The notes under the pieces: generated by a model
Told to the model about the DNA's origin: nothing
What the model saw: only the letters and a program-made list of their open reading frames with translations
The model's database searches: none
DNA from: a bacterium
GTDB lineage: Bacteria; Planctomycetota; Planctomycetia; Planctomycetales; Planctomycetaceae
Assembly: GCA_016124895.1 (NCBI GenBank)
Contig: WGMU01000158.1
Location: 1 to 58,181, forward strand
Reading direction: 5' to 3'
DNA length: 58,181 nucleotides
Shown here: positions 1-58,181 of the stretch, piece after piece
Position numbering within the stretch: position 1 is the first letter of the stretch
How the letters are laid out: each line of letters begins with the position of its first letter
Position numbers and translations under genes: made by a program

Positions 1-1
1 C

Positions 2-229
2 CTTGCCGTCGGTGAGCGTGCTCTGGCCGAACATCGCCGCCAGGTTCCGGATGAGCTGATGCCGAAGATCCTCACGTTGGGAACTCGCAACACCCGGCCG
101 GGCGGGTTGATCAGTGCCACGTCAAGCAATCTTGACAGTCCGGGAAACGCAAAGCGGCCGGCCCGCCAATCGGCGAACCAGCCGCTTGTTCGTGAATTTG
201 CAGTCAGGCCGCGCTGCATTCCAGCCCAT
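2..229 (+). other. Left-edge stretch, possible 3' end of an unidentified gene
   Basis: A reading frame is open from the window edge to a TGA at 227-229 and would end five bases before the convergent rsmE stop. The predicted peptide has no motif I recognise. The opposite strand in the same codon phase also reads plausibly over bases 1-115 but has no good start. I cannot decide whether either is a gene. Confidence 0.2.
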
Positions 230-233
230 TGAC

Positions 234-989
234 CTATTCCGGAATCAATGCCGCTGTAAACACCGACGCCACCATAATCGCGGCCGTTTCAATGCGCAGC
301 ATCCGCGGCCCCAGACTGACCAGTCGGCCACCGCGAACCGCAGCCTGCGAGATTTCCTCGACGACAAAACCGCCTTCCGGACCAATTGCCATAACGACTG
401 TTGGAACCTCCGTCTTCTTCTTCGAGCGTCCGCCAGTCTGACCGCACAGCTCTTTGATCAGTCCTTCTTTCAACGGAACACCACCCGGATGCGCGACCAG
501 AGTCGGGTATTTCGCGACGTACTGGCCGACGAAATCGGACCAGTCGACCGTATTTGTGACTTCCATCAGACGGCTGCGCCCGCACTGCTTGCTGGCCGCG
601 ATCACGTTCTGCCGAAAGCCTTCCAGCTTCGTCTGGCGCGGATCGACAACGCCTCTCGCCGTCCGGATGGGCACAATCTTCGACACACCCAGCTCAACAG
701 CCTTCTCGACCAGAGTGGTCCCGCGAGTGGCTTTCGGCATTGCCACAGCAAGAATCAACTGCGGCCCGTCCTCTTCAGGGATGGTCTCGACCTTACCGAC
801 TTTCATGGTGGCCGAATGCCGGGACGTGAACTCAATCAGGGCGTCCGCTTCTTTTCCCGCCCCATCGAACAGTCGAACGGTGTCGCCGACCTGATGGCGA
901 GTCACTCGGATCATGTGGTGGAACTCCGGCCCGTCAAACGCCATGGTTCCGGCCTTCAACCGGCCCTCAACAAAGAATCGCGAACTCAT
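234..989 (-). CDS. rsmE: 16S rRNA (uracil(1498)-N(3))-methyltransferase RsmE
   Basis: Predicted SAM-dependent SPOUT-family methyltransferase that methylates N3 of U1498 in 16S rRNA of the 30S subunit. The 251-residue product starts MSSRFFVEG, as family members do, so the longer upstream start at 1028 is not used. The N-terminal PUA-like RNA-binding part contains the segment FHHMIRVTRHQVGDTVRLFDG. The C-terminal knotted domain carries the hallmark MAIGPEGGFVVEE and later LGPRMLRIETAA, the segments that form the trefoil-knot SAM site. Length and motif order are normal for the family. It stands alone: a long gene-poor gap lies upstream and the window edge downstream. Identification is firm from family motifs. 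Confidence 0.93.
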   Translation of the reverse strand: MSSRFFVEGRLKAGTMAFDGPEFHHMIRVTRHQVGDTVRLFDGAGKEADALIEFTSRHSATMKVGKVETIPEEDGPQLILAVAMPKATRGTTLVEKAVELGVSKIVPIRTARGVVDPRQTKLEGFRQNVIAASKQCGRSRLMEVTNTVDWSDFVGQYVAKYPTLVAHPGGVPLKEGLIKELCGQTGGRSKKKTEVPTVVMAIGPEGGFVVEEISQAAVRGGRLVSLGPRMLRIETAAIMVASVFTAALIPE

Positions 990-1762
990 GGGTCCTCTCG
1001 CAGATGTAAAGTCCACTGCCACTCGCAATCATAACAGCACAGCCGGTCGCACTACATATGCTCACCAGGCTTCAGGACAGCCAATGGTCCAGGCGTTAAG
1101 CGAATGACAGTCTCGTTGAGCCCGGACCGTCAGTTGTATCCGCCACTACTTCCGGCCTCAATCAATCACACGTGTGAACATTCATTTCAGCGCAACATGG
1201 ACACCACCTGCGTACACTCTAATTGGACAGCGCCACTTTGGCGAAATGTGCGAGGATACAAGCACGAAGCGCAAGCGAGTGTGTTTGACGTAAATGACTC
1301 ACTCGCTTGCGCTTCGTGCTTGTACGGCAACCGAAAGTGGCGCTGTCCAACTAAACAGATCCGTGCATCTCGCAGCCGAGCTGCAATTCTCAACTGACCG
1401 TTACAAAACAGTCTGCCGAACTCCAGCGGAGCACAGACTGTTCATGTTGCCACTCTCGGGAATACAGACACGCATATTACTGCATTTTTGTTGCCCCATT
1501 GATTCTTTCCTGACGCCCTGGCACTCGGCGGGTTCAAAACATCGCCCTGTCACTCTGAAACCGAGGCTTGAACCTGCAGGTAACCGGTCACCGACTGTCT
1601 TCGCTCACACGGAAGCGGTGCAGACCTGGCAGCTCGTTTCCACAGCATTTTATTCCACGGACAGAAACCCGGAGTTCGTCGCGATCAGCCATTTCCGTTG
1701 TCTGACCATCGGACGCTGGCTTGTGCGACGCAGGTCATCCTTCACACATTGAGACCTCGACC
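990..1762. other. Gene-poor intergenic stretch
   Basis: No convincing gene is visible in these 773 bases. The stretch contains the 128-bp palindromic element at 1223-1350. It also holds a separate perfect 9-bp inverted repeat, arms 1407-1415 and 1434-1442 with an 18-base loop. It probably also carries the divergent promoters of rsmE and the secreted protein at 1763. Open frames here derive from the palindrome. Confidence 0.6.
1223..1350. repeat. 128-bp palindromic element, copy 1 (MITE-like)
   Basis: The ends are a perfect 17-bp inverted repeat starting TTGGACAGCGCCACTTT. Inside them is a second perfect 25-bp inverted repeat (1257-1281 with 1298-1322) around a 16-base loop. The same 128-bp unit occurs inverted at 55942-56069 with about 8 differences counted by eye. 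It has no coding capacity. A non-autonomous transposon-like or REP-like element is the simplest reading; no target duplication was recognised. Confidence 0.85.
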
Positions 1763-3550
1763 ATGTTTCGACTGCTGACAGCGTGTCTGCTGGCTTCGGC
1801 CACTTCGATCTGCCTCGCCGCTGAGCCTCCAGTCGCGTCGGATCTCCTGCCACCAGGCTGTATCGCCTATGCCGAACTGACTCAGCCACAGCAACTGCTC
1901 GACACAGCGTTCAAGCACCCCCTGTGGGAACGGATTCAGACACTCGAACCGTACCAGCAGGCGATTCAGGATCCGAAGTACCTGTTCTTCCAGGGGATCG
2001 TTGCCAGCATCGAAACGCGGATCGGCATGACGTGGCGTGAGGCATACGAAACGGTTCTCGGCGGCGGCATTTATGCAGCGTTTGATCCGGCAACTCAGGG
2101 AGGTGCCATCCTCATCCGCTCGCAGGACGAGACGAAACTGCACAGCGTCTTCGATCGCCTGATTGAACTCGTCCGCTCCGACGCCCGCAGTAAGAACAAA
2201 GACAACCCGTTGCCCGAAAACGAGTACCGTGGCCTGACGATTTACGGGGCGCCGGGTGGACGCTTCGCGATCGTCGGTCCGTGGATCGTATTTTCCAGCA
2301 AGGACGAGCTGGGCCGGTCAATCGTCGATGCCTGGCTCGACGGCCGCAACGCGTCACTGAGCAGCAATCCGCAGTTTCAACAGGCGAGAACCAGACGCTC
2401 AGACGGCGCTACACTCTGGAGCTGGGTCGACATCGGGATGCTCCGCGATTCCGGCGTTGCCTCAAATCTGAAAGACGGCCGCGCCGAAAACCCCGGCCTT
2501 GAACTGATTGCCGGTGGCATCCTCAGCACGTTGAAGCAGACGCCATACGTCACCGCGGCGCTGCATGTTTCGCCACAGACCGCCGCAATCGAACTCGCCG
2601 TGCCGCACGAACCGGACTGGATCGACGAATCCCGCGAATTCTGGTTTGGCCCGAATGGCACCGGCGCCGCGCTGCCACTGCATCAGACCGCAGTAACGGT
2701 CTTCTCGCTGAGCACATACCGCGACATTGCCGAAATGTGGCTGCGGGCCGGCGACCTGTTCGACGCCGCCACCAATGACAAACTCGCTCAGGCCGAAAGC
2801 ACGCTCTCGACATTGTTTGCTGGTCGCGACTTTGCGGAAGACATCCTCCGTTCGTTCGCGCCGCAATACCGGTTGGTTGTCGCGAAACAGGACTTCGCCG
2901 ATCGATTGCCGCGACCGGCCATCAGGCTGCCCGCCTTTGCTCTGATTGCGGAAATGCGCGATGCCGAGACCGCTCAGCCGGAACTGCGGCGTACTTATCA
3001 AAGCCTCGTCGGTTTTCTGAACGTCGTCGGCGCTCAGAACGGCAACCCGCAGCTTGATCAGGACATCGAGTCCGTCGGCGACGCAAAGGTCTACACGGCG
3101 CAGTTCGTCCCGGAAGCCGACGAAAAGGAGTCAACTCGCGCCCGCATTCAGTTCAATTTCTCACCGTCGGCCGCTTTTGCCGGCAGGAATTTCATTCTGG
3201 CGAGTACGCGGCAACTCGCGCGGCAACTGTCCACAGAATTGTCCGACGAGCGGCCCGCAGACACTCCCACACAGCGGACCTCCACTTCATCCGACGCCGC
3301 CGCAGGGGACGGCCCTGCGAACACTGAGTTCCGCCTCGACGTGCAGGTTCTCTCGGAAATTCTCAATGACAACCGCGAGCAGCTCATCGCTCAGAATATG
3401 ATCAGCGACGGCCACTCCCGCGAAGAAGCTGAGCAGCAGATCTCGCTGCTCCTCTCTGCTCTGAAGTCCGTCCGCGACGTCAACTTCCGCCTGACAACCA
3501 CCGGCGGCCAGCTTCGTGCGAACCTGTCAATCAATACTCCCGCTCCGTAG
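1763..3550 (+). CDS. Secreted planctomycete protein of unknown function
   Basis: A 595-residue protein starting MFRLLTACLLASATS, a clear signal peptide with a likely cleavage near LAA-EPP at about residue 20, so it should act in the periplasm or at the cell surface. I chose this ATG rather than the in-frame start at 1721 because the leader begins here. The mature part opens with LLPPGCIAYAELTQPQQLLD. Alternating beta-like and helical stretches follow, broadly like DUF3352-type secreted proteins. A Ser/Thr/Pro-rich linker lies around residues 500-525. No catalytic motif is apparent. A shared lineage-specific family is an impression, not a demonstrated match. The gap to the next gene is about 225 bases. 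Confidence 0.75.
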   Translation: MFRLLTACLLASATSICLAAEPPVASDLLPPGCIAYAELTQPQQLLDTAFKHPLWERIQTLEPYQQAIQDPKYLFFQGIVASIETRIGMTWREAYETVLGGGIYAAFDPATQGGAILIRSQDETKLHSVFDRLIELVRSDARSKNKDNPLPENEYRGLTIYGAPGGRFAIVGPWIVFSSKDELGRSIVDAWLDGRNASLSSNPQFQQARTRRSDGATLWSWVDIGMLRDSGVASNLKDGRAENPGLELIAGGILSTLKQTPYVTAALHVSPQTAAIELAVPHEPDWIDESREFWFGPNGTGAALPLHQTAVTVFSLSTYRDIAEMWLRAGDLFDAATNDKLAQAESTLSTLFAGRDFAEDILRSFAPQYRLVVAKQDFADRLPRPAIRLPAFALIAEMRDAETAQPELRRTYQSLVGFLNVVGAQNGNPQLDQDIESVGDAKVYTAQFVPEADEKESTRARIQFNFSPSAAFAGRNFILASTRQLARQLSTELSDERPADTPTQRTSTSSDAAAGDGPANTEFRLDVQVLSEILNDNREQLIAQNMISDGHSREEAEQQISLLLSALKSVRDVNFRLTTTGGQLRANLSINTPAP

Positions 3551-3764
3551 GAACGCGCCCCCCCACTGCCTGAACCTGAGACGACGGAGATCCCCCGAGG
3601 TCCGTCTCGTTCTGCAGCATTTTCGCTCACTCGCAAAAACCTGTGCCGACCTTAACATGCCGCGCCGATCAGAGGGGCAGACTCTCTTTCCACACACAAA
3701 TCAGACATCAGTAGCTCAGAATGCGTCCCCGGCGGCAGGTCTGACGGGACGAGCAGAACTCGAC

Positions 3765-3771
3765 AGGGAGG
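3765..3771 (+). promoter_or_regulatory. Ribosome binding site selecting a GTG start
   Basis: AGGGAGG lies five bases before GTG at 3777. The downstream in-frame ATG at 3795 has no such site, so the GTG is preferred for the phosphatase gene. Confidence 0.7.
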
Positions 3772-3776
3772 TTGGG

Positions 3777-4664
3777 GTGACAGACTCTCACAACATGACC
3801 GTACTCAGCTTTCCGGATCACCCGTCGACACTCAGTCCTGAACTCGCCCTTGCCGTTCGAGCGGCTTACGCGGCGGGAAACGTCATTGCAGAAGCCAGCG
3901 GTGAACTGCACACGGTTGAACTGAAGGGCATCGGCGATCTGGTCTCCGATGTCGATCGCGAGGCGGACCGTGCTGCACTCGCAGTCCTGAAGACCGATCC
4001 GACAGCGACTCCGGTCCTGTCGGAAGAACTCAGTCCTGAACTGCCTGGCGAAGTGGGTAACCTGTGGATTGTCGACCCGCTCGACGCCACGAGCGCATTC
4101 CTGATGCGAGCCGGCCAGAGTTATCCGTCGGTCCTCATCGCAAAATACATCGAGGGGCGACTATCGCTGGGAGTGGTTCTGTTTCCGCTGACGGGCGAAT
4201 GGTTCTACGCGCAGCGTGGCAAGGGAGCCTGGAAGGATGGCCGCCGGCTGGTCATCGGGGACGATCGCCCGTCGCTCGCAAACGCCTGGGTCGAGATGAA
4301 TCAGTATGGCGACGCTGCGTACGAAACCGGCTTCTTCGCGGCGCTGCGTTCTCAACTGAGATCCGGCTCCGGGGCTCCACTGGTCACGTCAAACGTACCG
4401 AACTCAGGAGTCGCTCTGCGGATCGCCGAAGGAGCCAGTGGTCTGGCGGCAGCCATCCACGACAACAACCCGGCGCGCGTCAAACAGGCTCCGTGGGACA
4501 TTGCCGCGCCGCAGATCATTCTGGAGGAAGCCGGCGGCGTATTTGTGAATCCTGACGGGGGGCGGACCAATCCATTCGTCACCGAGCCGATCATCGTTGC
4601 CGCCACCCGGACGCTCGCCGATCAAATCCTCGATCTCGTCCGCCAGGACGCGTTCTCGATCTGA
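3777..4664 (+). CDS. Inositol monophosphatase / CysQ-like phosphatase family protein
   Basis: A 295-residue cytoplasmic member of the Mg2+-dependent FIG superfamily, which removes phosphate from inositol phosphates, PAP or related small molecules. Visible metal-site motifs in order are GDLVSDVDREAD (about 53-64), SEEL (81-84), WIVDPLDAT (96-104) and, near the C terminus, WDIAAPQIILEEAGG. The second motif is usually DPLDGT or DPIDGT; here alanine replaces the glycine. Otherwise the active-site set looks complete. The substrate cannot be told from sequence. The GTG start is chosen because a strong ribosome binding site precedes it. The gene is separate from its neighbours: the EthD-like gene on the opposite strand converges on it. 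Confidence 0.85.
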   Translation: MTDSHNMTVLSFPDHPSTLSPELALAVRAAYAAGNVIAEASGELHTVELKGIGDLVSDVDREADRAALAVLKTDPTATPVLSEELSPELPGEVGNLWIVDPLDATSAFLMRAGQSYPSVLIAKYIEGRLSLGVVLFPLTGEWFYAQRGKGAWKDGRRLVIGDDRPSLANAWVEMNQYGDAAYETGFFAALRSQLRSGSGAPLVTSNVPNSGVALRIAEGASGLAAAIHDNNPARVKQAPWDIAAPQIILEEAGGVFVNPDGGRTNPFVTEPIIVAATRTLADQILDLVRQDAFSI

Positions 4665-4720
4665 TGGCTGGCAGGGGCAGGATTTCCTGGGATCATCGGG
4701 ATGACTGACGAGCAGGATGC

Positions 4721-5056
4721 CTATCCCACGGAAGGCAGGCTGAGCGAAACGAGCACCTGTTCGTCGTCGTAGAAGAACGTCGCACCACCGGTCGCGAAGT
4801 TGTCGACGTCGGCCACGGTGGCCTGCCCCTCCGGCGACGCGAGGATCGCTTCCAGATCAGCGCGCGAGTCCGCATACAGACCAACGATCATGTAATACGA
4901 AGGCCGCTCGCCCGGCGCCGCGGACTCACACTTGCCGATCGTCCAGCCTTTCAGGCCGCGCATCTGTTTCGCCAGCGGGATGTGGACGTCGCGGTAGTAC
5001 CGATCAAATTCCGCCGGGTCGGTCGGATGGCCATAGAGCACAGTCAGCCGGGTCAT
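4721..5056 (-). CDS. EthD-like dimeric alpha+beta barrel protein
   Basis: An 111-residue protein starting MTRLTVLYGHPTDPAEFDRY. The tract YRDVHIPLAKQM, with the conserved H and P, is typical of the EthD family, small ferredoxin-like barrel proteins that dimerise. Some members bind or oxidise small aromatic or lipid substrates, but the role of most is unknown. There is no signal peptide, so it should be cytoplasmic. It converges with the phosphatase gene, whose stop is 56 bases away, and is divergent from the large cytochrome gene to the right. Function beyond the family is not inferred. Confidence 0.8.
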   Translation of the reverse strand: MTRLTVLYGHPTDPAEFDRYYRDVHIPLAKQMRGLKGWTIGKCESAAPGERPSYYMIVGLYADSRADLEAILASPEGQATVADVDNFATGGATFFYDDEQVLVSLSLPSVG

Positions 5057-5266
5057 GCTTCATCCCTTTTCGCGAGTAAGGCTTCTACTTTGCAGAATAG
5101 CAAGCAGTCGGCATCGGCCCGAGTCATTTGCGCCGCAGTTGCGGTAACCGGCCCGCTTTTCGTAAACCGTCCGCTCCTGCCACGACACAGGCCGTTGACG
5201 TGATGACTGCTGTCTCCGACGAACTTCCGGTTTTGGAGAAATCAAACTACGGTTATGAGTCTGTCG

Positions 5267-5273
5267 AAAGGAG
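5267..5273 (+). promoter_or_regulatory. Ribosome binding site selecting a GTG start
   Basis: AAAGGAG lies seven bases before GTG at 5281, and a signal peptide follows directly. This sets the start of the cytochrome-DUF1549-DUF1553 gene at 5281, well inside the longest possible open frame. Confidence 0.7.
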
Positions 5274-5280
5274 ACACCTT

Positions 5281-8040
5281 GTGGCACTGCGACCGGCCAA
5301 CAGATCGATGATCATGCTGGGCTTACTGTGTGCAGCGTTCGGTCCTGGACGCTGCAGCGCGGCAGAGAGTTCTTCGCAGCCCGGCGTCGAATACGAAGTC
5401 TCAGTCGCTGGTGTCGTCAGGCAACGCTGCGTGAAATGCCACAACACTGAGCGGCGCGAAGGCGGGCTTGACCTGTCCTCGCAGTCTGCAATTCTCAGCG
5501 GTGGAGATTCGGGAGAGGTCGTTGATCGCAAGCGACCGGCCGCGAGTGTGCTGCTCGAACGCGTCACTTCGCGCGAGATGCCGCCAGAGGACGAGCCGCC
5601 GCTGACCGAAGCTCAGATCGCTGAATTTCGCAAATGGATTGAAGGTGGCGCCCGGTTTCAGTCGGTCGGCAATGAGAGGCCAGTCACGCAGCACGACGTG
5701 ATCCCCATCCTGCTGCTGCGCTGCACCGCCTGTCACGGGACGCGGTTGCAGGAAGGCGGCCTCGACCTGCGGACGCGCGAGGCGATCCTCAAGGGCGGCA
5801 AGTCAGGCCCGGTCGTCGTCCCCGGCAAACCTGAAGACAGTCGGCTCGTGCAGCGTATCCATAATGAAGAAATGCCACCGCGGCGGAAGCTGGTCTCAGT
5901 CAGTGTAAAGCCGATGGCCAGTTCGGAACTTCGAACCCTCGAAACATGGATCCGCGCTGGCCTGCCGGAGGCCGACGCTGCCGAGACGCATGCCCTCGAA
6001 CGACGCCCCGAACTGCATGAAGACGCTCGTTCGTTCTGGTCGTTCCAGCCGCTGAAGCTGCCTGCTGTGCCGAACGCCACACTCATTGGAGACGATACCG
6101 AGCCGCTGAATCCGATCGACGCGTTCGTTCTCTCCAGACTGCGAGAACACGGATTGTCGTTTGCCCCGCAGGCCGATCGAGTCACGTTGCTGCGCCGGCT
6201 CAGTTTCGATCTGACCGGACTGCCGCCGACGCGTGAACTCGCTGACGCGTTTCTGACCGACAAAACTGCGGACGCGTGGCCGCGGCTGATCGACCGTCTG
6301 CTCGACTCGCCGCAGTACGGAGAGCGCTGGGCGCGTTACTGGCTCGACGCCGCTGGCTACGCGGATTCAGAAGGGGCGCAGAACGAGGACCGTGTCCGCC
6401 CGCACCTGTGGCGCTACCGCGACTACGTCATCCAATCGTTCAACGATGACAAACCGTACGACCGCTTTCTGCTCGAACAGATCGCCGGCGACGAACTGGC
6501 CGACTACGAACACGCCGACAAAATCACTCCCGAGCTATACGACAACCTGGTCGCAACGGGCTTCCTGCGGACAACGCCCGACCGCACATTTGCCAACATC
6601 ACGAACTTCGTTCCTGACCGTCTGGAAGTCATCGCCGACGAAATGCAGGTCTTTGGCTCGGCAGTTCTGGGCCTGACGCTGCAGTGCGCCCGCTGCCACG
6701 ATCACAAGTTCGACCCGCTGACGCAGCACGACTACTACGCCCTGACGGCGATTTTCAAAGACGCGTACGACGAACACGACTGGCTGAAATCACAGGGACA
6801 GCGCACGCTGCCATTCGTCACGACGGCCGAACGGACTCAGTGGGAACAGCGAGTTAAACAGATTGATGCCGAAGTTGCAGCGCTGCAGAAACAGCTCGAC
6901 GCGGAACAGGACGCCGACAAACAGGCTGCGTTGAAAAAGCAGATCGAGCAGCTCAATGCCGGCAAGCCGCCCGAGCCGCGGATTCGAGCCCTCTGGTCGA
7001 GAGGCCAGCCATCGCCGAGCTACCTGTTGCGACGTGGCAACTATCTGACGCCCGGCCCACCGGTCGCACCAGACGTCCCGGCGGTGCTGGCCTCTCCGGA
7101 TTTCAGATTTCGGATCGAACCACCAGGTCCAGACACAAACAAAACCGGACGACGCCTCGCCCTCGCCCGCTGGCTGACACATCCGGATCACCCGCTGACC
7201 ACGCGAGTTTTCGTCAATCGAATCTGGAAACACCATTTCGGCCGCGGGCTGGTTGCGACGGTCGGAAACTTCGGCACGACGGGCGAGCGGCCCACGCACC
7301 CGGAACTGCTCGACTGGCTGGCCGTCGAGTTTGTCCGCAACGGCTGGAGCATCAAGTGGCTGCACCGCCAGATTCTCACCTCGCGCACATGGCAGCAGTC
7401 GTCAGCGATCGAAGACGTCCAACTTCCCAATGGTAAACTGCTCACCGACGAAGACCGCCAGCATCAGTTTTACGGAGCCCCGCTGCGCCGGCTCGATGCA
7501 GAGGCCCTCCGCGACGCGCTGTTGAGTATCTCCGGCCAGCTCGACCTGTCCCCGTTTGGTCCACCTGACGGCGTCGACGAAACCACCGGCGGCCTCATCA
7601 CGTCGAAGCGGTCCGCGGCCGGCTGGCGACGCAGCATCTTCGTTCAGCAGCGACGCACAAAGATTCCAACGCTGCTGGAGAACTTCGACTTTCCGCAGAT
7701 GGGGCCAAACTGCCTGCAACGCAGCGAAGCCATCGTCGCTCCGCAAGCCCTGCACCTGCTTAATAACAGAATGGTGTACGACCTCGCGGGCCACTTTGCA
7801 GACCGAGTCATCGCCGCAGCCGGATCAGATCCCGCAGCACAGATCAACGAGGCCTACCGTCTTGCCGTGAGCCGCTCCCCAACACCCGAAGAACGACAAC
7901 TCAGCCTCGACACACTGACCACGCTGCGCAAGCATTGGACAGAAGCCGGCACAGCGAACAGCGATGAGGTCACTCGCAAATCGCTCGCCAGTTTCTGCCA
8001 CGGAATCATGAACTCAGCCGCTTTCCTTTATCTGGACTGA
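5281..8040 (+). CDS. Planctomycete cytochrome C-type protein with DUF1549 and DUF1553 (two haem motifs)
   Basis: A 919-residue exported protein. A signal peptide (about residues 1-26) precedes two PSCyt1-type cytochrome modules, with haem-binding CVKCH at 50-54 and CTACH at 148-152. DUF1549 follows ([29 protein letters not shown]) and then DUF1553 from roughly residue 640 ([18 protein letters not shown]). A short charged helix, likely coiled coil, sits around 565-605. In this phylum such genes are regularly paired with DUF1501 genes, and one starts 120 bases downstream on the same strand. The pair has been suggested to act in periplasmic redox or polysaccharide metabolism, but no activity is established. 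The double cytochrome module distinguishes it from the homologue at 12436. Confidence 0.9.
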
Positions 8041-8062
8041 CACTGCCGAAACCTGTTTGTGG

Positions 8063-8116
8063 ACAAGAGAAAACAGAGACGATCCTGCAGCCTCTGTTCT
8101 CTCCGTTTTCTCCTGT
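8063..8116. repeat. Palindromic repeat (ACAGGAGA family)
   Basis: Imperfect inverted repeat: ACAAGAGAAAACAGAGA pairs with a downstream arm ending TTTTCTCCTGT, about 3 mismatches over 18 bases. It sits between the paired cytochrome and DUF1501 genes. A related palindrome with GAACAGGAGA ends lies at 28175-28226. Confidence 0.65.
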
Positions 8117-8160
8117 TCCAAATCTGTCTCTCTTACGGCAGTAATCCATGCGACGTTCTG

Positions 8161-9594
8161 ATGACTGAGACAACCAACAAGCTATTACGGCTTTCCCGCC
8201 GCGGCCTCTTCCAGCAGGTCGCGACCGGCATCAGCACAGCTGCGCTGGCGAGTCTCCTCAATGAAGACGTCTATGGTGCTGGCGACACATTACCGCAGAC
8301 GCCTCACTCGCAGCCGCGGGCAAAGGCCGTAATCCACCTGTTTATGAACGGTGGCCCCAGTCAGATGGACCTGCTGGATCCAAAGCCGGAACTGACACGA
8401 CATCACGGCGAGGACTATTTCGAACGGATCGCCGGCGAGGTCGAGTTTCCCGACGCAGCGGGTTCGCTGATGCGCAGCCCGTTTAAGTTTGCTCAGCACG
8501 GTGAGTCCGGCACCTGGGTTTCCGAGCTGATGCCGCATCTGGCGGCGCAAGTCGACCGGCTGGCCGTCATCCGCTCGCTGCAGACGACGAATCTCACGCA
8601 CGAACCGGCGCTCTATAAGATGCACTCAGGCAGCGAATTCACCGGCCGGCCGTCACTGGGAGCCTGGGTCAGCTACGGGCTCGGCACGGAGAATCGCAAC
8701 CTGCCGGCGTACGTCGTGCTCGACGATCCGCTCGGCCTGCCCGTCAACGGCGTCGACAACTGGCAGGCCGGCTACCTGCCGCCGGTGCATCAGGGTACGC
8801 GGTTTCGCGCGACTGGTTCGCCGGTGCTGAATCTCGAACCGGCGTTCGACGAGCCCGCTTCGGTACGCAGCGTCGAACGTGAACTCATCGCGCGACTCGA
8901 CCAGATTCACCGCTGCGATCGACCCGGACGCCCGCAGCTCGATGCCCGCATTTCGAGTTATGAACTCGCCGCACGAATGCAGCTCGCCGCTACTGACGCG
9001 CTTGATCTGTCGCAGGAGACAGCCGAGACTCAGAAGCGTTATGGCATCAATCAGCAGGTCACCGAGTCGTACGGTCGCCGCTGCCTGATCGCCCGGCGGC
9101 TGATCGAACGCGGCGTCCGCTTCGTTCAGATCTTTATTAACAGCCAGATCTGGGACAACCACAGTAACATCGGCACGTCGCTGCCAGACGCCTGCAAACG
9201 CACTGACCAGCCGATCGCAGCGCTGCTCAACGACCTCGTGCAACGAGGTTTACTCGACGAAACGCTGATCATCTGGGGCGGCGAGATGGGGCGTCTGCCG
9301 ATCGCTCAACTGCCCGGCGACAAAGATCCAAAGAAAGCCGGCCGTGACCACAACCGCAACGCCGTCTGCACCTGGTTCGCTGGCGGCGGCACGAACGCAG
9401 GTACGGTGTTCGGAGCGACCGACGAACTCGGCTTCTCGGCGGTTGAAAACAAAGTCTCCGTTGAGGACTGGCACGCGACGATCCTGCACCTGCTCGGCCT
9501 GCACCACGAAGAACTGTTCATCGAACGCGCCGGCCTGAAAGAACGTCTGACGGGCGTGAAGCCAGCGAAGGTGATCGACGGCGTCCTGGCCTGA
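8161..9594 (+). CDS. DUF1501 protein with Tat-type leader
   Basis: A 477-residue protein starting MTETTNKLLRLSRRGLFQQV. The twin-arginine motif SRRGLF followed by a hydrophobic alanine-rich stretch indicates export by the Tat pathway. DUF1501 proteins belong to the alkaline phosphatase/sulfatase-like fold. Typical tracts are present: VIHLFMNGGPSQMDLLDPKP, ERGVRFVQIF, DETLIIWGGEMGRLP and GRDHN. No substrate is known. An in-frame start at 8059 would add a repeat-encoded extension and spoil the leader, so it is rejected. It follows the cytochrome gene at 5281 on the same strand, the usual planctomycete pairing, although a palindrome separates the two. Confidence 0.9.
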   Translation: MTETTNKLLRLSRRGLFQQVATGISTAALASLLNEDVYGAGDTLPQTPHSQPRAKAVIHLFMNGGPSQMDLLDPKPELTRHHGEDYFERIAGEVEFPDAAGSLMRSPFKFAQHGESGTWVSELMPHLAAQVDRLAVIRSLQTTNLTHEPALYKMHSGSEFTGRPSLGAWVSYGLGTENRNLPAYVVLDDPLGLPVNGVDNWQAGYLPPVHQGTRFRATGSPVLNLEPAFDEPASVRSVERELIARLDQIHRCDRPGRPQLDARISSYELAARMQLAATDALDLSQETAETQKRYGINQQVTESYGRRCLIARRLIERGVRFVQIFINSQIWDNHSNIGTSLPDACKRTDQPIAALLNDLVQRGLLDETLIIWGGEMGRLPIAQLPGDKDPKKAGRDHNRNAVCTWFAGGGTNAGTVFGATDELGFSAVENKVSVEDWHATILHLLGLHHEELFIERAGLKERLTGVKPAKVIDGVLA

Positions 9595-9641
9595 CGGTCG
9601 TGCTGGAAACCGTTTCCCGGTTTTCCACGATCGATCGCGAC

Positions 9642-9716
9642 GGGGTCGGGAGTCTTCTTCGGCGGACAGCTCCTCGGATCGGCGAAAACCGACGGCCGAA
9701 AAAGACTCCCGACCCC
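9642..9716. repeat. Palindromic repeat (GGGGTCGGGAGTCTT family)
   Basis: Two 22-base arms, 9642-9663 and 9695-9716, match at 21 of 22 positions around a 31-base loop. It lies in the 153-base gap after the DUF1501 gene. A role as terminator is possible, but no U-run follows. Confidence 0.75.
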
Positions 9717-9747
9717 CTGCCGTTCATCCTTCACGACAGGTTCTCCC

Positions 9748-10764
9748 ATGAGACACACACTCCTCTTCACCATTCTGTTTGCGAGCTTCGTGCCACAGAT
9801 GCCAGCCACCGCCGCCGATCAGAAAGCAAACGTCACTCGGAAATGGGCGATCGTCCTGCACGGCGGCGCTGGAGCACCTCCCGCGAACGCAACGCCCCAG
9901 CAACTTCAGGCTCGGCGTGACGGCCTCGCTGCCGCGCTGACAGCCGGCCGAACAGTTCTCGCAGCAGGTGGCAGCAGTCTCGACGCGGTGGAAGCGACGA
10001 TCCGAGTCCTCGAAGACGATCCGCTCTTCAACGCCGGTCATGGAGCCGTCTTCAACAGCGAAGGTGAGCACGAACTCGACGCGTCAATCATGGACGGCAG
10101 CACGCTCGACGGAGGTGGAGTCGCGGGGGTGCGCACCGTTAAAAACCCGATCACTTTGGCACGTCGCGTGATGACAGAAACGGGGCACGTCCTGCTGGCC
10201 GGTCCCGGAGCCGAAGCGTTTGCGACGCAACAGAACGTCGACCGCGTGCCGAATGCGAGCTTCTCCACGGAACTGCGTCGCGCCGAGTGGGAAAAAGTCA
10301 GAGCACAGGAAGCCGCCGAAAACGCCCTGCGGCAGCAACCGGCGAAGCCCTGGCAGATTGGCACGGTCGGTTGTGTCGCACTCGACAAAGCCGGAAACAT
10401 CGCCGCAGGCACGTCAACCGGGGGTCGAACGAACAAGAAGTTCGGCCGCGTTGGCGACAGCCCGATCATCAGCGCGGGCACGTACGCCGACAACGCCACG
10501 TGCGGCATCTCCGCATCGGGTATCGGTGAACAGTTCATCCGGCACGCCGCGGCTGCTCAGATTTCGCTGCTGATGCAGCACCGCGAGTGGTCACTGCAGC
10601 AGGCGGCCGACTATGTACTCAAGCAACGCCTGCGTCCCGGCGACGGCGGCATCATCGGCCTCGATCGCTCGGGAATGATCGTCTGGGTCTTCACAACGCC
10701 CGGCATGTACCGTGCCGCCGCCGATTCGTCCGGCCGGTTCGACATCCGCATCGGTAGCGAGTAA
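9748..10764 (+). CDS. Isoaspartyl peptidase / L-asparaginase family protein
   Basis: A 338-residue N-terminal-nucleophile hydrolase that would cleave isoaspartyl dipeptides and/or asparagine. Residues 1-23 form a signal peptide, so the enzyme is probably periplasmic. The family's start tract WAIVLHGGAGAPP is at 33-45. The autocleavage site and nucleophile are visible in IGTVGCVALD, making Thr206 the likely new N-terminal residue. GTSTGG at 221-226 and GRVGDSPIISAGTYAD complete the substrate pocket motifs. Length fits the plant-type asparaginase family. It runs in the same direction as its neighbours, with 55 bases to the carboxypeptidase gene, so the two may be co-transcribed. Confidence 0.9.
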   Translation: MRHTLLFTILFASFVPQMPATAADQKANVTRKWAIVLHGGAGAPPANATPQQLQARRDGLAAALTAGRTVLAAGGSSLDAVEATIRVLEDDPLFNAGHGAVFNSEGEHELDASIMDGSTLDGGGVAGVRTVKNPITLARRVMTETGHVLLAGPGAEAFATQQNVDRVPNASFSTELRRAEWEKVRAQEAAENALRQQPAKPWQIGTVGCVALDKAGNIAAGTSTGGRTNKKFGRVGDSPIISAGTYADNATCGISASGIGEQFIRHAAAAQISLLMQHREWSLQQAADYVLKQRLRPGDGGIIGLDRSGMIVWVFTTPGMYRAAADSSGRFDIRIGSE

Positions 10765-10819
10765 ACCGCGATTGTCGGAAGTCGCAATTCAGCATTGATT
10801 CACCGAAGGGATTCACCCC

Positions 10820-12337
10820 ATGTCAACTCAGGAGCTGTATTCGGAACTCGTCACCCGGTTAAAGAAAACGTCGCTGCTGGCGTCGTGCTCGGCCGTGCTG
10901 GGCTGGGACGAGCAGGTCAATATGCCGCCGCAGGGGGCCGAACATCGAGCGAATCAACTCGCCCTGCTGGCTGGAATGACGCATGAGCAGTCGACCTCAT
11001 CGCGAGTCGGCGAACTACTCAGCCAGCTTGATGAGGCTGACGATCTCGGGCCTGAAGGTTCGGACCAGCGAGTCATCGTCCGTGAGGCACGTCGCAACTA
11101 TGACCGCGCGACAAAGCTGCCGCAGCGGCTCGTCGAGGAAATCTCGCGGACGACGACGCTCGCTCAGCAGGCGTGGGTCGGTGCCCGCAAGGCACGCGAC
11201 TACTCGCAGTTTCAGTCCTGGCTCGAACAGGTCCTCAATCTGAAACGCGAAGAAGCCGAAGCGATCGGCTATGGTGACGGACAGCCGTACGACGCGCTGC
11301 TTGACGATTACGAACCCGGTGCGACGGCCGCCGCCGTCCAGGCAGCGTTTGAGCCACTGCGAGATGAACTCGTCCCACTGGTCGCGGCGATCGGTGAGTC
11401 ATCCCACAAGCCGAATTCGAGTATCGTCACACGTAGCTACCCCGTCAGCGCGCAGCGAGAATTCGGTCTCAAAGCGGCAGAGGCAATCGGCTTCTCGTTC
11501 GATGCCGGCCGGCTCGACATCGCCGCACACCCGTTCTGCAGCGGCTTCGGTCCCGGCGACTGTCGACTTACAACGAGGTACGACGAACACCATTTTCCCG
11601 GCGCGTTCTTCGGCACACTGCACGAAGCCGGACACGGCATTTACGAGCAGGGACTCAACGGCGACGCATTCGGCACGGCACTCGGCGAAAGCGTTTCGCT
11701 GGGGATCCACGAATCGCAGTCGCGGATGTGGGAAAACCTCGTCGGCCGCTCGCACCCGTTCTGGGAATTCTTTTACCCGCAGGCTCAGCAGGCGTTTCCA
11801 GAGGCGCTGGGTAACGTTCCGCTCGACGATTTCCACCGGGCTGTCAATGACGTCCGCCCGTCGTTCATTCGCGTCGAAGCTGACGAGGTCACCTACAACC
11901 TGCACATCATGCTGAGATTCGAACTGGAGCAGGCGATGCTCAGCGGCGACCTCAAGCCCGTCGATGTTCCGGCCGTCTGGAACGAGACGTTTACTCGCTA
12001 CTTCGGCATCACGCCCGAGCACGATTCCGACGGCTGCCTGCAGGACATCCACTGGAGCGCCGGCCTGCTCGGCTACTTCCCGACGTACGCGCTCGGCAAC
12101 ATGTACGCCGCCCAGTTCTTCGAGTCCGCCGACCGCGACCTCGGCGACCTGTCGGACATGTTCCGCCGGGGCGAGTTCGCACCACTGAAAGACTGGCTGC
12201 GAAAGAATATTCACCAGCAGGGCAAACGCTACCATGCTCAGCAACTCGTCCAGCACGTCACCGGCGAACCTCTGTCACACGCCCCGCTCATGCGTCACCT
12301 CAACAACCGCTTCAAGCCGCTGTACGAACTGAACTGA
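10820..12337 (+). CDS. M32 family (Taq-type) metallocarboxypeptidase
   Basis: A 505-residue cytoplasmic zinc carboxypeptidase that would trim amino acids from peptide C termini. The zinc motif HEAGH is at 268-272 and the third ligand lies in HESQSR at 297-302. The M32-specific tracts HPFCSGFGPGDCRLTTRYD (237-255) and the C-terminal IHWSAGLLGYFPTYALGNM are also present. Length and motif order are normal for the family. No signal peptide is seen. Its position behind the isoaspartyl peptidase suggests a shared role in peptide salvage, but this is inference from proximity. Confidence 0.93.
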   Translation: MSTQELYSELVTRLKKTSLLASCSAVLGWDEQVNMPPQGAEHRANQLALLAGMTHEQSTSSRVGELLSQLDEADDLGPEGSDQRVIVREARRNYDRATKLPQRLVEEISRTTTLAQQAWVGARKARDYSQFQSWLEQVLNLKREEAEAIGYGDGQPYDALLDDYEPGATAAAVQAAFEPLRDELVPLVAAIGESSHKPNSSIVTRSYPVSAQREFGLKAAEAIGFSFDAGRLDIAAHPFCSGFGPGDCRLTTRYDEHHFPGAFFGTLHEAGHGIYEQGLNGDAFGTALGESVSLGIHESQSRMWENLVGRSHPFWEFFYPQAQQAFPEALGNVPLDDFHRAVNDVRPSFIRVEADEVTYNLHIMLRFELEQAMLSGDLKPVDVPAVWNETFTRYFGITPEHDSDGCLQDIHWSAGLLGYFPTYALGNMYAAQFFESADRDLGDLSDMFRRGEFAPLKDWLRKNIHQQGKRYHAQQLVQHVTGEPLSHAPLMRHLNNRFKPLYELN

Positions 12338-12435
12338 CCGGTGAGTCGCCGTCGCCTCGCGGTTACAATGCCGCAGCTTTGGAGCCAGAAATTTTCCAGC
12401 TCCTGCGATCAACGACTCACTGGAGTTCCTGCGAC

Positions 12436-15400
12436 ATGAAGCGACTCACCGGCTTCACCTTCTGTTTTCTGATCGTCCTGTCGACCGGCAGAATAATCGC
12501 CGCCGACATCAGCTTTGACCGCGATGTGCGGCCGATTCTTTCGGACAAATGCTTTCCCTGTCACGGTCCGGACATTGAGAACCGTGAAGCCGGGCTGCGG
12601 CTTGATACGTTCGAAGGAGCGACGGCTGATCTGGACGGCTATGCGGCAGTTGTGCCCGGCGATGTGAAGAACAGCGTGCTGCTGCAAAGGATCGATGGCG
12701 ATGCCGACCGGATGCCGCCGCCGGACAGCAAGCTCACGCTGTCGCCCGGCGAGAAAGACGTCCTGCGTCGCTGGATCGCCGAGGGAGCAAAGTGGGCAAA
12801 GCACTGGGCGTTCGTCGCGCCCCAGCGGCCAGACATACCGCAGAACGAATTCGACGCGCATCCGATCGACGCGTTTGTTGGCGAGCGTCTCAAGCAGGCC
12901 GGGCTGACGTTCTCGCCTGAAGCGACTCCTGAGCGACTGATCCGGCGCGCCACGCTCGATCTGACCGGACTGCCGCCAACGATTGCTGAAGTCGATTCCT
13001 TCGTCGCAGCTTTCCAGCGCGATGGAGAAGCCGCCTGGTCGGCGCTGATCGACCGGCTGCTGGACTCGCCACGTTACGGTGAGACGATGGCCCTGCCGTG
13101 GCTCGATGCCGCTCGCTACGCCGACACGGACGGCTATCAGTTCGACGGACCTCGCTATCAGTGGCGATGGCGCGACTGGGTCATTGACGCATACAACGCG
13201 AAGATGCCGTTCGACCAGTTCACGGTCGAGCAACTCGCGGGCGACCTGCTGCCGGATGCGACGCTCGAACAGATGATCGCGACCGGCTTTAACCGCAATC
13301 ACCGGTACAACTCGGAAGCCGGACTGGTCGTCGAAGAGTTCCTGCTGGAAAACGCCGTCGATCGCGTCGAAACGACTTCGACGCTGTGGATGGGCCTGAC
13401 AATGGGCTGTGCTCGCTGCCATGATCACAAATACGACCCGTTCACGCAGCGCGACTACTATGGGATGATCGCGTTCTTCAACAGCGTTCCCGAGGCCGGC
13501 CGAGCGATCAAATACGGCAACTCGGAACCGGTGATCCTCGCCCCAACGCGCGACCAGCAGGCTGAACTGGCCGCGAAAGAGCAGGCTCTGGCGGGCGCCC
13601 GCGCAGAACTCAAGCCAACTGGTGAGCCACAGCAGGGCGGTCCACTGATCGACCGGAAACTTGTCCATCGATACGCTCTGGACTCGCTACCTGAAGAAAA
13701 CGTGAAAGCAAACGGCCAGCCCGTCTTCAAGGATGGCGCGCTCACCCTCGACGGCGCCTCTACACTCGAACTTTCCGGCCAGAAGAAGTCGCTCTCACTG
13801 CGAGCGGATTCTGAATTTACCGTCTCATTCTGGTTGCGGCCGGATTCGCTGGTTGACAGTGTAATCGTGTCGCGGCAGAAAGGCGGGACGACGCGGCCGG
13901 GCATCGAACTCGCGCTGGTCGATGGCGGTCGGATTCAGTTCGACCTGATCACGCGCTGGGTCGCCGGGACTGGCCGCGTCACAACAAAGACAAAGCTCGC
14001 CGCTGGCGAGTGGGTCCACGTCACCATCTCGAACGATGGCTCGCAGAGTGCGAACGGGCAGCTCATTTATCTCAACGGCCAGCCAGCCGAAACGACCGTC
14101 ACTTACAACACAAACAGCAACACGGGGGGCGTCGATGCGAACCGGCCACTGATTGTCGGCGGCGGAATCCGTCCTGGCGCGAAGAATTTCACCGGAGCAA
14201 TCCGCGATCTGCGACTTCACGAGACGAATCTCTGGCCAGAAGAGGTGGCCGTGCTCGGTGAGCCACTCGGCAGCCCAGCTCGCAAAGAGTTATCACGAAC
14301 AAAGACGACACCTGGGTACGCTCGCTATGTCAAACTCCGCGAGGATCTGGAGAAGTACCGCAGATCGTTGCCGACCGTCATGGTCATGCAGGACGCCGCT
14401 GAGCCGACACCGTCATACATTCGCAAGCGAGGCGTCTATCACGCATACGGCGAGCAGGTTCCGCGCGGCACGATCGCCGAGTTTCCGCCGATGGACGAGT
14501 CGCTGCCTCGCAACCGGCTCGGCTTTGCGAAGTGGCTTGTTTCGCCCAGGCATCCGCTGACGGCTCGCGTCGCGGTCAACCGTTACTGGCAGAAGTACTT
14601 CGGCACGGGGCTCGTCAAAACGGCCGAGGACTTCGGCGTGCAGGGCGATCCACCGAGTCACCCCGAACTGCTCGACTGGCTGGCGACGGAATTCGTCCGC
14701 AGCGGCTGGGACGTCGCCACGATGCAGAAACTGATCATGACCAGCCGGACGTACCGGCAGGTGTCGCGAGTCACGCCGGAGCTGCTTGAAAAGGATCCAG
14801 AGAATCGGCTGCTCGCCCGCGGCCCGCGCATTCGCCTGACCGGTCACGCTCTGCGGGATCAGGCCCTGTTCGTTTCTGGCCTGCTCAAGGAGCGAATCGG
14901 CGGACCATCCGTCAGCCCCTATCAGCCCGCGAACCTGTGGGCCGAGATGAGCATGGGCATGAAGTATCAGCAGTCGAAGGGTGACGATCTGTATCGACGC
15001 AGTCTTTACACCATCTGGAAACGCACGGTCGCTCCGCCCGCGATGGCAGTCTTTGACGCCGCCGACCGCGAGGCCTGCTGGGTCAAACGCAAGCAGACCA
15101 ACACGCCGCTGCAGGCTTTGACGCTGCTCAACGAAACCGGCTTTATCGAGAGTGCCCGCCACTTTGCTGTCCGGATGCTGAAAGAGGGCGGCAACGATCC
15201 GCTGAATTTCGGCTTCCGCTGCATCACGGCCCGCCACCTCAAATCGACTGAGCGAGATATCCTGCAGGCAGCACTCGACGAATACCGCGACCAGTTTGCA
15301 GCCTCGCCCAAAGAGGCCGACCGGCTGATCAGCACGGGCGAATCACCGAAGAACACAGACTTCGACGCCGTGGAGATCGCCGCCTATACGGCACTCGCCA

Positions 15401-15441
15401 ACGTACTGCTGAACCTCGACGAAGTCATCACGCGGGAATAG
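12436..15441 (+). CDS. Planctomycete cytochrome C-type protein with DUF1549, LamG-like domain and DUF1553
   Basis: A 1001-residue exported protein starting [15 protein letters not shown], with a signal peptide of about 23 residues. It has one PSCyt1 haem motif, CFPCH at 39-43, then DUF1549 ([19 protein letters not shown]). A concanavalin/LamG-like insert follows in the middle (around 405-595; [37 protein letters not shown]), then DUF1553 ([19 protein letters not shown]). LamG-like domains commonly bind carbohydrate, so attachment to a polysaccharide is plausible. The next DUF1501 gene starts four bases after this stop, a clear operon. Compared with the homologue at 5281 it lacks a second haem motif but gains the LamG-like insert. 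Catalytic function is unknown. Confidence 0.9.
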
Positions 15442-15445
15442 CTCG

Positions 15446-16861
15446 ATGTCCGAAACGCAAAACCAGACAGCAACGCGCCGCGACTTTCTTGCCAGTTCGT
15501 CGCGCGGCCTGAGCGGCATCGCGCTGGCCTCACTGCTCAACCCGGAACTACTGACCGCGACCGATGACCAGCGAATCGCTCCGAAAGCAAAGCGTGTGAT
15601 CTACCTCTTCCAGAGTGGAGGTCCACCGCAGCACGACCTCTACGATTACAAGCCGTACCTGGACAAGGTCCACGGCCAGGAGGTCCCCGAGTCTGTCTTC
15701 AACGGCCAGCGGCTGACCGGCATGACGGCCGGACAGAGTTCGTTCCCGGTCGCCAGATCAATCTTCAAATTCGCCCGCTTTGGGCAGAGCGGTCAGGAAT
15801 TCAATGCCGAACTGCTGCCGCATCTGGGCGAGGTCGCGGATGACATCGCGATCATCCGCTCAATGTACACCGAGGCAATCAATCACGACCCGGCGATCAC
15901 ATTCTTCCAGACCGGCTTTCAGATCGCCGGCCGGCCGAGTATCGGCGCGTGGCTGAGTTACGGACTCGGCAGCGAAAACGAAAATCTGCCGGCCTACGTC
16001 GCCATGACTTCGAACCGGACCGGTCAGGCGCTGTACGACCGCCTGTGGGGTTCTGGCTTTCTGCCCTCGCAGCACCAGGGCGTTCGGTTCCGCTCCGGCA
16101 AAGACCCGGTGCTGTATCTCAACAATCCCGAGGGCCTCAGCACGTCGCTGCGGCGCCGCACACTCGACCACCTGAGTGCCCTGAACCGGCTGCACCTTGA
16201 CGAGTTCGGTGATCCCGAGATCAGCACGCGGATCGCGCAGTACGAAATGGCATTCCGCATGCAGACCTCGGTACCCGAACTGACCGATCTGAGCACCAAA
16301 CCCGAGAGCACCTTTAAGCTGTACAGTGAGGACGCTCGCAAGCCAGGCACGTACGCCTACAACGTTCTGCTGGCCCGGCGGCTGTCCGAGCAGGGCGTCC
16401 GCTTCGTGCAACTGTTCCACCGCGGCTGGGATACACATGGCGGCCTGCCGGGACAACTACGGCAACGCTGCGAAGAAACTGATCAGCCAACAGCCGCTCT
16501 GATTAAAGACCTGAAGCAGCGCGGCCTGCTCGATGAAACACTGGTCGTCTGGGGCGGCGAGTTCGGTCGCACGGTCTACTGCCAGGGCGACCTCGGTGCG
16601 AAGGCCTACGGACGCGATCACCACCCGCGCTGCTTCAGCCTCTGGAGGGCTGGCGGTGGCATCAAGGGCGGTGTCTCACACGGGCGGACGGACGACTACG
16701 GCTACAACATTGCCGAGAACCCCGTCAGCGTCCACGACCTCCACGCCACCATTCTGCACCTGCTGGGCATCGACCACGAACGTCTCACGTTCAAGTTCCA
16801 GGGTCGGCATTACCGCCTGACAGATATTCACGGCGTCCTTGTGCCACAAATCCTGACGTAG
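15446..16861 (+). CDS. DUF1501 protein with Tat-type leader
   Basis: A 471-residue protein whose N terminus, [20 protein letters not shown], is a twin-arginine leader. Family tracts include [55 protein letters not shown] and [13 protein letters not shown], which form the phosphatase/sulfatase-like core. It starts four bases after the cytochrome-DUF1549-LamG-DUF1553 gene and is surely translated with it. The C terminus closely resembles the broken DUF1501 copy at 56196-56720. A bidirectional terminator lies about 90 bases downstream. Substrate unknown. Confidence 0.92.
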
Positions 16862-16948
16862 CTTACAGAATGCCTGACGCCAGTCATGAAGGGCCACGTC
16901 AGCATCACTGCGAACGCAGCATGGCCTCATACACAGACACCAAACAGG

Positions 16949-16988
16949 CAGGGCGTCGGCAGCCTGAAATCAGACTGCCGACGTCCTG
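16949..16988. terminator. Bidirectional hairpin terminator
   Basis: Stem arms 16949-16962 and 16975-16988 pair at 13 of 14 positions with a 12-base loop. It lies between the converging DUF1501 gene (stop 16861) and DUF1559 gene (stop 17030). The plus-strand tail is CTTTATT, so termination is plausible but there is no long U-run. Confidence 0.7.
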
Positions 16989-17029
16989 CTTTATTGGTAG
17001 ACAGAATGTGTATTCACATTCGGGTCAGG

Positions 17030-18124
17030 TTAGAACTCACCAACGTCCTGGCCATCGTTGATGAAGTTCAGATAAGCGTACGGCGCAATGCCAATCGACT
17101 CCTGGATAAACCTGACACCACCGTCAGCAATCAGGAAGTGCGCGCCACCGGGGTGGGCACTGGAAGCAGCCCCGCCGTGATGCCGTACACGATAAATCGT
17201 TGGCTGGCCGCTATACGCTGCGGCGTATGGAGCGGGTACATCGCGTGGACCATTGATGTGGTAGCGGAAGTTGTTGATATCGATCGGGTTGGAACCAGGG
17301 TGATAGGCAATGAAGTTACTGACCCATGTGTATGACCCCCAGGCGGCCGCATGAGATCCCTCAATACCGGGAAGAGTATCGGTACCGACATCCTGCCGTG
17401 CCTCACCAAATGCAACGGTATTCGATAGACCATCTTTTACATCCTGAAACCTGGCTGCTCCATTAAAGCCAAACATGCCGCGATCATTAACAACGGTGCC
17501 ATCCGGCATCGTTCGCGTAGCAGTGCCGAGATTGGACCAGAAATTGTTCGTCGTCCAGCCACGACTGCCTCCACACGGCAGATAATTGGTTCGCCCCGCA
17601 TTCGTTGCCAGATAATGCTGGGCGTCGGTGTTATTTAATGGACCGTCGACTGGATCAGACGGACAGAGAAACGCAGGAACGACAGCCTGCACGGGCACAG
17701 TATTTACATTTGGCCATCCACCAAGTACTGGAGTCCCCAGCGTCAGGTGCGCTGCTCCTCCGGTCGCCAGGTTGAAGTCGATCTGAGAATACAGCGTTTC
17801 CTGGTCGAGAAATGGCAGCAGCAGCGCATTGACCGTGACGTTCTTGGTTGGACGGCTATTGAAGGGAGCGGGAGCCGTCGTCAAAACCGGGTAGGAGCGG
17901 TTCGCGTCAATCGCACCTGGCGGCAGCACACTGTAAGTACCTTCGTAGTTGTGCAGCGCGAGACCGATCTGCTTAAGTTTATTCTTACACTCCGATCGTC
18001 GCGCTGCTTCGCGGGCGCTCTGCACAGCCGGCAACAGTAATGCAACAAGAATGGCGATGATTGCGATCACCACCAGCAGTTCAATCAACGTAAATGCTTT
18101 TCTCGTTCTCATGCCCCTGCCCAT
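17030..18124 (-). CDS. DUF1559 protein with prepilin-type N terminus
   Basis: A 364-residue protein with a class III signal: the short basic leader ends RTRKA and is followed by FTLIELLVVIAIIAILVALL. This should be cleaved by prepilin peptidase and leaves a hydrophobic helix that anchors or assembles the protein. SAREAARRSECKNKLKQIGL follows, as in DUF1559. Near the C terminus HPGGAHFLIADG fits the H-X9-DG motif of prepilin-type processing-associated proteins. The family is greatly expanded in planctomycetes; its job is unknown. The start at 18124 has a GGAG about nine bases upstream. The alternative at 18112 has a purine run only one base away. Confidence 0.88.
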   Translation of the reverse strand: MGRGMRTRKAFTLIELLVVIAIIAILVALLLPAVQSAREAARRSECKNKLKQIGLALHNYEGTYSVLPPGAIDANRSYPVLTTAPAPFNSRPTKNVTVNALLLPFLDQETLYSQIDFNLATGGAAHLTLGTPVLGGWPNVNTVPVQAVVPAFLCPSDPVDGPLNNTDAQHYLATNAGRTNYLPCGGSRGWTTNNFWSNLGTATRTMPDGTVVNDRGMFGFNGAARFQDVKDGLSNTVAFGEARQDVGTDTLPGIEGSHAAAWGSYTWVSNFIAYHPGSNPIDINNFRYHINGPRDVPAPYAAAYSGQPTIYRVRHHGGAASSAHPGGAHFLIADGGVRFIQESIGIAPYAYLNFINDGQDVGEF

Positions 18125-18278
18125 TCTGCCTGACTCCAGGACGGTTCGGAATAAAATGCACGCTTCACACGGGCACCAGAACGGAATCATTAGAACGAAA
18201 TCCACCAGAATTCCTGAAAGATCGATTCAGACCAGATCGTGATGCCCAGACGAACCAGCGGCAGCCAGGCTCAACACA

Positions 18279-18299
18279 TCTCTAAAACACATTTAGAGA
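18279..18299. terminator. Small hairpin downstream of the helicase gene
   Basis: Perfect 8-bp inverted repeat, TCTCTAAA and TTTAGAGA with a 5-base loop, in the 248-base gap between the DinG-type gene and the DUF1559 gene. No U-run follows on the minus strand, so it could be a weak terminator or an operator for the DUF1559 promoter. Confidence 0.4.
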
Positions 18300-18372
18300 C
18301 ACCGGCAATCACAAAGGCAGCAGCAAACCAGTCCATGGTGGCTCAGCGAACATCCGCCTTCATCAGCGGGTG

Positions 18373-20382
18373 CTACTCCCAGACCATGTCGCACTCGGGC
18401 AGGCTTTCGAGGAACAGGCGACCGTAGGGTTTGGTGCGGACCCGGGGGTCAAGTATGACGACCTGGCCGGTATCCTGGCGGGAGCGGATCAGGCGGCCGA
18501 AGCCCTGCTTCAGTTTGATGATTGCCTCAGGGACCTGGTACTCCATAAACGGGTTGCCGCCCCGGGCGCGGATCGATTCGACACGGGCTTCCAGCAGCGG
18601 CTGATCGGGAACGCTGAAGGGTAGCTTGGTGATGATTACGTTCTGCAGCGCTTCCCCCTGCACGTCGACGCCCTGCCAGAAGCTGTCGGCCCCAAACAGA
18701 ACGGCGGCCGGGTCATTGCGGAACTTGTTGAGCATCTGGTTACGCGGCATTCCGTCGCCCTGGCAGTACAGCGAGATTCCCTGCGACGCGAACCAGCTTC
18801 CCAGTCGCGACGCACAGCTTTTGAGTAAGCGATAACTCGTGAAGAGGACGAACGCACGCCCGGAGGTATGCTCGACATGTCGCTTGATCTGCTCGCAGAC
18901 GGCAACTTCAAATTCGGCGGCTTTGCTCGTCGGGTCCGGCATTTGGGAGTGAACGATCAACTGCGCCTGCCGCTGGTAGTCGAACGGACTGCCGAGTTTC
19001 AGTTCGATCGCTTTGTCGAGTCCGATCCGGGTTTTAAAGAAATCAAAGTTCTCATGACCGATCGCCAGCGTGGCGCTGGTCAGGACGACCGTGTCGATCT
19101 GGTTGAAGAGTTCTTCGCGCAGGACCGGAGCGACTTCAATCGGACAGGACACCAGCTTCGTACTGCTGCGTCGCCCTCCCGTCTGTTCGATCCAGTAAAC
19201 GGAGTCGTCCTCGGTCTGTTTCATCCAGGCATCGAGGCTGACGGCCAGCAGCGTGCAGCGCTCGCCAGCCGCCTTCAGTTCGACGCGTTTCTCTTCCGTC
19301 TCGATCGCTTCGGACTCCTGACCGATCTGCATGCCCAGCCGCCGCAGTTCGGGAGTCAGCTCGTTCGCGATCTCAACCGCCTTGCGGACGCGGCCGTTGG
19401 GCGGGCATTTCGACTGTTTCCAGTGGCTCAGAGCCGCGAAGAAATCGTCGTACAGCATCCGCAACCGCATCACGAGCTGCTGGCACTGCCCCAGACCGTG
19501 CGTCACCAGCAGGCCCTTGTTTGTCCGGTCGTTGTACAGCCGGTTGAGCAGATACTCGACCTGCCCGCTCGACACCGACAGCCCCAGATGATCACCTGCA
19601 ACGGCTTCGACGGTGTGCGCTTCGTCGAGGATCACGACGTCGTAGTCGGGCAGAATCGAAACACCTTCGCGCCGGAGTGCCAGGTCAGAGAAGAACAGCG
19701 CGTGATTGACGACGAGAATATCCGCATTCCAGACGCGCCGGCGCGCCTGGAAGTAGTAGCAGTCCTCGTAAAAGTCGCAGTGCTTGCCGAGACAGTTTCC
19801 ATGCTCGCTTTGCACCTCGTCCCAGACCGTCGACAGCGGACGAAACGACAGATCCGAGCGGCTGCCGTCTTTCGTTGTCTTCGACCAGTCGACGATGTCT
19901 TCGAGCTGGCGGACCTCCTGCGGATCAGAGTAGAGCGAATCCGAACGCTCGATCGCCCCCATCATCCGACGCAGGCTCATGTAATTCGACCGGCCTTTGA
20001 CGAGCACCGACGAGAACTCGACCGGCAGCGACGAATTCAGAAATGGAATATCGCGATGAAATAACTGTTCCTGAAGACTGATCGTGTGCGTGGAAATCAC
20101 GACGCGTTTGCGTTTCGGCTTGCTGCCCTCGGTTGCTTTGCCGTCATCGCTGCCCGGCGTTTGCTTTCCCTGGTCAGCGGTCGCGTACAGGATCGCCGGG
20201 ACCAGGTAGGCAAAGCTTTTGCCGACGCCTGTGCCGGCTTCAACGATCAAATGGCTTTTCTCGCGGATCGCCCGCTCGACGACATGCGCCATTTCGAGCT
20301 GCTCAGGACGGCTTTCGTAGTTCTTCAGCCGCCGGGAGACGGCACCGTCATCTCCCAGAATTGACGCAACGTCGAGTTCCAT
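18373..20382 (-). CDS. dinG: DinG/XPD-type ATP-dependent DNA helicase, one Fe-S cysteine missing
   Basis: A 669-residue superfamily 2 helicase expected to unwind DNA 5'-3' and resolve unusual structures during repair. Walker A AGTGVGKS is at 49-56 and the DEAH box is in VVILDEAHTVEAVAGDH. The C-terminal helicase motif is GFGRLIRSRQDTGQVVILDP. DinG/XPD proteins bind a 4Fe-4S cluster with four cysteines. Three are seen at 197, 202 and 208 (GNCLGKHCDFYEDC), with the spacing expected for DinG. The first, expected in the tract KGRSNY-x-C, is replaced: here it reads KGRSNYMSLRR. Cluster binding is therefore uncertain. The FHA-GAF-PP2C gene lies 62 bases upstream on the same strand, so co-transcription is possible. 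Confidence 0.9.
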   Translation of the reverse strand: MELDVASILGDDGAVSRRLKNYESRPEQLEMAHVVERAIREKSHLIVEAGTGVGKSFAYLVPAILYATADQGKQTPGSDDGKATEGSKPKRKRVVISTHTISLQEQLFHRDIPFLNSSLPVEFSSVLVKGRSNYMSLRRMMGAIERSDSLYSDPQEVRQLEDIVDWSKTTKDGSRSDLSFRPLSTVWDEVQSEHGNCLGKHCDFYEDCYYFQARRRVWNADILVVNHALFFSDLALRREGVSILPDYDVVILDEAHTVEAVAGDHLGLSVSSGQVEYLLNRLYNDRTNKGLLVTHGLGQCQQLVMRLRMLYDDFFAALSHWKQSKCPPNGRVRKAVEIANELTPELRRLGMQIGQESEAIETEEKRVELKAAGERCTLLAVSLDAWMKQTEDDSVYWIEQTGGRRSSTKLVSCPIEVAPVLREELFNQIDTVVLTSATLAIGHENFDFFKTRIGLDKAIELKLGSPFDYQRQAQLIVHSQMPDPTSKAAEFEVAVCEQIKRHVEHTSGRAFVLFTSYRLLKSCASRLGSWFASQGISLYCQGDGMPRNQMLNKFRNDPAAVLFGADSFWQGVDVQGEALQNVIITKLPFSVPDQPLLEARVESIRARGGNPFMEYQVPEAIIKLKQGFGRLIRSRQDTGQVVILDPRVRTKPYGRLFLESLPECDMVWE

Positions 20383-20444
20383 TCAACTCACTTCTCCAGC
20401 CGGCAGTTGACGAACAGAGCCATCTGCCGGGAGTTTCTCACTCG

Positions 20445-22154
20445 TCAGGGAGTTCTCTGGAAACCAACGAGGCAGAGGTCATCGCTGTTCGCGTTGCCTT
20501 CTGAGAATGCCGCAACGTCGGCTACGATCGCGCTGATCAGGTCGCCGATTTCCAGCGGCCCAGTGCGGATAAACTCGGCCAGTCGCTTCGACCCGTACAG
20601 TTCGCGCGTCGTGTTCATCGCCTCGGTCACGCCGTCTGTGTAAAGGACCCACGTATCACCAGGCTGAAGCTCATAGGTGTCCTCGACGAACTTCTGATCG
20701 GGAATGATCCCCAGTGGAAGCCCGGATTCCTCGCTTTCAACGAGGTCCACTTTCCCGTCAAGATTGCGACGAATCGGCGCCAGATGCCCGGCACTGACAA
20801 GTGTAACGGTATGCTTTGCCGGGGCGATCACCAGCAGTGCGCACGTGATAAAACGATGCCCGAGGCCGCTGACGGAGATTTCCGAATTCAAACCTTCCAT
20901 GGCTTCTGCCGCACTGCCTGACGTCAGCAGGTGATAACGCGCGGCGGAATACAGGCGGGCCATCAGGAGAGCCGCGGGAACACCTTTACCCGCGACGTCG
21001 GCAACAGTCACGGCAATGCGGCCGTCGGGCAGCGCGACGTAATCGTAATAGTCTCCACCGACGTGCTGGGCTGCTTCGTAGAAGTCAGCGAAGTCGTAAT
21101 CTTTCAGCTTTGGCCGCTTGCTCGGCAGGAATCCGAGCTGCACCTGCATGGCGAATTCCAGTTCGCGGTCCATGTCCCGCCGCTTGAGCAACTGCTGATG
21201 CAGCTTCGCGTTCTCGATCGCCAGCGTGCATTGCGACGCAATTGTCACCAGCAGGTCGAGATCATCGCCGTCGAAACGCGCCTTTAGATCGAACGTCGTA
21301 ATCTGAATGGCTCCGAGCCGCTCATCACTCTGAGAGATCAGTGGTGCGCACATCATCGAGCGAATCTGCAGTCCGGCAAGACTCTCACTCGTGACAAACC
21401 GGCTGTCATCACTGGCGTCGGCACTGAGAATCGCTTCGCCGGATTCGAGCGCACGTTTCACGATCGTCCGCGAGACGGAGAACGAATCGTCGCCCGATCT
21501 GCGATTGCGAAACTCGCGGACCTTGGGCTCTCCTCCCGGCTCTTCGACCATCATGATCACAGCCTGATCCGCCTGCGGATAAATGCGGAACAGAGCCTCG
21601 AGGATATTCGGGAAGACCTCGTCGATATTCAGCACGCCGTTCAGCAGGTGACCAATTTCAACAATCGTCCGCAGTTTGACTTCAGGCTTCACACTTAGAC
21701 GGACGCCGGAGTTCGACCGCGCATCAATACTGGAGATGATCGACGATCGTTCCTGCGAGTCCGTTTCGAGTTCAGCGGTCTCCAGGCTGGACTTCGAACT
21801 GAGCGACGACTTGTCCGACGTCGCGTGCAGTTGCGTGTCGTTCTTGAAGAGGTCTGTCGAGCTGCCGGATTCAACGAAGCTGTAAGCAAAATCGCAGACG
21901 CGAACGATATCGCCGTCGGCCAGCAGTTTCGGATCCGTGACGTCAACGTCGTTGATCTGCGTACCGTTCCGGCTGCGCAGATCTTCCAGGTAATAGCTGC
22001 CGTGCAACTGCACGATCTGAGCGTGCTGACGGCTGACGGCCCCGTCTTCGAGCACGATGTCGCAACTGGGGTGGCGGCCGAAAACAATCCGTTCGCCGTC
22101 CAGCGGCACGATCCGGCCAGCATCTGCGCCCTGAAGAATCTTGAGATACGCCAC
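20445..22154 (-). CDS. FHA-GAF-PP2C (SpoIIE/RsbU-type) serine phosphatase
   Basis: A 569-residue cytoplasmic signalling protein. The N-terminal FHA domain (about 1-95; VFGRHPSCDIVLEDGAVSRQ, LRSRNGTQINDV) should bind phosphothreonine peptides. A GAF sensor domain (about 155-310) follows. The PP2C-type phosphatase domain (about 345-565) has GGDYYDYVAL, VADVAGKGVPAALLMA, VSAGHLAPI and LYTDGVTEAMN. RsbU/SpoIIE-like enzymes dephosphorylate anti-anti-sigma factors in partner-switching pathways. No such partner lies nearby. The GTG at 22154 gives the usual FHA start (M/V)AYLKILQGADAGR; the longer open frame to 22226 is less likely. It lies between trkA and the DinG-type gene on the same strand. Confidence 0.87.
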   Translation of the reverse strand: MAYLKILQGADAGRIVPLDGERIVFGRHPSCDIVLEDGAVSRQHAQIVQLHGSYYLEDLRSRNGTQINDVDVTDPKLLADGDIVRVCDFAYSFVESGSSTDLFKNDTQLHATSDKSSLSSKSSLETAELETDSQERSSIISSIDARSNSGVRLSVKPEVKLRTIVEIGHLLNGVLNIDEVFPNILEALFRIYPQADQAVIMMVEEPGGEPKVREFRNRRSGDDSFSVSRTIVKRALESGEAILSADASDDSRFVTSESLAGLQIRSMMCAPLISQSDERLGAIQITTFDLKARFDGDDLDLLVTIASQCTLAIENAKLHQQLLKRRDMDRELEFAMQVQLGFLPSKRPKLKDYDFADFYEAAQHVGGDYYDYVALPDGRIAVTVADVAGKGVPAALLMARLYSAARYHLLTSGSAAEAMEGLNSEISVSGLGHRFITCALLVIAPAKHTVTLVSAGHLAPIRRNLDGKVDLVESEESGLPLGIIPDQKFVEDTYELQPGDTWVLYTDGVTEAMNTTRELYGSKRLAEFIRTGPLEIGDLISAIVADVAAFSEGNANSDDLCLVGFQRTP

Positions 22155-22337
22155 AACGGCCCCAGGAATCTGAAGACTGCGGAACGGAACAAGCGACGCC
22201 AAGCAGGGTGCGGATTCTAGCTCCATGCCGGAAGTTCAACAATCAGGGCTGGCATCTGCTGCGTGGTCCACTCACGAAGTTCAGCCCGTCAGTGTTTCGT
22301 TTCCGGCGTCCCAGGCGGCCAGTCTCTCAACGCCTCT

Positions 22338-23678
22338 TCACCGCGACTCAAACAGCGCCAGTGTGTCGGCAATACTGTTGCGGTGGACAAGCACAACGGC
22401 TGTATCTCCAGGGCGAAGTGCGTCGTCGGCTCCCGGAACTTTGACAAAGTCTTCTCGCACGATCGCCGCGATCAGGCTTCCGGGAAGCGCCACATCGCGC
22501 AGCTTTGTGCCGACAATCGGGGCACCGCTGTCGATTTCGACTTCCCAGACCTCCGCGTCGCCACCAGAGATCCGCGACCCGCCGATAATCGCCCCGCCCT
22601 GCAGCATCCCGAGCACTTCGCGGGCGGTCACTTCGCGCGGACTGACAGCGACATCAATGCCGACCTTTTCGAGCACGTTCGCGTAATCGGGCCGGCGGAC
22701 GATTGAGAGAATCCGCTCGCAACCGAGTTCCCGCGCTTCAACCCCGCAGACAATGTTGTCTTCGTCGTGTCCGGTCGCGGCGACAAAGACATCCGCCTTT
22801 CCGACGCGGGCTTCCTGCATTTCAGCCTGGCGGGTCGCGTCGGCATGAAGCACTGTTGTGCCGTGCAGCCGCTCCGCCAGAAACTGACAGCGCCCCGCGT
22901 CGGCTTCCATCAGAATCACGTTGAAGCGGCCCTTCTGCAGCATGGCGGCGAGGTTGAAACCGATCTCGCCACCACCGGCGATAATCACGTTCTGCCGCGG
23001 TGGATGACGCGCCTCAAAAAAATCGTGCCGCGTCTTTTCGATCACGTCCTGTGTTCCGATCAGTGTGACGTGATCACCTGCCTCGATGACGTCATTCGCG
23101 CCGGCGATCACGCAGCGTTGGGGGCTCGATATCAATCCAATCCGGACGGTCTGTGGAAGCTGCAAATCCTTGAGCGGAATACCGAGCCCTTTCGACCCCG
23201 TCTGGACTGCGATTTCCTGAACTTCGATCCCGCCACGGGCGAAGTTTTCGACGGCAAACAGACTTGGCATCCGAATCGCGCGGGCAAGTTCCAGTGCCGT
23301 CAGCCGCTCCAGGCTGAGCAGGCGATCGATCCCGAAATGCCGCCGATAGTCGAACGTGCTGGCGTCGAGGTACGCCGGATTGAAGGCACGGGCAACGCTG
23401 CGTCGCGCCCCCATCGCCTTCGCCAGGCTGGCTCCCACCAGATTGATCTCGTCCGTCGACGTCACTGCGAGTACCAGGTCGGCGCTCTGCACTCCCGCCT
23501 GAAACAGCGTGATGGAATCGCAGGCCGAACCGCGCACTGTGCGTACATCGAGTTGCTCTTCCACCGCGCGCAGCGCACTCGCCGACGAATCGACCAGACT
23601 GATGCTGTGGCCGTTGGCGCAGAGCAGCCCGGCGATTGAGGTTCCCACTGTGCCGGCGCCAAAAATCACCGTGTTCAT
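22338..23678 (-). CDS. trkA: Trk potassium uptake protein TrkA
   Basis: A 446-residue cytoplasmic regulator of Trk/Ktr potassium channels. It has two repeats of a Rossmann-type RCK_N domain followed by RCK_C. The first starts [19 protein letters not shown] with D30 in SLVDSS as the NAD-binding acidic residue. The second, from about 230, starts [18 protein letters not shown] with EAD as its acidic end. RCK_C tracts are IPLKDLQLP and [18 protein letters not shown]. Length and duplication match E. coli TrkA. The membrane partner TrkH/TrkG is not in the window. The gene is divergent from the response regulator across a 309-base gap. Confidence 0.93.
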
Positions 23679-23859
23679 CGCATGTCCGTTTTGCGGGTTC
23701 GTCGCCGACCGGTCGCACTGACTTCGGAACAGGATCCGAATCCAGACGACGTCCAGTGACGGTCAGCGGCAGACTCGACAGAAATCAGCGGCTGCCATGT
23801 GCAACCGATCGTGCGGGGATTGTGAGCGACGGACTTTTCGGAACCAATCGACTTCCCGG

Positions 23860-23888
23860 CAGAATCCAGCTCGCCCTTCTGGATTCTG
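23860..23888. promoter_or_regulatory. Perfect inverted repeat in the trkA / response-regulator divergent gap
   Basis: CAGAATCCAG and CTGGATTCTG are exact reverse complements separated by 9 bases. They lie in the 309-base region between trkA and the response regulator, which otherwise shows no gene. A TATGAT box begins a few bases after the right arm and could be a -10 element for the regulator gene. An operator or attenuating hairpin is possible; this is inference from position. Confidence 0.4.
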
Positions 23889-23987
23889 CTCCGTGAAAGT
23901 ATGATGAAATGCTGATTGATTCTGGCCTTGAGCAACGGGAACTGGCTAAGAAGGCAGACTCAGCCGCGACATCGTGGAGACTTATCC

Positions 23988-24545
23988 ATGCTGGATAACT
24001 TCCTGGCAGGCGAATCAGCAGGCGCGATTGCGACTCGCATCCTTGTCGTCGAGGACGACGCTGAACAGGCGGCGGCGTTGAAAAACCTGCTGCAGGACAA
24101 CGGCTTCCAGGTACAGACGGCCAAAGATGGCGGCCAGGCTCAGTCGTCCTTTCAGATGTACAAGCCGGATTTCGTAATCCTCGACCTGATCCTTCCGGGA
24201 CAGAGTGGCTTTGAAATCTGCGAGCGAATGAAGCAGTGGAACGACGCGATTCCAATTCTCATCCTCTCAGAGATTACACTTGATGACGCCCGCAATCTGG
24301 CGACGCGCGTCGGAGCTGATGGTTATCTCACCAAGCCGTACAACTCGGCGTTTCTTTTAAGTCAGATCCACGATATCGCTCAGGAAGTCTGGGAACGCAC
24401 TCATCTGGGCCAGTCTCGACGCGACGACCGTATCCGGTTCAAATGTCGCTGCGGCAAGAAGTTCAAACTCAGTCAGAGACATCGCGGCCGGACGATGACC
24501 TGTCCGGACTGCGGCGACCCTCTGGTCGTTCCGTTTCATGACTGA
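23988..24545 (+). CDS. Response regulator with C-terminal zinc-ribbon-like module
   Basis: A 185-residue protein. The receiver domain (about 16-130) has the acidic pair D23-D24, phospho-acceptor D66 in VILDLILPGQSG, S94 in LILSE and K116 in LTKPY, so it looks fully functional. Instead of a DNA-binding output domain, the C-terminal 40 residues carry CRCGKKF and CPDCG, two C-x-C/C-x2-C knuckles typical of small zinc ribbons. The output is therefore likely protein or nucleic-acid binding of unknown kind. The ATG follows a GGAG eight bases away. An FHA gene 75 bases downstream on the same strand suggests a signalling operon. No histidine kinase is in the window. Confidence 0.87.
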   Translation: MLDNFLAGESAGAIATRILVVEDDAEQAAALKNLLQDNGFQVQTAKDGGQAQSSFQMYKPDFVILDLILPGQSGFEICERMKQWNDAIPILILSEITLDDARNLATRVGADGYLTKPYNSAFLLSQIHDIAQEVWERTHLGQSRRDDRIRFKCRCGKKFKLSQRHRGRTMTCPDCGDPLVVPFHD

Positions 24546-24620
24546 TCTCGGGCCACGCGAGATGATCCGGAGGCTGCCGGCGATTCTCGCAGAACTGAAT
24601 TGAGTTCTCGGGAGAACGCG

Positions 24621-25172
24621 ATGGCGAAACTTCTGATCCTCACCGGAAAACACCAGGGAAAACGGCTGACTCTCCCCGATCGAGACGTCATCGTGGGCCG
24701 CTCCGAGGAATGCAACATCACGTTGAAGACGGACGAAGTCAGCCGGCAGCACTGTCGCCTGAGCGTCATCGAAGGACAGCTCACCGTCTGTGACCTCGGC
24801 AGCCGGAATGGTACGGTGGTCAATGGTGTCGAAGCCGTCGGTGACGTCCCTCTGAACGACGGTGACGAACTCCAGATCGGCCCGATGCGGTTCCGCGTGC
24901 AGACATCGCCCCCCGCCGATGCAAAGCCTTCCTCCAACTCACTGGCGGTCAATGCCCCAGCCTCCGGCCAGCTCGACGAAGACAGCATTGCGAGCTGGCT
25001 GTCTGAGAATTCCGACGACACACATACGATCAAAGCCGCAGCCGACGACGACACCGCGATTCATCCGGTTGTCGGTCCATCGTCCAGAAAGACGTTTGCC
25101 TCAGTGGCAGACGAGGCGCAGGACATCATCAAGCGGCACCTGCAACTGAAGTCCGGCAGCGGCTCGACCTGA
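24621..25172 (+). CDS. FHA domain protein
   Basis: A 183-residue cytoplasmic protein starting MAKLLILTGKHQGKRLTLPD. The FHA fold (about 1-95) has its binding residues in VGRSEECNITL, VSRQHC and DLGSRNGTVVNG and should recognise phosphothreonine. The remaining C-terminal half is acidic and low in recognisable structure. The ATG is preferred over the TTG at 24600 because GGGAG lies just before it. It follows the response regulator on the same strand and has a domain in common with the FHA-GAF-PP2C phosphatase at 20445, which suggests a common Ser/Thr phosphorylation circuit, but no kinase is seen. Confidence 0.87.
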   Translation: MAKLLILTGKHQGKRLTLPDRDVIVGRSEECNITLKTDEVSRQHCRLSVIEGQLTVCDLGSRNGTVVNGVEAVGDVPLNDGDELQIGPMRFRVQTSPPADAKPSSNSLAVNAPASGQLDEDSIASWLSENSDDTHTIKAAADDDTAIHPVVGPSSRKTFASVADEAQDIIKRHLQLKSGSGST

Positions 25173-25232
25173 CGCAACCTGCTGCCCACCGCGTTGACAA
25201 GCAGCAGCCTCTGACGCAGAAAGTCTTCGGTC

Positions 25233-26462
25233 ATGCGCCCGGTGACAGTTCTGATTCCCGTTCTCATCAGCGTTTTATCAGTATCTTCCCCGAGCGACTC
25301 GCGACTGCTGGCCACCGACGCTCCCTGGCGGCGGCACACGATCGATCATTCCTCGCGCGGTGCCGACGGCGTTCGGCTCGCGGATGCCAATGGAGACGGC
25401 CATCTCGACATCACGACCGGCTGGGAAGAAGGCGGCATCATCCGCGTTTATCTCAATCCCGGACCGCAGTCCGTCACGCTGAAATGGCCAGCCGTGACGG
25501 TCGGCAAAGTAAAGTCGCCGGAAGACGCTGTCTTCGCGGACCTCGACGGCGATGGAGCTGTCGACGTCGTCAGTTCGTGCGAAGGCAAAACCCGCACGAT
25601 GTTCATCCACTGGGCTCCGTCTGACGGGGCCGACTATCTCCGCGAATCCGCGTGGACAACGCAGGCCATCCCCTGCACACAGAGCAGCCAGATGTGGATG
25701 TTCGCGCTGCCGCTCGACGTTGACGGCCTCAGCGGCATTGACGTCGTCGTCGGCTCGAAGGGCAACAACGGCTCGATTGGCTGGCTCGAATCTCCTGCCG
25801 ATCCGCGCGACATCTCCGCGTGGAAGTATCACCGCCTGCGCGACTCCGGCTGGATCATGTCGCTGATCGCGCGTGATATGGACGACGACGGAGATGACGA
25901 CGTCATCGCGTCCGACCGCAAGGGACCAAACCGCCGTGTGCTGTGGCTTGAGAATCCCGGGCAGACAGCCAATCAATCGCACGCGGACTGGACTGAGCAT
26001 CGAATCGGCGGCGACGACTCGGAAACGATGTTTATCGACGTCCATTCGCCGCGCGAGCAACCCGACTCCCCGCCAACCGAAATCTTCAGCGCCACCAAGC
26101 CGATCGAGATGCGACTGTTTATGCGCGCCAGCGTGTCGTCCGGCTGGCAGACAAGACGGTTGTTGATTGACGACAACGCATCGATCGGTACCGCCAAGAG
26201 TGTCCGTATCGCCGATGTCGACCTGAACGACAAGCCCGACATCGTCTACTCGTGCGAGCAGGCTGATGGCCAGAAACACGGCGTGTTCTGGTTTTCGCCG
26301 AGCGAAAAACGCTTTCATCGCCACCCGATCAGCGGGCCGGAAGGCGTGAAGTTCGACCTGCTGCAGCTCGTCGATCTCGACGCCGACGGAGACCTCGACG
26401 TCATCACGTGCGAAGAACGAGCGAACCTCGGTGTCATCTGGTACGAGAATCCCACCAGATAG
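25233..26462 (+). CDS. Secreted FG-GAP/VCBS repeat protein
   Basis: A 409-residue exported protein with a signal peptide (MRPVTVLIPVLISVLSV). At least six repeats carry calcium-loop-like cores: DANGDGHLDITTG, DLDGDGAVDVVSS, DVDGLSGIDVVVG, DMDDDGDDDVIAS, DVDLNDKPDIVYS and DLDADGDLDVITC. These suggest a seven-bladed beta-propeller like the integrin alpha FG-GAP fold, probably extracellular and calcium-stabilised. No enzymatic motif is seen. The TAG stop codon is the first three bases of a palindromic repeat (26460-26495), so the original C terminus may have been altered by the repeat. Confidence 0.87.
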   Translation: MRPVTVLIPVLISVLSVSSPSDSRLLATDAPWRRHTIDHSSRGADGVRLADANGDGHLDITTGWEEGGIIRVYLNPGPQSVTLKWPAVTVGKVKSPEDAVFADLDGDGAVDVVSSCEGKTRTMFIHWAPSDGADYLRESAWTTQAIPCTQSSQMWMFALPLDVDGLSGIDVVVGSKGNNGSIGWLESPADPRDISAWKYHRLRDSGWIMSLIARDMDDDGDDDVIASDRKGPNRRVLWLENPGQTANQSHADWTEHRIGGDDSETMFIDVHSPREQPDSPPTEIFSATKPIEMRLFMRASVSSGWQTRRLLIDDNASIGTAKSVRIADVDLNDKPDIVYSCEQADGQKHGVFWFSPSEKRFHRHPISGPEGVKFDLLQLVDLDADGDLDVITCEERANLGVIWYENPTR

Positions 26463-26495
26463 CGGAACGGCGCAAGCCGTCCGGTTGATAAATGA
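26460..26495. repeat. Short repeat (TAGCGG-ACGGC family), copy 1
   Basis: The unit starts TAGCGGAACGGCGCAAGCC and continues to AAATGA, with a short internal inverted repeat (CGGAACGGC / GCCGTCCG). A related unit occurs within a coding sequence at 35131-35169. Its first three bases are the stop codon of the FG-GAP gene. Confidence 0.75.
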
Positions 26496-26654
26496 AGACA
26501 CGTAAGACCGGCGGGCGTCTCACCGGGCCAGCGCTTTTGCAATTTCAACTTGCTGGCAACTTGATCCCGACGCTCATCTTCGACACGGTTTTCTCCTCTC
26601 GGGCCAATCAAATCCTCCCGTTCGCGACTGCGAGCGACAGCCGGGTAGCCTCTG

Positions 26655-28145
26655 ATGAACGGCGTTTTGGGAGTTCTGTCACGGGCAGCTTTCCTGCCTG
26701 CTTCTCTGCGGACTCAGACGATCCAGCGACTCGGATCCAGCGGCAGCAGCTCTGCAGCCCGGCAACTGATTGCAACACTCGCCGCCGACGATCAGGAAAC
26801 TCACAGCGCTGTTCTGACGGCGCTGACAGCGTGCGGTCCCGCCGTCGTTCAGCCAGCGACGGAACTCCTCAAAGGCAGCGCGGCCAAACTCCGCAGCGCC
26901 GCCGCCGAATCTCTCGCTCAGGCCGGGCCGGCTGCGGTGTCAGCGCTCCCGACGCTGCAGCACGATCTGGCAACCGCTCCGCCGGACGTGCGCATCAGTT
27001 TTCTGAAAGCCATTGGTGCGATGGGATCCGGTGCCGCTCCAGCCGTTGACGATGTCGGCGGACAACTCGAAGACAGCAACTCGCGAGTCGTCGCCGCGGC
27101 CGCGACGGCTCTCGGTCAGATCGGGCCGGCCGCGAAAGGTTTCGTGCCGCAGCTAATCGTCCTGGTGGGACATCTCGAAAAGCCGATTCGTGACGCAGCC
27201 GGCGAAGCGGTCGGCCGGATTGGCCCCATCACAAAGGTCTTCGTTCCGAAACTCATCGAGCAGCTCGCGCACGAAGACAACGGCGTGCGCGTCGCCGCCG
27301 CAAAGGCGCTCGGAGAAATGGGCAGTGATGCCGCAAAGGCCGCCGGGCCGCTCAGTGCGATTCTCGAAGACACCTCGCGGGACGTCCGCCAGGCGGCCGC
27401 CGAAGCCCTCGGAAAAATCGGCGAGCCGGCCGGCGCGACGGCACCGAGAATTGCCCGCCTGCTCTCCGACCGCGATTACGGAGTGCAGGCCGCAGCTGCG
27501 CGAGCCTGCGGACAGGTCGGTCTGTTCGACGCCGACGCGATCGGGCAACTCACTCAATTGCTCGGTCACAATCGAGGTTCCGTACGCCACGCCGCCGCCG
27601 AAGCCGTCGGAATGCTCGGCCCGAAAGCCGCGTCAGCCGCGCGCGGATTGATTACTCTGTTTGACGACAAGTACGAAGCCATCCAGCTCGCCGCCGTGCG
27701 TTCCCTCGGCCACCTGGGAACAATCGACGCCGCTCACATTTCCGCCATCGAGCTGAGACTGCAGAGTCCGGATATGTCGACTCGATTGCTGGCCGCCCGC
27801 GCTCTGGCGTCATTGGGTCCGGCTGCCGCCGCTACCGCTCCATCACTGATCCGCGCCGCCACTGACTCGTCCGAGCAGTTTGCCGCAAAGTGCGTCGAAG
27901 CACTGATCAATATGGGAGCCAGCATTCAGCCGAGCCTGCCGCTGATTACCGAACAGCTCAGCAACGGCGACTCACTGACAAAGCAGCGCACGCTGAAAGT
28001 GGTCGCATGCCTCGCGACTTACGCCGGCAGCATCGCAGACTCCGTGCAGACCTGCTCCAGCGATCCCGACCCGGCAACCCGCGAAGCCGCCCGCGCCGCA
28101 CTGGAACTGATCCAGAAGGCGCAGCTCTCAGGAATGTCGCGATAA
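26655..28145 (+). CDS. HEAT-repeat protein
   Basis: A 496-residue protein made almost wholly of about twelve HEAT/PBS-lyase-like repeats of 37-40 residues, such as VRVAAAKALGEMGSDAAKAA and VRQAAAEALGKIGEPAGATA. They would form a superhelical scaffold for protein-protein contacts. There is no clear signal peptide and no enzymatic motif, so the location is unknown. The gap of 190 bases from the FG-GAP gene contains a repeat. The next gene is convergent, with a palindrome in the gap. Confidence 0.88.
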   Translation: MNGVLGVLSRAAFLPASLRTQTIQRLGSSGSSSAARQLIATLAADDQETHSAVLTALTACGPAVVQPATELLKGSAAKLRSAAAESLAQAGPAAVSALPTLQHDLATAPPDVRISFLKAIGAMGSGAAPAVDDVGGQLEDSNSRVVAAAATALGQIGPAAKGFVPQLIVLVGHLEKPIRDAAGEAVGRIGPITKVFVPKLIEQLAHEDNGVRVAAAKALGEMGSDAAKAAGPLSAILEDTSRDVRQAAAEALGKIGEPAGATAPRIARLLSDRDYGVQAAAARACGQVGLFDADAIGQLTQLLGHNRGSVRHAAAEAVGMLGPKAASAARGLITLFDDKYEAIQLAAVRSLGHLGTIDAAHISAIELRLQSPDMSTRLLAARALASLGPAAAATAPSLIRAATDSSEQFAAKCVEALINMGASIQPSLPLITEQLSNGDSLTKQRTLKVVACLATYAGSIADSVQTCSSDPDPATREAARAALELIQKAQLSGMSR

Positions 28146-28174
28146 AAACGGCTTCAGAATCCGATCCAGACTTT

Positions 28175-28226
28175 GAACAGGAGATAACAGCGACTGGTTG
28201 CCTCTGGGCTCTCTCTTCTCCTGTTC
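28175..28226. repeat. Palindromic repeat (ACAGGAGA family), copy 2
   Basis: GAACAGGAGA and TCTCCTGTTC form a perfect 10-bp inverted repeat around 32 bases. It lies between the converging HEAT gene and the secreted-protein gene, a natural place for a bidirectional terminator. The core resembles the repeat at 8063-8116. Confidence 0.7.
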
Positions 28227-28251
28227 AGTTTCCTGTCTGACGCGGCAGAGA

Positions 28252-30078
28252 TTACTCCGCCCGCTGCCAGGGAAATTTCAGCGTCGGCTTCTCGCAATAA
28301 CGACGCGTACCCAGAACCAGCTTCGTTCCACAGCCGGGACCGAGCGTCACCGTCAGGCTGCGGGCGTCGATCTTTGATGGCTGGCCATCGACGTCGAGCG
28401 TCATAAAGCGATGCTCGGCATAACCGCCGGCCTGAATCGTCACCGTCTTCGCTTCGAGCTGATCGGTATTCACCAGCGTCAATGTCGTCGAGTCCGCCTC
28501 AAGCTTCTCGACCAGCGCCGCGCAGCCCTCCGGCAAACCGGCTCGACGGGCGACCGGATCGAAGTACCGCACGCGGCAGTGCAACACGAGTCCCTGCTTG
28601 TTCGTCGGCAGGCCACCCAGCGCCAGCCGCACCAGTGACGCGATGCTCGCCGGGTTGTACTTCATCGGGTCGTCGGCCAGTCGCGTGTCGGGCGTCGTTT
28701 TGTCTTCGCGTGAGGCCAGCACGCGACGCCGCACGCTGGCCAGATCCGCCCGCAGCGCCTGTTCGAGATAACCGGCATTCTTCCCGTCGAGGAATCCCCA
28801 CCAACCGCCTTTCGAGACCTGCGAAACATCCTCGTCGTTGAGCGTCAGATACGCGATCTCTTCAACACCGACCGAATACTTTGCCGTCGAGTACGCGTAC
28901 CAGCCGTCGTCGCCAAACATCGACGGATACTGCAGCTTCCCGTCGATCATCTTCGCCTGAGCATTGATCTTCCGAATCTGTTGTCGCCACGGATCGAGGA
29001 ACCGGTCATCGCCGGTCAGCAGGTACGCGTTCGTAAATCCCGGCAGGCCCAGATAGTGCGTGTTGCGATGCGCGAGTTCTCCGGTCTGCGGTACTTCGAC
29101 ACTGAACCCCCAGCCGTAGACGCCGCCGTACCACTTTCCCTCCGGCCCGCCGATCTTCCCGTCGAGACCGATCTTTGTCGGAATGATGAAGTCGTTATTG
29201 ATGATTCGCTGCCGCCAGGCGTCAACGTATTCGAGCACCCAGTCGCGATATCGTTCCTCGCCGGTCAGCAGGAACGCATTCAGCGGCAGCGCCGTCGAGA
29301 GCAGATTCTGCGGATGATCGCCGACGATGTCGTTGTAGTCTTTGAAGTGAGCGACCATCTGCTCGTACGACGTCTCGCCGTGCCCGAGTTCAAAGCGATG
29401 TTCGATCTCGATCGGATCGCCGGCCCAGTCGAGTCCCGTCGCAGGACGCAGCACCGGACCGCGGCTGCCGTTAAACATGCTGCGAATGATGCGGTGCTGC
29501 GGGTCGTAATTCGGAGCCTGCGGATCATCATTCAGATATAAGCCCGCGTACCGCTTCGTCCGCTGAACCAGCGCCCGGTCCGTCGAATCCGACAGTCCCT
29601 GCAGACAGAAGACGGTCAGTCCCTCGGCGTTGTGCAGCCAGTCAAACTGGACGGGAAACTCTTTGTAGTACATCCCGTCCCGGGCGAACGGAACTTCCAC
29701 TGTCTTCGCCAGCGTGTACTGCCGCAGGTGACCTTCCCATGCCTTCTTGTAAAGCGTCAGTACCCGGTCATCAGCTCCGATGGCGTGCAGAATCGGCCAG
29801 TGCAGACAGTTCTCGATCGCGTCATCCGGCCCGTCGTCCCCACCCCAGCGTTCGACGCACAGCAGAAACCCCCGCTCGTCGAAATAGCGATGAAAGAACT
29901 CGTTGCACGCGTCCGCATTCGCTTTCAGCAGCTCGCATTCGAGCAACGCCCAGGCTGGCGGCGAAAGCGGAGTGTCGATCACCACCCGCGGCGTCACGTC
30001 ATCCGAGTACGCCGGTTTCAGGACACTCAGCCCCAGCAGAACAGCCCCTGCCAGCCCGATCAAGGCGCGTTTCATCAT
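28252..30078 (-). CDS. Secreted protein of unknown function, possibly an alpha/alpha-toroid glycan-active enzyme
   Basis: A 608-residue protein with a signal peptide (MMKRALIGLAGAVLLGLSVL, cleavage near AYS-DD). The mature part is rich in helices with aromatic and acidic residues: CVERWGGDDGPDDAIENCLH, FPVQFDWLHNAEGLT and FEHRF-like segments, and several repeats of the pattern LLTGEERYRDW / LLTGDDRFLDPW. Such repeats are common in alpha/alpha-barrel hydrolases and lyases acting on sugars. The C-terminal part (from about 470) looks like a beta domain. I do not recognise the family, so substrate and activity are unknown. It converges with the HEAT gene. Confidence 0.7.
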   Translation of the reverse strand: MMKRALIGLAGAVLLGLSVLKPAYSDDVTPRVVIDTPLSPPAWALLECELLKANADACNEFFHRYFDERGFLLCVERWGGDDGPDDAIENCLHWPILHAIGADDRVLTLYKKAWEGHLRQYTLAKTVEVPFARDGMYYKEFPVQFDWLHNAEGLTVFCLQGLSDSTDRALVQRTKRYAGLYLNDDPQAPNYDPQHRIIRSMFNGSRGPVLRPATGLDWAGDPIEIEHRFELGHGETSYEQMVAHFKDYNDIVGDHPQNLLSTALPLNAFLLTGEERYRDWVLEYVDAWRQRIINNDFIIPTKIGLDGKIGGPEGKWYGGVYGWGFSVEVPQTGELAHRNTHYLGLPGFTNAYLLTGDDRFLDPWRQQIRKINAQAKMIDGKLQYPSMFGDDGWYAYSTAKYSVGVEEIAYLTLNDEDVSQVSKGGWWGFLDGKNAGYLEQALRADLASVRRRVLASREDKTTPDTRLADDPMKYNPASIASLVRLALGGLPTNKQGLVLHCRVRYFDPVARRAGLPEGCAALVEKLEADSTTLTLVNTDQLEAKTVTIQAGGYAEHRFMTLDVDGQPSKIDARSLTVTLGPGCGTKLVLGTRRYCEKPTLKFPWQRAE

Positions 30079-30188
30079 GTGGCTCCCGAGTCACGGATTA
30101 CGATCACGAGATCGTATCAGTGAGCCGCCGCGAGACGAACCGCCGACCGTTTTCGCCTGGAACAGTGGGCCAGACATCCTGAAAACCA

Positions 30189-30214
30189 CAGGCTCTCTGA
30201 CACGCAGGAGCCTG
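30189..30214. terminator. Hairpin after the coiled-coil gene
   Basis: CAGGCTC and GAGCCTG pair over 12 bases of loop, 34 bases beyond the stop of the coiled-coil gene on the minus strand. It is followed there by a short T-rich run, so it may end that transcript. Confidence 0.4.
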
Positions 30215-30247
30215 TCTCATGATCTGGTGCCTCTTTCCAACTGAAAG

Positions 30248-32527
30248 CTATGCAGCCGCGTCGGTCGTCGACAGCTCATCGAGCAGGCCGCGGATGATGT
30301 GTTCGGCGTTGAGTTTTTCGTTCAACCAGTCGTCGCGCATGTGACGCCAGCGGCTTTCACGCTGTTCCCAGGCCTGCATGCGCCCGTCAAGACGCTCTTC
30401 CTGTTCGCGGAGTTCGATCTCACGCTCGCGCGCCCGGCGGGCAAAGGCTTCGCGTTCCTTTTTCAAGCGTGCAGCCTGCTCGTCGATTTCCTGCTGAGCG
30501 ATCGCGACCAGTCGCGCCGTTTCGTCGCCGTCGGACGTCGCTTCTGACTTCAGCTCGCGGATATGACCGGCGATAACCAGCCGCACTTCTTCGACCTTGC
30601 GCGTCGCGAGGTCGTCGTCAACGCTGCCTTTCAATTCGGCGAGTGCCTCTTCCGCCGCGAGGCGCACTTCCAGATTTTTGAGACTCGCCTGCTCGAGTTC
30701 CTTGCGCATTCGTTCTAGCCGCTGCGCCCGGTCGTCGAGCCGGCGTCGGCTGGCTTCGAGTTCTGCCTCGTTCGTCGCCCGGTCTTCTTCGAGCGTCGTT
30801 CGCAGCTTCTCCAGCTCAGCCACCTGCTCTTTGACGGCCGCTCGGTCGGTCGCCTGTTCGGCGGCGAACTGCTCGCGGGCTTTCAGCAGAACACCGTGTT
30901 CCCGTTCGACAGACTTTTCGCGCTCCGTCATGACTTCACGATACCGTTCGAGCTGCCGCATTCGGAGCCGAATGGACGCTTCAACTTTGACCACGCGAGC
31001 CTGCCACCGCTGCCGCCGGACTTCCAGCGAGTGTTGTTCTGACTGGACCGCCTGCCGCAGTTCCGACAACTGTTCCTGGATCGCCTGCTGCTTCGCCGCC
31101 GTCTCGACTGCCTGAGCATCGATCGCTTCCCGTTCCGCCTGCAACGCGTCTGACGCTTCGCGAATCGACGCCTGCGACCGCTGCTCGATCTGCTCCAGTT
31201 CGGCCTTCCGCTCACTGAGTTCCTGCAGCCGGCCGGCGAAGCGATCTTCGAGTTCGCGTTCAGCCATGCCACGCGCCGTTGCGAGCGACGCTTCGTGCGC
31301 CGTCCGTTCGCGGAGCAACTCTTCCTGAAACTTTCGCCGCTCAGCCAGCAGAGCCGCCCGCGCGTTCTGCAATGCCGCCTGCTGCGACTCGCGAGCCGCC
31401 CCAAGTTCGGTCAGCTCGCGTTTCTGCAGAGTCTCGAACTTCTGACGTTCCTCAATCAGTCGCTTCTTCTCCGCGTCGGCTTCCGCGACAAGCTGCCGCC
31501 GCAGTTCACGGCGTTCCTCGTCCCAGCTTTGACGCAGCTCGACCAGCGTCGCCTGCCGGGCCTTCTCCGCTTCCGCCTCAAGCTGCTGGCGCCGTTCATT
31601 CAACGCCGCGTCACTCTGACTGAGCAGCTTCTCCAGTTCCGCCTTAAGCTGGTTCAACTCGTCACGCTCGGCATCGAGTTCGCGCTGCTTTGCGGCGACC
31701 TGCTTATCGAACGCTGCGCGATCGCGACGCCGTTCTGCGTCCAGCTCGTCCCGCTGAGCTTCGATCTGCCGAGTGTGCTCCGCCTGAGCCGTTTCAATTT
31801 CCGCCAGCTTCCGCTGTCGCTCTGCCGCGAGTTCGCGTTCGACGCGCGCGATCGCCTGGTCGTGCGTCGCTCGTTCGCGTTCGAGCTTCGCCCGTTCAGA
31901 CACTTGCTGCCGCTGCCAGTCCTCGCGCTGCAGCTCAAACTGAGCCCGCTCGGCATCGAGGTCCGCGGCGAGTTGATTCCGCAACCGGCGACGCTCCATT
32001 TCGAGATCGCGGCGCATCTGCCGCACCGCTTCCTGATGCTCGTCCCGGAGCTTGTCGACTCGCTCGGCGAGTTCCTCCCGCTCGGCTTCGCACAGCGCGC
32101 GTTCGTGTTTCAGTGCCGCGCGGTCGACATCGAGTTCTTTCTCAAGCTGCGTTCGCAGGCCGGCTCGTTGCTCGTCAAGCTCCTCGCGGTCGTTTTCGAG
32201 GTCCTGCTCGCGCTGCTGGATTCCGGCAAGCAGTTCCTGCCCCTGCGAGATGCGTTCAATGAGTTCCCGCTCAGCCCGCTGCAATTCGCCGTGTCGCTCT
32301 GCCAGATCCTCCTCCGCCTGCTGCTTCTGCAACCGGAAACTTCGCCGATCCTGATCGATCGCCGAGAGCTGCTCGGACAGGTGCGTCTCCCGCCGCTCCA
32401 GTTCGCGCATACGTTCTTTGAGTCCGGACGCGATCTGACTCGCCTGCAGCAGCAGATGGCTGTCGTCTTCCGTGAGGAGAACACTCGCGACAGCCGGCGC
32501 TGTCGCAACCTGGCTCTGACCATCCAT
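30248..32527 (-). CDS. Long coiled-coil protein
   Basis: A 759-residue protein. After about 20 residues it is almost continuous charged heptad sequence rich in E, R, Q, A and L, for example LKERMRELERRETHLSEQL and KEREAFARRAREREIELREQ, up to about residue 725. No transmembrane segment or signal peptide is seen, so it is likely a cytoplasmic filament or scaffold protein, resembling the SMC arm or myosin-like type in composition. No ATP-binding motif is present, which excludes an SMC protein. Proteins of this kind help define cell structure in some planctomycetes, but that role is speculation here. Long open frames on the opposite strand are shadows caused by the composition. Confidence 0.85.
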   Translation of the reverse strand: MDGQSQVATAPAVASVLLTEDDSHLLLQASQIASGLKERMRELERRETHLSEQLSAIDQDRRSFRLQKQQAEEDLAERHGELQRAERELIERISQGQELLAGIQQREQDLENDREELDEQRAGLRTQLEKELDVDRAALKHERALCEAEREELAERVDKLRDEHQEAVRQMRRDLEMERRRLRNQLAADLDAERAQFELQREDWQRQQVSERAKLERERATHDQAIARVERELAAERQRKLAEIETAQAEHTRQIEAQRDELDAERRRDRAAFDKQVAAKQRELDAERDELNQLKAELEKLLSQSDAALNERRQQLEAEAEKARQATLVELRQSWDEERRELRRQLVAEADAEKKRLIEERQKFETLQKRELTELGAARESQQAALQNARAALLAERRKFQEELLRERTAHEASLATARGMAERELEDRFAGRLQELSERKAELEQIEQRSQASIREASDALQAEREAIDAQAVETAAKQQAIQEQLSELRQAVQSEQHSLEVRRQRWQARVVKVEASIRLRMRQLERYREVMTEREKSVEREHGVLLKAREQFAAEQATDRAAVKEQVAELEKLRTTLEEDRATNEAELEASRRRLDDRAQRLERMRKELEQASLKNLEVRLAAEEALAELKGSVDDDLATRKVEEVRLVIAGHIRELKSEATSDGDETARLVAIAQQEIDEQAARLKKEREAFARRAREREIELREQEERLDGRMQAWEQRESRWRHMRDDWLNEKLNAEHIIRGLLDELSTTDAAA

Positions 32528-32676
32528 GCGCAGAGACCTTTTAGAAATGCGGAATTCGGAGTGCAGAATTCGGAATGGAAAATTCAGAGTCCGGAACCGG
32601 ACTCGCGGAATGGGTCAGGATATTCAGCGGTTGCCGAAATTGAGTCAACACGCCTTCCTGCGACGTACCTTCCGCC

Positions 32677-35600
32677 TTATTCCGCCGCCTGCTCCCGCAC
32701 TTTCAGAAACAGCTCACTGATAAACTCCGCCCGATGCCGCTGCCAGTCGTTCTGAAACTTCGCCTGCTTGAGCACCAGTTCGACGCGATTGGCGATCGAC
32801 GTCGCGAGTTGCCGGGTCACTGCGTGCGGCTGCAGTTCAAACAGATCGACGAGGTACGCGGCCGATTCGAGCCACGCGTCGAAATCGCCGGCTGTCTCGG
32901 CTGCTTCGAGCCGCACCGTTCCCGCGAAGACCGTCGGCGCGATCGCCTGAGCACGATCGACCAGACGAATCGCCTCGGCGCCGAGTGCTCGCTTCTCTAC
33001 GCCACTGGTCACCTTTGACCGCCAGAGCGCACGAAACGTCAGCGCAAGTGGCAGGGCATTGTCGGCGGGTGTCGCCACCGCGAGGGCTCCATCAAGCTGC
33101 TGCAGCGCGTACCAGTTGTGCCCGTAATAGTGCGTCGCGGCTTCAAGGACCGTTGCTTCCAGTCCGCGCGTCTGCGACGCCAACTGCACAACGCCGCGGC
33201 TGCCACGCCCGGTCGCCGCCTCGAACAGAACGTGTTCGAGCAGCCGAAACTGCGACTGTCGATCGTGCGGGGCAAGCTGCAATGCTCGAGCGAAGTGCGT
33301 CTGCGCTTCGGCCCCGTCTCCAGCAAAGGCCGCCATCAGACCAAGCGATGCCGACCGCTGCTGCTCATCCAGAATCGTCCCTGCCAGTTGCTCAGCCCGC
33401 TCGCGCATCCCGCAACGCAGCAGACGCCGGACAACTCGCGTCGGATCGAGCTGCAGCCGTTCGATCGCCGTCTGTCCATCACGCCGCACAGCCAGAACGT
33501 CGAACTTCGCCAGCCGGGCTTCGGCTCTCATGTCAGGCGAATCCCTGACCATCTGAGGGCAGGACATGGCCAGCAGATTGAAGTCGTCTGTATTGACGGC
33601 CGCTCCGCGAGCGAACTCGCGCAGGGCCGCGGTGTCGAGCGTCAACGCCGCCGCGACGTCATGCACGTCGTTAAGCCCCAGCCACTGGTACTCGCTGAGC
33701 CCGTCGCGGAGCGGCCGGCCCGTCATTTGAATCTGCCGCTCGACGTCCAGCTCACTCGGCGACGCCAGAAACAGCAGCAGCCCCGGCGTCGGCTGATACA
33801 GACGCACGTACGGGAAGACATCGAGCAGCGTCGCACTGATCGATTTCAGCAGTGACTCGTCGACGAACCGCGAGTTCATCCACTGCAGAAAGACGCCGTC
33901 GTCCGTCAGCCGCGAATTCGCCAGTGTGAGAAACTCGCGTGTGTAGAGGTGCGACGCGCCCGCCGTCCACGGATGCGAAGGCTGCGAAACAATCGCGTCG
34001 TACGATTTGCTCGTCAGCGACAGCGCACCGCGGGCATCATTGAGCACGATCCTCACGCGAGAATCAGCCAGTGGATCATCGAAGCGCAGATCGGCTACCT
34101 CGCGGACCGCCTCAATGACGCCCGGTTCAAGCTCGATTACGTCGACCTGTTTGACCGTCGGCGGCACCCCAGCGACTGCTCCACCGCCACCAAAGCCGAC
34201 GACGAGCATTGACTCGGTCTCGGGGCGGGCAATGACGGGAAGCGTCGTCAGCCACCGCAGCCCGGCTTCCGCTCCTGCCACAGCACCACACGGGGAAATC
34301 TCCGACTCCGGCAGCCCGTTTGTGTAGAGCCGAAATCGATCGTGCTCGCGAGTCAGGACGACCGTTGACGAGACGCCCGCTTTGACGAACTGCACATCTC
34401 CCGGCATCGACTCGGTATCGAAACCTGTCCGAGTCAGCAGTCCCATTGGATTGCCGAACGGAACAACAGCCACCGCGACAACCGCTGCCGCACCGGCAAT
34501 CGCCACTCGACGCTGCTGCGGAAAAGCGAACCACAGTACGCCCGTCGTCACCGACAGATTGAGCGCCGCGGCCGCACTGATCGTCCCGCCAAACCCCAGC
34601 AGCGGCAGGCAGACGTGACTTCCCAGCAGCGCCCCGAGTACGCAGCCGACCGTACTCGCCGCGTAAAGTCGTCCGGTCACCGAAGGAACGTGATCCGCGT
34701 TCCGGGTTGCCGCTCGGACAGCCAGCGGAAACGTCATTCCAATCGCCACAGTTGACGGCAGCAGAATCAGCAGACACGCCGCCACGCTGCTCGGATTTCC
34801 CGCTCCAACGACCGCTCCCCGACCAATCCACTCGCACAGTTCAAGCAGCGGATTCAGCCCGAGATATACGCCAATCGCACCGCACGCCGCCGCCAGTTGC
34901 GACCAGCAGAACGCCGCTCGCGGATCACGGCCGCGCGAGACGATCACTCCAGCGAGCCAGCCGCCCCCGGCAATCCCAATCAGAAACGCTGAGAGCATCG
35001 TCGCAAACGCAAACACACTGCCACCTAGAACCTGATTGAGCAGTCGAGTCCACAGCACTTCGTATATGAACGACGAAACGCCAACAGTCGCGACCAGAAC
35101 TGCCCACGTCAGCGACTGGCTCGCTGGTCGTAGCGGCACGGCACAAGCCGTCCGGCCGCAGGCAAATGAGCTTGCTCCTGGCACTTCAACGTCCGATCGC
35201 ACACAAACCCGCTCCACCACAACCGCCAGGGCGAACACGACGCCGTTCACGACAACTCCCACCAGCGTCGTCTGCCACAACCCGAGCGTCGGCAGCAGCA
35301 CAAACGCCGCAACCAGCGTTCCCAGCACCGCACCAAACGTATTGATCGCGTACAGCAGCCCGACACGACCAGCCGCCTCGGCCGCCGAATCGCGGGCGGC
35401 GTGCCGAGCCAGCAGCGGCAGCGTCGCGCCCATACAGATCGTCGGAAGCGCGATCAGCACAAACGCGAGCGTCGCATCGGCAGCGATCTCCAGTAGTCCG
35501 CCCGCTGAAGGAAGTTCCGGCTGGCCACCCAACACCGCCAGGCGAGCCGCCTCGACAGCCTTCAATCCGACAGGGATCAGCAACGCCCCGAGTGCAACGC

Positions 35601-35886
35601 CGACTTCCAGCAGTCCATAAGCCAGCACCGGCCGCCTGATGCGAGCCGCCCAGCGTCCCGCCAGCGCCGAGCCGATCGCCAGCCCGCCCATATAGCTCGC
35701 GAGAACCGCACCGATCGCGGCGTCCGATGTCCCGAACACCGTCGCGAACTGCCGGAACCAGACCGTCTCGTACAGCAGCCCGGCAAAGCCCGACAGCAGA
35801 AAACACAGCCCGACCAGCCAGAAACTCCGCCGGCCCGCCTCCGCGCAGACATACTCCGGCCGTCCAACCTCATACTCAGTCGTCAT
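32677..35886 (-). CDS. Fused MFS-type transporter / spermidine-synthase-like protein
   Basis: A 1069-residue membrane protein. The N-terminal half has about 12 or more hydrophobic segments in two MFS-like halves; each half starts with a similar tract (FLLSGFAGLLYETVWFRQFA and VGVSSFIYEVLWTRLLNQVL). From about residue 490 a spermidine-synthase-like Rossmann domain follows (LVVGFGGGGAVAG, VIELEPGVIEAV, SQPSHPWTAGASHLYTREFL). A C-terminal helical, TPR-like region runs from about 780. Such fusions are common in planctomycetes and their substrate is unknown; the Rossmann part lacks a clear polyamine-binding signature I could verify. Residues about 240-252, in the linker between the MFS halves, are encoded by a dispersed repeat. 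Confidence 0.85.
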   Translation of the reverse strand: MTTEYEVGRPEYVCAEAGRRSFWLVGLCFLLSGFAGLLYETVWFRQFATVFGTSDAAIGAVLASYMGGLAIGSALAGRWAARIRRPVLAYGLLEVGVALGALLIPVGLKAVEAARLAVLGGQPELPSAGGLLEIAADATLAFVLIALPTICMGATLPLLARHAARDSAAEAAGRVGLLYAINTFGAVLGTLVAAFVLLPTLGLWQTTLVGVVVNGVVFALAVVVERVCVRSDVEVPGASSFACGRTACAVPLRPASQSLTWAVLVATVGVSSFIYEVLWTRLLNQVLGGSVFAFATMLSAFLIGIAGGGWLAGVIVSRGRDPRAAFCWSQLAAACGAIGVYLGLNPLLELCEWIGRGAVVGAGNPSSVAACLLILLPSTVAIGMTFPLAVRAATRNADHVPSVTGRLYAASTVGCVLGALLGSHVCLPLLGFGGTISAAAALNLSVTTGVLWFAFPQQRRVAIAGAAAVVAVAVVPFGNPMGLLTRTGFDTESMPGDVQFVKAGVSSTVVLTREHDRFRLYTNGLPESEISPCGAVAGAEAGLRWLTTLPVIARPETESMLVVGFGGGGAVAGVPPTVKQVDVIELEPGVIEAVREVADLRFDDPLADSRVRIVLNDARGALSLTSKSYDAIVSQPSHPWTAGASHLYTREFLTLANSRLTDDGVFLQWMNSRFVDESLLKSISATLLDVFPYVRLYQPTPGLLLFLASPSELDVERQIQMTGRPLRDGLSEYQWLGLNDVHDVAAALTLDTAALREFARGAAVNTDDFNLLAMSCPQMVRDSPDMRAEARLAKFDVLAVRRDGQTAIERLQLDPTRVVRRLLRCGMRERAEQLAGTILDEQQRSASLGLMAAFAGDGAEAQTHFARALQLAPHDRQSQFRLLEHVLFEAATGRGSRGVVQLASQTRGLEATVLEAATHYYGHNWYALQQLDGALAVATPADNALPLALTFRALWRSKVTSGVEKRALGAEAIRLVDRAQAIAPTVFAGTVRLEAAETAGDFDAWLESAAYLVDLFELQPHAVTRQLATSIANRVELVLKQAKFQNDWQRHRAEFISELFLKVREQAAE
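35131..35169. repeat. Short repeat (TAGCGG-ACGGC family), copy 2, inside a coding sequence
   Basis: The unit starts TAGCGGCACGGCACAAGCC and ends AAATGA, matching the repeat at 26460-26495 apart from a few bases and three extra bases. It lies in frame within the MFS/spermidine-synthase-like gene and encodes the segment SFACGRTACAVPLR. The inserted residues fall in a loop between membrane halves. Confidence 0.7.
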
Positions 35887-35941
35887 GTCGCATCCCTGCT
35901 CAAACGGCTGTTTGATTCTGAAAACAGATCGGCTCGTTTAA

Positions 35942-36010
35942 CGCTCAGCCACAGGCGCCGGCTACTCCGGACTTACAACGTCGCTGATGGCCGACGCCTG
36001 TGGCTGGGCG
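35942..36010. repeat. Palindromic repeat (AGCCACAGGCG family)
   Basis: Arms 35942-35962 and 35990-36010 match at about 19 of 21 positions around a 27-base loop. It lies in the 233-base gap between the MFS fusion gene and the UvrD-type helicase gene. The remainder of that gap shows no gene. Confidence 0.75.
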
Positions 36011-36119
36011 TCAAACGATCTGCAAATCCGTCGAAGCTGATTGAGGAGAATCGCGGCTTTCCGAAATCACGACAACGCGAGTTCTCACGCTGTCGCGTGC
36101 CGGTCGGACCGAAATCCGG

Positions 36120-38261
36120 TCAGTCCCACATTGCCCGAGTCTGGCTGCGGGCGCTCAAACCTGGCGAGAAATGCGGCTTCAGAGTCGACTCGGCTTCCTG
36201 CGGAGTCACGACGTCGTCGCTGTCCGGCAGTCGCCAGTCGAAGGCCACTCGCGCTGTCGGCGTCAGGAATCGCGTGAGCTGCGAGTAGCTGTGCGCGTCG
36301 CTGAAGCGAGACCGCTCCGCCCGGTAGTACCGCTGCGGATGGCACACGTAGAGATGATCCTTCGCCCGTGACAGAGCGACGTAAAACAGCCGCCGCTCCT
36401 CCTCGATCTGCGCTTCGTCCCCGGTCGACTTTTCAGACGGAATATTGCCATCCGACGCGTGCAGCACGAACACGGAATCCCACTCAAGACCCTTCGCCGA
36501 ATGAATCGTGCTCAAAACAAGATAGTCCTCGTCCAGTTCCGGATCAGCAGCGAGATCCTGCGTCGACGCGGGCGGGTCAAGCGTAATCGCCGTCAGAAAC
36601 TCGCCCCGGTTCGGATACTTCGCCGAGATATGCACCAGTTGTTCGAGATCGTTATTCCGCTCGCGCGCATTCGGATAAGTCAGTTCGACAATCGGTCCGT
36701 AAAACTTCCGCACGGCATCGATCTCGACCGGCACCGAGGTCCCGCTTCGCGGCCCGGCTTTCACCGTTGCCAGATGGTCGAGCAGTCTCACGAAGCCCGG
36801 CCACAGTTCGCGCGTCGCCTTCGGAACACTCGCCCTCTTCCAGACCTCGAAACTGCCGTTCGCCGTGTGCAACTGGTCGGTCAGGTCGAGTGCCCGTTTG
36901 CGGCCGATTCCCGGAAGCAGCATCAGGATGCGCAGCGCCGAAACCATGTCGAATGGGTTCTCGCCGAGCCGCAGGAAGCCGAGCAGATCTTTAATATGGG
37001 CCGCCTCGGCGAACTTCAGCCCGCCGTACTTGTGAAACGGAATGTTCTGCTCGGCGAGCAGCAGTTCGAGCTGGATGCTGTGATGCGACGCTCGAAACAG
37101 CACGGCCTGCCGCTTCAGCGGGATGCCTTTTTCACGGTGAGCGAGCACTTCGCGAACGACAAAGTCCGACTGCTCGCTTTCGTCCATACACGACACGACC
37201 TGCGGACGCACACCGCCTTCCCGCGCCGTCCACAGGTTCTTGCGATGCCGCTCGGCCGCTTCCGCGATCACACGGTTGGCCGCGTCGAGCACCGGCTGCG
37301 TGCTGCGGTAGTTCTCTTCGAGCAGCACAACCGTCGTGCCTGGATACTGCTGCGGAAAGTCGAGGATGTTCCGCACCGTCGCCGCTCGAAACGCGTAAAT
37401 CGACTGGGCATCGTCACCGACGACCGTCAGCCCCTGGCCGTCCGGGCAGAGGTTCCGCAGGATCTCCGCCTGCAGCAGATTCGTGTCCTGGTACTCATCG
37501 ACCAGCACCGCGTCGAACTGCTTTCGCACCGCCCTTGCTCCAGAGCCGTCCGCCACCAGCGCGTTCCAGAACAGCAGCAGATCGTCGTAGTCCAGGCAGT
37601 GCAACCGCTCCTTGCGATCCGTGAATCCCTGAAACAGCTTCTTCAGTTCGTCTTCGTATTCGAGACACCAGGGATAAACTTCCTCCAGCACGTGCTGCAG
37701 CTTCTGCCGCGAGTTCACACAGCGACTGTAAATACTCAGGCACGTCTGCTTGAGCGGGAAGCGGCGGTTCTCTTTCGATAGCTTCAGCTCGGCGCGGATC
37801 ACGTCCAGCAGATCTTCGGTGTCGGCTCGGTCGAGCACCGTGAAATCGGGATCGAGTCCGATGATTTTCCCGTGCTGCCGCAGCAGTCGTGCCGCAATGG
37901 CGTGAAAGGTTCCGCCCCACAGTCCGTTCTGTGCCCCCTTTACTGCACCGCCAGGCACAGCTCCGCTCTGCCGATACAGTCGCTGCAGACACGCGGTCAC
38001 GCGATTGAGCATTTCCGCCGCCGCGCGCCGGGTAAACGTCAGCAGCAGAATCCGCCGCGGATCGATCCCCGAATGAATCAGCCAGGCCACTCGATGCGTC
38101 AGTGTCGTCGTCTTCCCGGTCCCGGCTCCGGCGACAACGAGCAGCGGATCCATCCCATGCGACGCCGCCACGCGCTGCTGCTCATTGAGATCCGCCAGCA
38201 ACCGCTCTTCATCCGAGATATCCGGGGCGGTACGATCAGAAGTGTTCGTCAGGCCGTCCAT
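36120..38261 (-). CDS. UvrD/Rep-type ATP-dependent DNA helicase
   Basis: A 713-residue superfamily 1A helicase expected to translocate 3'-5' along DNA in repair or replication restart. Motifs in order are Q motif LNEQQRVA, Walker A AGAGTGKTTT (44-53), DEYQDTN for motif II, GDDAQSIYAFRAAT for motif III, ENYRSTQPVLDAAN for IV, STIHSAKGLEWDSVF for V and EERRLFYVALSRAK for VI. The order and length match the family. I start at MDGLTNTSD (38261); the 38303 start adds a tail without a ribosome binding site. It cannot be assigned as UvrD, PcrA or Rep from sequence alone. It is transcribed away from the short membrane-protein gene, with an 81-base gap. Confidence 0.92.
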   Translation of the reverse strand: MDGLTNTSDRTAPDISDEERLLADLNEQQRVAASHGMDPLLVVAGAGTGKTTTLTHRVAWLIHSGIDPRRILLLTFTRRAAAEMLNRVTACLQRLYRQSGAVPGGAVKGAQNGLWGGTFHAIAARLLRQHGKIIGLDPDFTVLDRADTEDLLDVIRAELKLSKENRRFPLKQTCLSIYSRCVNSRQKLQHVLEEVYPWCLEYEDELKKLFQGFTDRKERLHCLDYDDLLLFWNALVADGSGARAVRKQFDAVLVDEYQDTNLLQAEILRNLCPDGQGLTVVGDDAQSIYAFRAATVRNILDFPQQYPGTTVVLLEENYRSTQPVLDAANRVIAEAAERHRKNLWTAREGGVRPQVVSCMDESEQSDFVVREVLAHREKGIPLKRQAVLFRASHHSIQLELLLAEQNIPFHKYGGLKFAEAAHIKDLLGFLRLGENPFDMVSALRILMLLPGIGRKRALDLTDQLHTANGSFEVWKRASVPKATRELWPGFVRLLDHLATVKAGPRSGTSVPVEIDAVRKFYGPIVELTYPNARERNNDLEQLVHISAKYPNRGEFLTAITLDPPASTQDLAADPELDEDYLVLSTIHSAKGLEWDSVFVLHASDGNIPSEKSTGDEAQIEEERRLFYVALSRAKDHLYVCHPQRYYRAERSRFSDAHSYSQLTRFLTPTARVAFDWRLPDSDDVVTPQEAESTLKPHFSPGLSARSQTRAMWD

Positions 38262-38342
38262 GAATCCGTTCGTCGAAGAAACCAGGCACGTGACAGGGGC
38301 CACGGATCGTAACGGCCGAACGGAGTCCCTGCGAAGGACGAG

Positions 38343-38960
38343 TTACCATTCCGTCACGTACCAGCACGGTGCGATCTTTGTCGTCAACCAATGCGATGAA
38401 TCTCGGTTCCGCCGGTCGTAACACAGGCCACACTCGTCTATCAGGCACGCCCCCGTCACAAACCCGACCGTCCCTTCTCTCGTGTCATAGTTGAAGTCGT
38501 AGTCGTAAACAGATTCGATCCAGTAGAGCCCGACTCGGCGAGGAAAACCGTCGAGCTTCTTTCCCTGATACGCCTGGGCAACAAGTTCGTCGAAGCTTGA
38601 CCTGCTGAGTGCGAATCGAACCGACGCAGGCCAGTGTGTTGCAGTACTGGACAGAAGAAGTGCAAATGTCACAGGAAAGACCAGCCAGTTCAGAAAGCTG
38701 TGAGGCTTCGCCGTGTCCTTGCCGCTGGGATCTACGCGAAGAAAGCCGTCACTCTGATTGAGACCTCTGTTTCCGACTCCGACAACGACGCGTGCCAGAT
38801 AACTGCATCCGAGAGCTGCAACGACAGGACCACACAGAAGAAACAGGATTGGGTTGGATTCGGGAAGTCGACTGTGCTGTTCGAGCATCAGCAGCGACGC
38901 GCAGGCCAGGATGACATGTTCGACGATCGACGGCGCTTTGACTGAAAATGGATTCGGCAT
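38343..38960 (-). CDS. Small membrane protein of unknown function
   Basis: A 205-residue protein starting MPNPFSVKAPSIVEHVILAC. Three hydrophobic segments are seen: about 13-25, 33-52 (ILFLLCGPVVAALGCSYLA) and 89-107 (WLVFPVTFALLLSSTATHW). The C-terminal half is soluble, with the aromatic tract VGLYWIESVYDYDFNYDTRE and several cysteines (CLIDECGLCYD). I do not recognise the family. An in-frame start at 39062 would read through the palindrome at 39016-39071 and is rejected. It follows the OstA-like gene on the same strand after 107 bases. Confidence 0.65.
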   Translation of the reverse strand: MPNPFSVKAPSIVEHVILACASLLMLEQHSRLPESNPILFLLCGPVVAALGCSYLARVVVGVGNRGLNQSDGFLRVDPSGKDTAKPHSFLNWLVFPVTFALLLSSTATHWPASVRFALSRSSFDELVAQAYQGKKLDGFPRRVGLYWIESVYDYDFNYDTREGTVGFVTGACLIDECGLCYDRRNRDSSHWLTTKIAPCWYVTEW

Positions 38961-39015
38961 TGTCGCGTCTCCTGCATCACAGGCACTGACTGGCAAACAC
39001 GTGCGACGTAGTCCG

Positions 39016-39071
39016 GTAGGCCGCGCGAAACGCGGCACCGAAGAGCATCCGCCGCATTTCATGCGGCCTAC
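39016..39071. repeat. Palindromic repeat (GTAGGCCGC family) overlapping a stop codon
   Basis: GTAGGCCGCGCGAAACGCGGC pairs with a downstream arm ending ATGCGGCCTAC. On the minus strand the last bases read CTA-to-TAG, and this TAG is the stop codon of the OstA-like gene at 39068-39070. Confidence 0.75.
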
Positions 39072-42000
39072 TGAATTCCCTGGATATGCGACGCCGAGTC
39101 GACTTCGACCTTGTTCTGCGACGGGGTGAAGCGGAGGGAGCGGGCGGCGGCGACGGCTCGTTTGCCTCCACGCTGCTTTTCACGCGTGAGGATCGAATCG
39201 CGGCCCTTCGACCGCAGCACGTACAGACCTTTTGATTCGTCGTACGAAATCTCGTCCGCCTGAGCGAAGAACGACTGGCCTTCGAGCCGGGCATTCTGGC
39301 TCGCGACCAGCGTCACGTAGGGCGATCCCTGCTGAACAGCTTCCTGAGTCACTCGCAGTTCGCCGCACGACATGATGCCGGCATCTTTCGGCAGGCTGTC
39401 GACGCTGATCACATCCAGGGGAGCCGGCACGGGACCATACACCACCTGCACCTGTCCCTGCAGCAGCAGCGACTTCTGATCGATCCTGCCCGTCATGTCA
39501 CGTGTGAAATCGATCCGCGAGTACTCCCATTTCGACTGCTGTGCCGAGAGACCGCGATTCGCTGCGACCATTGATACCGGTCCCAGCGACGCCCGGTTAC
39601 CCTGCCCACGTTTCCAGACGGTCAGCGTTCCCGGACCGAGCGCCCGCACATCGTTCGTCTGATTATTGACCGAGAACTCCGCGACGCGTGCTCGACGCAC
39701 TTCAACCAGTGCCCCGTCCTCGACGACGTGACTGTCGAACTCAACCAGCCCCGAGCAGTCGATCTTCGCGATCGCCGTCTGCGGCGACTTCGACGGCGAC
39801 AATTTCGACGCTCCATCGGCCGCTTCGCCGAACGAAATCCTCTCGGTCAGCGTGACGTCCATCTGACGGCAGCGCATCGAGCTGTCCTGCAGCGTTGCGT
39901 TGATCCGGCCGTTGAACTGAGCCACCAGCCCGTCGAAAACCATCTGCTCGGACCAGGTGACGGTCAGGTCTTCCGGAGTCGGCAGCGGGCGGCCTTCAAA
40001 ATCCTTATCGACGGCCAGCCGCATTGTGCCGGCACCGTTCACCCAGGCCTCGTTGTCGCCGCGGCTGAAATACAGCTCGGCGCCTTCCAGCTTCATCTGC
40101 GGGTCGTCGATCCGCGCCGGCCGACCGAGCAGGTGCATTCGCTGATCGGTCGCGCCGCGATTGTCGATGTGCAGTTGGTCGCCGGTCAGAACAACGGGCG
40201 ACTCGTCGCGTGAACGCCGATGCCTTACTTCGACACGATCCTCACACAGCACCTCGGCCACGTCCGGCGTCTTCTCGTCGGCGTAACGCACCATGCGAAC
40301 GCGCGTCAGCCGCGAACTGATCTCGACGGGTTCCTTCAGCTCATTCCCAGGCGTGCCCGGCAGCGGCGATGGCTCGGCTCCGCTGGTCAGCTCGATCTTC
40401 TGCCCACCGCCGGAACGATCATCCAGCCGCAGTGAGACCGGCTGCAGCCCGCGTTTCGACTCCGGCGAACGAGCCGGCGCATCCTCAAACCAGACCTGCA
40501 GCTCCTCCATGTTTCCCTGCAGTTCCGGGCTAACGAACGTAACTCGGTCGAGCGCCAGAATTCGCCGCGGCACCGGCTGACTCTTCGCCTGAGAACCCTT
40601 GACCGGGTCACCTTCCGAACTCGTCCCCTGCGACCGCTTTCGATCACCGGCGAGTGACTCCAGTGGGTCAACCCACACCTTGATATAGTCGGCCGTTGCT
40701 CCCGATCGCTCCTGCGGAATCCGCACGACGGCGTCGCCAGCCACATCGATCACGTCAAGCCCGGACTTGGGATCGAAGTACCGGCGCAACTGCTTTTGCC
40801 ATTCGACCTGCAGCGCCGTCTGCAGTCTCGTCGTGCCGCCCTGCCCCGCCTGGACTCCGCCTGCCGCCGCGACATCCGCGCTTACACCGGCCTCCTCGCG
40901 GGAAATCAGCCAACCAGCCCCGCGACAGAAAACGTCTTTGAGATGATGTTCGGCGTCGTGATGCAGTTCGACCTGCGCGCATTCGAGTTCTGTACGCCGT
41001 CGGTCAAAACTCAACCGCACGCGCGGCAACTTACCAGACGCATCGGACTGAGCACTTCGCGGATCGGCGTCGTTGAGCAGCACACGCCGCGCCACGATGT
41101 CGTAATCGAGCGTCGTCATCTGCGCTTCGAGGTCGTTGTCATCTGAACGCAGCCAGACCGGAGCCTCCTTCGACCGCGTCACGCGAAACCGCCGCGGCAC
41201 CAGCGACGACTCGCCGCCCGCTGCCGCCACTCGAGGGAATTGCGGAGAAGCAGGATCGGCAGTCTGCCGCTCAAGCAGCAGATCAATCCGCTCACCGCTG
41301 ATCTCGTCGAAACGCCCCGGACTTGTCTCCATCCGCGCCGTCACGTCCTTCTCAAACGCCGCGATCGCCTGATCCATCATCGCGTCGCCCCGCCCCGTGA
41401 ACTGCAGTCGGAAACTGCCGTCGGCGTTGACGGTCAGGATCTGCTGCGGCGATCCGTCAGGCACCGGCTGCTCTATGCGTCCGACTCGTTTCGCATCGCC
41501 GCCCTGCGGAACAGCAAACTCCATCTGCACATCATGAATCAGATGCACCTCGCGAATGGACGAAACCGCGAGCGGCGTTCCGGCCAGCGGTGAGTCGTCG
41601 ACATCAAGGTCAATCTGAATCTGCTCGGCGCGTCCGTGATGCCGCTTCCAGGCAAACTCGACGGGATTGCTCGAATGGATCTTCGCTGACTTTTCTGAGA
41701 AGACGAAATGATTGCCCTTAATCGCCAGACCATCCGGCCCGGTGATCGACACGGCTCCGATCAACTGCCCGCTGATAACGCGACCGGGATCGAGACTCGT
41801 CGGCTCGATCGAAGACTGAAATGTAATGACGGCCTCGTCGGCGACAATTGCCAGCGGTTCGCGGTCCTGGCGCTGAAACCAGACCATCGCCAGCGGCCGA
41901 AAACGCAGCGAGTGATCGTCGTCGGTCTGCTGCGCATCGCACGTGTAGTAAAACATCCGCGGGCCGGCTTCACGATCTTCGGGATCGTTACGAAATCGTA

Positions 42001-42229
42001 GATCAGCGTCAGCCGCCCATTCATGATCAGACAGAAATTCCCGCGCAATCCTCGCCGTTTCGTCCGCGACCGGCGCGAACGCAACGGCCTGAGGATTCTG
42101 CTCCGGATTCCGATACGCCGGGACCGCTTCGTCCGTCTGCACAAGCGCCCGCACCGCCGACGCGTACGCAAAATACGCAGCCGACAGAGCCACCGTGGTC
42201 AGAACAGTGAGACGAAACCGTGAGAACAC
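39068..42229 (-). CDS. Large OstA/LptA-LptC-like protein
   Basis: A 1053-residue protein. One N-terminal hydrophobic segment (LTVLTTVALSAAYFAYASAV, about 8-27) anchors or exports it. The rest is beta-rich with several stretches like the OstA/LptA jelly-roll repeats: GLAIKGNHFVFSEKSAKIHS, GDQLHIDNRGATDQRMHLLG and LEGAELYFSRGDNEAWVNG. Such domains bind lipid A/LPS acyl chains during transport to the outer membrane. The gene lies 59 bases downstream of kdsD, which makes the Kdo precursor, so a role in LPS transport fits. It is far longer than LptA or LptC and has no LptD barrel that I can see. Its TAG stop lies in a palindromic repeat. Confidence 0.75.
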   Translation of the reverse strand: MFSRFRLTVLTTVALSAAYFAYASAVRALVQTDEAVPAYRNPEQNPQAVAFAPVADETARIAREFLSDHEWAADADLRFRNDPEDREAGPRMFYYTCDAQQTDDDHSLRFRPLAMVWFQRQDREPLAIVADEAVITFQSSIEPTSLDPGRVISGQLIGAVSITGPDGLAIKGNHFVFSEKSAKIHSSNPVEFAWKRHHGRAEQIQIDLDVDDSPLAGTPLAVSSIREVHLIHDVQMEFAVPQGGDAKRVGRIEQPVPDGSPQQILTVNADGSFRLQFTGRGDAMMDQAIAAFEKDVTARMETSPGRFDEISGERIDLLLERQTADPASPQFPRVAAAGGESSLVPRRFRVTRSKEAPVWLRSDDNDLEAQMTTLDYDIVARRVLLNDADPRSAQSDASGKLPRVRLSFDRRRTELECAQVELHHDAEHHLKDVFCRGAGWLISREEAGVSADVAAAGGVQAGQGGTTRLQTALQVEWQKQLRRYFDPKSGLDVIDVAGDAVVRIPQERSGATADYIKVWVDPLESLAGDRKRSQGTSSEGDPVKGSQAKSQPVPRRILALDRVTFVSPELQGNMEELQVWFEDAPARSPESKRGLQPVSLRLDDRSGGGQKIELTSGAEPSPLPGTPGNELKEPVEISSRLTRVRMVRYADEKTPDVAEVLCEDRVEVRHRRSRDESPVVLTGDQLHIDNRGATDQRMHLLGRPARIDDPQMKLEGAELYFSRGDNEAWVNGAGTMRLAVDKDFEGRPLPTPEDLTVTWSEQMVFDGLVAQFNGRINATLQDSSMRCRQMDVTLTERISFGEAADGASKLSPSKSPQTAIAKIDCSGLVEFDSHVVEDGALVEVRRARVAEFSVNNQTNDVRALGPGTLTVWKRGQGNRASLGPVSMVAANRGLSAQQSKWEYSRIDFTRDMTGRIDQKSLLLQGQVQVVYGPVPAPLDVISVDSLPKDAGIMSCGELRVTQEAVQQGSPYVTLVASQNARLEGQSFFAQADEISYDESKGLYVLRSKGRDSILTREKQRGGKRAVAAARSLRFTPSQNKVEVDSASHIQGIQ

Positions 42230-42288
42230 AGGAGAGAACCGTTTCCTTCGAGGATTTCACACAGAGTTGGTCCGAGATCGAATCAGAC

Positions 42289-43308
42289 TCAGCCCGCCGC
42301 ATTCGGGCACAACCCGATCACGTCTGTGATATCGATCAGCCCGATCGGACAACCGTCACCGTCCACAACCGGCAACTCGCTGATCTTGCGATCGGTCAGA
42401 AGTGCAACCGCGTCGTCGAGACTCGCCGTTTCTCGAATCGTCAACGGGCCTCGCGTCATCACTTCTGCCAGCGGTCGATCAAGCTGCTCATCGCGATGCT
42501 GCTCCAGCAGGCGGGCGAGATCGCTGTCCGTGAACAGTCCGATCAGACATCCCTCGTCATCGAGCACCAGGAGTGCCCCCGAGCGGCGTCCCGTCTTTCT
42601 CAGACGCTGCAGCGTGGCGCGAATCGAATCGCCCTGCTGAGCAATCCGCAGATCCTCGCCACGACGCATCACTTCCTGCACCGGAGTCAGCCGCCGCCCG
42701 AGACTTCCACCCGGATGAAACACACTGAAGTCACGTGCCGTGAAACCTCGCTGCTGACTGACGACCAGTGCCAGCGCGTCGCCCATCGCCAGCATGGCGG
42801 TCGTTGTTGTCGACGGAGCCAGTGCCAGCTCGCCGGCCTCGCGCAACCGGCCGATTTCGAGCACAACGTCAGCCGCCTTCGCCAGAGAGTTATTCGGACC
42901 ATTGGTCAGCGCGACGATCTTCGCACCAAGCTGACGGACCAGTGGAGTCAGCCGGCTGATTTCCTCAGTCTCTCCGCTGTTCGACAGAACGAGCACAACG
43001 TCGCATTCCGACACGCAACCCAGGTCACCATGCACCGCTTCCGACGGATGCAGAAACTGAGCGGGCGTGCCGGTTGAACTGAGCGTCGCGACAATCTTCT
43101 GACCGATCAGACCAGCCTTACCGATCCCGCTCACAATAACCCGCCCCGGGCACTCAAGCAGCAGATCGACGGCCTCGCAGAACCGCGTATCCAGCCGTCC
43201 GGCCAGAGACGACAGCGCCTCCGCTTCTTGCAGAATGATCTCGCGTGCCGCCCGCAGTTGCTCGAACTGACTGAACGGGATGGACTGTTTCAGCGCAGCA
43301 GAAGCCAT
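42289..43308 (-). CDS. kdsD: D-arabinose 5-phosphate isomerase (SIS-CBS)
   Basis: A 339-residue cytoplasmic enzyme converting ribulose 5-phosphate to arabinose 5-phosphate, the first step to Kdo in lipopolysaccharide. The N-terminal SIS domain shows SGIGKAGLIGQKIVATLSST, LHPSEAVHGDLG and SNSGETEEI, as in KdsD/GutQ. Two CBS domains follow (about 220-339), with TDSDLARLL and DRKISELPVVD. The length is normal. A 59-base gap to the OstA-like gene suggests an operon for LPS synthesis and transport. Upstream is a 357-base gap with an imperfect palindrome, which probably holds the promoter shared with the divergent DUF1501 gene. Confidence 0.92.
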   Translation of the reverse strand: MASAALKQSIPFSQFEQLRAAREIILQEAEALSSLAGRLDTRFCEAVDLLLECPGRVIVSGIGKAGLIGQKIVATLSSTGTPAQFLHPSEAVHGDLGCVSECDVVLVLSNSGETEEISRLTPLVRQLGAKIVALTNGPNNSLAKAADVVLEIGRLREAGELALAPSTTTTAMLAMGDALALVVSQQRGFTARDFSVFHPGGSLGRRLTPVQEVMRRGEDLRIAQQGDSIRATLQRLRKTGRRSGALLVLDDEGCLIGLFTDSDLARLLEQHRDEQLDRPLAEVMTRGPLTIRETASLDDAVALLTDRKISELPVVDGDGCPIGLIDITDVIGLCPNAAG

Positions 43309-43412
43309 CGTCGACGTCCCTGTCTGACGGAGCCGGTCAAAGAACCGGGAATGGTACGGCCGATTTTTTCAGAGGGTCAATGCGAAGTCCGCGAGGCTCG
43401 ATCACGACGAAA

Positions 43413-43497
43413 AGCCACGGATGAAACACAGATCAGCACCGAATCACGAACAGGTAGCCTCGCTCAAGTCCGTGTTCATCCGTGCGAATCCGTGGCT
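43413..43497. repeat. Imperfect palindrome (CCACGGATG family) in the kdsD/DUF1501 divergent gap
   Basis: AGCCACGGATGAAACACAGAT pairs loosely with a downstream arm ending GTTCATCCGTGCG and ATCCGTGGCT. The 357-base gap (43309-43665) has no other feature I can support. This CCACGGATGAAC-type sequence is common in several bacterial genomes. Confidence 0.6.
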
Positions 43498-43665
43498 CAG
43501 TTCCCGTTCTCACGAATCAGCGGAGACATCCAGCATCCGTCAAATCAACTTGCGACGATCCATCGGGCCAGTGACAATCCTGCGCTTCACTTCCCGGTCA
43601 GATTGATCGGCCCCCGCTGTTCAGGGCACCCCGCCACAACTCCCGCCTTCCGTTGAGATTCGATC

Positions 43666-45012
43666 ATGGCACTCCGCAGAAACTGTGAAGGAACATCGCG
43701 TCGTGACTGCCTGAAACTGGGCCTCGGCTCATTGCTGGGCGGCGGGCTGGTCAACGCACTTCGCGTCCGCGGCCAGGCGGCACAATCAAAGGACGGCATC
43801 GTCCCGACGGCGAAGAACTGTATCCTCATCTGGATGGACGGAGGACCAACGCACTTTGAGATGTTCGATCCAAAGCCGGACGCTCCGGCCGAAATCCGCG
43901 GTGAGTTCGACCCAATCGCCACGAACATCCCCGGTGTGCAGTTTTCCGAACACATGAAGCGGCTCGCGGCCACCACTGACCGCTTCTCAATGATTCGCTC
44001 GATCCGGCACAACCAGGGCAACCACGGAGCCGGCAACCACTACATGATGACAGGTGCCCCACCGCGTATTCCCGTCGGCTGCGGAGCCTTCGTCAGCTTT
44101 CATCCCAGCATGGGTTCTGTCGTCGCGAAGGAACTCGGCAAACCAAACGGCCTGCCGCCTTATTTCTCCCTGGCTCGGATGTCACGTTCCGGCGGCCCGA
44201 ACTTCCTCGGCGCTAAGTACGCTCCGTTTGTCGTCGCCGACGATCCGAACTCGTCGAACTTCCGCGTCCGTGACGTCGCCCTGCCTAAGGGCCTGACCGA
44301 CGATGGCTTCCAGCACCGCAGCGACCTGCGACAGCTTGTCGACCGCCTGCCCCGAATCAATGAGGAAGTCGCGGCTGACCCGGTCCTCGCACTCGACGGC
44401 TATTACGAACAGGGTTACGACCTGATCACGTCGGCGACGGCTCAGGCCGCGTTCGACATCCATCGCGAGCCCGACGAAGTCCGCGATCGTTACGGCCGCG
44501 ACTCGTTCGGCCAGCGCTGTCTGCTGGCCCGTCGGCTTGTGGAAGCCAACGTCCCGTTCATCACGGTGTACGACGGCGGCTGGGACCATCACAGCGACCT
44601 GTTCCCGACCTGCCGCAAGCGTCTGCCGACCTGGGACAACTCGGTCGCCGCCCTGCTGGAAGATCTCGACGAACGCGGCCTGCTCGATGAAACGCTCGTG
44701 CTGGCCCTCGGCGAATTCGGTCGCACGCCGAAGATCTCGACGCTGTCCGGCTCGAAAACCCCCGGCCGCGATCACTGGTCGAACGCCATGTTCGTCCTGA
44801 TGGCCGGCGGCGGCACACCTCGCGGCACGGTCGTTGGAGCAACTGACAGGAACGGCTACTCAGCCGTCGAACGTGTCCTCTCACCCGAGAACTTCGTGTC
44901 GACGGTTTACACGAAACTCGGCATCGACCCCGGCAAGCTCTACTACACTCCGCAAGGCCGTCCCACACACCTCGTCTCCGACGACACACCGATCCACGAA
45001 CTCCTGTCGTAG
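43666..45012 (+). CDS. DUF1501 protein with Tat-type leader
   Basis: A 448-residue protein. The leader TSRRDCLKLGLGSLLGG is twin-arginine-like. Family tracts are CILIWMDGGPTHFEMFDPKP, EANVPFITVYDGGWDHHSD, DETLVLALGEFGRTPKIS and PGRDHWSNAMF, with the conserved acidic and histidine residues of the phosphatase-like fold. Unlike the DUF1501 genes at 8161 and 15446 it has no cytochrome-DUF1549 partner beside it; it is divergent from kdsD. A hairpin lies 42 bases after the stop. Substrate unknown. Confidence 0.9.
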   Translation: MALRRNCEGTSRRDCLKLGLGSLLGGGLVNALRVRGQAAQSKDGIVPTAKNCILIWMDGGPTHFEMFDPKPDAPAEIRGEFDPIATNIPGVQFSEHMKRLAATTDRFSMIRSIRHNQGNHGAGNHYMMTGAPPRIPVGCGAFVSFHPSMGSVVAKELGKPNGLPPYFSLARMSRSGGPNFLGAKYAPFVVADDPNSSNFRVRDVALPKGLTDDGFQHRSDLRQLVDRLPRINEEVAADPVLALDGYYEQGYDLITSATAQAAFDIHREPDEVRDRYGRDSFGQRCLLARRLVEANVPFITVYDGGWDHHSDLFPTCRKRLPTWDNSVAALLEDLDERGLLDETLVLALGEFGRTPKISTLSGSKTPGRDHWSNAMFVLMAGGGTPRGTVVGATDRNGYSAVERVLSPENFVSTVYTKLGIDPGKLYYTPQGRPTHLVSDDTPIHELLS

Positions 45013-45054
45013 ACCCTGCCCGGTTTCCGTCTGAAGGAATTGCGACAAGGAATG

Positions 45055-45103
45055 ACAAAGAGGCACGAAGAGAGACACCGTTCTCTTTTCGTGCCTTTTG
45101 TGT
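45055..45103. terminator. Hairpin after the DUF1501 gene (AAGGCACGAA family)
   Basis: ACAAAGAGGCACGAAGAGAG pairs imperfectly with a downstream arm CTCTTTTCGTGCCTTTTGTG, then TTTTT follows. It may terminate the DUF1501 transcript. The arms resemble the repeat at 49758-49829 (CAAAGGCACGAAG). Confidence 0.55.
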
Positions 45104-45303
45104 TTTTCGTGGTTGTTATCCCGACGCGACAACTGGTGCCATGTCAGTCTCAAGGTCGCTTCGGCACTCCGACCATCGCGCATTCCGGTCTGCTTCCGAT
45201 CGCGTGTCGGGGCTCCTAGAATTCCGCGCCGTTCGAGCCCCGTCGCGACGTTGTGTGACGGTGAGCTCTCTTCGATGTGCCCCGCCAACTGCAGGAAGTC
45301 CCC

Positions 45304-47052
45304 GTGCGCTGGTCCCAAACGCTGATTCCGACGATCAAGGAAGTTCCCTCGGATGCTGAGGTGCCGTCGCACCAGTTGATGCTGCGGGCCGGGCTGATTC
45401 GGCAGCTCATGGCCGGTGCCTACACCTACCTGCCGCTCGGCTATCGGGCACTCCGCAAGGCCGAAGCTGTCGTCCGCGAGGAAATGGAGCGGGCCGGGGC
45501 CATCGAGATTCACATGCCGGCTCTGCAGCCGATCGAGCTGTTCGAGCGGACTGGCCGCAAGGAAGCGTTTGGCAACGTGCTCATCAACTTCGAGGTCAAA
45601 CGCGGCGACCGACGCGTCCACCTGGCACTCGGGCCGACGCACGAGGAAGTTGTCACGGACCTCGTGTCAAAAGTCGTCACGACTTACAAGCAGTTGCCGT
45701 TCACGCTGTTCCAGATTCAGACGAAGTTCCGGAACGAGGAACGACCGCGGTTTGGCGTGCTGCGAACCAGCGAATTCCTGATGAAGGACGCGTACAGCTT
45801 TTCGACCAGCGTCGAGCAGCTCAACGACGCCTACGACGCGATGTACGCCGCCTACTGCCGCATCTTCGCCCGCTGCGGTCTTGAATATCTGCCGGTCGAA
45901 GCCGAAAGCGGTCCGATTGGCGGTGACGCGTCACATGAGTTCATGGTTCCCGCCGGCAATGGAGAAGACACAATCGTCCGCTGCCCGAAGTGCTCGTACG
46001 CCGCGAATCTCGAACGCGCTGACACCGGACGCACAGCGCCGGCGATCGCTCAATCCGCCGAGTGCTCCGAACTCAAACAGGTCGACACTCCCAACGTGAC
46101 GAGCATCGATCAGGTCAGCAAAATGCTGGGCTGCGAACCGTCGCAGATGATCAAAACGCTGATCTACTCAGCCGACGGAAAACCGACCGCCGTCCTGATC
46201 CGCGGTGATCACGACGCCAACGAAGGCAAAGTCCGCCGGGCTCTGGGAGCTTCTTCGGTCGAACTCGCTGACGAGGACACGATTCGCGAAGTGACCGGGG
46301 CTCAGATCGGCTTCGCCGGCCCGGTGGGAATCAAGTGCCCGGTCATCGCCGACCACGATGTTGCAAAGGTCGTCGACGCGATCACCGGAGCAAACACCGC
46401 GGACGTTCACCTGACCGGAGTCAACGTCGGTCGCGATTACCAGCTCGACACGACCTTCGACCTGCGAGATGCCGGCGACGGTGATCCCTGTCCGCGCTGT
46501 GACGGCACACTGGAAATGGTGCATGGCATCGAAGTCGGCCACGTCTTCAAACTCGGCACGAAGTACTCGCAGAGTCTCGACGCGGTTTACATCGACGAGA
46601 AGGAAGCCCGGCATCCGATCATCATGGGCTGCTACGGGATCGGCGTGAACCGCATCATCGCGTCCCTGTGCGAGACACGGTACGACGACAACGGCATCGT
46701 CTGGCCCCTGTCGATCGCCCCGTACGAACTGCTGATCATCCCGCTGAACGTCGACGACGAGGCCGTCATGTCGGTCGCCAACCGCTGTTACGATGAACTG
46801 ACCGCAGCCGGCGTTGATGTGTTGTTCGACGACCGCAAAGCGCGGCCGGGCTTCAAGTTCAAAGATGCCGACCTGATCGGCATACCGCTGCGACTGGTCA
46901 TCGGCGGCAAGGGGCTGCAGGAAGGCCAGGTCGAACTCAAATGGCGCTGGGCCGACGGTCCGGACAAAGTCCCCGTCGACTCTGCCGTCAGCGAAGTCCT
47001 TTCGCAGATTGACGCACAGCGCAAAGTCGAAGCTGAAAAAGTCCCCCAGTAG
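45304..47052 (+). CDS. proS: Prolyl-tRNA synthetase (bacterial type with editing domain)
   Basis: A 582-residue class II aminoacyl-tRNA synthetase that charges tRNA-Pro. The catalytic core has [36 protein letters not shown] and [16 protein letters not shown] YbaK-like editing insert is seen at about 220-390 ([20 protein letters not shown]), as in bacterial Pro[14 protein letters not shown]-like motif 3 follows, then the anticodon-binding domain ([20 protein letters not shown]). The GTG at 45304, five bases after AGGAAG, gives the usual start RWSQT. Its stop codon TAG (47050-47052) is the second to fourth base of a palindromic repeat. The next gene, an oxidoreductase, is 90 bases downstream. 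Confidence 0.95.
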
Positions 47053-47114
47053 GTTGCGTCGAGCGAAGTGCAACGCACCGTGCCCGTTTTGATGGTGCGT
47101 TTCACGCACCCTAC
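47049..47114. repeat. Palindromic repeat (GTAGGGTGCGT family) overlapping the proS stop
   Basis: GTAGGTTGCGT at the left end pairs with ACGCACCCTAC at the right, with inner CAACGCACC and GGTGCGTTTC pairing. The repeat begins one base before the TAG stop codon of proS. Related units lie at 51375, 57338 and 57704. Confidence 0.8.
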
Positions 47115-47142
47115 GAAGTCCTCAACTCGAAACTCTCAACCC

Positions 47143-48246
47143 ATGTCCAAAGTCCGCATTGCCATCATCGGGGCCGGTGCCGTCTCCGATTATCACCACG
47201 TTCCCGGCATCCGCATCGACGATCGCTGCGAACTGGTTTCCGTCTGCGATCCCAACGAAGCACTGCTCGAACAGAGGCAGAAGGACTGGGGACCGACGAA
47301 GAAGACAACGGATTACCACGACATCGCGAACGATCCCGATGTCGACGCCGTCATCATCGCGACGCCGAACTTCGTGCATCACGAGCAGACTCTGGCGTGC
47401 GTCAACGCCGGCAAGCATGTGATGTGCGAAAAACCTCTGGGCCTGAACTTCTCTCAGGCCGCCGAGATGTACCGGGCTGCTCGCGACAACAACGTCCGGC
47501 ACATGACCGCCTTCACGTACCGCTTCGCCCCGTCGATGCGTTACGTCCGGCATCTCGTTCAGTCGGGAGCGCTCGGCGTTCCGCGACACTTCCGCAGCCA
47601 GAGGTTCCTCGACTGGCCGGAAACGAGCTGGGGCTGGCGGCAGTACAAGGACAAGGCCGGCGCCGGCGACCTGTTCGATATGACCATTCACCGGATCGAT
47701 TTCGCCGCCGACCTGATGGGACCGATCAAGTCGATCTGCGGAGCGGTCGCTCAGTTCGCTCCGCGGGACAAGTTCGACGATGGACGATCCTGCCCGCCGT
47801 CTGAGGTCGATGACTGGTCGTCGCTGATCGGCCTGTTCGAGAGCGGTGCCACCGGCGTCTGGGAAGGCAGCACACTGATGAAGGGCCATCACAACAACGG
47901 CTTCGGTTACGAATGGGCCGAGGTCAACGGCTCGGAAGGCTCGGCCGCGTACCAGCTCACCGACCCGAATAATGTGATCATCGGCAAGCACGGAGGCACG
48001 ATGGAAAAGGTGCCGGTGCCGGACGAGTTCCTGGTCATCGAGGGCAGTCCGCGACCGCCGCACGAAGGTGTGCCGAGCACCGTCTTCCGTTACGACCTGG
48101 TCTGGGAGTTCGTATCGGCGATCGTCGAAGGCCGCGACTGCGTGCCGGGCTTCCATCATGGAGCCATCGCCCAGTGCGTCGCCGACTCGTGCCTCGCATC
48201 GTTCGACAAACGGAGCTGGGTCGACATCAACGCCGACCTCGGCTGA
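47143..48246 (+). CDS. Gfo/Idh/MocA family NAD(P)-dependent oxidoreductase
   Basis: A 367-residue cytoplasmic dehydrogenase. The N-terminal Rossmann fold begins VRIAIIGAGAVSDYHHVPGI, followed by VDAVIIATPNFVHHEQ and the conserved CEKPLGLNFSQA, whose lysine is catalytic. The C-terminal domain carries FDMTIHRIDFAADLMGP. These enzymes usually oxidise sugar or inositol derivatives; the exact substrate is unknown. I start at MSKVRIAI; the upstream start at 47068 would be read through the palindrome. It lies between proS and an MFS gene on the same strand, so it may belong with sugar uptake. Confidence 0.88.
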   Translation: MSKVRIAIIGAGAVSDYHHVPGIRIDDRCELVSVCDPNEALLEQRQKDWGPTKKTTDYHDIANDPDVDAVIIATPNFVHHEQTLACVNAGKHVMCEKPLGLNFSQAAEMYRAARDNNVRHMTAFTYRFAPSMRYVRHLVQSGALGVPRHFRSQRFLDWPETSWGWRQYKDKAGAGDLFDMTIHRIDFAADLMGPIKSICGAVAQFAPRDKFDDGRSCPPSEVDDWSSLIGLFESGATGVWEGSTLMKGHHNNGFGYEWAEVNGSEGSAAYQLTDPNNVIIGKHGGTMEKVPVPDEFLVIEGSPRPPHEGVPSTVFRYDLVWEFVSAIVEGRDCVPGFHHGAIAQCVADSCLASFDKRSWVDINADLG

Positions 48247-48260
48247 GTCCGTCCAGTCCT

Positions 48261-48326
48261 CAGCGCAAAGACGCGAAGCTGCAAAGATTCGCAGAGACTT
48301 TGCGGTCCTTTGCGACTTTGCGCTGC
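48261..48326. repeat. Solo palindromic repeat (CAGCGCAAAGACGCGAAG family), copy A
   Basis: Left arm starts CAGCGCAAAGACGCGAAG and right arm ends GACTTTGCGCTG; the two are joined with no gene between. It resembles the two arms that bracket the GxxExxY gene at 52912-53403. It lies between the oxidoreductase and MFS genes, and a longer MFS start at 48310 would fall inside it. Confidence 0.8.
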
Positions 48327-48372
48327 AGTGAATTCCCGAGACGTGGCGTCTCCAAGTCAGACTGCATTGCCC

Positions 48373-49692
48373 GTGTCCAAATCGGAGAAAACCAGTCCCG
48401 GCGAGCTTTCACGGGATGAGTCTCTGATTCGGGATGAACCGCGGAATCTGCTCTCTCTGGCGCTCTATAACGTCGTTCTCCGCGCCGCGTGGATCTTCAA
48501 AACCGAGAGTGTGATCATGCCTCGGTTTCTCGACGTCATCGACGGGTCAGGGCTTGTCCGCGGACTGCTGCCGCTGCTGAATCGGACCGGCCAGAGCATT
48601 CCGCCGCTGATCCTTGCCGATCGACTGCGTCGCAAGCCGCTGAAACTGCACGCGCTGCATCGCACGTCGACCCTGATGGGCGTCTGTTTTCTGGGCCTCG
48701 CCGCAATCTGGTATCTGATCGGAGAACCGGTCAACGGAGGTGCTCCCGTCTGGATCGCTCCCGCTTTTCTGGCGATCTATGTGACGTTCTTCGTGGTCAG
48801 CGGGCTCAATCAACTTGCTCTGGGAACGCTCACCGGCAAACTGATCCGACCTGACCGCCGTGGTCGACTGCTCGGCCGGGCCGGCGTCATCGGCTCAATC
48901 CTGTCCGTCGCACTGGCCTGGTTTCTCCTGGCGAGATGGCTCGAACCACCGGTACATCTTCCGCACGGCGGCTATGTGCTGATCTTCGGGTTCGCCGGGA
49001 CCGGTTTCGCGCTGGCGGGCCTGCTGACGATCCCGCTGCGCGAGCCTGTCGACAGCCCCGACATTGACCAGCCCTGTCGCTCGATCGCCACGGCGTTTCG
49101 CGACGCCTGGCTGACGATCCGCACCGACCAGGCGTTTCGCCGGGCCGCCATCGTCGCGATGCTGTTTATCTCGGTGCAGTTGCTGTTTCCGCATTTTCAG
49201 GCGTTCGGCCGCAAGCATCTCAGCGACGAAAACGAAGGCTTTCAGTTAATGCTGTGGGTGATCGCTCAGAACGCCGCAGTCGGAGCGTTCAGTTGGGGCT
49301 CAGGCTTCATCGCGGACCGCTTCGGCAACCGGCTCGCCATCCGGATTCAGGCGTTCCTCTGCACGCTGACGCCGCTGATCGCCCTGCTGCTGACCAGCGG
49401 TCTGATTGAGCACGGCATTCGCTGGTTCTGGGTCGCATTTGTGTTTCTGGGCCTGGTGCCGGTCACGATGAAGACCTTCATCAACTACACGCTGGAACTG
49501 ACCGACACCGAAAACCATCCACGCTACGTCAGCACGATGAGCCTGAGCTTTGCTGTCCCTTTTGTGCTCTCGCCGCTGGTTGGCGGCCTGATCGACTCGA
49601 TCGGCTTCGAGCCTGTCTTTCTGGCAATCAGCGGAACGATTCTGACAGCCGGATTGTTGACTTTCCGCATGGCCGAGCCGCGGCATTCGTGA
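48373..49692 (+). CDS. MFS-type membrane transporter
   Basis: A membrane protein of about 439 residues with around ten to twelve hydrophobic segments, such as APAFLAIYVTFFVVSGLNQL and IGSILSVALAWFLLARWL. The inter-segment tract KLIRPDRRGRLLGRAGVIGS and FIADRFGNRLAIRI are MFS-like. Substrate unknown. The start is uncertain: the GTG at 48373 (SKSEKTSPGEL) is chosen, the GTG at 48343 is possible, and the longest open frame starts in the solo repeat. It follows the oxidoreductase on the same strand but is separated by the repeat. Confidence 0.8.
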   Translation: MSKSEKTSPGELSRDESLIRDEPRNLLSLALYNVVLRAAWIFKTESVIMPRFLDVIDGSGLVRGLLPLLNRTGQSIPPLILADRLRRKPLKLHALHRTSTLMGVCFLGLAAIWYLIGEPVNGGAPVWIAPAFLAIYVTFFVVSGLNQLALGTLTGKLIRPDRRGRLLGRAGVIGSILSVALAWFLLARWLEPPVHLPHGGYVLIFGFAGTGFALAGLLTIPLREPVDSPDIDQPCRSIATAFRDAWLTIRTDQAFRRAAIVAMLFISVQLLFPHFQAFGRKHLSDENEGFQLMLWVIAQNAAVGAFSWGSGFIADRFGNRLAIRIQAFLCTLTPLIALLLTSGLIEHGIRWFWVAFVFLGLVPVTMKTFINYTLELTDTENHPRYVSTMSLSFAVPFVLSPLVGGLIDSIGFEPVFLAISGTILTAGLLTFRMAEPRHS

Positions 49693-50238
49693 GCACTTCC
49701 TGGAAAAGCAATTCGTGACTGATTCCCTGCAGCGACTGGAGTGTCAGCGTGTCGTTGCAGCGCAAAGGCACGAAGTCACAAAGCATCGCAAAGACTTTGC
49801 GTTCCTCTGACCTTCGCATCTTTGCGCTGCAGTCAGTCTGAGAGAGGAAGACTGCGAGCGTACTCGACCCATCTTCTTAACAGAAAACTGATCTAGGTCG
49901 ATTCCTGGAAATTGAACTAATCTCCGGCCCCTTCCTATCGCTGGCCGGCAGGATTCGCCTGCTCACCAGTCCCGTCGAAATCCCACCTCGACTGTTCCCC
50001 TCTGTCAAACTTTTCCGATCAGGAGAAATCTCCCAATTAAGCTGACCCTTCGGCCATAGATCTGCCGATAAGGAACAGGCTCATGTCGTACCGAGGGCAG
50101 TGTGCCTTCCACGGCAAAGAGCTGACGGACAGCACACGATCGCCAGCAAGGCCGGAAGCCTGCTGCTGATATCGATGCCGTCCGATCGAGTTCCGCCTGA
50201 TTCGAGACAGACCTGTGGCTTTGCACGTCGCCTGCCGA
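49693..50238 (+). other. Gap between MFS gene and sigma-factor operon
   Basis: No confident gene. It holds the solo repeat at 49758-49829 and a short 5-bp hairpin at 49948-49962. An AAGGA box before an ATG at 50083 starts a 28-codon frame that lacks support. GC content appears lower than in the genes, as expected of a promoter region. I see no tRNA. Confidence 0.5.
49758..49829. repeat. Solo palindromic repeat (CAGCGCAAAGACGCGAAG family), copy B
   Basis: Left arm starts CAGCGCAAAGGCACGAAGTC and right arm ends CATCTTTGCGCTG. Like copy A at 48261 it has both arms joined with a centre CGCAAAGACTTTGCG and no gene. The arms match those bracketing the GxxExxY gene at 52912 and 53403. Confidence 0.8.
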
Positions 50239-50457
50239 ATGGCATTGATTGCGTTTGCAACGATGTCGGTTCAGGGCGTGCTTGAAGGAGCGGCTTTTGA
50301 AGGCGTCATTCTGACTGCTCTGCAGATCGGAACCGGCGTTTTCATCACGGGACTGCTGATTGGTGAAGCGACCCGGCGTCTGATTGAAGACATGGTGCAG
50401 GCCACAGTCCGACGGATTCTCGACGAGCACTCAGACAGGACAGCCAACAGGACATGA
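50239..50457 (+). CDS. Possible small membrane protein upstream of the sigma factor
   Basis: A 72-residue frame starting MALIAFATMSVQGVLEGAAF. Two hydrophobic segments (about 3-12 and 20-42, ILTALQIGTGVFITGLLIGE) precede a charged helix ending DEHSDRTANRT. It ends 68 bases before the sigma factor gene. There is no clear ribosome binding site; a GTG at 50215 is an alternative start. I do not recognise it, but its composition is more protein-like than that of random frames here. Confidence 0.4.
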   Translation: MALIAFATMSVQGVLEGAAFEGVILTALQIGTGVFITGLLIGEATRRLIEDMVQATVRRILDEHSDRTANRT

Positions 50458-50515
50458 CGACTGCTGCGAGCTGACTCAGGGACGAGCCGCCGAGGCAGAA
50501 CGAGTTGACAACCAC

Positions 50516-50520
50516 GGAGG
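50516..50520 (+). promoter_or_regulatory. Ribosome binding site of the sigma factor gene
   Basis: GGAGG lies five bases before ATG 50526. It fixes that start rather than the earlier ORF start at 50505. Confidence 0.7.
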
Positions 50521-50525
50521 GTTAC

Positions 50526-51308
<783 letters not shown>

Positions 51309-51330
51309 GCCGCGACCGCCCACGAATAAG

Positions 51331-51372
51331 AAAAGGGACGGCATCCAAACTGGATGCCGTCCCTTTTTCGTT
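51331..51372. terminator. Strong rho-independent terminator
   Basis: A long stem (GGGACGGCATCC pairing with GGATGCCGTCCC) with a five-base loop is flanked by A-runs and followed by TTTTTCGTTTT. It directly follows the sigma factor stop. Confidence 0.9.
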
Positions 51373-51374
51373 TT

Positions 51375-51429
51375 GTAGGGTGCGTGTAACGCACCAGCCT
51401 TGTCTGTGGTGCGTTTTACGCACCCTTAC
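51375..51429. repeat. Palindromic repeat (GTAGGGTGCGT family)
   Basis: GTAGGGTGCGTGTAACGCACC pairs with GGTGCGTTTTACGCACCCTT plus AC. It lies between the sigma factor terminator and the stop of the aldehyde-dehydrogenase-like gene. A related unit overlaps the proS stop at 47049. Confidence 0.8.
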
Positions 51430-51442
51430 AGCAGCCGATCGC

Positions 51443-52891
51443 TTAGTGGGCTGGTGGGGGGCTGTTCTGGAAGGCTCGGGCGCGGAAGAGGAAGTCAATG
51501 ATGTTTCCTTCGTGCGGCTGCAGCCAGTTGAGCTGCAGCGTCTTGACCTCGCCGATGTTGAGCCGGTCGATGTTCGTGGCGTCGAGCAACTGGCGGCTCC
51601 AGACCGGGTCGTCGGTCAGGCACGAGCCGACCAGCGTGTAGCCGATCTTGCTGATCATCTTGTCCTGCGGACATTCGACGACCGAGCAGAACGGGAACAT
51701 GAACTCGGTATTCGCCATCGGATCGTCCGGATCGCTGACGTGCAGCACGGTCGGACGCAGGAAGTCACAGCGTTCCTTCTCGACCAGACGATCGCCGTCG
51801 CGGTACTTCGCCGTGACTTCGGTAACGGCCGAAGACTGACAGCCGTCGTCGATCTGACCGCTCATCGCTTTGGCGGCCCCCGGCATCGTGAAGGCTGCCA
51901 GGCCTGAGTTCGGATCGGTCATCGGCAGCGGCGCGATCGGCCCGAGCCGCTGCGCCATCGCATCGGCGATCTCTTCCGTGTGACGCGATGCCCAGATGCC
52001 CGAACAACTGATGCAGCTTCGGCCACTGTTGACGTACACCGAGTCGATCATCAGATCGAGGTACTTTTCCCACTCGTCGACCTTGTCGTCGCCCAGCAGA
52101 ATCTTGGAGAAGCCGGGGCCGTGTGCGGAAATCTTCGGATTGCCGTGATACCGCTCGATCGTCGCCAGACCACCGAAGATGACGGACCGCTCGCAGCTTT
52201 CCAGCACCGCCGCGCCGAGTTCAGCACCTTTGTCAGCGCCGCCTGGATACAGACAGAACGCTTCGCGGGGCACGCCAGCCTGCGCGAAGGCCTCGTACAT
52301 ACGGTACGGCGTCCAGGGTTCGGCCGGACCGGGCTTGAGCACCAGGCCGATCTGCAGCGGAATCACCGGCAGCCACAGTGTATGAACGCCAGGACTGTTC
52401 GACGGCAGCACCCAGCCAGCGGCGTTGCAGTTCGCCTGGTAACTGACCATGACACCGCGGCTCTCCATGCCATACCCGTTAGACAGGATGTCGTACGGCA
52501 GGCCACGGGTCAGAGCATCCAGAATCTCGCCCATGTGCTTCATGACAAAGGCATTCTTCGACATGTTGAAGCGGCACATGTGCTCGGGCAGGCCCGTCGT
52601 CGCCGACTGCATCGTGCAGAAGCTGTCCGGATCCTGTTCGCCGTTGCCCAGCGGCAGCGTGGCGTGCTCGTACAGCTCGCCAGCTTTCGCACACATGTCA
52701 ACAAGCTGCTGAATACTGAACTCACGAAGAATCTCGCGTGCCTTGCGCGCCTTCTTCATGTCCATCTTGATCAGCCCGCCATTGGCCTCATGCACCTGAG
52801 CGAGCGTTTCACCGGTTTCAAAATGCACGACGTCCATTCTGGACATCGATTCGTATTCCTTACCCCAGCGAATGACAGGGATCTCAAGCAT
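51443..52891 (-). CDS. Aldehyde-dehydrogenase superfamily protein, possible acyl reductase
   Basis: A 482-residue cytoplasmic member of the ALDH superfamily. The catalytic cysteine is likely Cys293 in VNSGRSCISCSGIW. The usual general-base glutamate motif ELGGK is replaced by the tract AHGPGFSKILL, as in acylating or acyl-reducing members. N161-SNSPG near 165 fits the cofactor region. It is the last gene of a minus-strand run with an ANL adenylating enzyme, which would activate an acid for reduction to an aldehyde. Together they resemble the EhpF/EhpG pair from griseoluteate tailoring as I recall it; this is from memory. Start MLEIPVIRW follows AAAGGAA seven bases away. The GxxExxY unit separates it from its partner. 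Confidence 0.8.
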   Translation of the reverse strand: MLEIPVIRWGKEYESMSRMDVVHFETGETLAQVHEANGGLIKMDMKKARKAREILREFSIQQLVDMCAKAGELYEHATLPLGNGEQDPDSFCTMQSATTGLPEHMCRFNMSKNAFVMKHMGEILDALTRGLPYDILSNGYGMESRGVMVSYQANCNAAGWVLPSNSPGVHTLWLPVIPLQIGLVLKPGPAEPWTPYRMYEAFAQAGVPREAFCLYPGGADKGAELGAAVLESCERSVIFGGLATIERYHGNPKISAHGPGFSKILLGDDKVDEWEKYLDLMIDSVYVNSGRSCISCSGIWASRHTEEIADAMAQRLGPIAPLPMTDPNSGLAAFTMPGAAKAMSGQIDDGCQSSAVTEVTAKYRDGDRLVEKERCDFLRPTVLHVSDPDDPMANTEFMFPFCSVVECPQDKMISKIGYTLVGSCLTDDPVWSRQLLDATNIDRLNIGEVKTLQLNWLQPHEGNIIDFLFRARAFQNSPPPAH

Positions 52892-52911
52892 CGTGATTTC
52901 CTTTCTGAATG

Positions 52912-53403
52912 CAGCGCAAAGACGCGAAGTCGCAAAGGGACGCAAAGAGTTAACGGTTATTCTTTAAGGTCGTTGACGACTCGGTGGATGCCATCCTTCA
53001 CAAACCGCTCACCAAAGTTCACGACCAGACCAAGGCGTTTGTTTGTAATCCTTAACTGAGTCAGACACTGGGCTTTGTGGACATCCAGAACTTTTTCAAC
53101 CGCCTTGCACTCAACAACGACCAGTTCATTGACAAGCAGGTCGAGCCGATACGTCTTACTGAGGCTCTTTCCCTTGTAAATCACCGGCACACAGATCTGG
53201 CGGTCAACCCGCAGTCCACGGAGTTCCAGTTCGCAACAGAATGCTTCCTCATAGTGCTCTTCGAGCAACCCGGGACCACCGAGGCATTTATGAACCTCGA
53301 TGGCAGCCCCAATGATCTCGTGACTCAGTTCATTCTCAGTCATGACACCTTCCGACGCTTCGTTCTTCTTTGCGAATCTCTGCGTCTCCGCGTCTTTGCG
53401 CTG
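52912..53403. mobile_element. Inverted-repeat-bounded unit carrying the GxxExxY gene
   Basis: Left arm 52912-52949 starts CAGCGCAAAGACGCGAAG; the reverse complement of right arm 53366-53403 starts CAGCGCAAAGACGCGGAG. They agree at the outer 15 bases and at most positions further in. Between them lies just the GxxExxY gene. Outside, the gap is only 20 bases to the ALDH start and 16 bases to the ANL stop, so without this unit the two neighbours would be about 36 bases apart. This makes later insertion into an operon likely. Arms joined without the gene occur at 48261-48326 and 49758-49829. Confidence 0.65.
52957..53343 (-). CDS. GxxExxY protein, PD-(D/E)XK-like fold
   Basis: A 128-residue protein. 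The name-giving motif is G25-LLE-EH-Y31 (GLLEEHY). D68 and E78-C-K80 (YRLDLLVNELVVVECKAV) match the D...ExK core of the PD-(D/E)XK nuclease superfamily, to which this family is assigned. The biochemical role of GxxExxY proteins is unknown; nuclease activity is inference from the fold. The gene occupies the whole space between two inverted-repeat arms and interrupts an ANL / ALDH-like operon. There is no sign of a transposase, integrase or toxin partner nearby. Confidence 0.9.
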   Translation of the reverse strand: MTENELSHEIIGAAIEVHKCLGGPGLLEEHYEEAFCCELELRGLRVDRQICVPVIYKGKSLSKTYRLDLLVNELVVVECKAVEKVLDVHKAQCLTQLRITNKRLGLVVNFGERFVKDGIHRVVNDLKE

Positions 53404-53419
53404 AGGTCATCTCTGAAAA

Positions 53420-54514
53420 TCAGTAAACGCCAACTGTTGTCGTTTTCAGCAGTTCATGGAATGGACGTGTGCCGCTGATGCCGTGCCAGGGGTAGACGTC
53501 GATGGGTTCTTCGCGTTCTCCTTCGTCGCGTTCCATGAAGCCGGGGATGAAGAGTTCCTGCGTGAACGTATAGAGCTTCACGCGGCCGGTTTCACCGACG
53601 TTAACCACCTTGTTGTAGTCGTCGAACTGCACGACTTCGATGACCGCTCGCGGCTGCGGAGCGAAGTAGGTGATTTTGTAGTTGTCTGCCGGATCGAACG
53701 GCTTGCCACAGGACAGGCCCATCAACGTGTTGCCATAAGTCGGCGTGATGAAGACGTTCGGGCCGAGCAGCTCTTCCTTGCAGAAGCGATACCACTGCGG
53801 AGTGAACTCAGTGCCGCCCGCGAAGATGCCTTTAATGCCGGCTTCCTCGACGCTCGAACCTTCGTCGATCAGCCGCATCGCCAGCGCTTCGAGCAGTTTC
53901 GGCGTGGCGAACATGCACTGAATATTGTGGTTCGCGCCCAGGATCGTCATGGCCTGATCGATGACGTGCTCGGCGTAAGCCTTCGCTTCCTCCGTCTTGC
54001 CTTTCTTCAGCAGTTTGACGACCCAGCGGGGATCGAGGTCGACGCAGAAGCAGATGCCGCCGCGGTACTGAGCGAGGTGTTCGACGGCCAGCCGCAGACG
54101 CCGCGGGCCGGACGGGCCGAGCATCAGCCAGTTGGCGCCTTTCGGGAAGTGTTCGTCCGGCAGCGTGTCGCTGAAGTTTTCATAATCGATCCAGTGGTCT
54201 TCGATGACGACGCGCGACTTCGGGATACCGGTCGTGCCGCCGGTCTCGAACACGTACGTCGGCTTGCCGGCCAGGCCTTTCGGAATCCATTTTTCGAGCG
54301 GGCCACCGCGCAGGTCCTCGTCTTCAAACAGCGGAAACTTTTTGACGTCCTCGAAGCACTGAATATCGGTCAGCGGGTTGAAGTCGAGGGTTTTGGCTTT
54401 ATCGAGCCAGTACGGGCTGCCGGTTTCCGGATTGAAATGCCAGGCCACGGACTCGCGGACGTGCTGATCCAGTTTCTCTTTCGCCTGCGCGACTTTCGCT
54501 TCGAGTTCGCTCAC
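53420..54514 (-). CDS. ANL-type adenylate-forming enzyme (EhpF-like)
   Basis: A 364-residue protein starting at GTG 54514, seven bases after a GGAG. The adenylate-forming signature TGGTTGIPKS is at 91-100. NWLMLGPSGPRRLRLAVEHL and ITPTYGNTLMGLSCGK match acid-activating ANL enzymes. At 364 residues it is shorter than acyl-CoA synthetases and resembles the truncated EhpF type that activates an aromatic acid; that similarity is from memory. Its downstream partner is an ALDH-like reductase. SDR enzymes for hydroxyl or aldehyde groups lie upstream. The substrate is unknown. Confidence 0.8.
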   Translation of the reverse strand: MSELEAKVAQAKEKLDQHVRESVAWHFNPETGSPYWLDKAKTLDFNPLTDIQCFEDVKKFPLFEDEDLRGGPLEKWIPKGLAGKPTYVFETGGTTGIPKSRVVIEDHWIDYENFSDTLPDEHFPKGANWLMLGPSGPRRLRLAVEHLAQYRGGICFCVDLDPRWVVKLLKKGKTEEAKAYAEHVIDQAMTILGANHNIQCMFATPKLLEALAMRLIDEGSSVEEAGIKGIFAGGTEFTPQWYRFCKEELLGPNVFITPTYGNTLMGLSCGKPFDPADNYKITYFAPQPRAVIEVVQFDDYNKVVNVGETGRVKLYTFTQELFIPGFMERDEGEREEPIDVYPWHGISGTRPFHELLKTTTVGVY

Positions 54515-54721
54515 GGTGGACTCCGTCTCTAAAAACTGTCTGGTCAATTGAAACTGATTGCCGGAAAAAACCAGCGGCGAGGCGGGCTCGGGCCGCTGAA
54601 TCTCAGGAGGGCTGGCCAGCAGAAATAGGCAGGAGTGAAGACTGTCCGAAATGCTGGCGGGGGCGGAATCATAGGCCGGGTCTGATGGAAAATGAATCGA
54701 GCGAGGCTGGACTCCATGCCG

Positions 54722-55468
54722 TCACGTGAATGACTGGCTGGTCGGAATCATGACAAGTTCCGGGACGCGGGCTCGGGGCGGCAGGCAGGCGACCATCAGG
54801 ACCGACGCGGCCAGATCGTCCGGCTGCAGGATACGGGCTCGGTGCTCGTCCGAGACGGGCACCGGCCGCGCGTCGAGGATCGGTGTCTCGACCTCACCCG
54901 GATAGATCGTCGTGACGCGAATGCCATTGTCGCGTTCCTCTTCGCCGATACTCCGTCCAAGCGCCGCCATCGCGAACTTAGACGCGTTGTAGGCGACACC
55001 ACCGAGCGGCGCGGTCCGCAGCCCCGCGACCGAGCAGACATTGATGATCAGCCCATCGTGCCGCTGCCGCATTTCGGGCAGCACCTGATGGATACAGTTA
55101 AAGGCGCCCGTTGCGTTGACCTGCAGCACGCGGTCCCAGTCCTCGGGAGCCAGCGTCGCCGCCGACCGGTTCGGAATGTTGATACCTGCCGAGTTGACCA
55201 GGATGTCGATCGCTCCAAGTTCACCGCGCGCCCATGCGAAGAACGACGCCACACTGTCGCGATCGGCCACATCACAGGTCCGGAACAGAATCGGCGTCGC
55301 GGCCTCGCTGACGGAAGCGGAAACGTCGCGCAGCGGATCTTCACGGCGTCCCGAAATCGCCACGCGCGCCCCGGCCTCAGCCAGAATACGCGCGATCGCG
55401 GCCCCGATCCCTGTCCCGCCTCCTGTGACAATTGCCGTGCGACCGGCCAGTGGTTGAGCTTCTGTCAT
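54722..55468 (-). CDS. Short-chain dehydrogenase/reductase
   Basis: A 248-residue classical SDR. Cofactor motif TGGGTGIG is at 15-22, NSAG at 92-95, and the catalytic Ser146, Tyr160, Lys164 lie in CSVAGLRTAPLGGVAYNASK. The length is normal. It would oxidise or reduce an alcohol/carbonyl using NAD(P)H. A GGAG seven bases before the ATG supports the start. It lies about 200 bases upstream of the ANL gene on the same strand, so it may supply or consume an aldehyde or alcohol in the same pathway, but the gap weakens the operon case. Confidence 0.88.
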   Translation of the reverse strand: MTEAQPLAGRTAIVTGGGTGIGAAIARILAEAGARVAISGRREDPLRDVSASVSEAATPILFRTCDVADRDSVASFFAWARGELGAIDILVNSAGINIPNRSAATLAPEDWDRVLQVNATGAFNCIHQVLPEMRQRHDGLIINVCSVAGLRTAPLGGVAYNASKFAMAALGRSIGEEERDNGIRVTTIYPGEVETPILDARPVPVSDEHRARILQPDDLAASVLMVACLPPRARVPELVMIPTSQSFT

Positions 55469-55791
55469 TCGTCGTCTCCGCTTTTCAATTCCCGAGGGCC
55501 AGATTGCGATGAATCCAGACTTCTCGACGGCGTCGGCACGTCTGACTCCGGCAACACGTCCGAATCGAACGCGTCGTTTAACGCCCAGCCGAAGTGAAGG
55601 GCAAGGTACTGGCCTGCGATTGTGTTGCGACCCGTGAGATCAGTTCGATCATCGACCAGACTTGCCGGCGACCGGTGCGGGAAACATGCCGCTTTGTTCT
55701 GGATCCATCCATTCAAGGAACGTGTCGGAAATAACCTCCGCAAAGTGGCTCCGTACAAAAAGGCAGGAACGGGCCAACGCGACTGAGTCAC
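55465..55791 (-). CDS. Possible small gene overlapping the SDR start
   Basis: An open frame of about 108 codons whose TGA stop overlaps the SDR ATG by four bases (ATGA), the classic arrangement of translational coupling. The peptide contains the tract TIAGQYLALHFGWALNDAFD but no motif I know, and its start (GTG 55791, TTG 55830, or further inside) is unclear. It may be spurious. Confidence 0.3.
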   Translation of the reverse strand: MTQSRWPVPAFLYGATLRRLFPTRSLNGWIQNKAACFPHRSPASLVDDRTDLTGRNTIAGQYLALHFGWALNDAFDSDVLPESDVPTPSRSLDSSQSGPRELKSGDDE

Positions 55792-55885
55792 GTGCGACTT
55801 TGATTCAGGGAACCTGTTCCCGGTCTGCAATCAGACTCATCAGCCGCAACGCGCTGGCGTCCGGTTCTCATCCGGTCTGACAGAA

Positions 55886-55906
55886 CCGTGGGCTGACGCC
55901 CCGCGG
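55886..55906. repeat. Short imperfect hairpin (CCGTGGGC family)
   Basis: CCGTGGGC and GCCCCGCGG pair imperfectly with a four-base loop. It lies in the degraded gap between the small gene and the 128-bp element. Confidence 0.35.
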
Positions 55907-55941
55907 CTGATTTCGGGAGGCAGTTTTGGACACGTTTCTAA

Positions 55942-56069
55942 CTGGACAGCGTCACTTTCAGTTGCCGTACAAGCACGAAGCGCAAGCGAGTGATTCATTG
56001 ACATCAAACACAGTCGCTTGCGCTTCGTGCTTGTATCCTCGCAGATTTCGCCAAAGTGGCGCTGTCCAA
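55942..56069. repeat. 128-bp palindromic element, copy 2 (inverted)
   Basis: Reverse complement of the unit at 1223-1350, with the same length and about 8 differences counted by eye. The left end reads CTGGACAGCGTCACTTT and the right end CAAAGTGGCGCTGTCCAA. It is 126 bases before the broken DUF1501 gene. Confidence 0.85.
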
Positions 56070-56195
56070 CGATGCGGGCGATTGACGAAGCGCCTGCCTG
56101 CCTGGACGTGCCGGACGGTCGTTTGAGAATGACAGACAGCCAGCATCGGTGCCCGGTCGATTTACTCCGGCGATTCAAATCCCGGATGTGCCCGC

Positions 56196-56720
56196 CGGTC
56201 CGGGACGTACGCCGCGAACTGCCTGCTCGCGCGGCGGATGCTGGAACGAGGCGTCCGGTACGTGCAGTTGTTCCATCGCGGCTGGGACCAGCACCGCGAT
56301 CTGCCGCAGCAGCTTGCCGGTCAGTGCCGCGATACCGACCAGGCCTCGGCGGCGCTGATCATCGACCTGAAGCGTCGTGGCCTGCTCGACGACACGCTGG
56401 TCATCTGGGGCGGCGAGTTCGGTCGGACGGTCTACTGTCAGGAGAAACTGACGCCCGAGAGCTACGGTCGCGACCATCACCCGCGCTGCTTCAGCCTGTG
56501 GCTGGCCGGCGGCGGAATCAGGCCGGGCATCACCTGGGGCCGCACCGACGACTACTCGTACAACATCGTCGAGAACCCCGTCAGCGTCCACGACCTGCAC
56601 GCAACACTGCTGCACTGCCTGGGCCTGAACCACGAACAGCTCACCTACCGCCACGAAGGCCGCTTCTACCGCCTCACCGACGTGCAAGGCGAGGTCGTCA
56701 GCGGCCTCGTTGATGCCTGA
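56196..56720 (+). pseudogene. 5'-truncated DUF1501 gene
   Basis: The C-terminal third of a DUF1501 protein. [20 protein letters not shown] and [16 protein letters not shown] align with the intact copy at 15446-16861, as does its C terminus ([17 protein letters not shown]). The N-terminal two thirds, including the Tat leader, are gone: upstream of 56196 the frame no longer resembles the family and meets a TGA at 56130-56132. An internal ATG at 56238 could start a 160-residue remnant. The nearest upstream feature is the inverted 128-bp element, 126 bases away. No cytochrome partner is nearby. Loss of the 5' part by rearrangement at the repeat is an inference. Confidence 0.8.
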
Positions 56721-56737
56721 CGAACGTCGCAATGCCA

Positions 56738-56836
56738 GTAGGCCGGACCCAGGAGCGCAGCGAAGCAGGTCCGGCAGCATCGTATTTGGAGGACGTTCGC
56801 AGTTGCCGGAACATCGCTGCGCTCGGTCCGGCCTAC
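56738..56836. repeat. Palindromic repeat (GTAGGCCGGACC family)
   Basis: GTAGGCCGGACC and a right arm GGTCCGGCCTAC are exact reverse complements. A further GAGCGCAGCGA pairs with TCGCTGCGCTC, offset by a short bulge. It lies between the pseudogene and the next small gene. Confidence 0.75.
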
Positions 56837-56860
56837 GTCAGTGCGTCGCAGATCCCGCGA

Positions 56861-57325
56861 TCAAAGATCGACGACGTTTGTGCCATCCATCGCGAGATCG
56901 TCAGAGATGATCAGCACCCCGTGATAGAACTCGACGATGATCCGATTTCCGCCGAGTTCGCAGTAGAGCAGCGACGGGTCGGCCACAACACGCTCGCGGA
57001 GTTTCTGAATTGCGGGACCACCGTGTTCTTCGCTGATGTAATCGGCAAGCTGCAGAATTGGTGGCCGTGGATAGTCGCGTAGTGTCGCCGCGAGGTGTGG
57101 TGACAAGAGACGGTCGATGATGTCGAAGACGTACGACTTATCGATCCGGACAGTTCGCGGTCCGTCACCGAGATCGATCGAACAGTCCATCGCGTTATAC
57201 GCAACCGACGAGCAACGCACTGTTCTGGAGTCGAACGTGACGGTCAACGAGCCATCGAGGCCGAAGTCGAGCGTACCGCCCCGTTTTTCTGTCAGAAGAC
57301 GAATTCGTTTTTTGAATCGTTGCAT
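56861..57325 (-). CDS. Small protein of unknown function
   Basis: A 154-residue soluble protein starting MQRFKKRIRLLTEKRGGTLD. It has an N-terminal basic tract, alternating beta-rich segments (FDSRTVRCSSVAYNAMDCSI) and an acidic C-terminal end (LLYCELGGNRIIVEFYHGVL). I do not recognise the family. The longer in-frame extension to 57442 reads through the 139-bp repeat and is rejected. The 139-bp repeat at 57338-57476 lies 12 bases upstream of its start. Confidence 0.6.
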   Translation of the reverse strand: MQRFKKRIRLLTEKRGGTLDFGLDGSLTVTFDSRTVRCSSVAYNAMDCSIDLGDGPRTVRIDKSYVFDIIDRLLSPHLAATLRDYPRPPILQLADYISEEHGGPAIQKLRERVVADPSLLYCELGGNRIIVEFYHGVLIISDDLAMDGTNVVDL

Positions 57326-57337
57326 CACAGGGAATCC

Positions 57338-57476
57338 GTAGGGTGCGTGGAGCGGACGATTTCGGGTGGCGGTGCGTTGCGCGGGCAGCGGGTTCCGAAA
57401 TCCTGTCGCGTCGCTTGTCTCATCGTCGTCCGCGTAACGCACCGACCTTCAGTTTCGCCCGCTCCACGCACCCTAC
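57338..57476. repeat. 139-bp repeat (GTAGGGTGCGT family), copy C
   Basis: Ends GTAGGGTGCGTGGAGCGG and CCGCTCCACGCACCCTAC are exact reverse complements. A direct copy at 57704-57842 differs at about 4 of 139 positions counted by eye. Shorter relatives lie at 47049 and 51375. Confidence 0.9.
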
Positions 57477-57483
57477 GACAACT

Positions 57484-57675
57484 TCACTTTCGACGTTCAA
57501 GTTCTGCTTTGGCCTCTTCGCCTCCAAGCTTCCACGATCGGCGGGCCTTGTTGCCTTTTACCCAGCGTTCCATTTTGAAACAGGCATCGATCCAGTCGGC
57601 GAGCTGATCGACAGTCATGTCCTGGACCTTGCGGCCTCGAAGTTGTTGCTGAGAGTTGGACAGGGGTTCGAGCAT
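57484..57675 (-). CDS. Small protein of unknown function between two 139-bp repeats
   Basis: A 63-residue protein starting MLEPLSNSQQQLRGRKVQDM. It is basic, with a helical-looking segment TVDQLADWIDACFKMERWVK and a C-terminal end EEAKAELERRK. I do not recognise it. A longer in-frame extension upstream to 57837 reads through the repeat and is rejected. The gene lies exactly between two direct copies of a 139-bp repeat and ends 7 bases before copy C. Confidence 0.55.
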   Translation of the reverse strand: MLEPLSNSQQQLRGRKVQDMTVDQLADWIDACFKMERWVKGNKARRSWKLGGEEAKAELERRK

Positions 57676-57703
57676 GAGACAAATCCGCCAAACAACAGAA
57701 GCC

Positions 57704-57842
57704 GTAGGGTGCGTGGAGCGGACGATTCCGGGTGACGGTGCGTTACGCGGGCAACGGGTTCCGAAATCCTGTCGCGTCGCTTGTCTCATCGTCGTCCGCG
57801 TAACGCACCGACCTTCAGTTTCGCCCGCTCCACGCACCCTAC
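57704..57842. repeat. 139-bp repeat (GTAGGGTGCGT family), copy D
   Basis: Direct copy of the unit at 57338-57476 with about 4 differences. The two copies flank the 63-codon gene. Confidence 0.9.
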
Positions 57843-57867
57843 GACGCCTTTGCTGGCGATCCTCAAG

Positions 57868-58031
57868 CTACATTGAGCCGGCTGAAACTTTGGCGAACCA
57901 CCGGTTCATTGTAGAAACGATCTCAATTCGATCTTTGGAACGAAATTCGGCGAGCAATGATCCCCTGAAGTCACGTTCGTACAAGACCAAAGCAAACGAG
58001 CCGTTCTCAAAGTTCCCTTCAGGGTACCAAC
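57868..58031 (-). pseudogene. 5'-truncated gene cut by an insertion sequence
   Basis: The last 54 codons of a gene ending at 57868: the frame reads GWYPEGNFENGSFALVLYER and SLLAEFRSKDRIEIVSTMNR, ordinary protein sequence whose family I do not know. Further upstream the frame runs into what looks like the end of an IS (from about 58032), where it encodes an implausible peptide. I infer that the IS removed the 5' part; the boundary is approximate. Confidence 0.55.
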
Positions 58032-58046
58032 CAGGGCCAGTGCACA

Positions 58047-58181
58047 CTAAGTTGTTTGTCCGAAGAGGATTTCGGCGAGGAAGGCGGAGTTCCATCCGGC
58101 CATGCGGCGTTTCATCACGAGGCTGTGCTTTCTGCCGGGATGCTGTTTGAGCAGGCCCAGTGTGAAGCGGCGCAGCCACGC
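58047..58181 (-). mobile_element. C-terminal end of an insertion sequence transposase, probably ISAs1 family (partial)
   Basis: The last 44 codons, entering from the right window edge, read WLRRFTLGLLKQHPGRKHS and later VMKRRMAGWNSAFLAEILFG before a TAG at 58047. The motif LLK followed by KRRMxGWN is what I recall of ISAs1-family transposase C termini. The IS end, starting CAGGGCCAGTGCACACTAA, lies at about 58032. Family assignment is from memory and only the C terminus is visible. Confidence 0.6.

Follow-up and report, generated by a model that had tools for sequence, protein, structure and literature searches.

GTAG-tagged REP elements lie directly behind stop codons in a planctomycete genome, probably at GTAGs that were already present

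The window, a stretch of 58,181 nucleotides, is contig C79 of a genome of 8.13 Mb in 195 contigs, and its genes carry the planctomycete-type domains PSCyt1, PSCyt2, PSD1 and DUF1501 (Pfam), from which the host is taken to be a planctomycete. Three of the genes end at the edge of a palindromic repeat. The proS-type prolyl-tRNA synthetase gene (45277..47052, plus strand; Pfam tRNA-synt_2b, tRNA_edit and HGTP_anticodon) has the stop GTAG, the TAG of which (47050-47052) is part of a hairpin GTAG...CTAC and lies at its start; this REP pair (47049..47114, plus strand) is evident in the sequence and in a paired-hairpin scan, with a DNA fold z of -3.7. On the minus strand, a gene encoding 1053 residues (39068..42229) stops with a TAG (39068-39070) at the edge of a second REP pair GTAG...CTAC (39016..39071, minus strand), supported by the sequence, a DNA fold z of -4.1 and the paired-hairpin scan. 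The FG-GAP repeat gene (25233..26462, plus strand; Pfam FG-GAP_3) ends with a TAG at 26460-26462, directly followed by CGGAACGGCGCAAGCCGTCCGG, and this TAG opens a repeat of the family hereafter called J, TAG-CGGAACGGCGCAAGCCGTCCGGT (26460..26485, plus strand, the end being 26484 or 26485). An earlier note on this DNA had singled out these three stops, and the positions it gave are exact, with a hairpin directly behind each. The context is GTAG at proS and at the minus-strand gene and ATAG at the FG-GAP gene. The name that the note gave to the minus-strand gene, OstA-like, is unsupported, as the protein has no Pfam match.

The window holds further repeats. A REP pair of the GGTGCGT family (51375..51430, plus strand) lies downstream of a sigma-factor gene (50505-51308), not at its stop. 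This gene was dropped as a candidate REP-stop case, since its GTAG stop has no adjoining hairpin; the interval 51305-51430 contains the GTAG of the gene, then a long hairpin resembling a terminator, with a run of Ts, and after it the REP pair. Another pair, GTAGGCCGGACC...GGTCCGGCCTAC (56738..56836, plus strand; paired-hairpin scan), is located 17 nt downstream of the end of a DUF1501 gene (Pfam). Two tandem GTAG...CTAC elements (57338..57476 and 57704..57842, plus strand; sequence and paired-hairpin scan) belong to a 170-nt stretch with a 139-nt element, repeated within 57332-57867 as two copies 366 nt apart with 92% identity. A family J copy at 35131-35155 lies inside a gene, antisense to it, and a short repeat family unrelated to GTAG REPs, CAGCGCAAAGACGCGAAG..., is present in three copies (48261-48306, 49758-49803 and 52912-52957).

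The repeats at the three stops are GTAG-tagged REP elements. Passages of Di Nocera et al. 2013 (PMC3733652) describe GTAG REPs as GTAG plus a short palindrome, present in many copies and often as inverted pairs, report them in Planctomycetes, and state that, for the ORFs beside them, their termini "often provide" the TAG stop. In the host genome, GTAG adjoins the palindrome in the proS and 39016-39071 repeats, the FG-GAP copy having ATAG. Nine stem patterns were sorted, two of them loose, and genome-wide counts gave 80 copies of GGCCGGTTCC (two mismatches allowed at most), 64 of TTTCTCCGAAA (at most one) and 11 of family J, TAGCGGAACGGC...AGCCGTCCGG (at most one), with 0 for the reversed patterns. 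The elements are mainly extragenic: in a 2.37-Mb sample, 69 of 90 GTAG hairpins lay in non-coding DNA. There, GTAG was followed by a hairpin in 69 of 1,093 occurrences, the highest rate among tetranucleotides seen more than 200 times, AAAA being second with 5.5% and the overall rate 0.67%. Family J has 85 near-identical copies in G001, a genome of the same genus, compared with 11 in the host genome, and the copies in G001 are a recent burst.

The host genome also encodes REP-associated tyrosine transposases (RAYTs), as two proteins, L007 and L008, score above the NCBIfam cut-off for this family and a third Y1 protein, L005, scores below it. Neither the L007 nor the L008 gene has a GTAG, GTGG or GCAG hairpin within 350 nt, the arrangement of a REPtron, in which a RAYT gene is flanked by its REP. 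Downstream of the sub-threshold L005, at a distance of 98 nt, lies a GCAG-tagged TTTTTCCAAAA hairpin. Elsewhere (G000:C132 9457-10159; L002 and L006), a Y1 transposase match is split into two halves with a GTAG-tagged hairpin array, GTAGCCCGGCGTTTCAACGCCGGG, between them.

The coincidence remarked on in three genes of the window recurs in the genome far above chance, and in several unrelated repeat families. Stop codons were tabulated against repeat ends in 2.37 of the 8.13 Mb, where a hexamer-based home-made script called 1,600 genes on the draft contigs, 1,594 of them usable, and a hairpin was scored when a stem of seven perfect pairs, or of nine with one mismatch, started at the base directly after the stop. 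Such a hairpin was found behind 14 of 194 GTAG-ending genes, 9 of 1,400 others (Fisher p 3e-8) and 0 of 119 genes ending with ATAG, CTAG or TTAG (p 0.001). For GTAG genes, the profile of hairpin starts peaks at offset 0, with shoulders produced by longer stems. Strict hits are unevenly spread: the first 1.58 Mb have 13 among 123 GTAG stops, and the 71 such stops that were added later contribute about one more; judged by REP-family sequence, the later-added sequence holds several REP-stop cases. A family-based list, which tolerates decayed stems, comprises 27 REP-stop genes, two of them added by hand, or 26 once the sigma-factor gene is dropped; 22 of these end with GTAG, four with GTAA and none with TGA. 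Some entries, above all C22 22788-24071, were assigned by loose family patterns. An origin by chance or by faulty gene calling might be suspected, since the gene caller was home-made, the contigs are drafts and one of the 27 listed cases was wrong. It is scarcely credible given the Fisher p of 3e-8, the existence of G001 orthologues for 22 of the 27 genes and the recurrence in other bacteria described below, and the counts refute it.

The complete lack of hairpins behind the 119 other NTAG stops led us to reject TAG, rather than GTAG, as the motif. The same table bears on a functional explanation, in which REPs insert widely and the copies behind stops are kept as useful hairpins, acting at the mRNA end or in translation control. 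REPs of E. coli within 15 nt of a stop reportedly reduce translation (cited in PMC12306157), but usefulness leaves the GTAG-only context unexplained, hairpins being found behind 0 of 119 other NTAG stops and 5 of 973 TGA stops; we therefore disfavour this explanation and regard it as very improbable.

The earlier note proposed that a bias for insertion at TAG would constitute a new targeting rule. The coincidence does point to a placement rule, but its motif is GTAG, stops are not preferred, and the bare overlap had already been published. In the 2.37-Mb sample, a hairpin follows GTAG in 14 of 195 cases at stops and 55 of 907 at other non-coding sites (p 0.52), as well as in 3 of 330 cases in sense coding and 18 of 3,937 in antisense coding DNA. 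Occupancy is thus equal at stops and at other non-coding GTAGs, and a preference for stop codons as such was rejected. GTAG is itself rare in sense coding DNA of this sample (330 occurrences, against 3,937 in antisense), so that most GTAGs that read in the direction of a gene belong to stops and non-coding DNA. Use of existing GTAGs by REPs predicts 11.9 exact overlaps, and 14 are seen. The apparent rule is that a REP lies behind a tolerated, pre-existing GTAG, not that it lies at stop codons.

The opposite possibility is that a REP carries its own GTAG, inserts near a gene end and supplies, when in frame, a new TAG stop that redefines the C terminus. In its favour, REPs of many families share a conserved GTAG, and descriptions of the element count this tag as belonging to it. 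However, were REPs to bring GTAG to random non-coding places, only 0.1 exact overlaps would be expected, or 1.1 with ten tolerated codons per gene, against the 14 seen. The reading phase speaks the same way: of 16 genes whose end coincides with a REP edge or lies a short way past it, 14 stop precisely on the TAG of the REP, where random phase predicts one third; a GTAG hairpin that precedes the end of its called gene by 1,226 nt was left out of this count. The gap at stop-REP distances of 1 to 3 is no evidence here, as the sequence GTAG itself rules out 1 and 2 and almost rules out 3.

Comparison of C termini with orthologues gives a more direct view. That repeats had redefined the C termini, as the earlier note supposed they might, is not borne out as the general case, same-residue ends being as frequent as in controls. 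For the 22 REP-stop genes with an orthologue in G001, the last residue is the same in 14 pairs and within two residues in 18, compared with 16 and 17 of 21 neighbouring control genes (p 0.51). A REP is also present at the G001 stop in six of the 22 pairs. The other 16 partners have no REP at their stop, and ten of them, including that of the 39068-42229 gene, nevertheless end at the same residue as the host gene; these pairs were read by hand, and the ratio becomes 9/15 if the C22 22788 pair, which rests on a loose pattern, is excluded. The REP-free partners stop with GTAG in four cases, GTAA in four, ATAG or TTAG in two, ATAA or TTAA in two and CTGA in four. Three of the four GTAG stops, those in the partners of C53 3043, C8 52332 and C9 630, fall on the matching residue and the other is one residue off; no hairpin lies directly behind any of them.

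ProS has the same last residue and GTAG, with no hairpin, in G007 and G002, which represent two other genera, and the 39068-42229 gene has the same last residue, with TAA, in both G001 and G007. Same-residue ends without the repeat, which the earlier note had named as grounds for refuting its idea, were thus observed in ten of 16 same-genus pairs and for proS in two other genera. For the FG-GAP protein, homologues from seven of ten genomes can be aligned as far as residue 408 or 409 of its 409, and therefore the host protein is not extended; the stops of these homologues are not visible. The reverse direction is also represented: where G001 has GTAG and a family J repeat, the host counterpart terminates on the matching residue with ATAA and has no repeat, and at L210 a G001 repeat at a stop faces a host TGA one residue away. 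The stop class of the REP-free partners was also compared. TGA accounts for 4 of 16, a share well below that of host genes (973/1,594, 61%; p 0.004) and such as inherited stops would show. Of 30 ordinary GTAG-stop genes taken as controls, 12 were readable, giving a single unambiguous stop at an identity of at least 75%, and one of these 12 faces a TGA partner; 4/16 and 1/12 do not differ significantly. Length does differ in 8 of the 22 gene pairs, and in C34 77881, of the TTTCTCCGAAA family, the last two codons may derive from the conserved left bases of the repeat and hence may be a case of a carried GTAG. With same-residue ends at 14/22 versus 16/21 in controls, and with the overlap and phase counts above, the carried-GTAG explanation is nonetheless largely refuted, and we consider it improbable as a general account.

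One pair illustrates a further route. In the G001 partner of C8 52332, the stop GAGTAG is followed by 26 nt and then by GAGTAG with the same REP family, and the host has a single GAGTAG with the REP. This is what would be expected if a REP landed downstream with its own GTAG, and a later deletion between the stop GTAG and the REP GTAG put the REP on the stop; stop and GTAG would be pre-existing in this case too. However, this is a single case that insertion in G001 explains equally well, and deletion alone would not yield equal occupancy at stop and non-stop GTAGs. We hold it unlikely to be the main route.

One REP family, GTAGGGTGCGT...ACGCACC, shows the same spike at stops in other phyla. 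A scan of other bacteria gave, among the matches listed, at least 135 usable copies in at least 118 loci, after 15 copies near the edges of contig pieces had been dropped; 27 copies had no 100-codon ORF nearby and six lay inside a longer ORF. Of the 135 copies among the matches listed, 13 coincide precisely with the stop of an ORF that has at least 100 codons, the next commonest distance being represented by four. Ten of these 13 belong to Alphaproteobacteria and one each to Kangiella, a campylobacterote and a phycisphaeran; none comes from a cyanobacterial record, though many of the loci are cyanobacterial. The overlap is uneven among the listed loci, with 12 of 95 copies in the first 80 and 1 of 40 in the later 38. 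Close relatives of four of these REP loci, sought among plasmids, yielded nothing useful.

Taken together, these results lead us to propose, as the probable account, that REPs come to lie behind GTAGs already in the genome. New copies would land immediately 3' of an existing GTAG, the mover probably being a REP-associated tyrosine transposase or a related enzyme; that L007 and L008 lack flanking GTAG hairpins counts against this account. A gene end of the form xxG-TAG would be a harmless site, because insertion behind it leaves the protein unchanged, and a repeat inserted behind an existing stop would therefore only look like the supplier of that stop. As to direction, we infer insertion rather than loss. 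Four of the REP-free partners have TGA and four GTAA, which counts against a pre-existing GTAG, as do the host ATAA and TGA that face G001 repeats at stops; in the GTAA cases, the last G could have arrived with the element.

Whether GTAG is the target or is carried may differ between families. In comparisons where GTAG or TAG was itself part of the search patterns, the bases preceding GTAG show no conservation in either the GGTGCGT family of other bacteria or the GGCCGGTTCC family, and in 26 family J copies the first base of the tag varies (15 G, 6 A, 3 T and 2 C). By contrast, most of 29 TTTCTCCGAAA copies from the host genome and G001 share a conserved AGCY in front of GTAG. This element seems to begin further left than GTAG, and because of these conserved bases GTAG is probably carried by the TTTCTCCGAAA family. 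For families without conserved left bases, we tentatively suggest that GTAG may be the insertion target, that REPs may integrate behind pre-existing GTAGs in several phyla, and that TAG stops may simply be well-tolerated GTAGs; we give this less weight because the later foreign loci are weaker and the stops of the FG-GAP homologues are not visible. As to the tetranucleotide before insertion, three of the 16 REP-free partners from the same genus carry GTAG on the matching last residue, as does REP-free proS from two genera, the rest having other stops; the occupancy counts agree, and there is no strain-level empty site. Clean empty sites for REP copies away from stops were sought in G001 and none was found, because this genome is too diverged.

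REPs and their overlap with stops are thus already known, from passages of PMC3733652. In the literature covered by a full-text search, from which 2012 work on the E. coli enzyme that may bear on the point falls out of scope, the parts consulted hold no statement of a pre-existing stop or of GTAG as target, and how REPs spread is called unresolved in passages of PMC8266576 and PMC3116915. As REPs are very common bacterial repeats, a rule of placement behind an existing GTAG, stops included, would turn a printed remark into a testable mechanism and, if true, would give REP dissemination an insertion rule readable from genomes. It also cautions that stops at REP edges should not be taken as altered C termini. 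GTAG stop codons would be natural pre-insertion sites to watch in strain collections, and the burst of family J in G001 offers a good natural system for empty-site studies.

Compared with known systems, the repeats described here share with the GTAG REP super-family (PMC3733652) a GTAG beside a palindrome, many copies, head-to-head pairs and a mostly intergenic location. The host genome has several stem families and the published work 24, and the passages of that work concerned contain no test of whether the stop pre-existed. With E. coli REP/BIME elements and TnpAREP (PMC8266576), the common features are a GTAG foot, a hairpin, paired inverted units and a RAYT-type enzyme. The difference is that, in passages of this source, GTAG serves the enzymes of E. 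coli, Stenotrophomonas and Marinomonas as a motif for recognition or guidance, and these enzymes cut at CT or CA (CT in E. coli); GTAG would therefore be carried, against its reading as a target. IS200/IS605 elements insert 3' of a target tetranucleotide, according to passages of PMC6006769. REPs differ from them in having no transposase gene, and their use of GTAG as a target is read from positions only. They resemble IS200/IS605 members such as IS608 (PMC6006769, PMC8266576) in their hairpin ends and in the fixed tetranucleotide that flanks the left end, which in those insertion sequences is the target.
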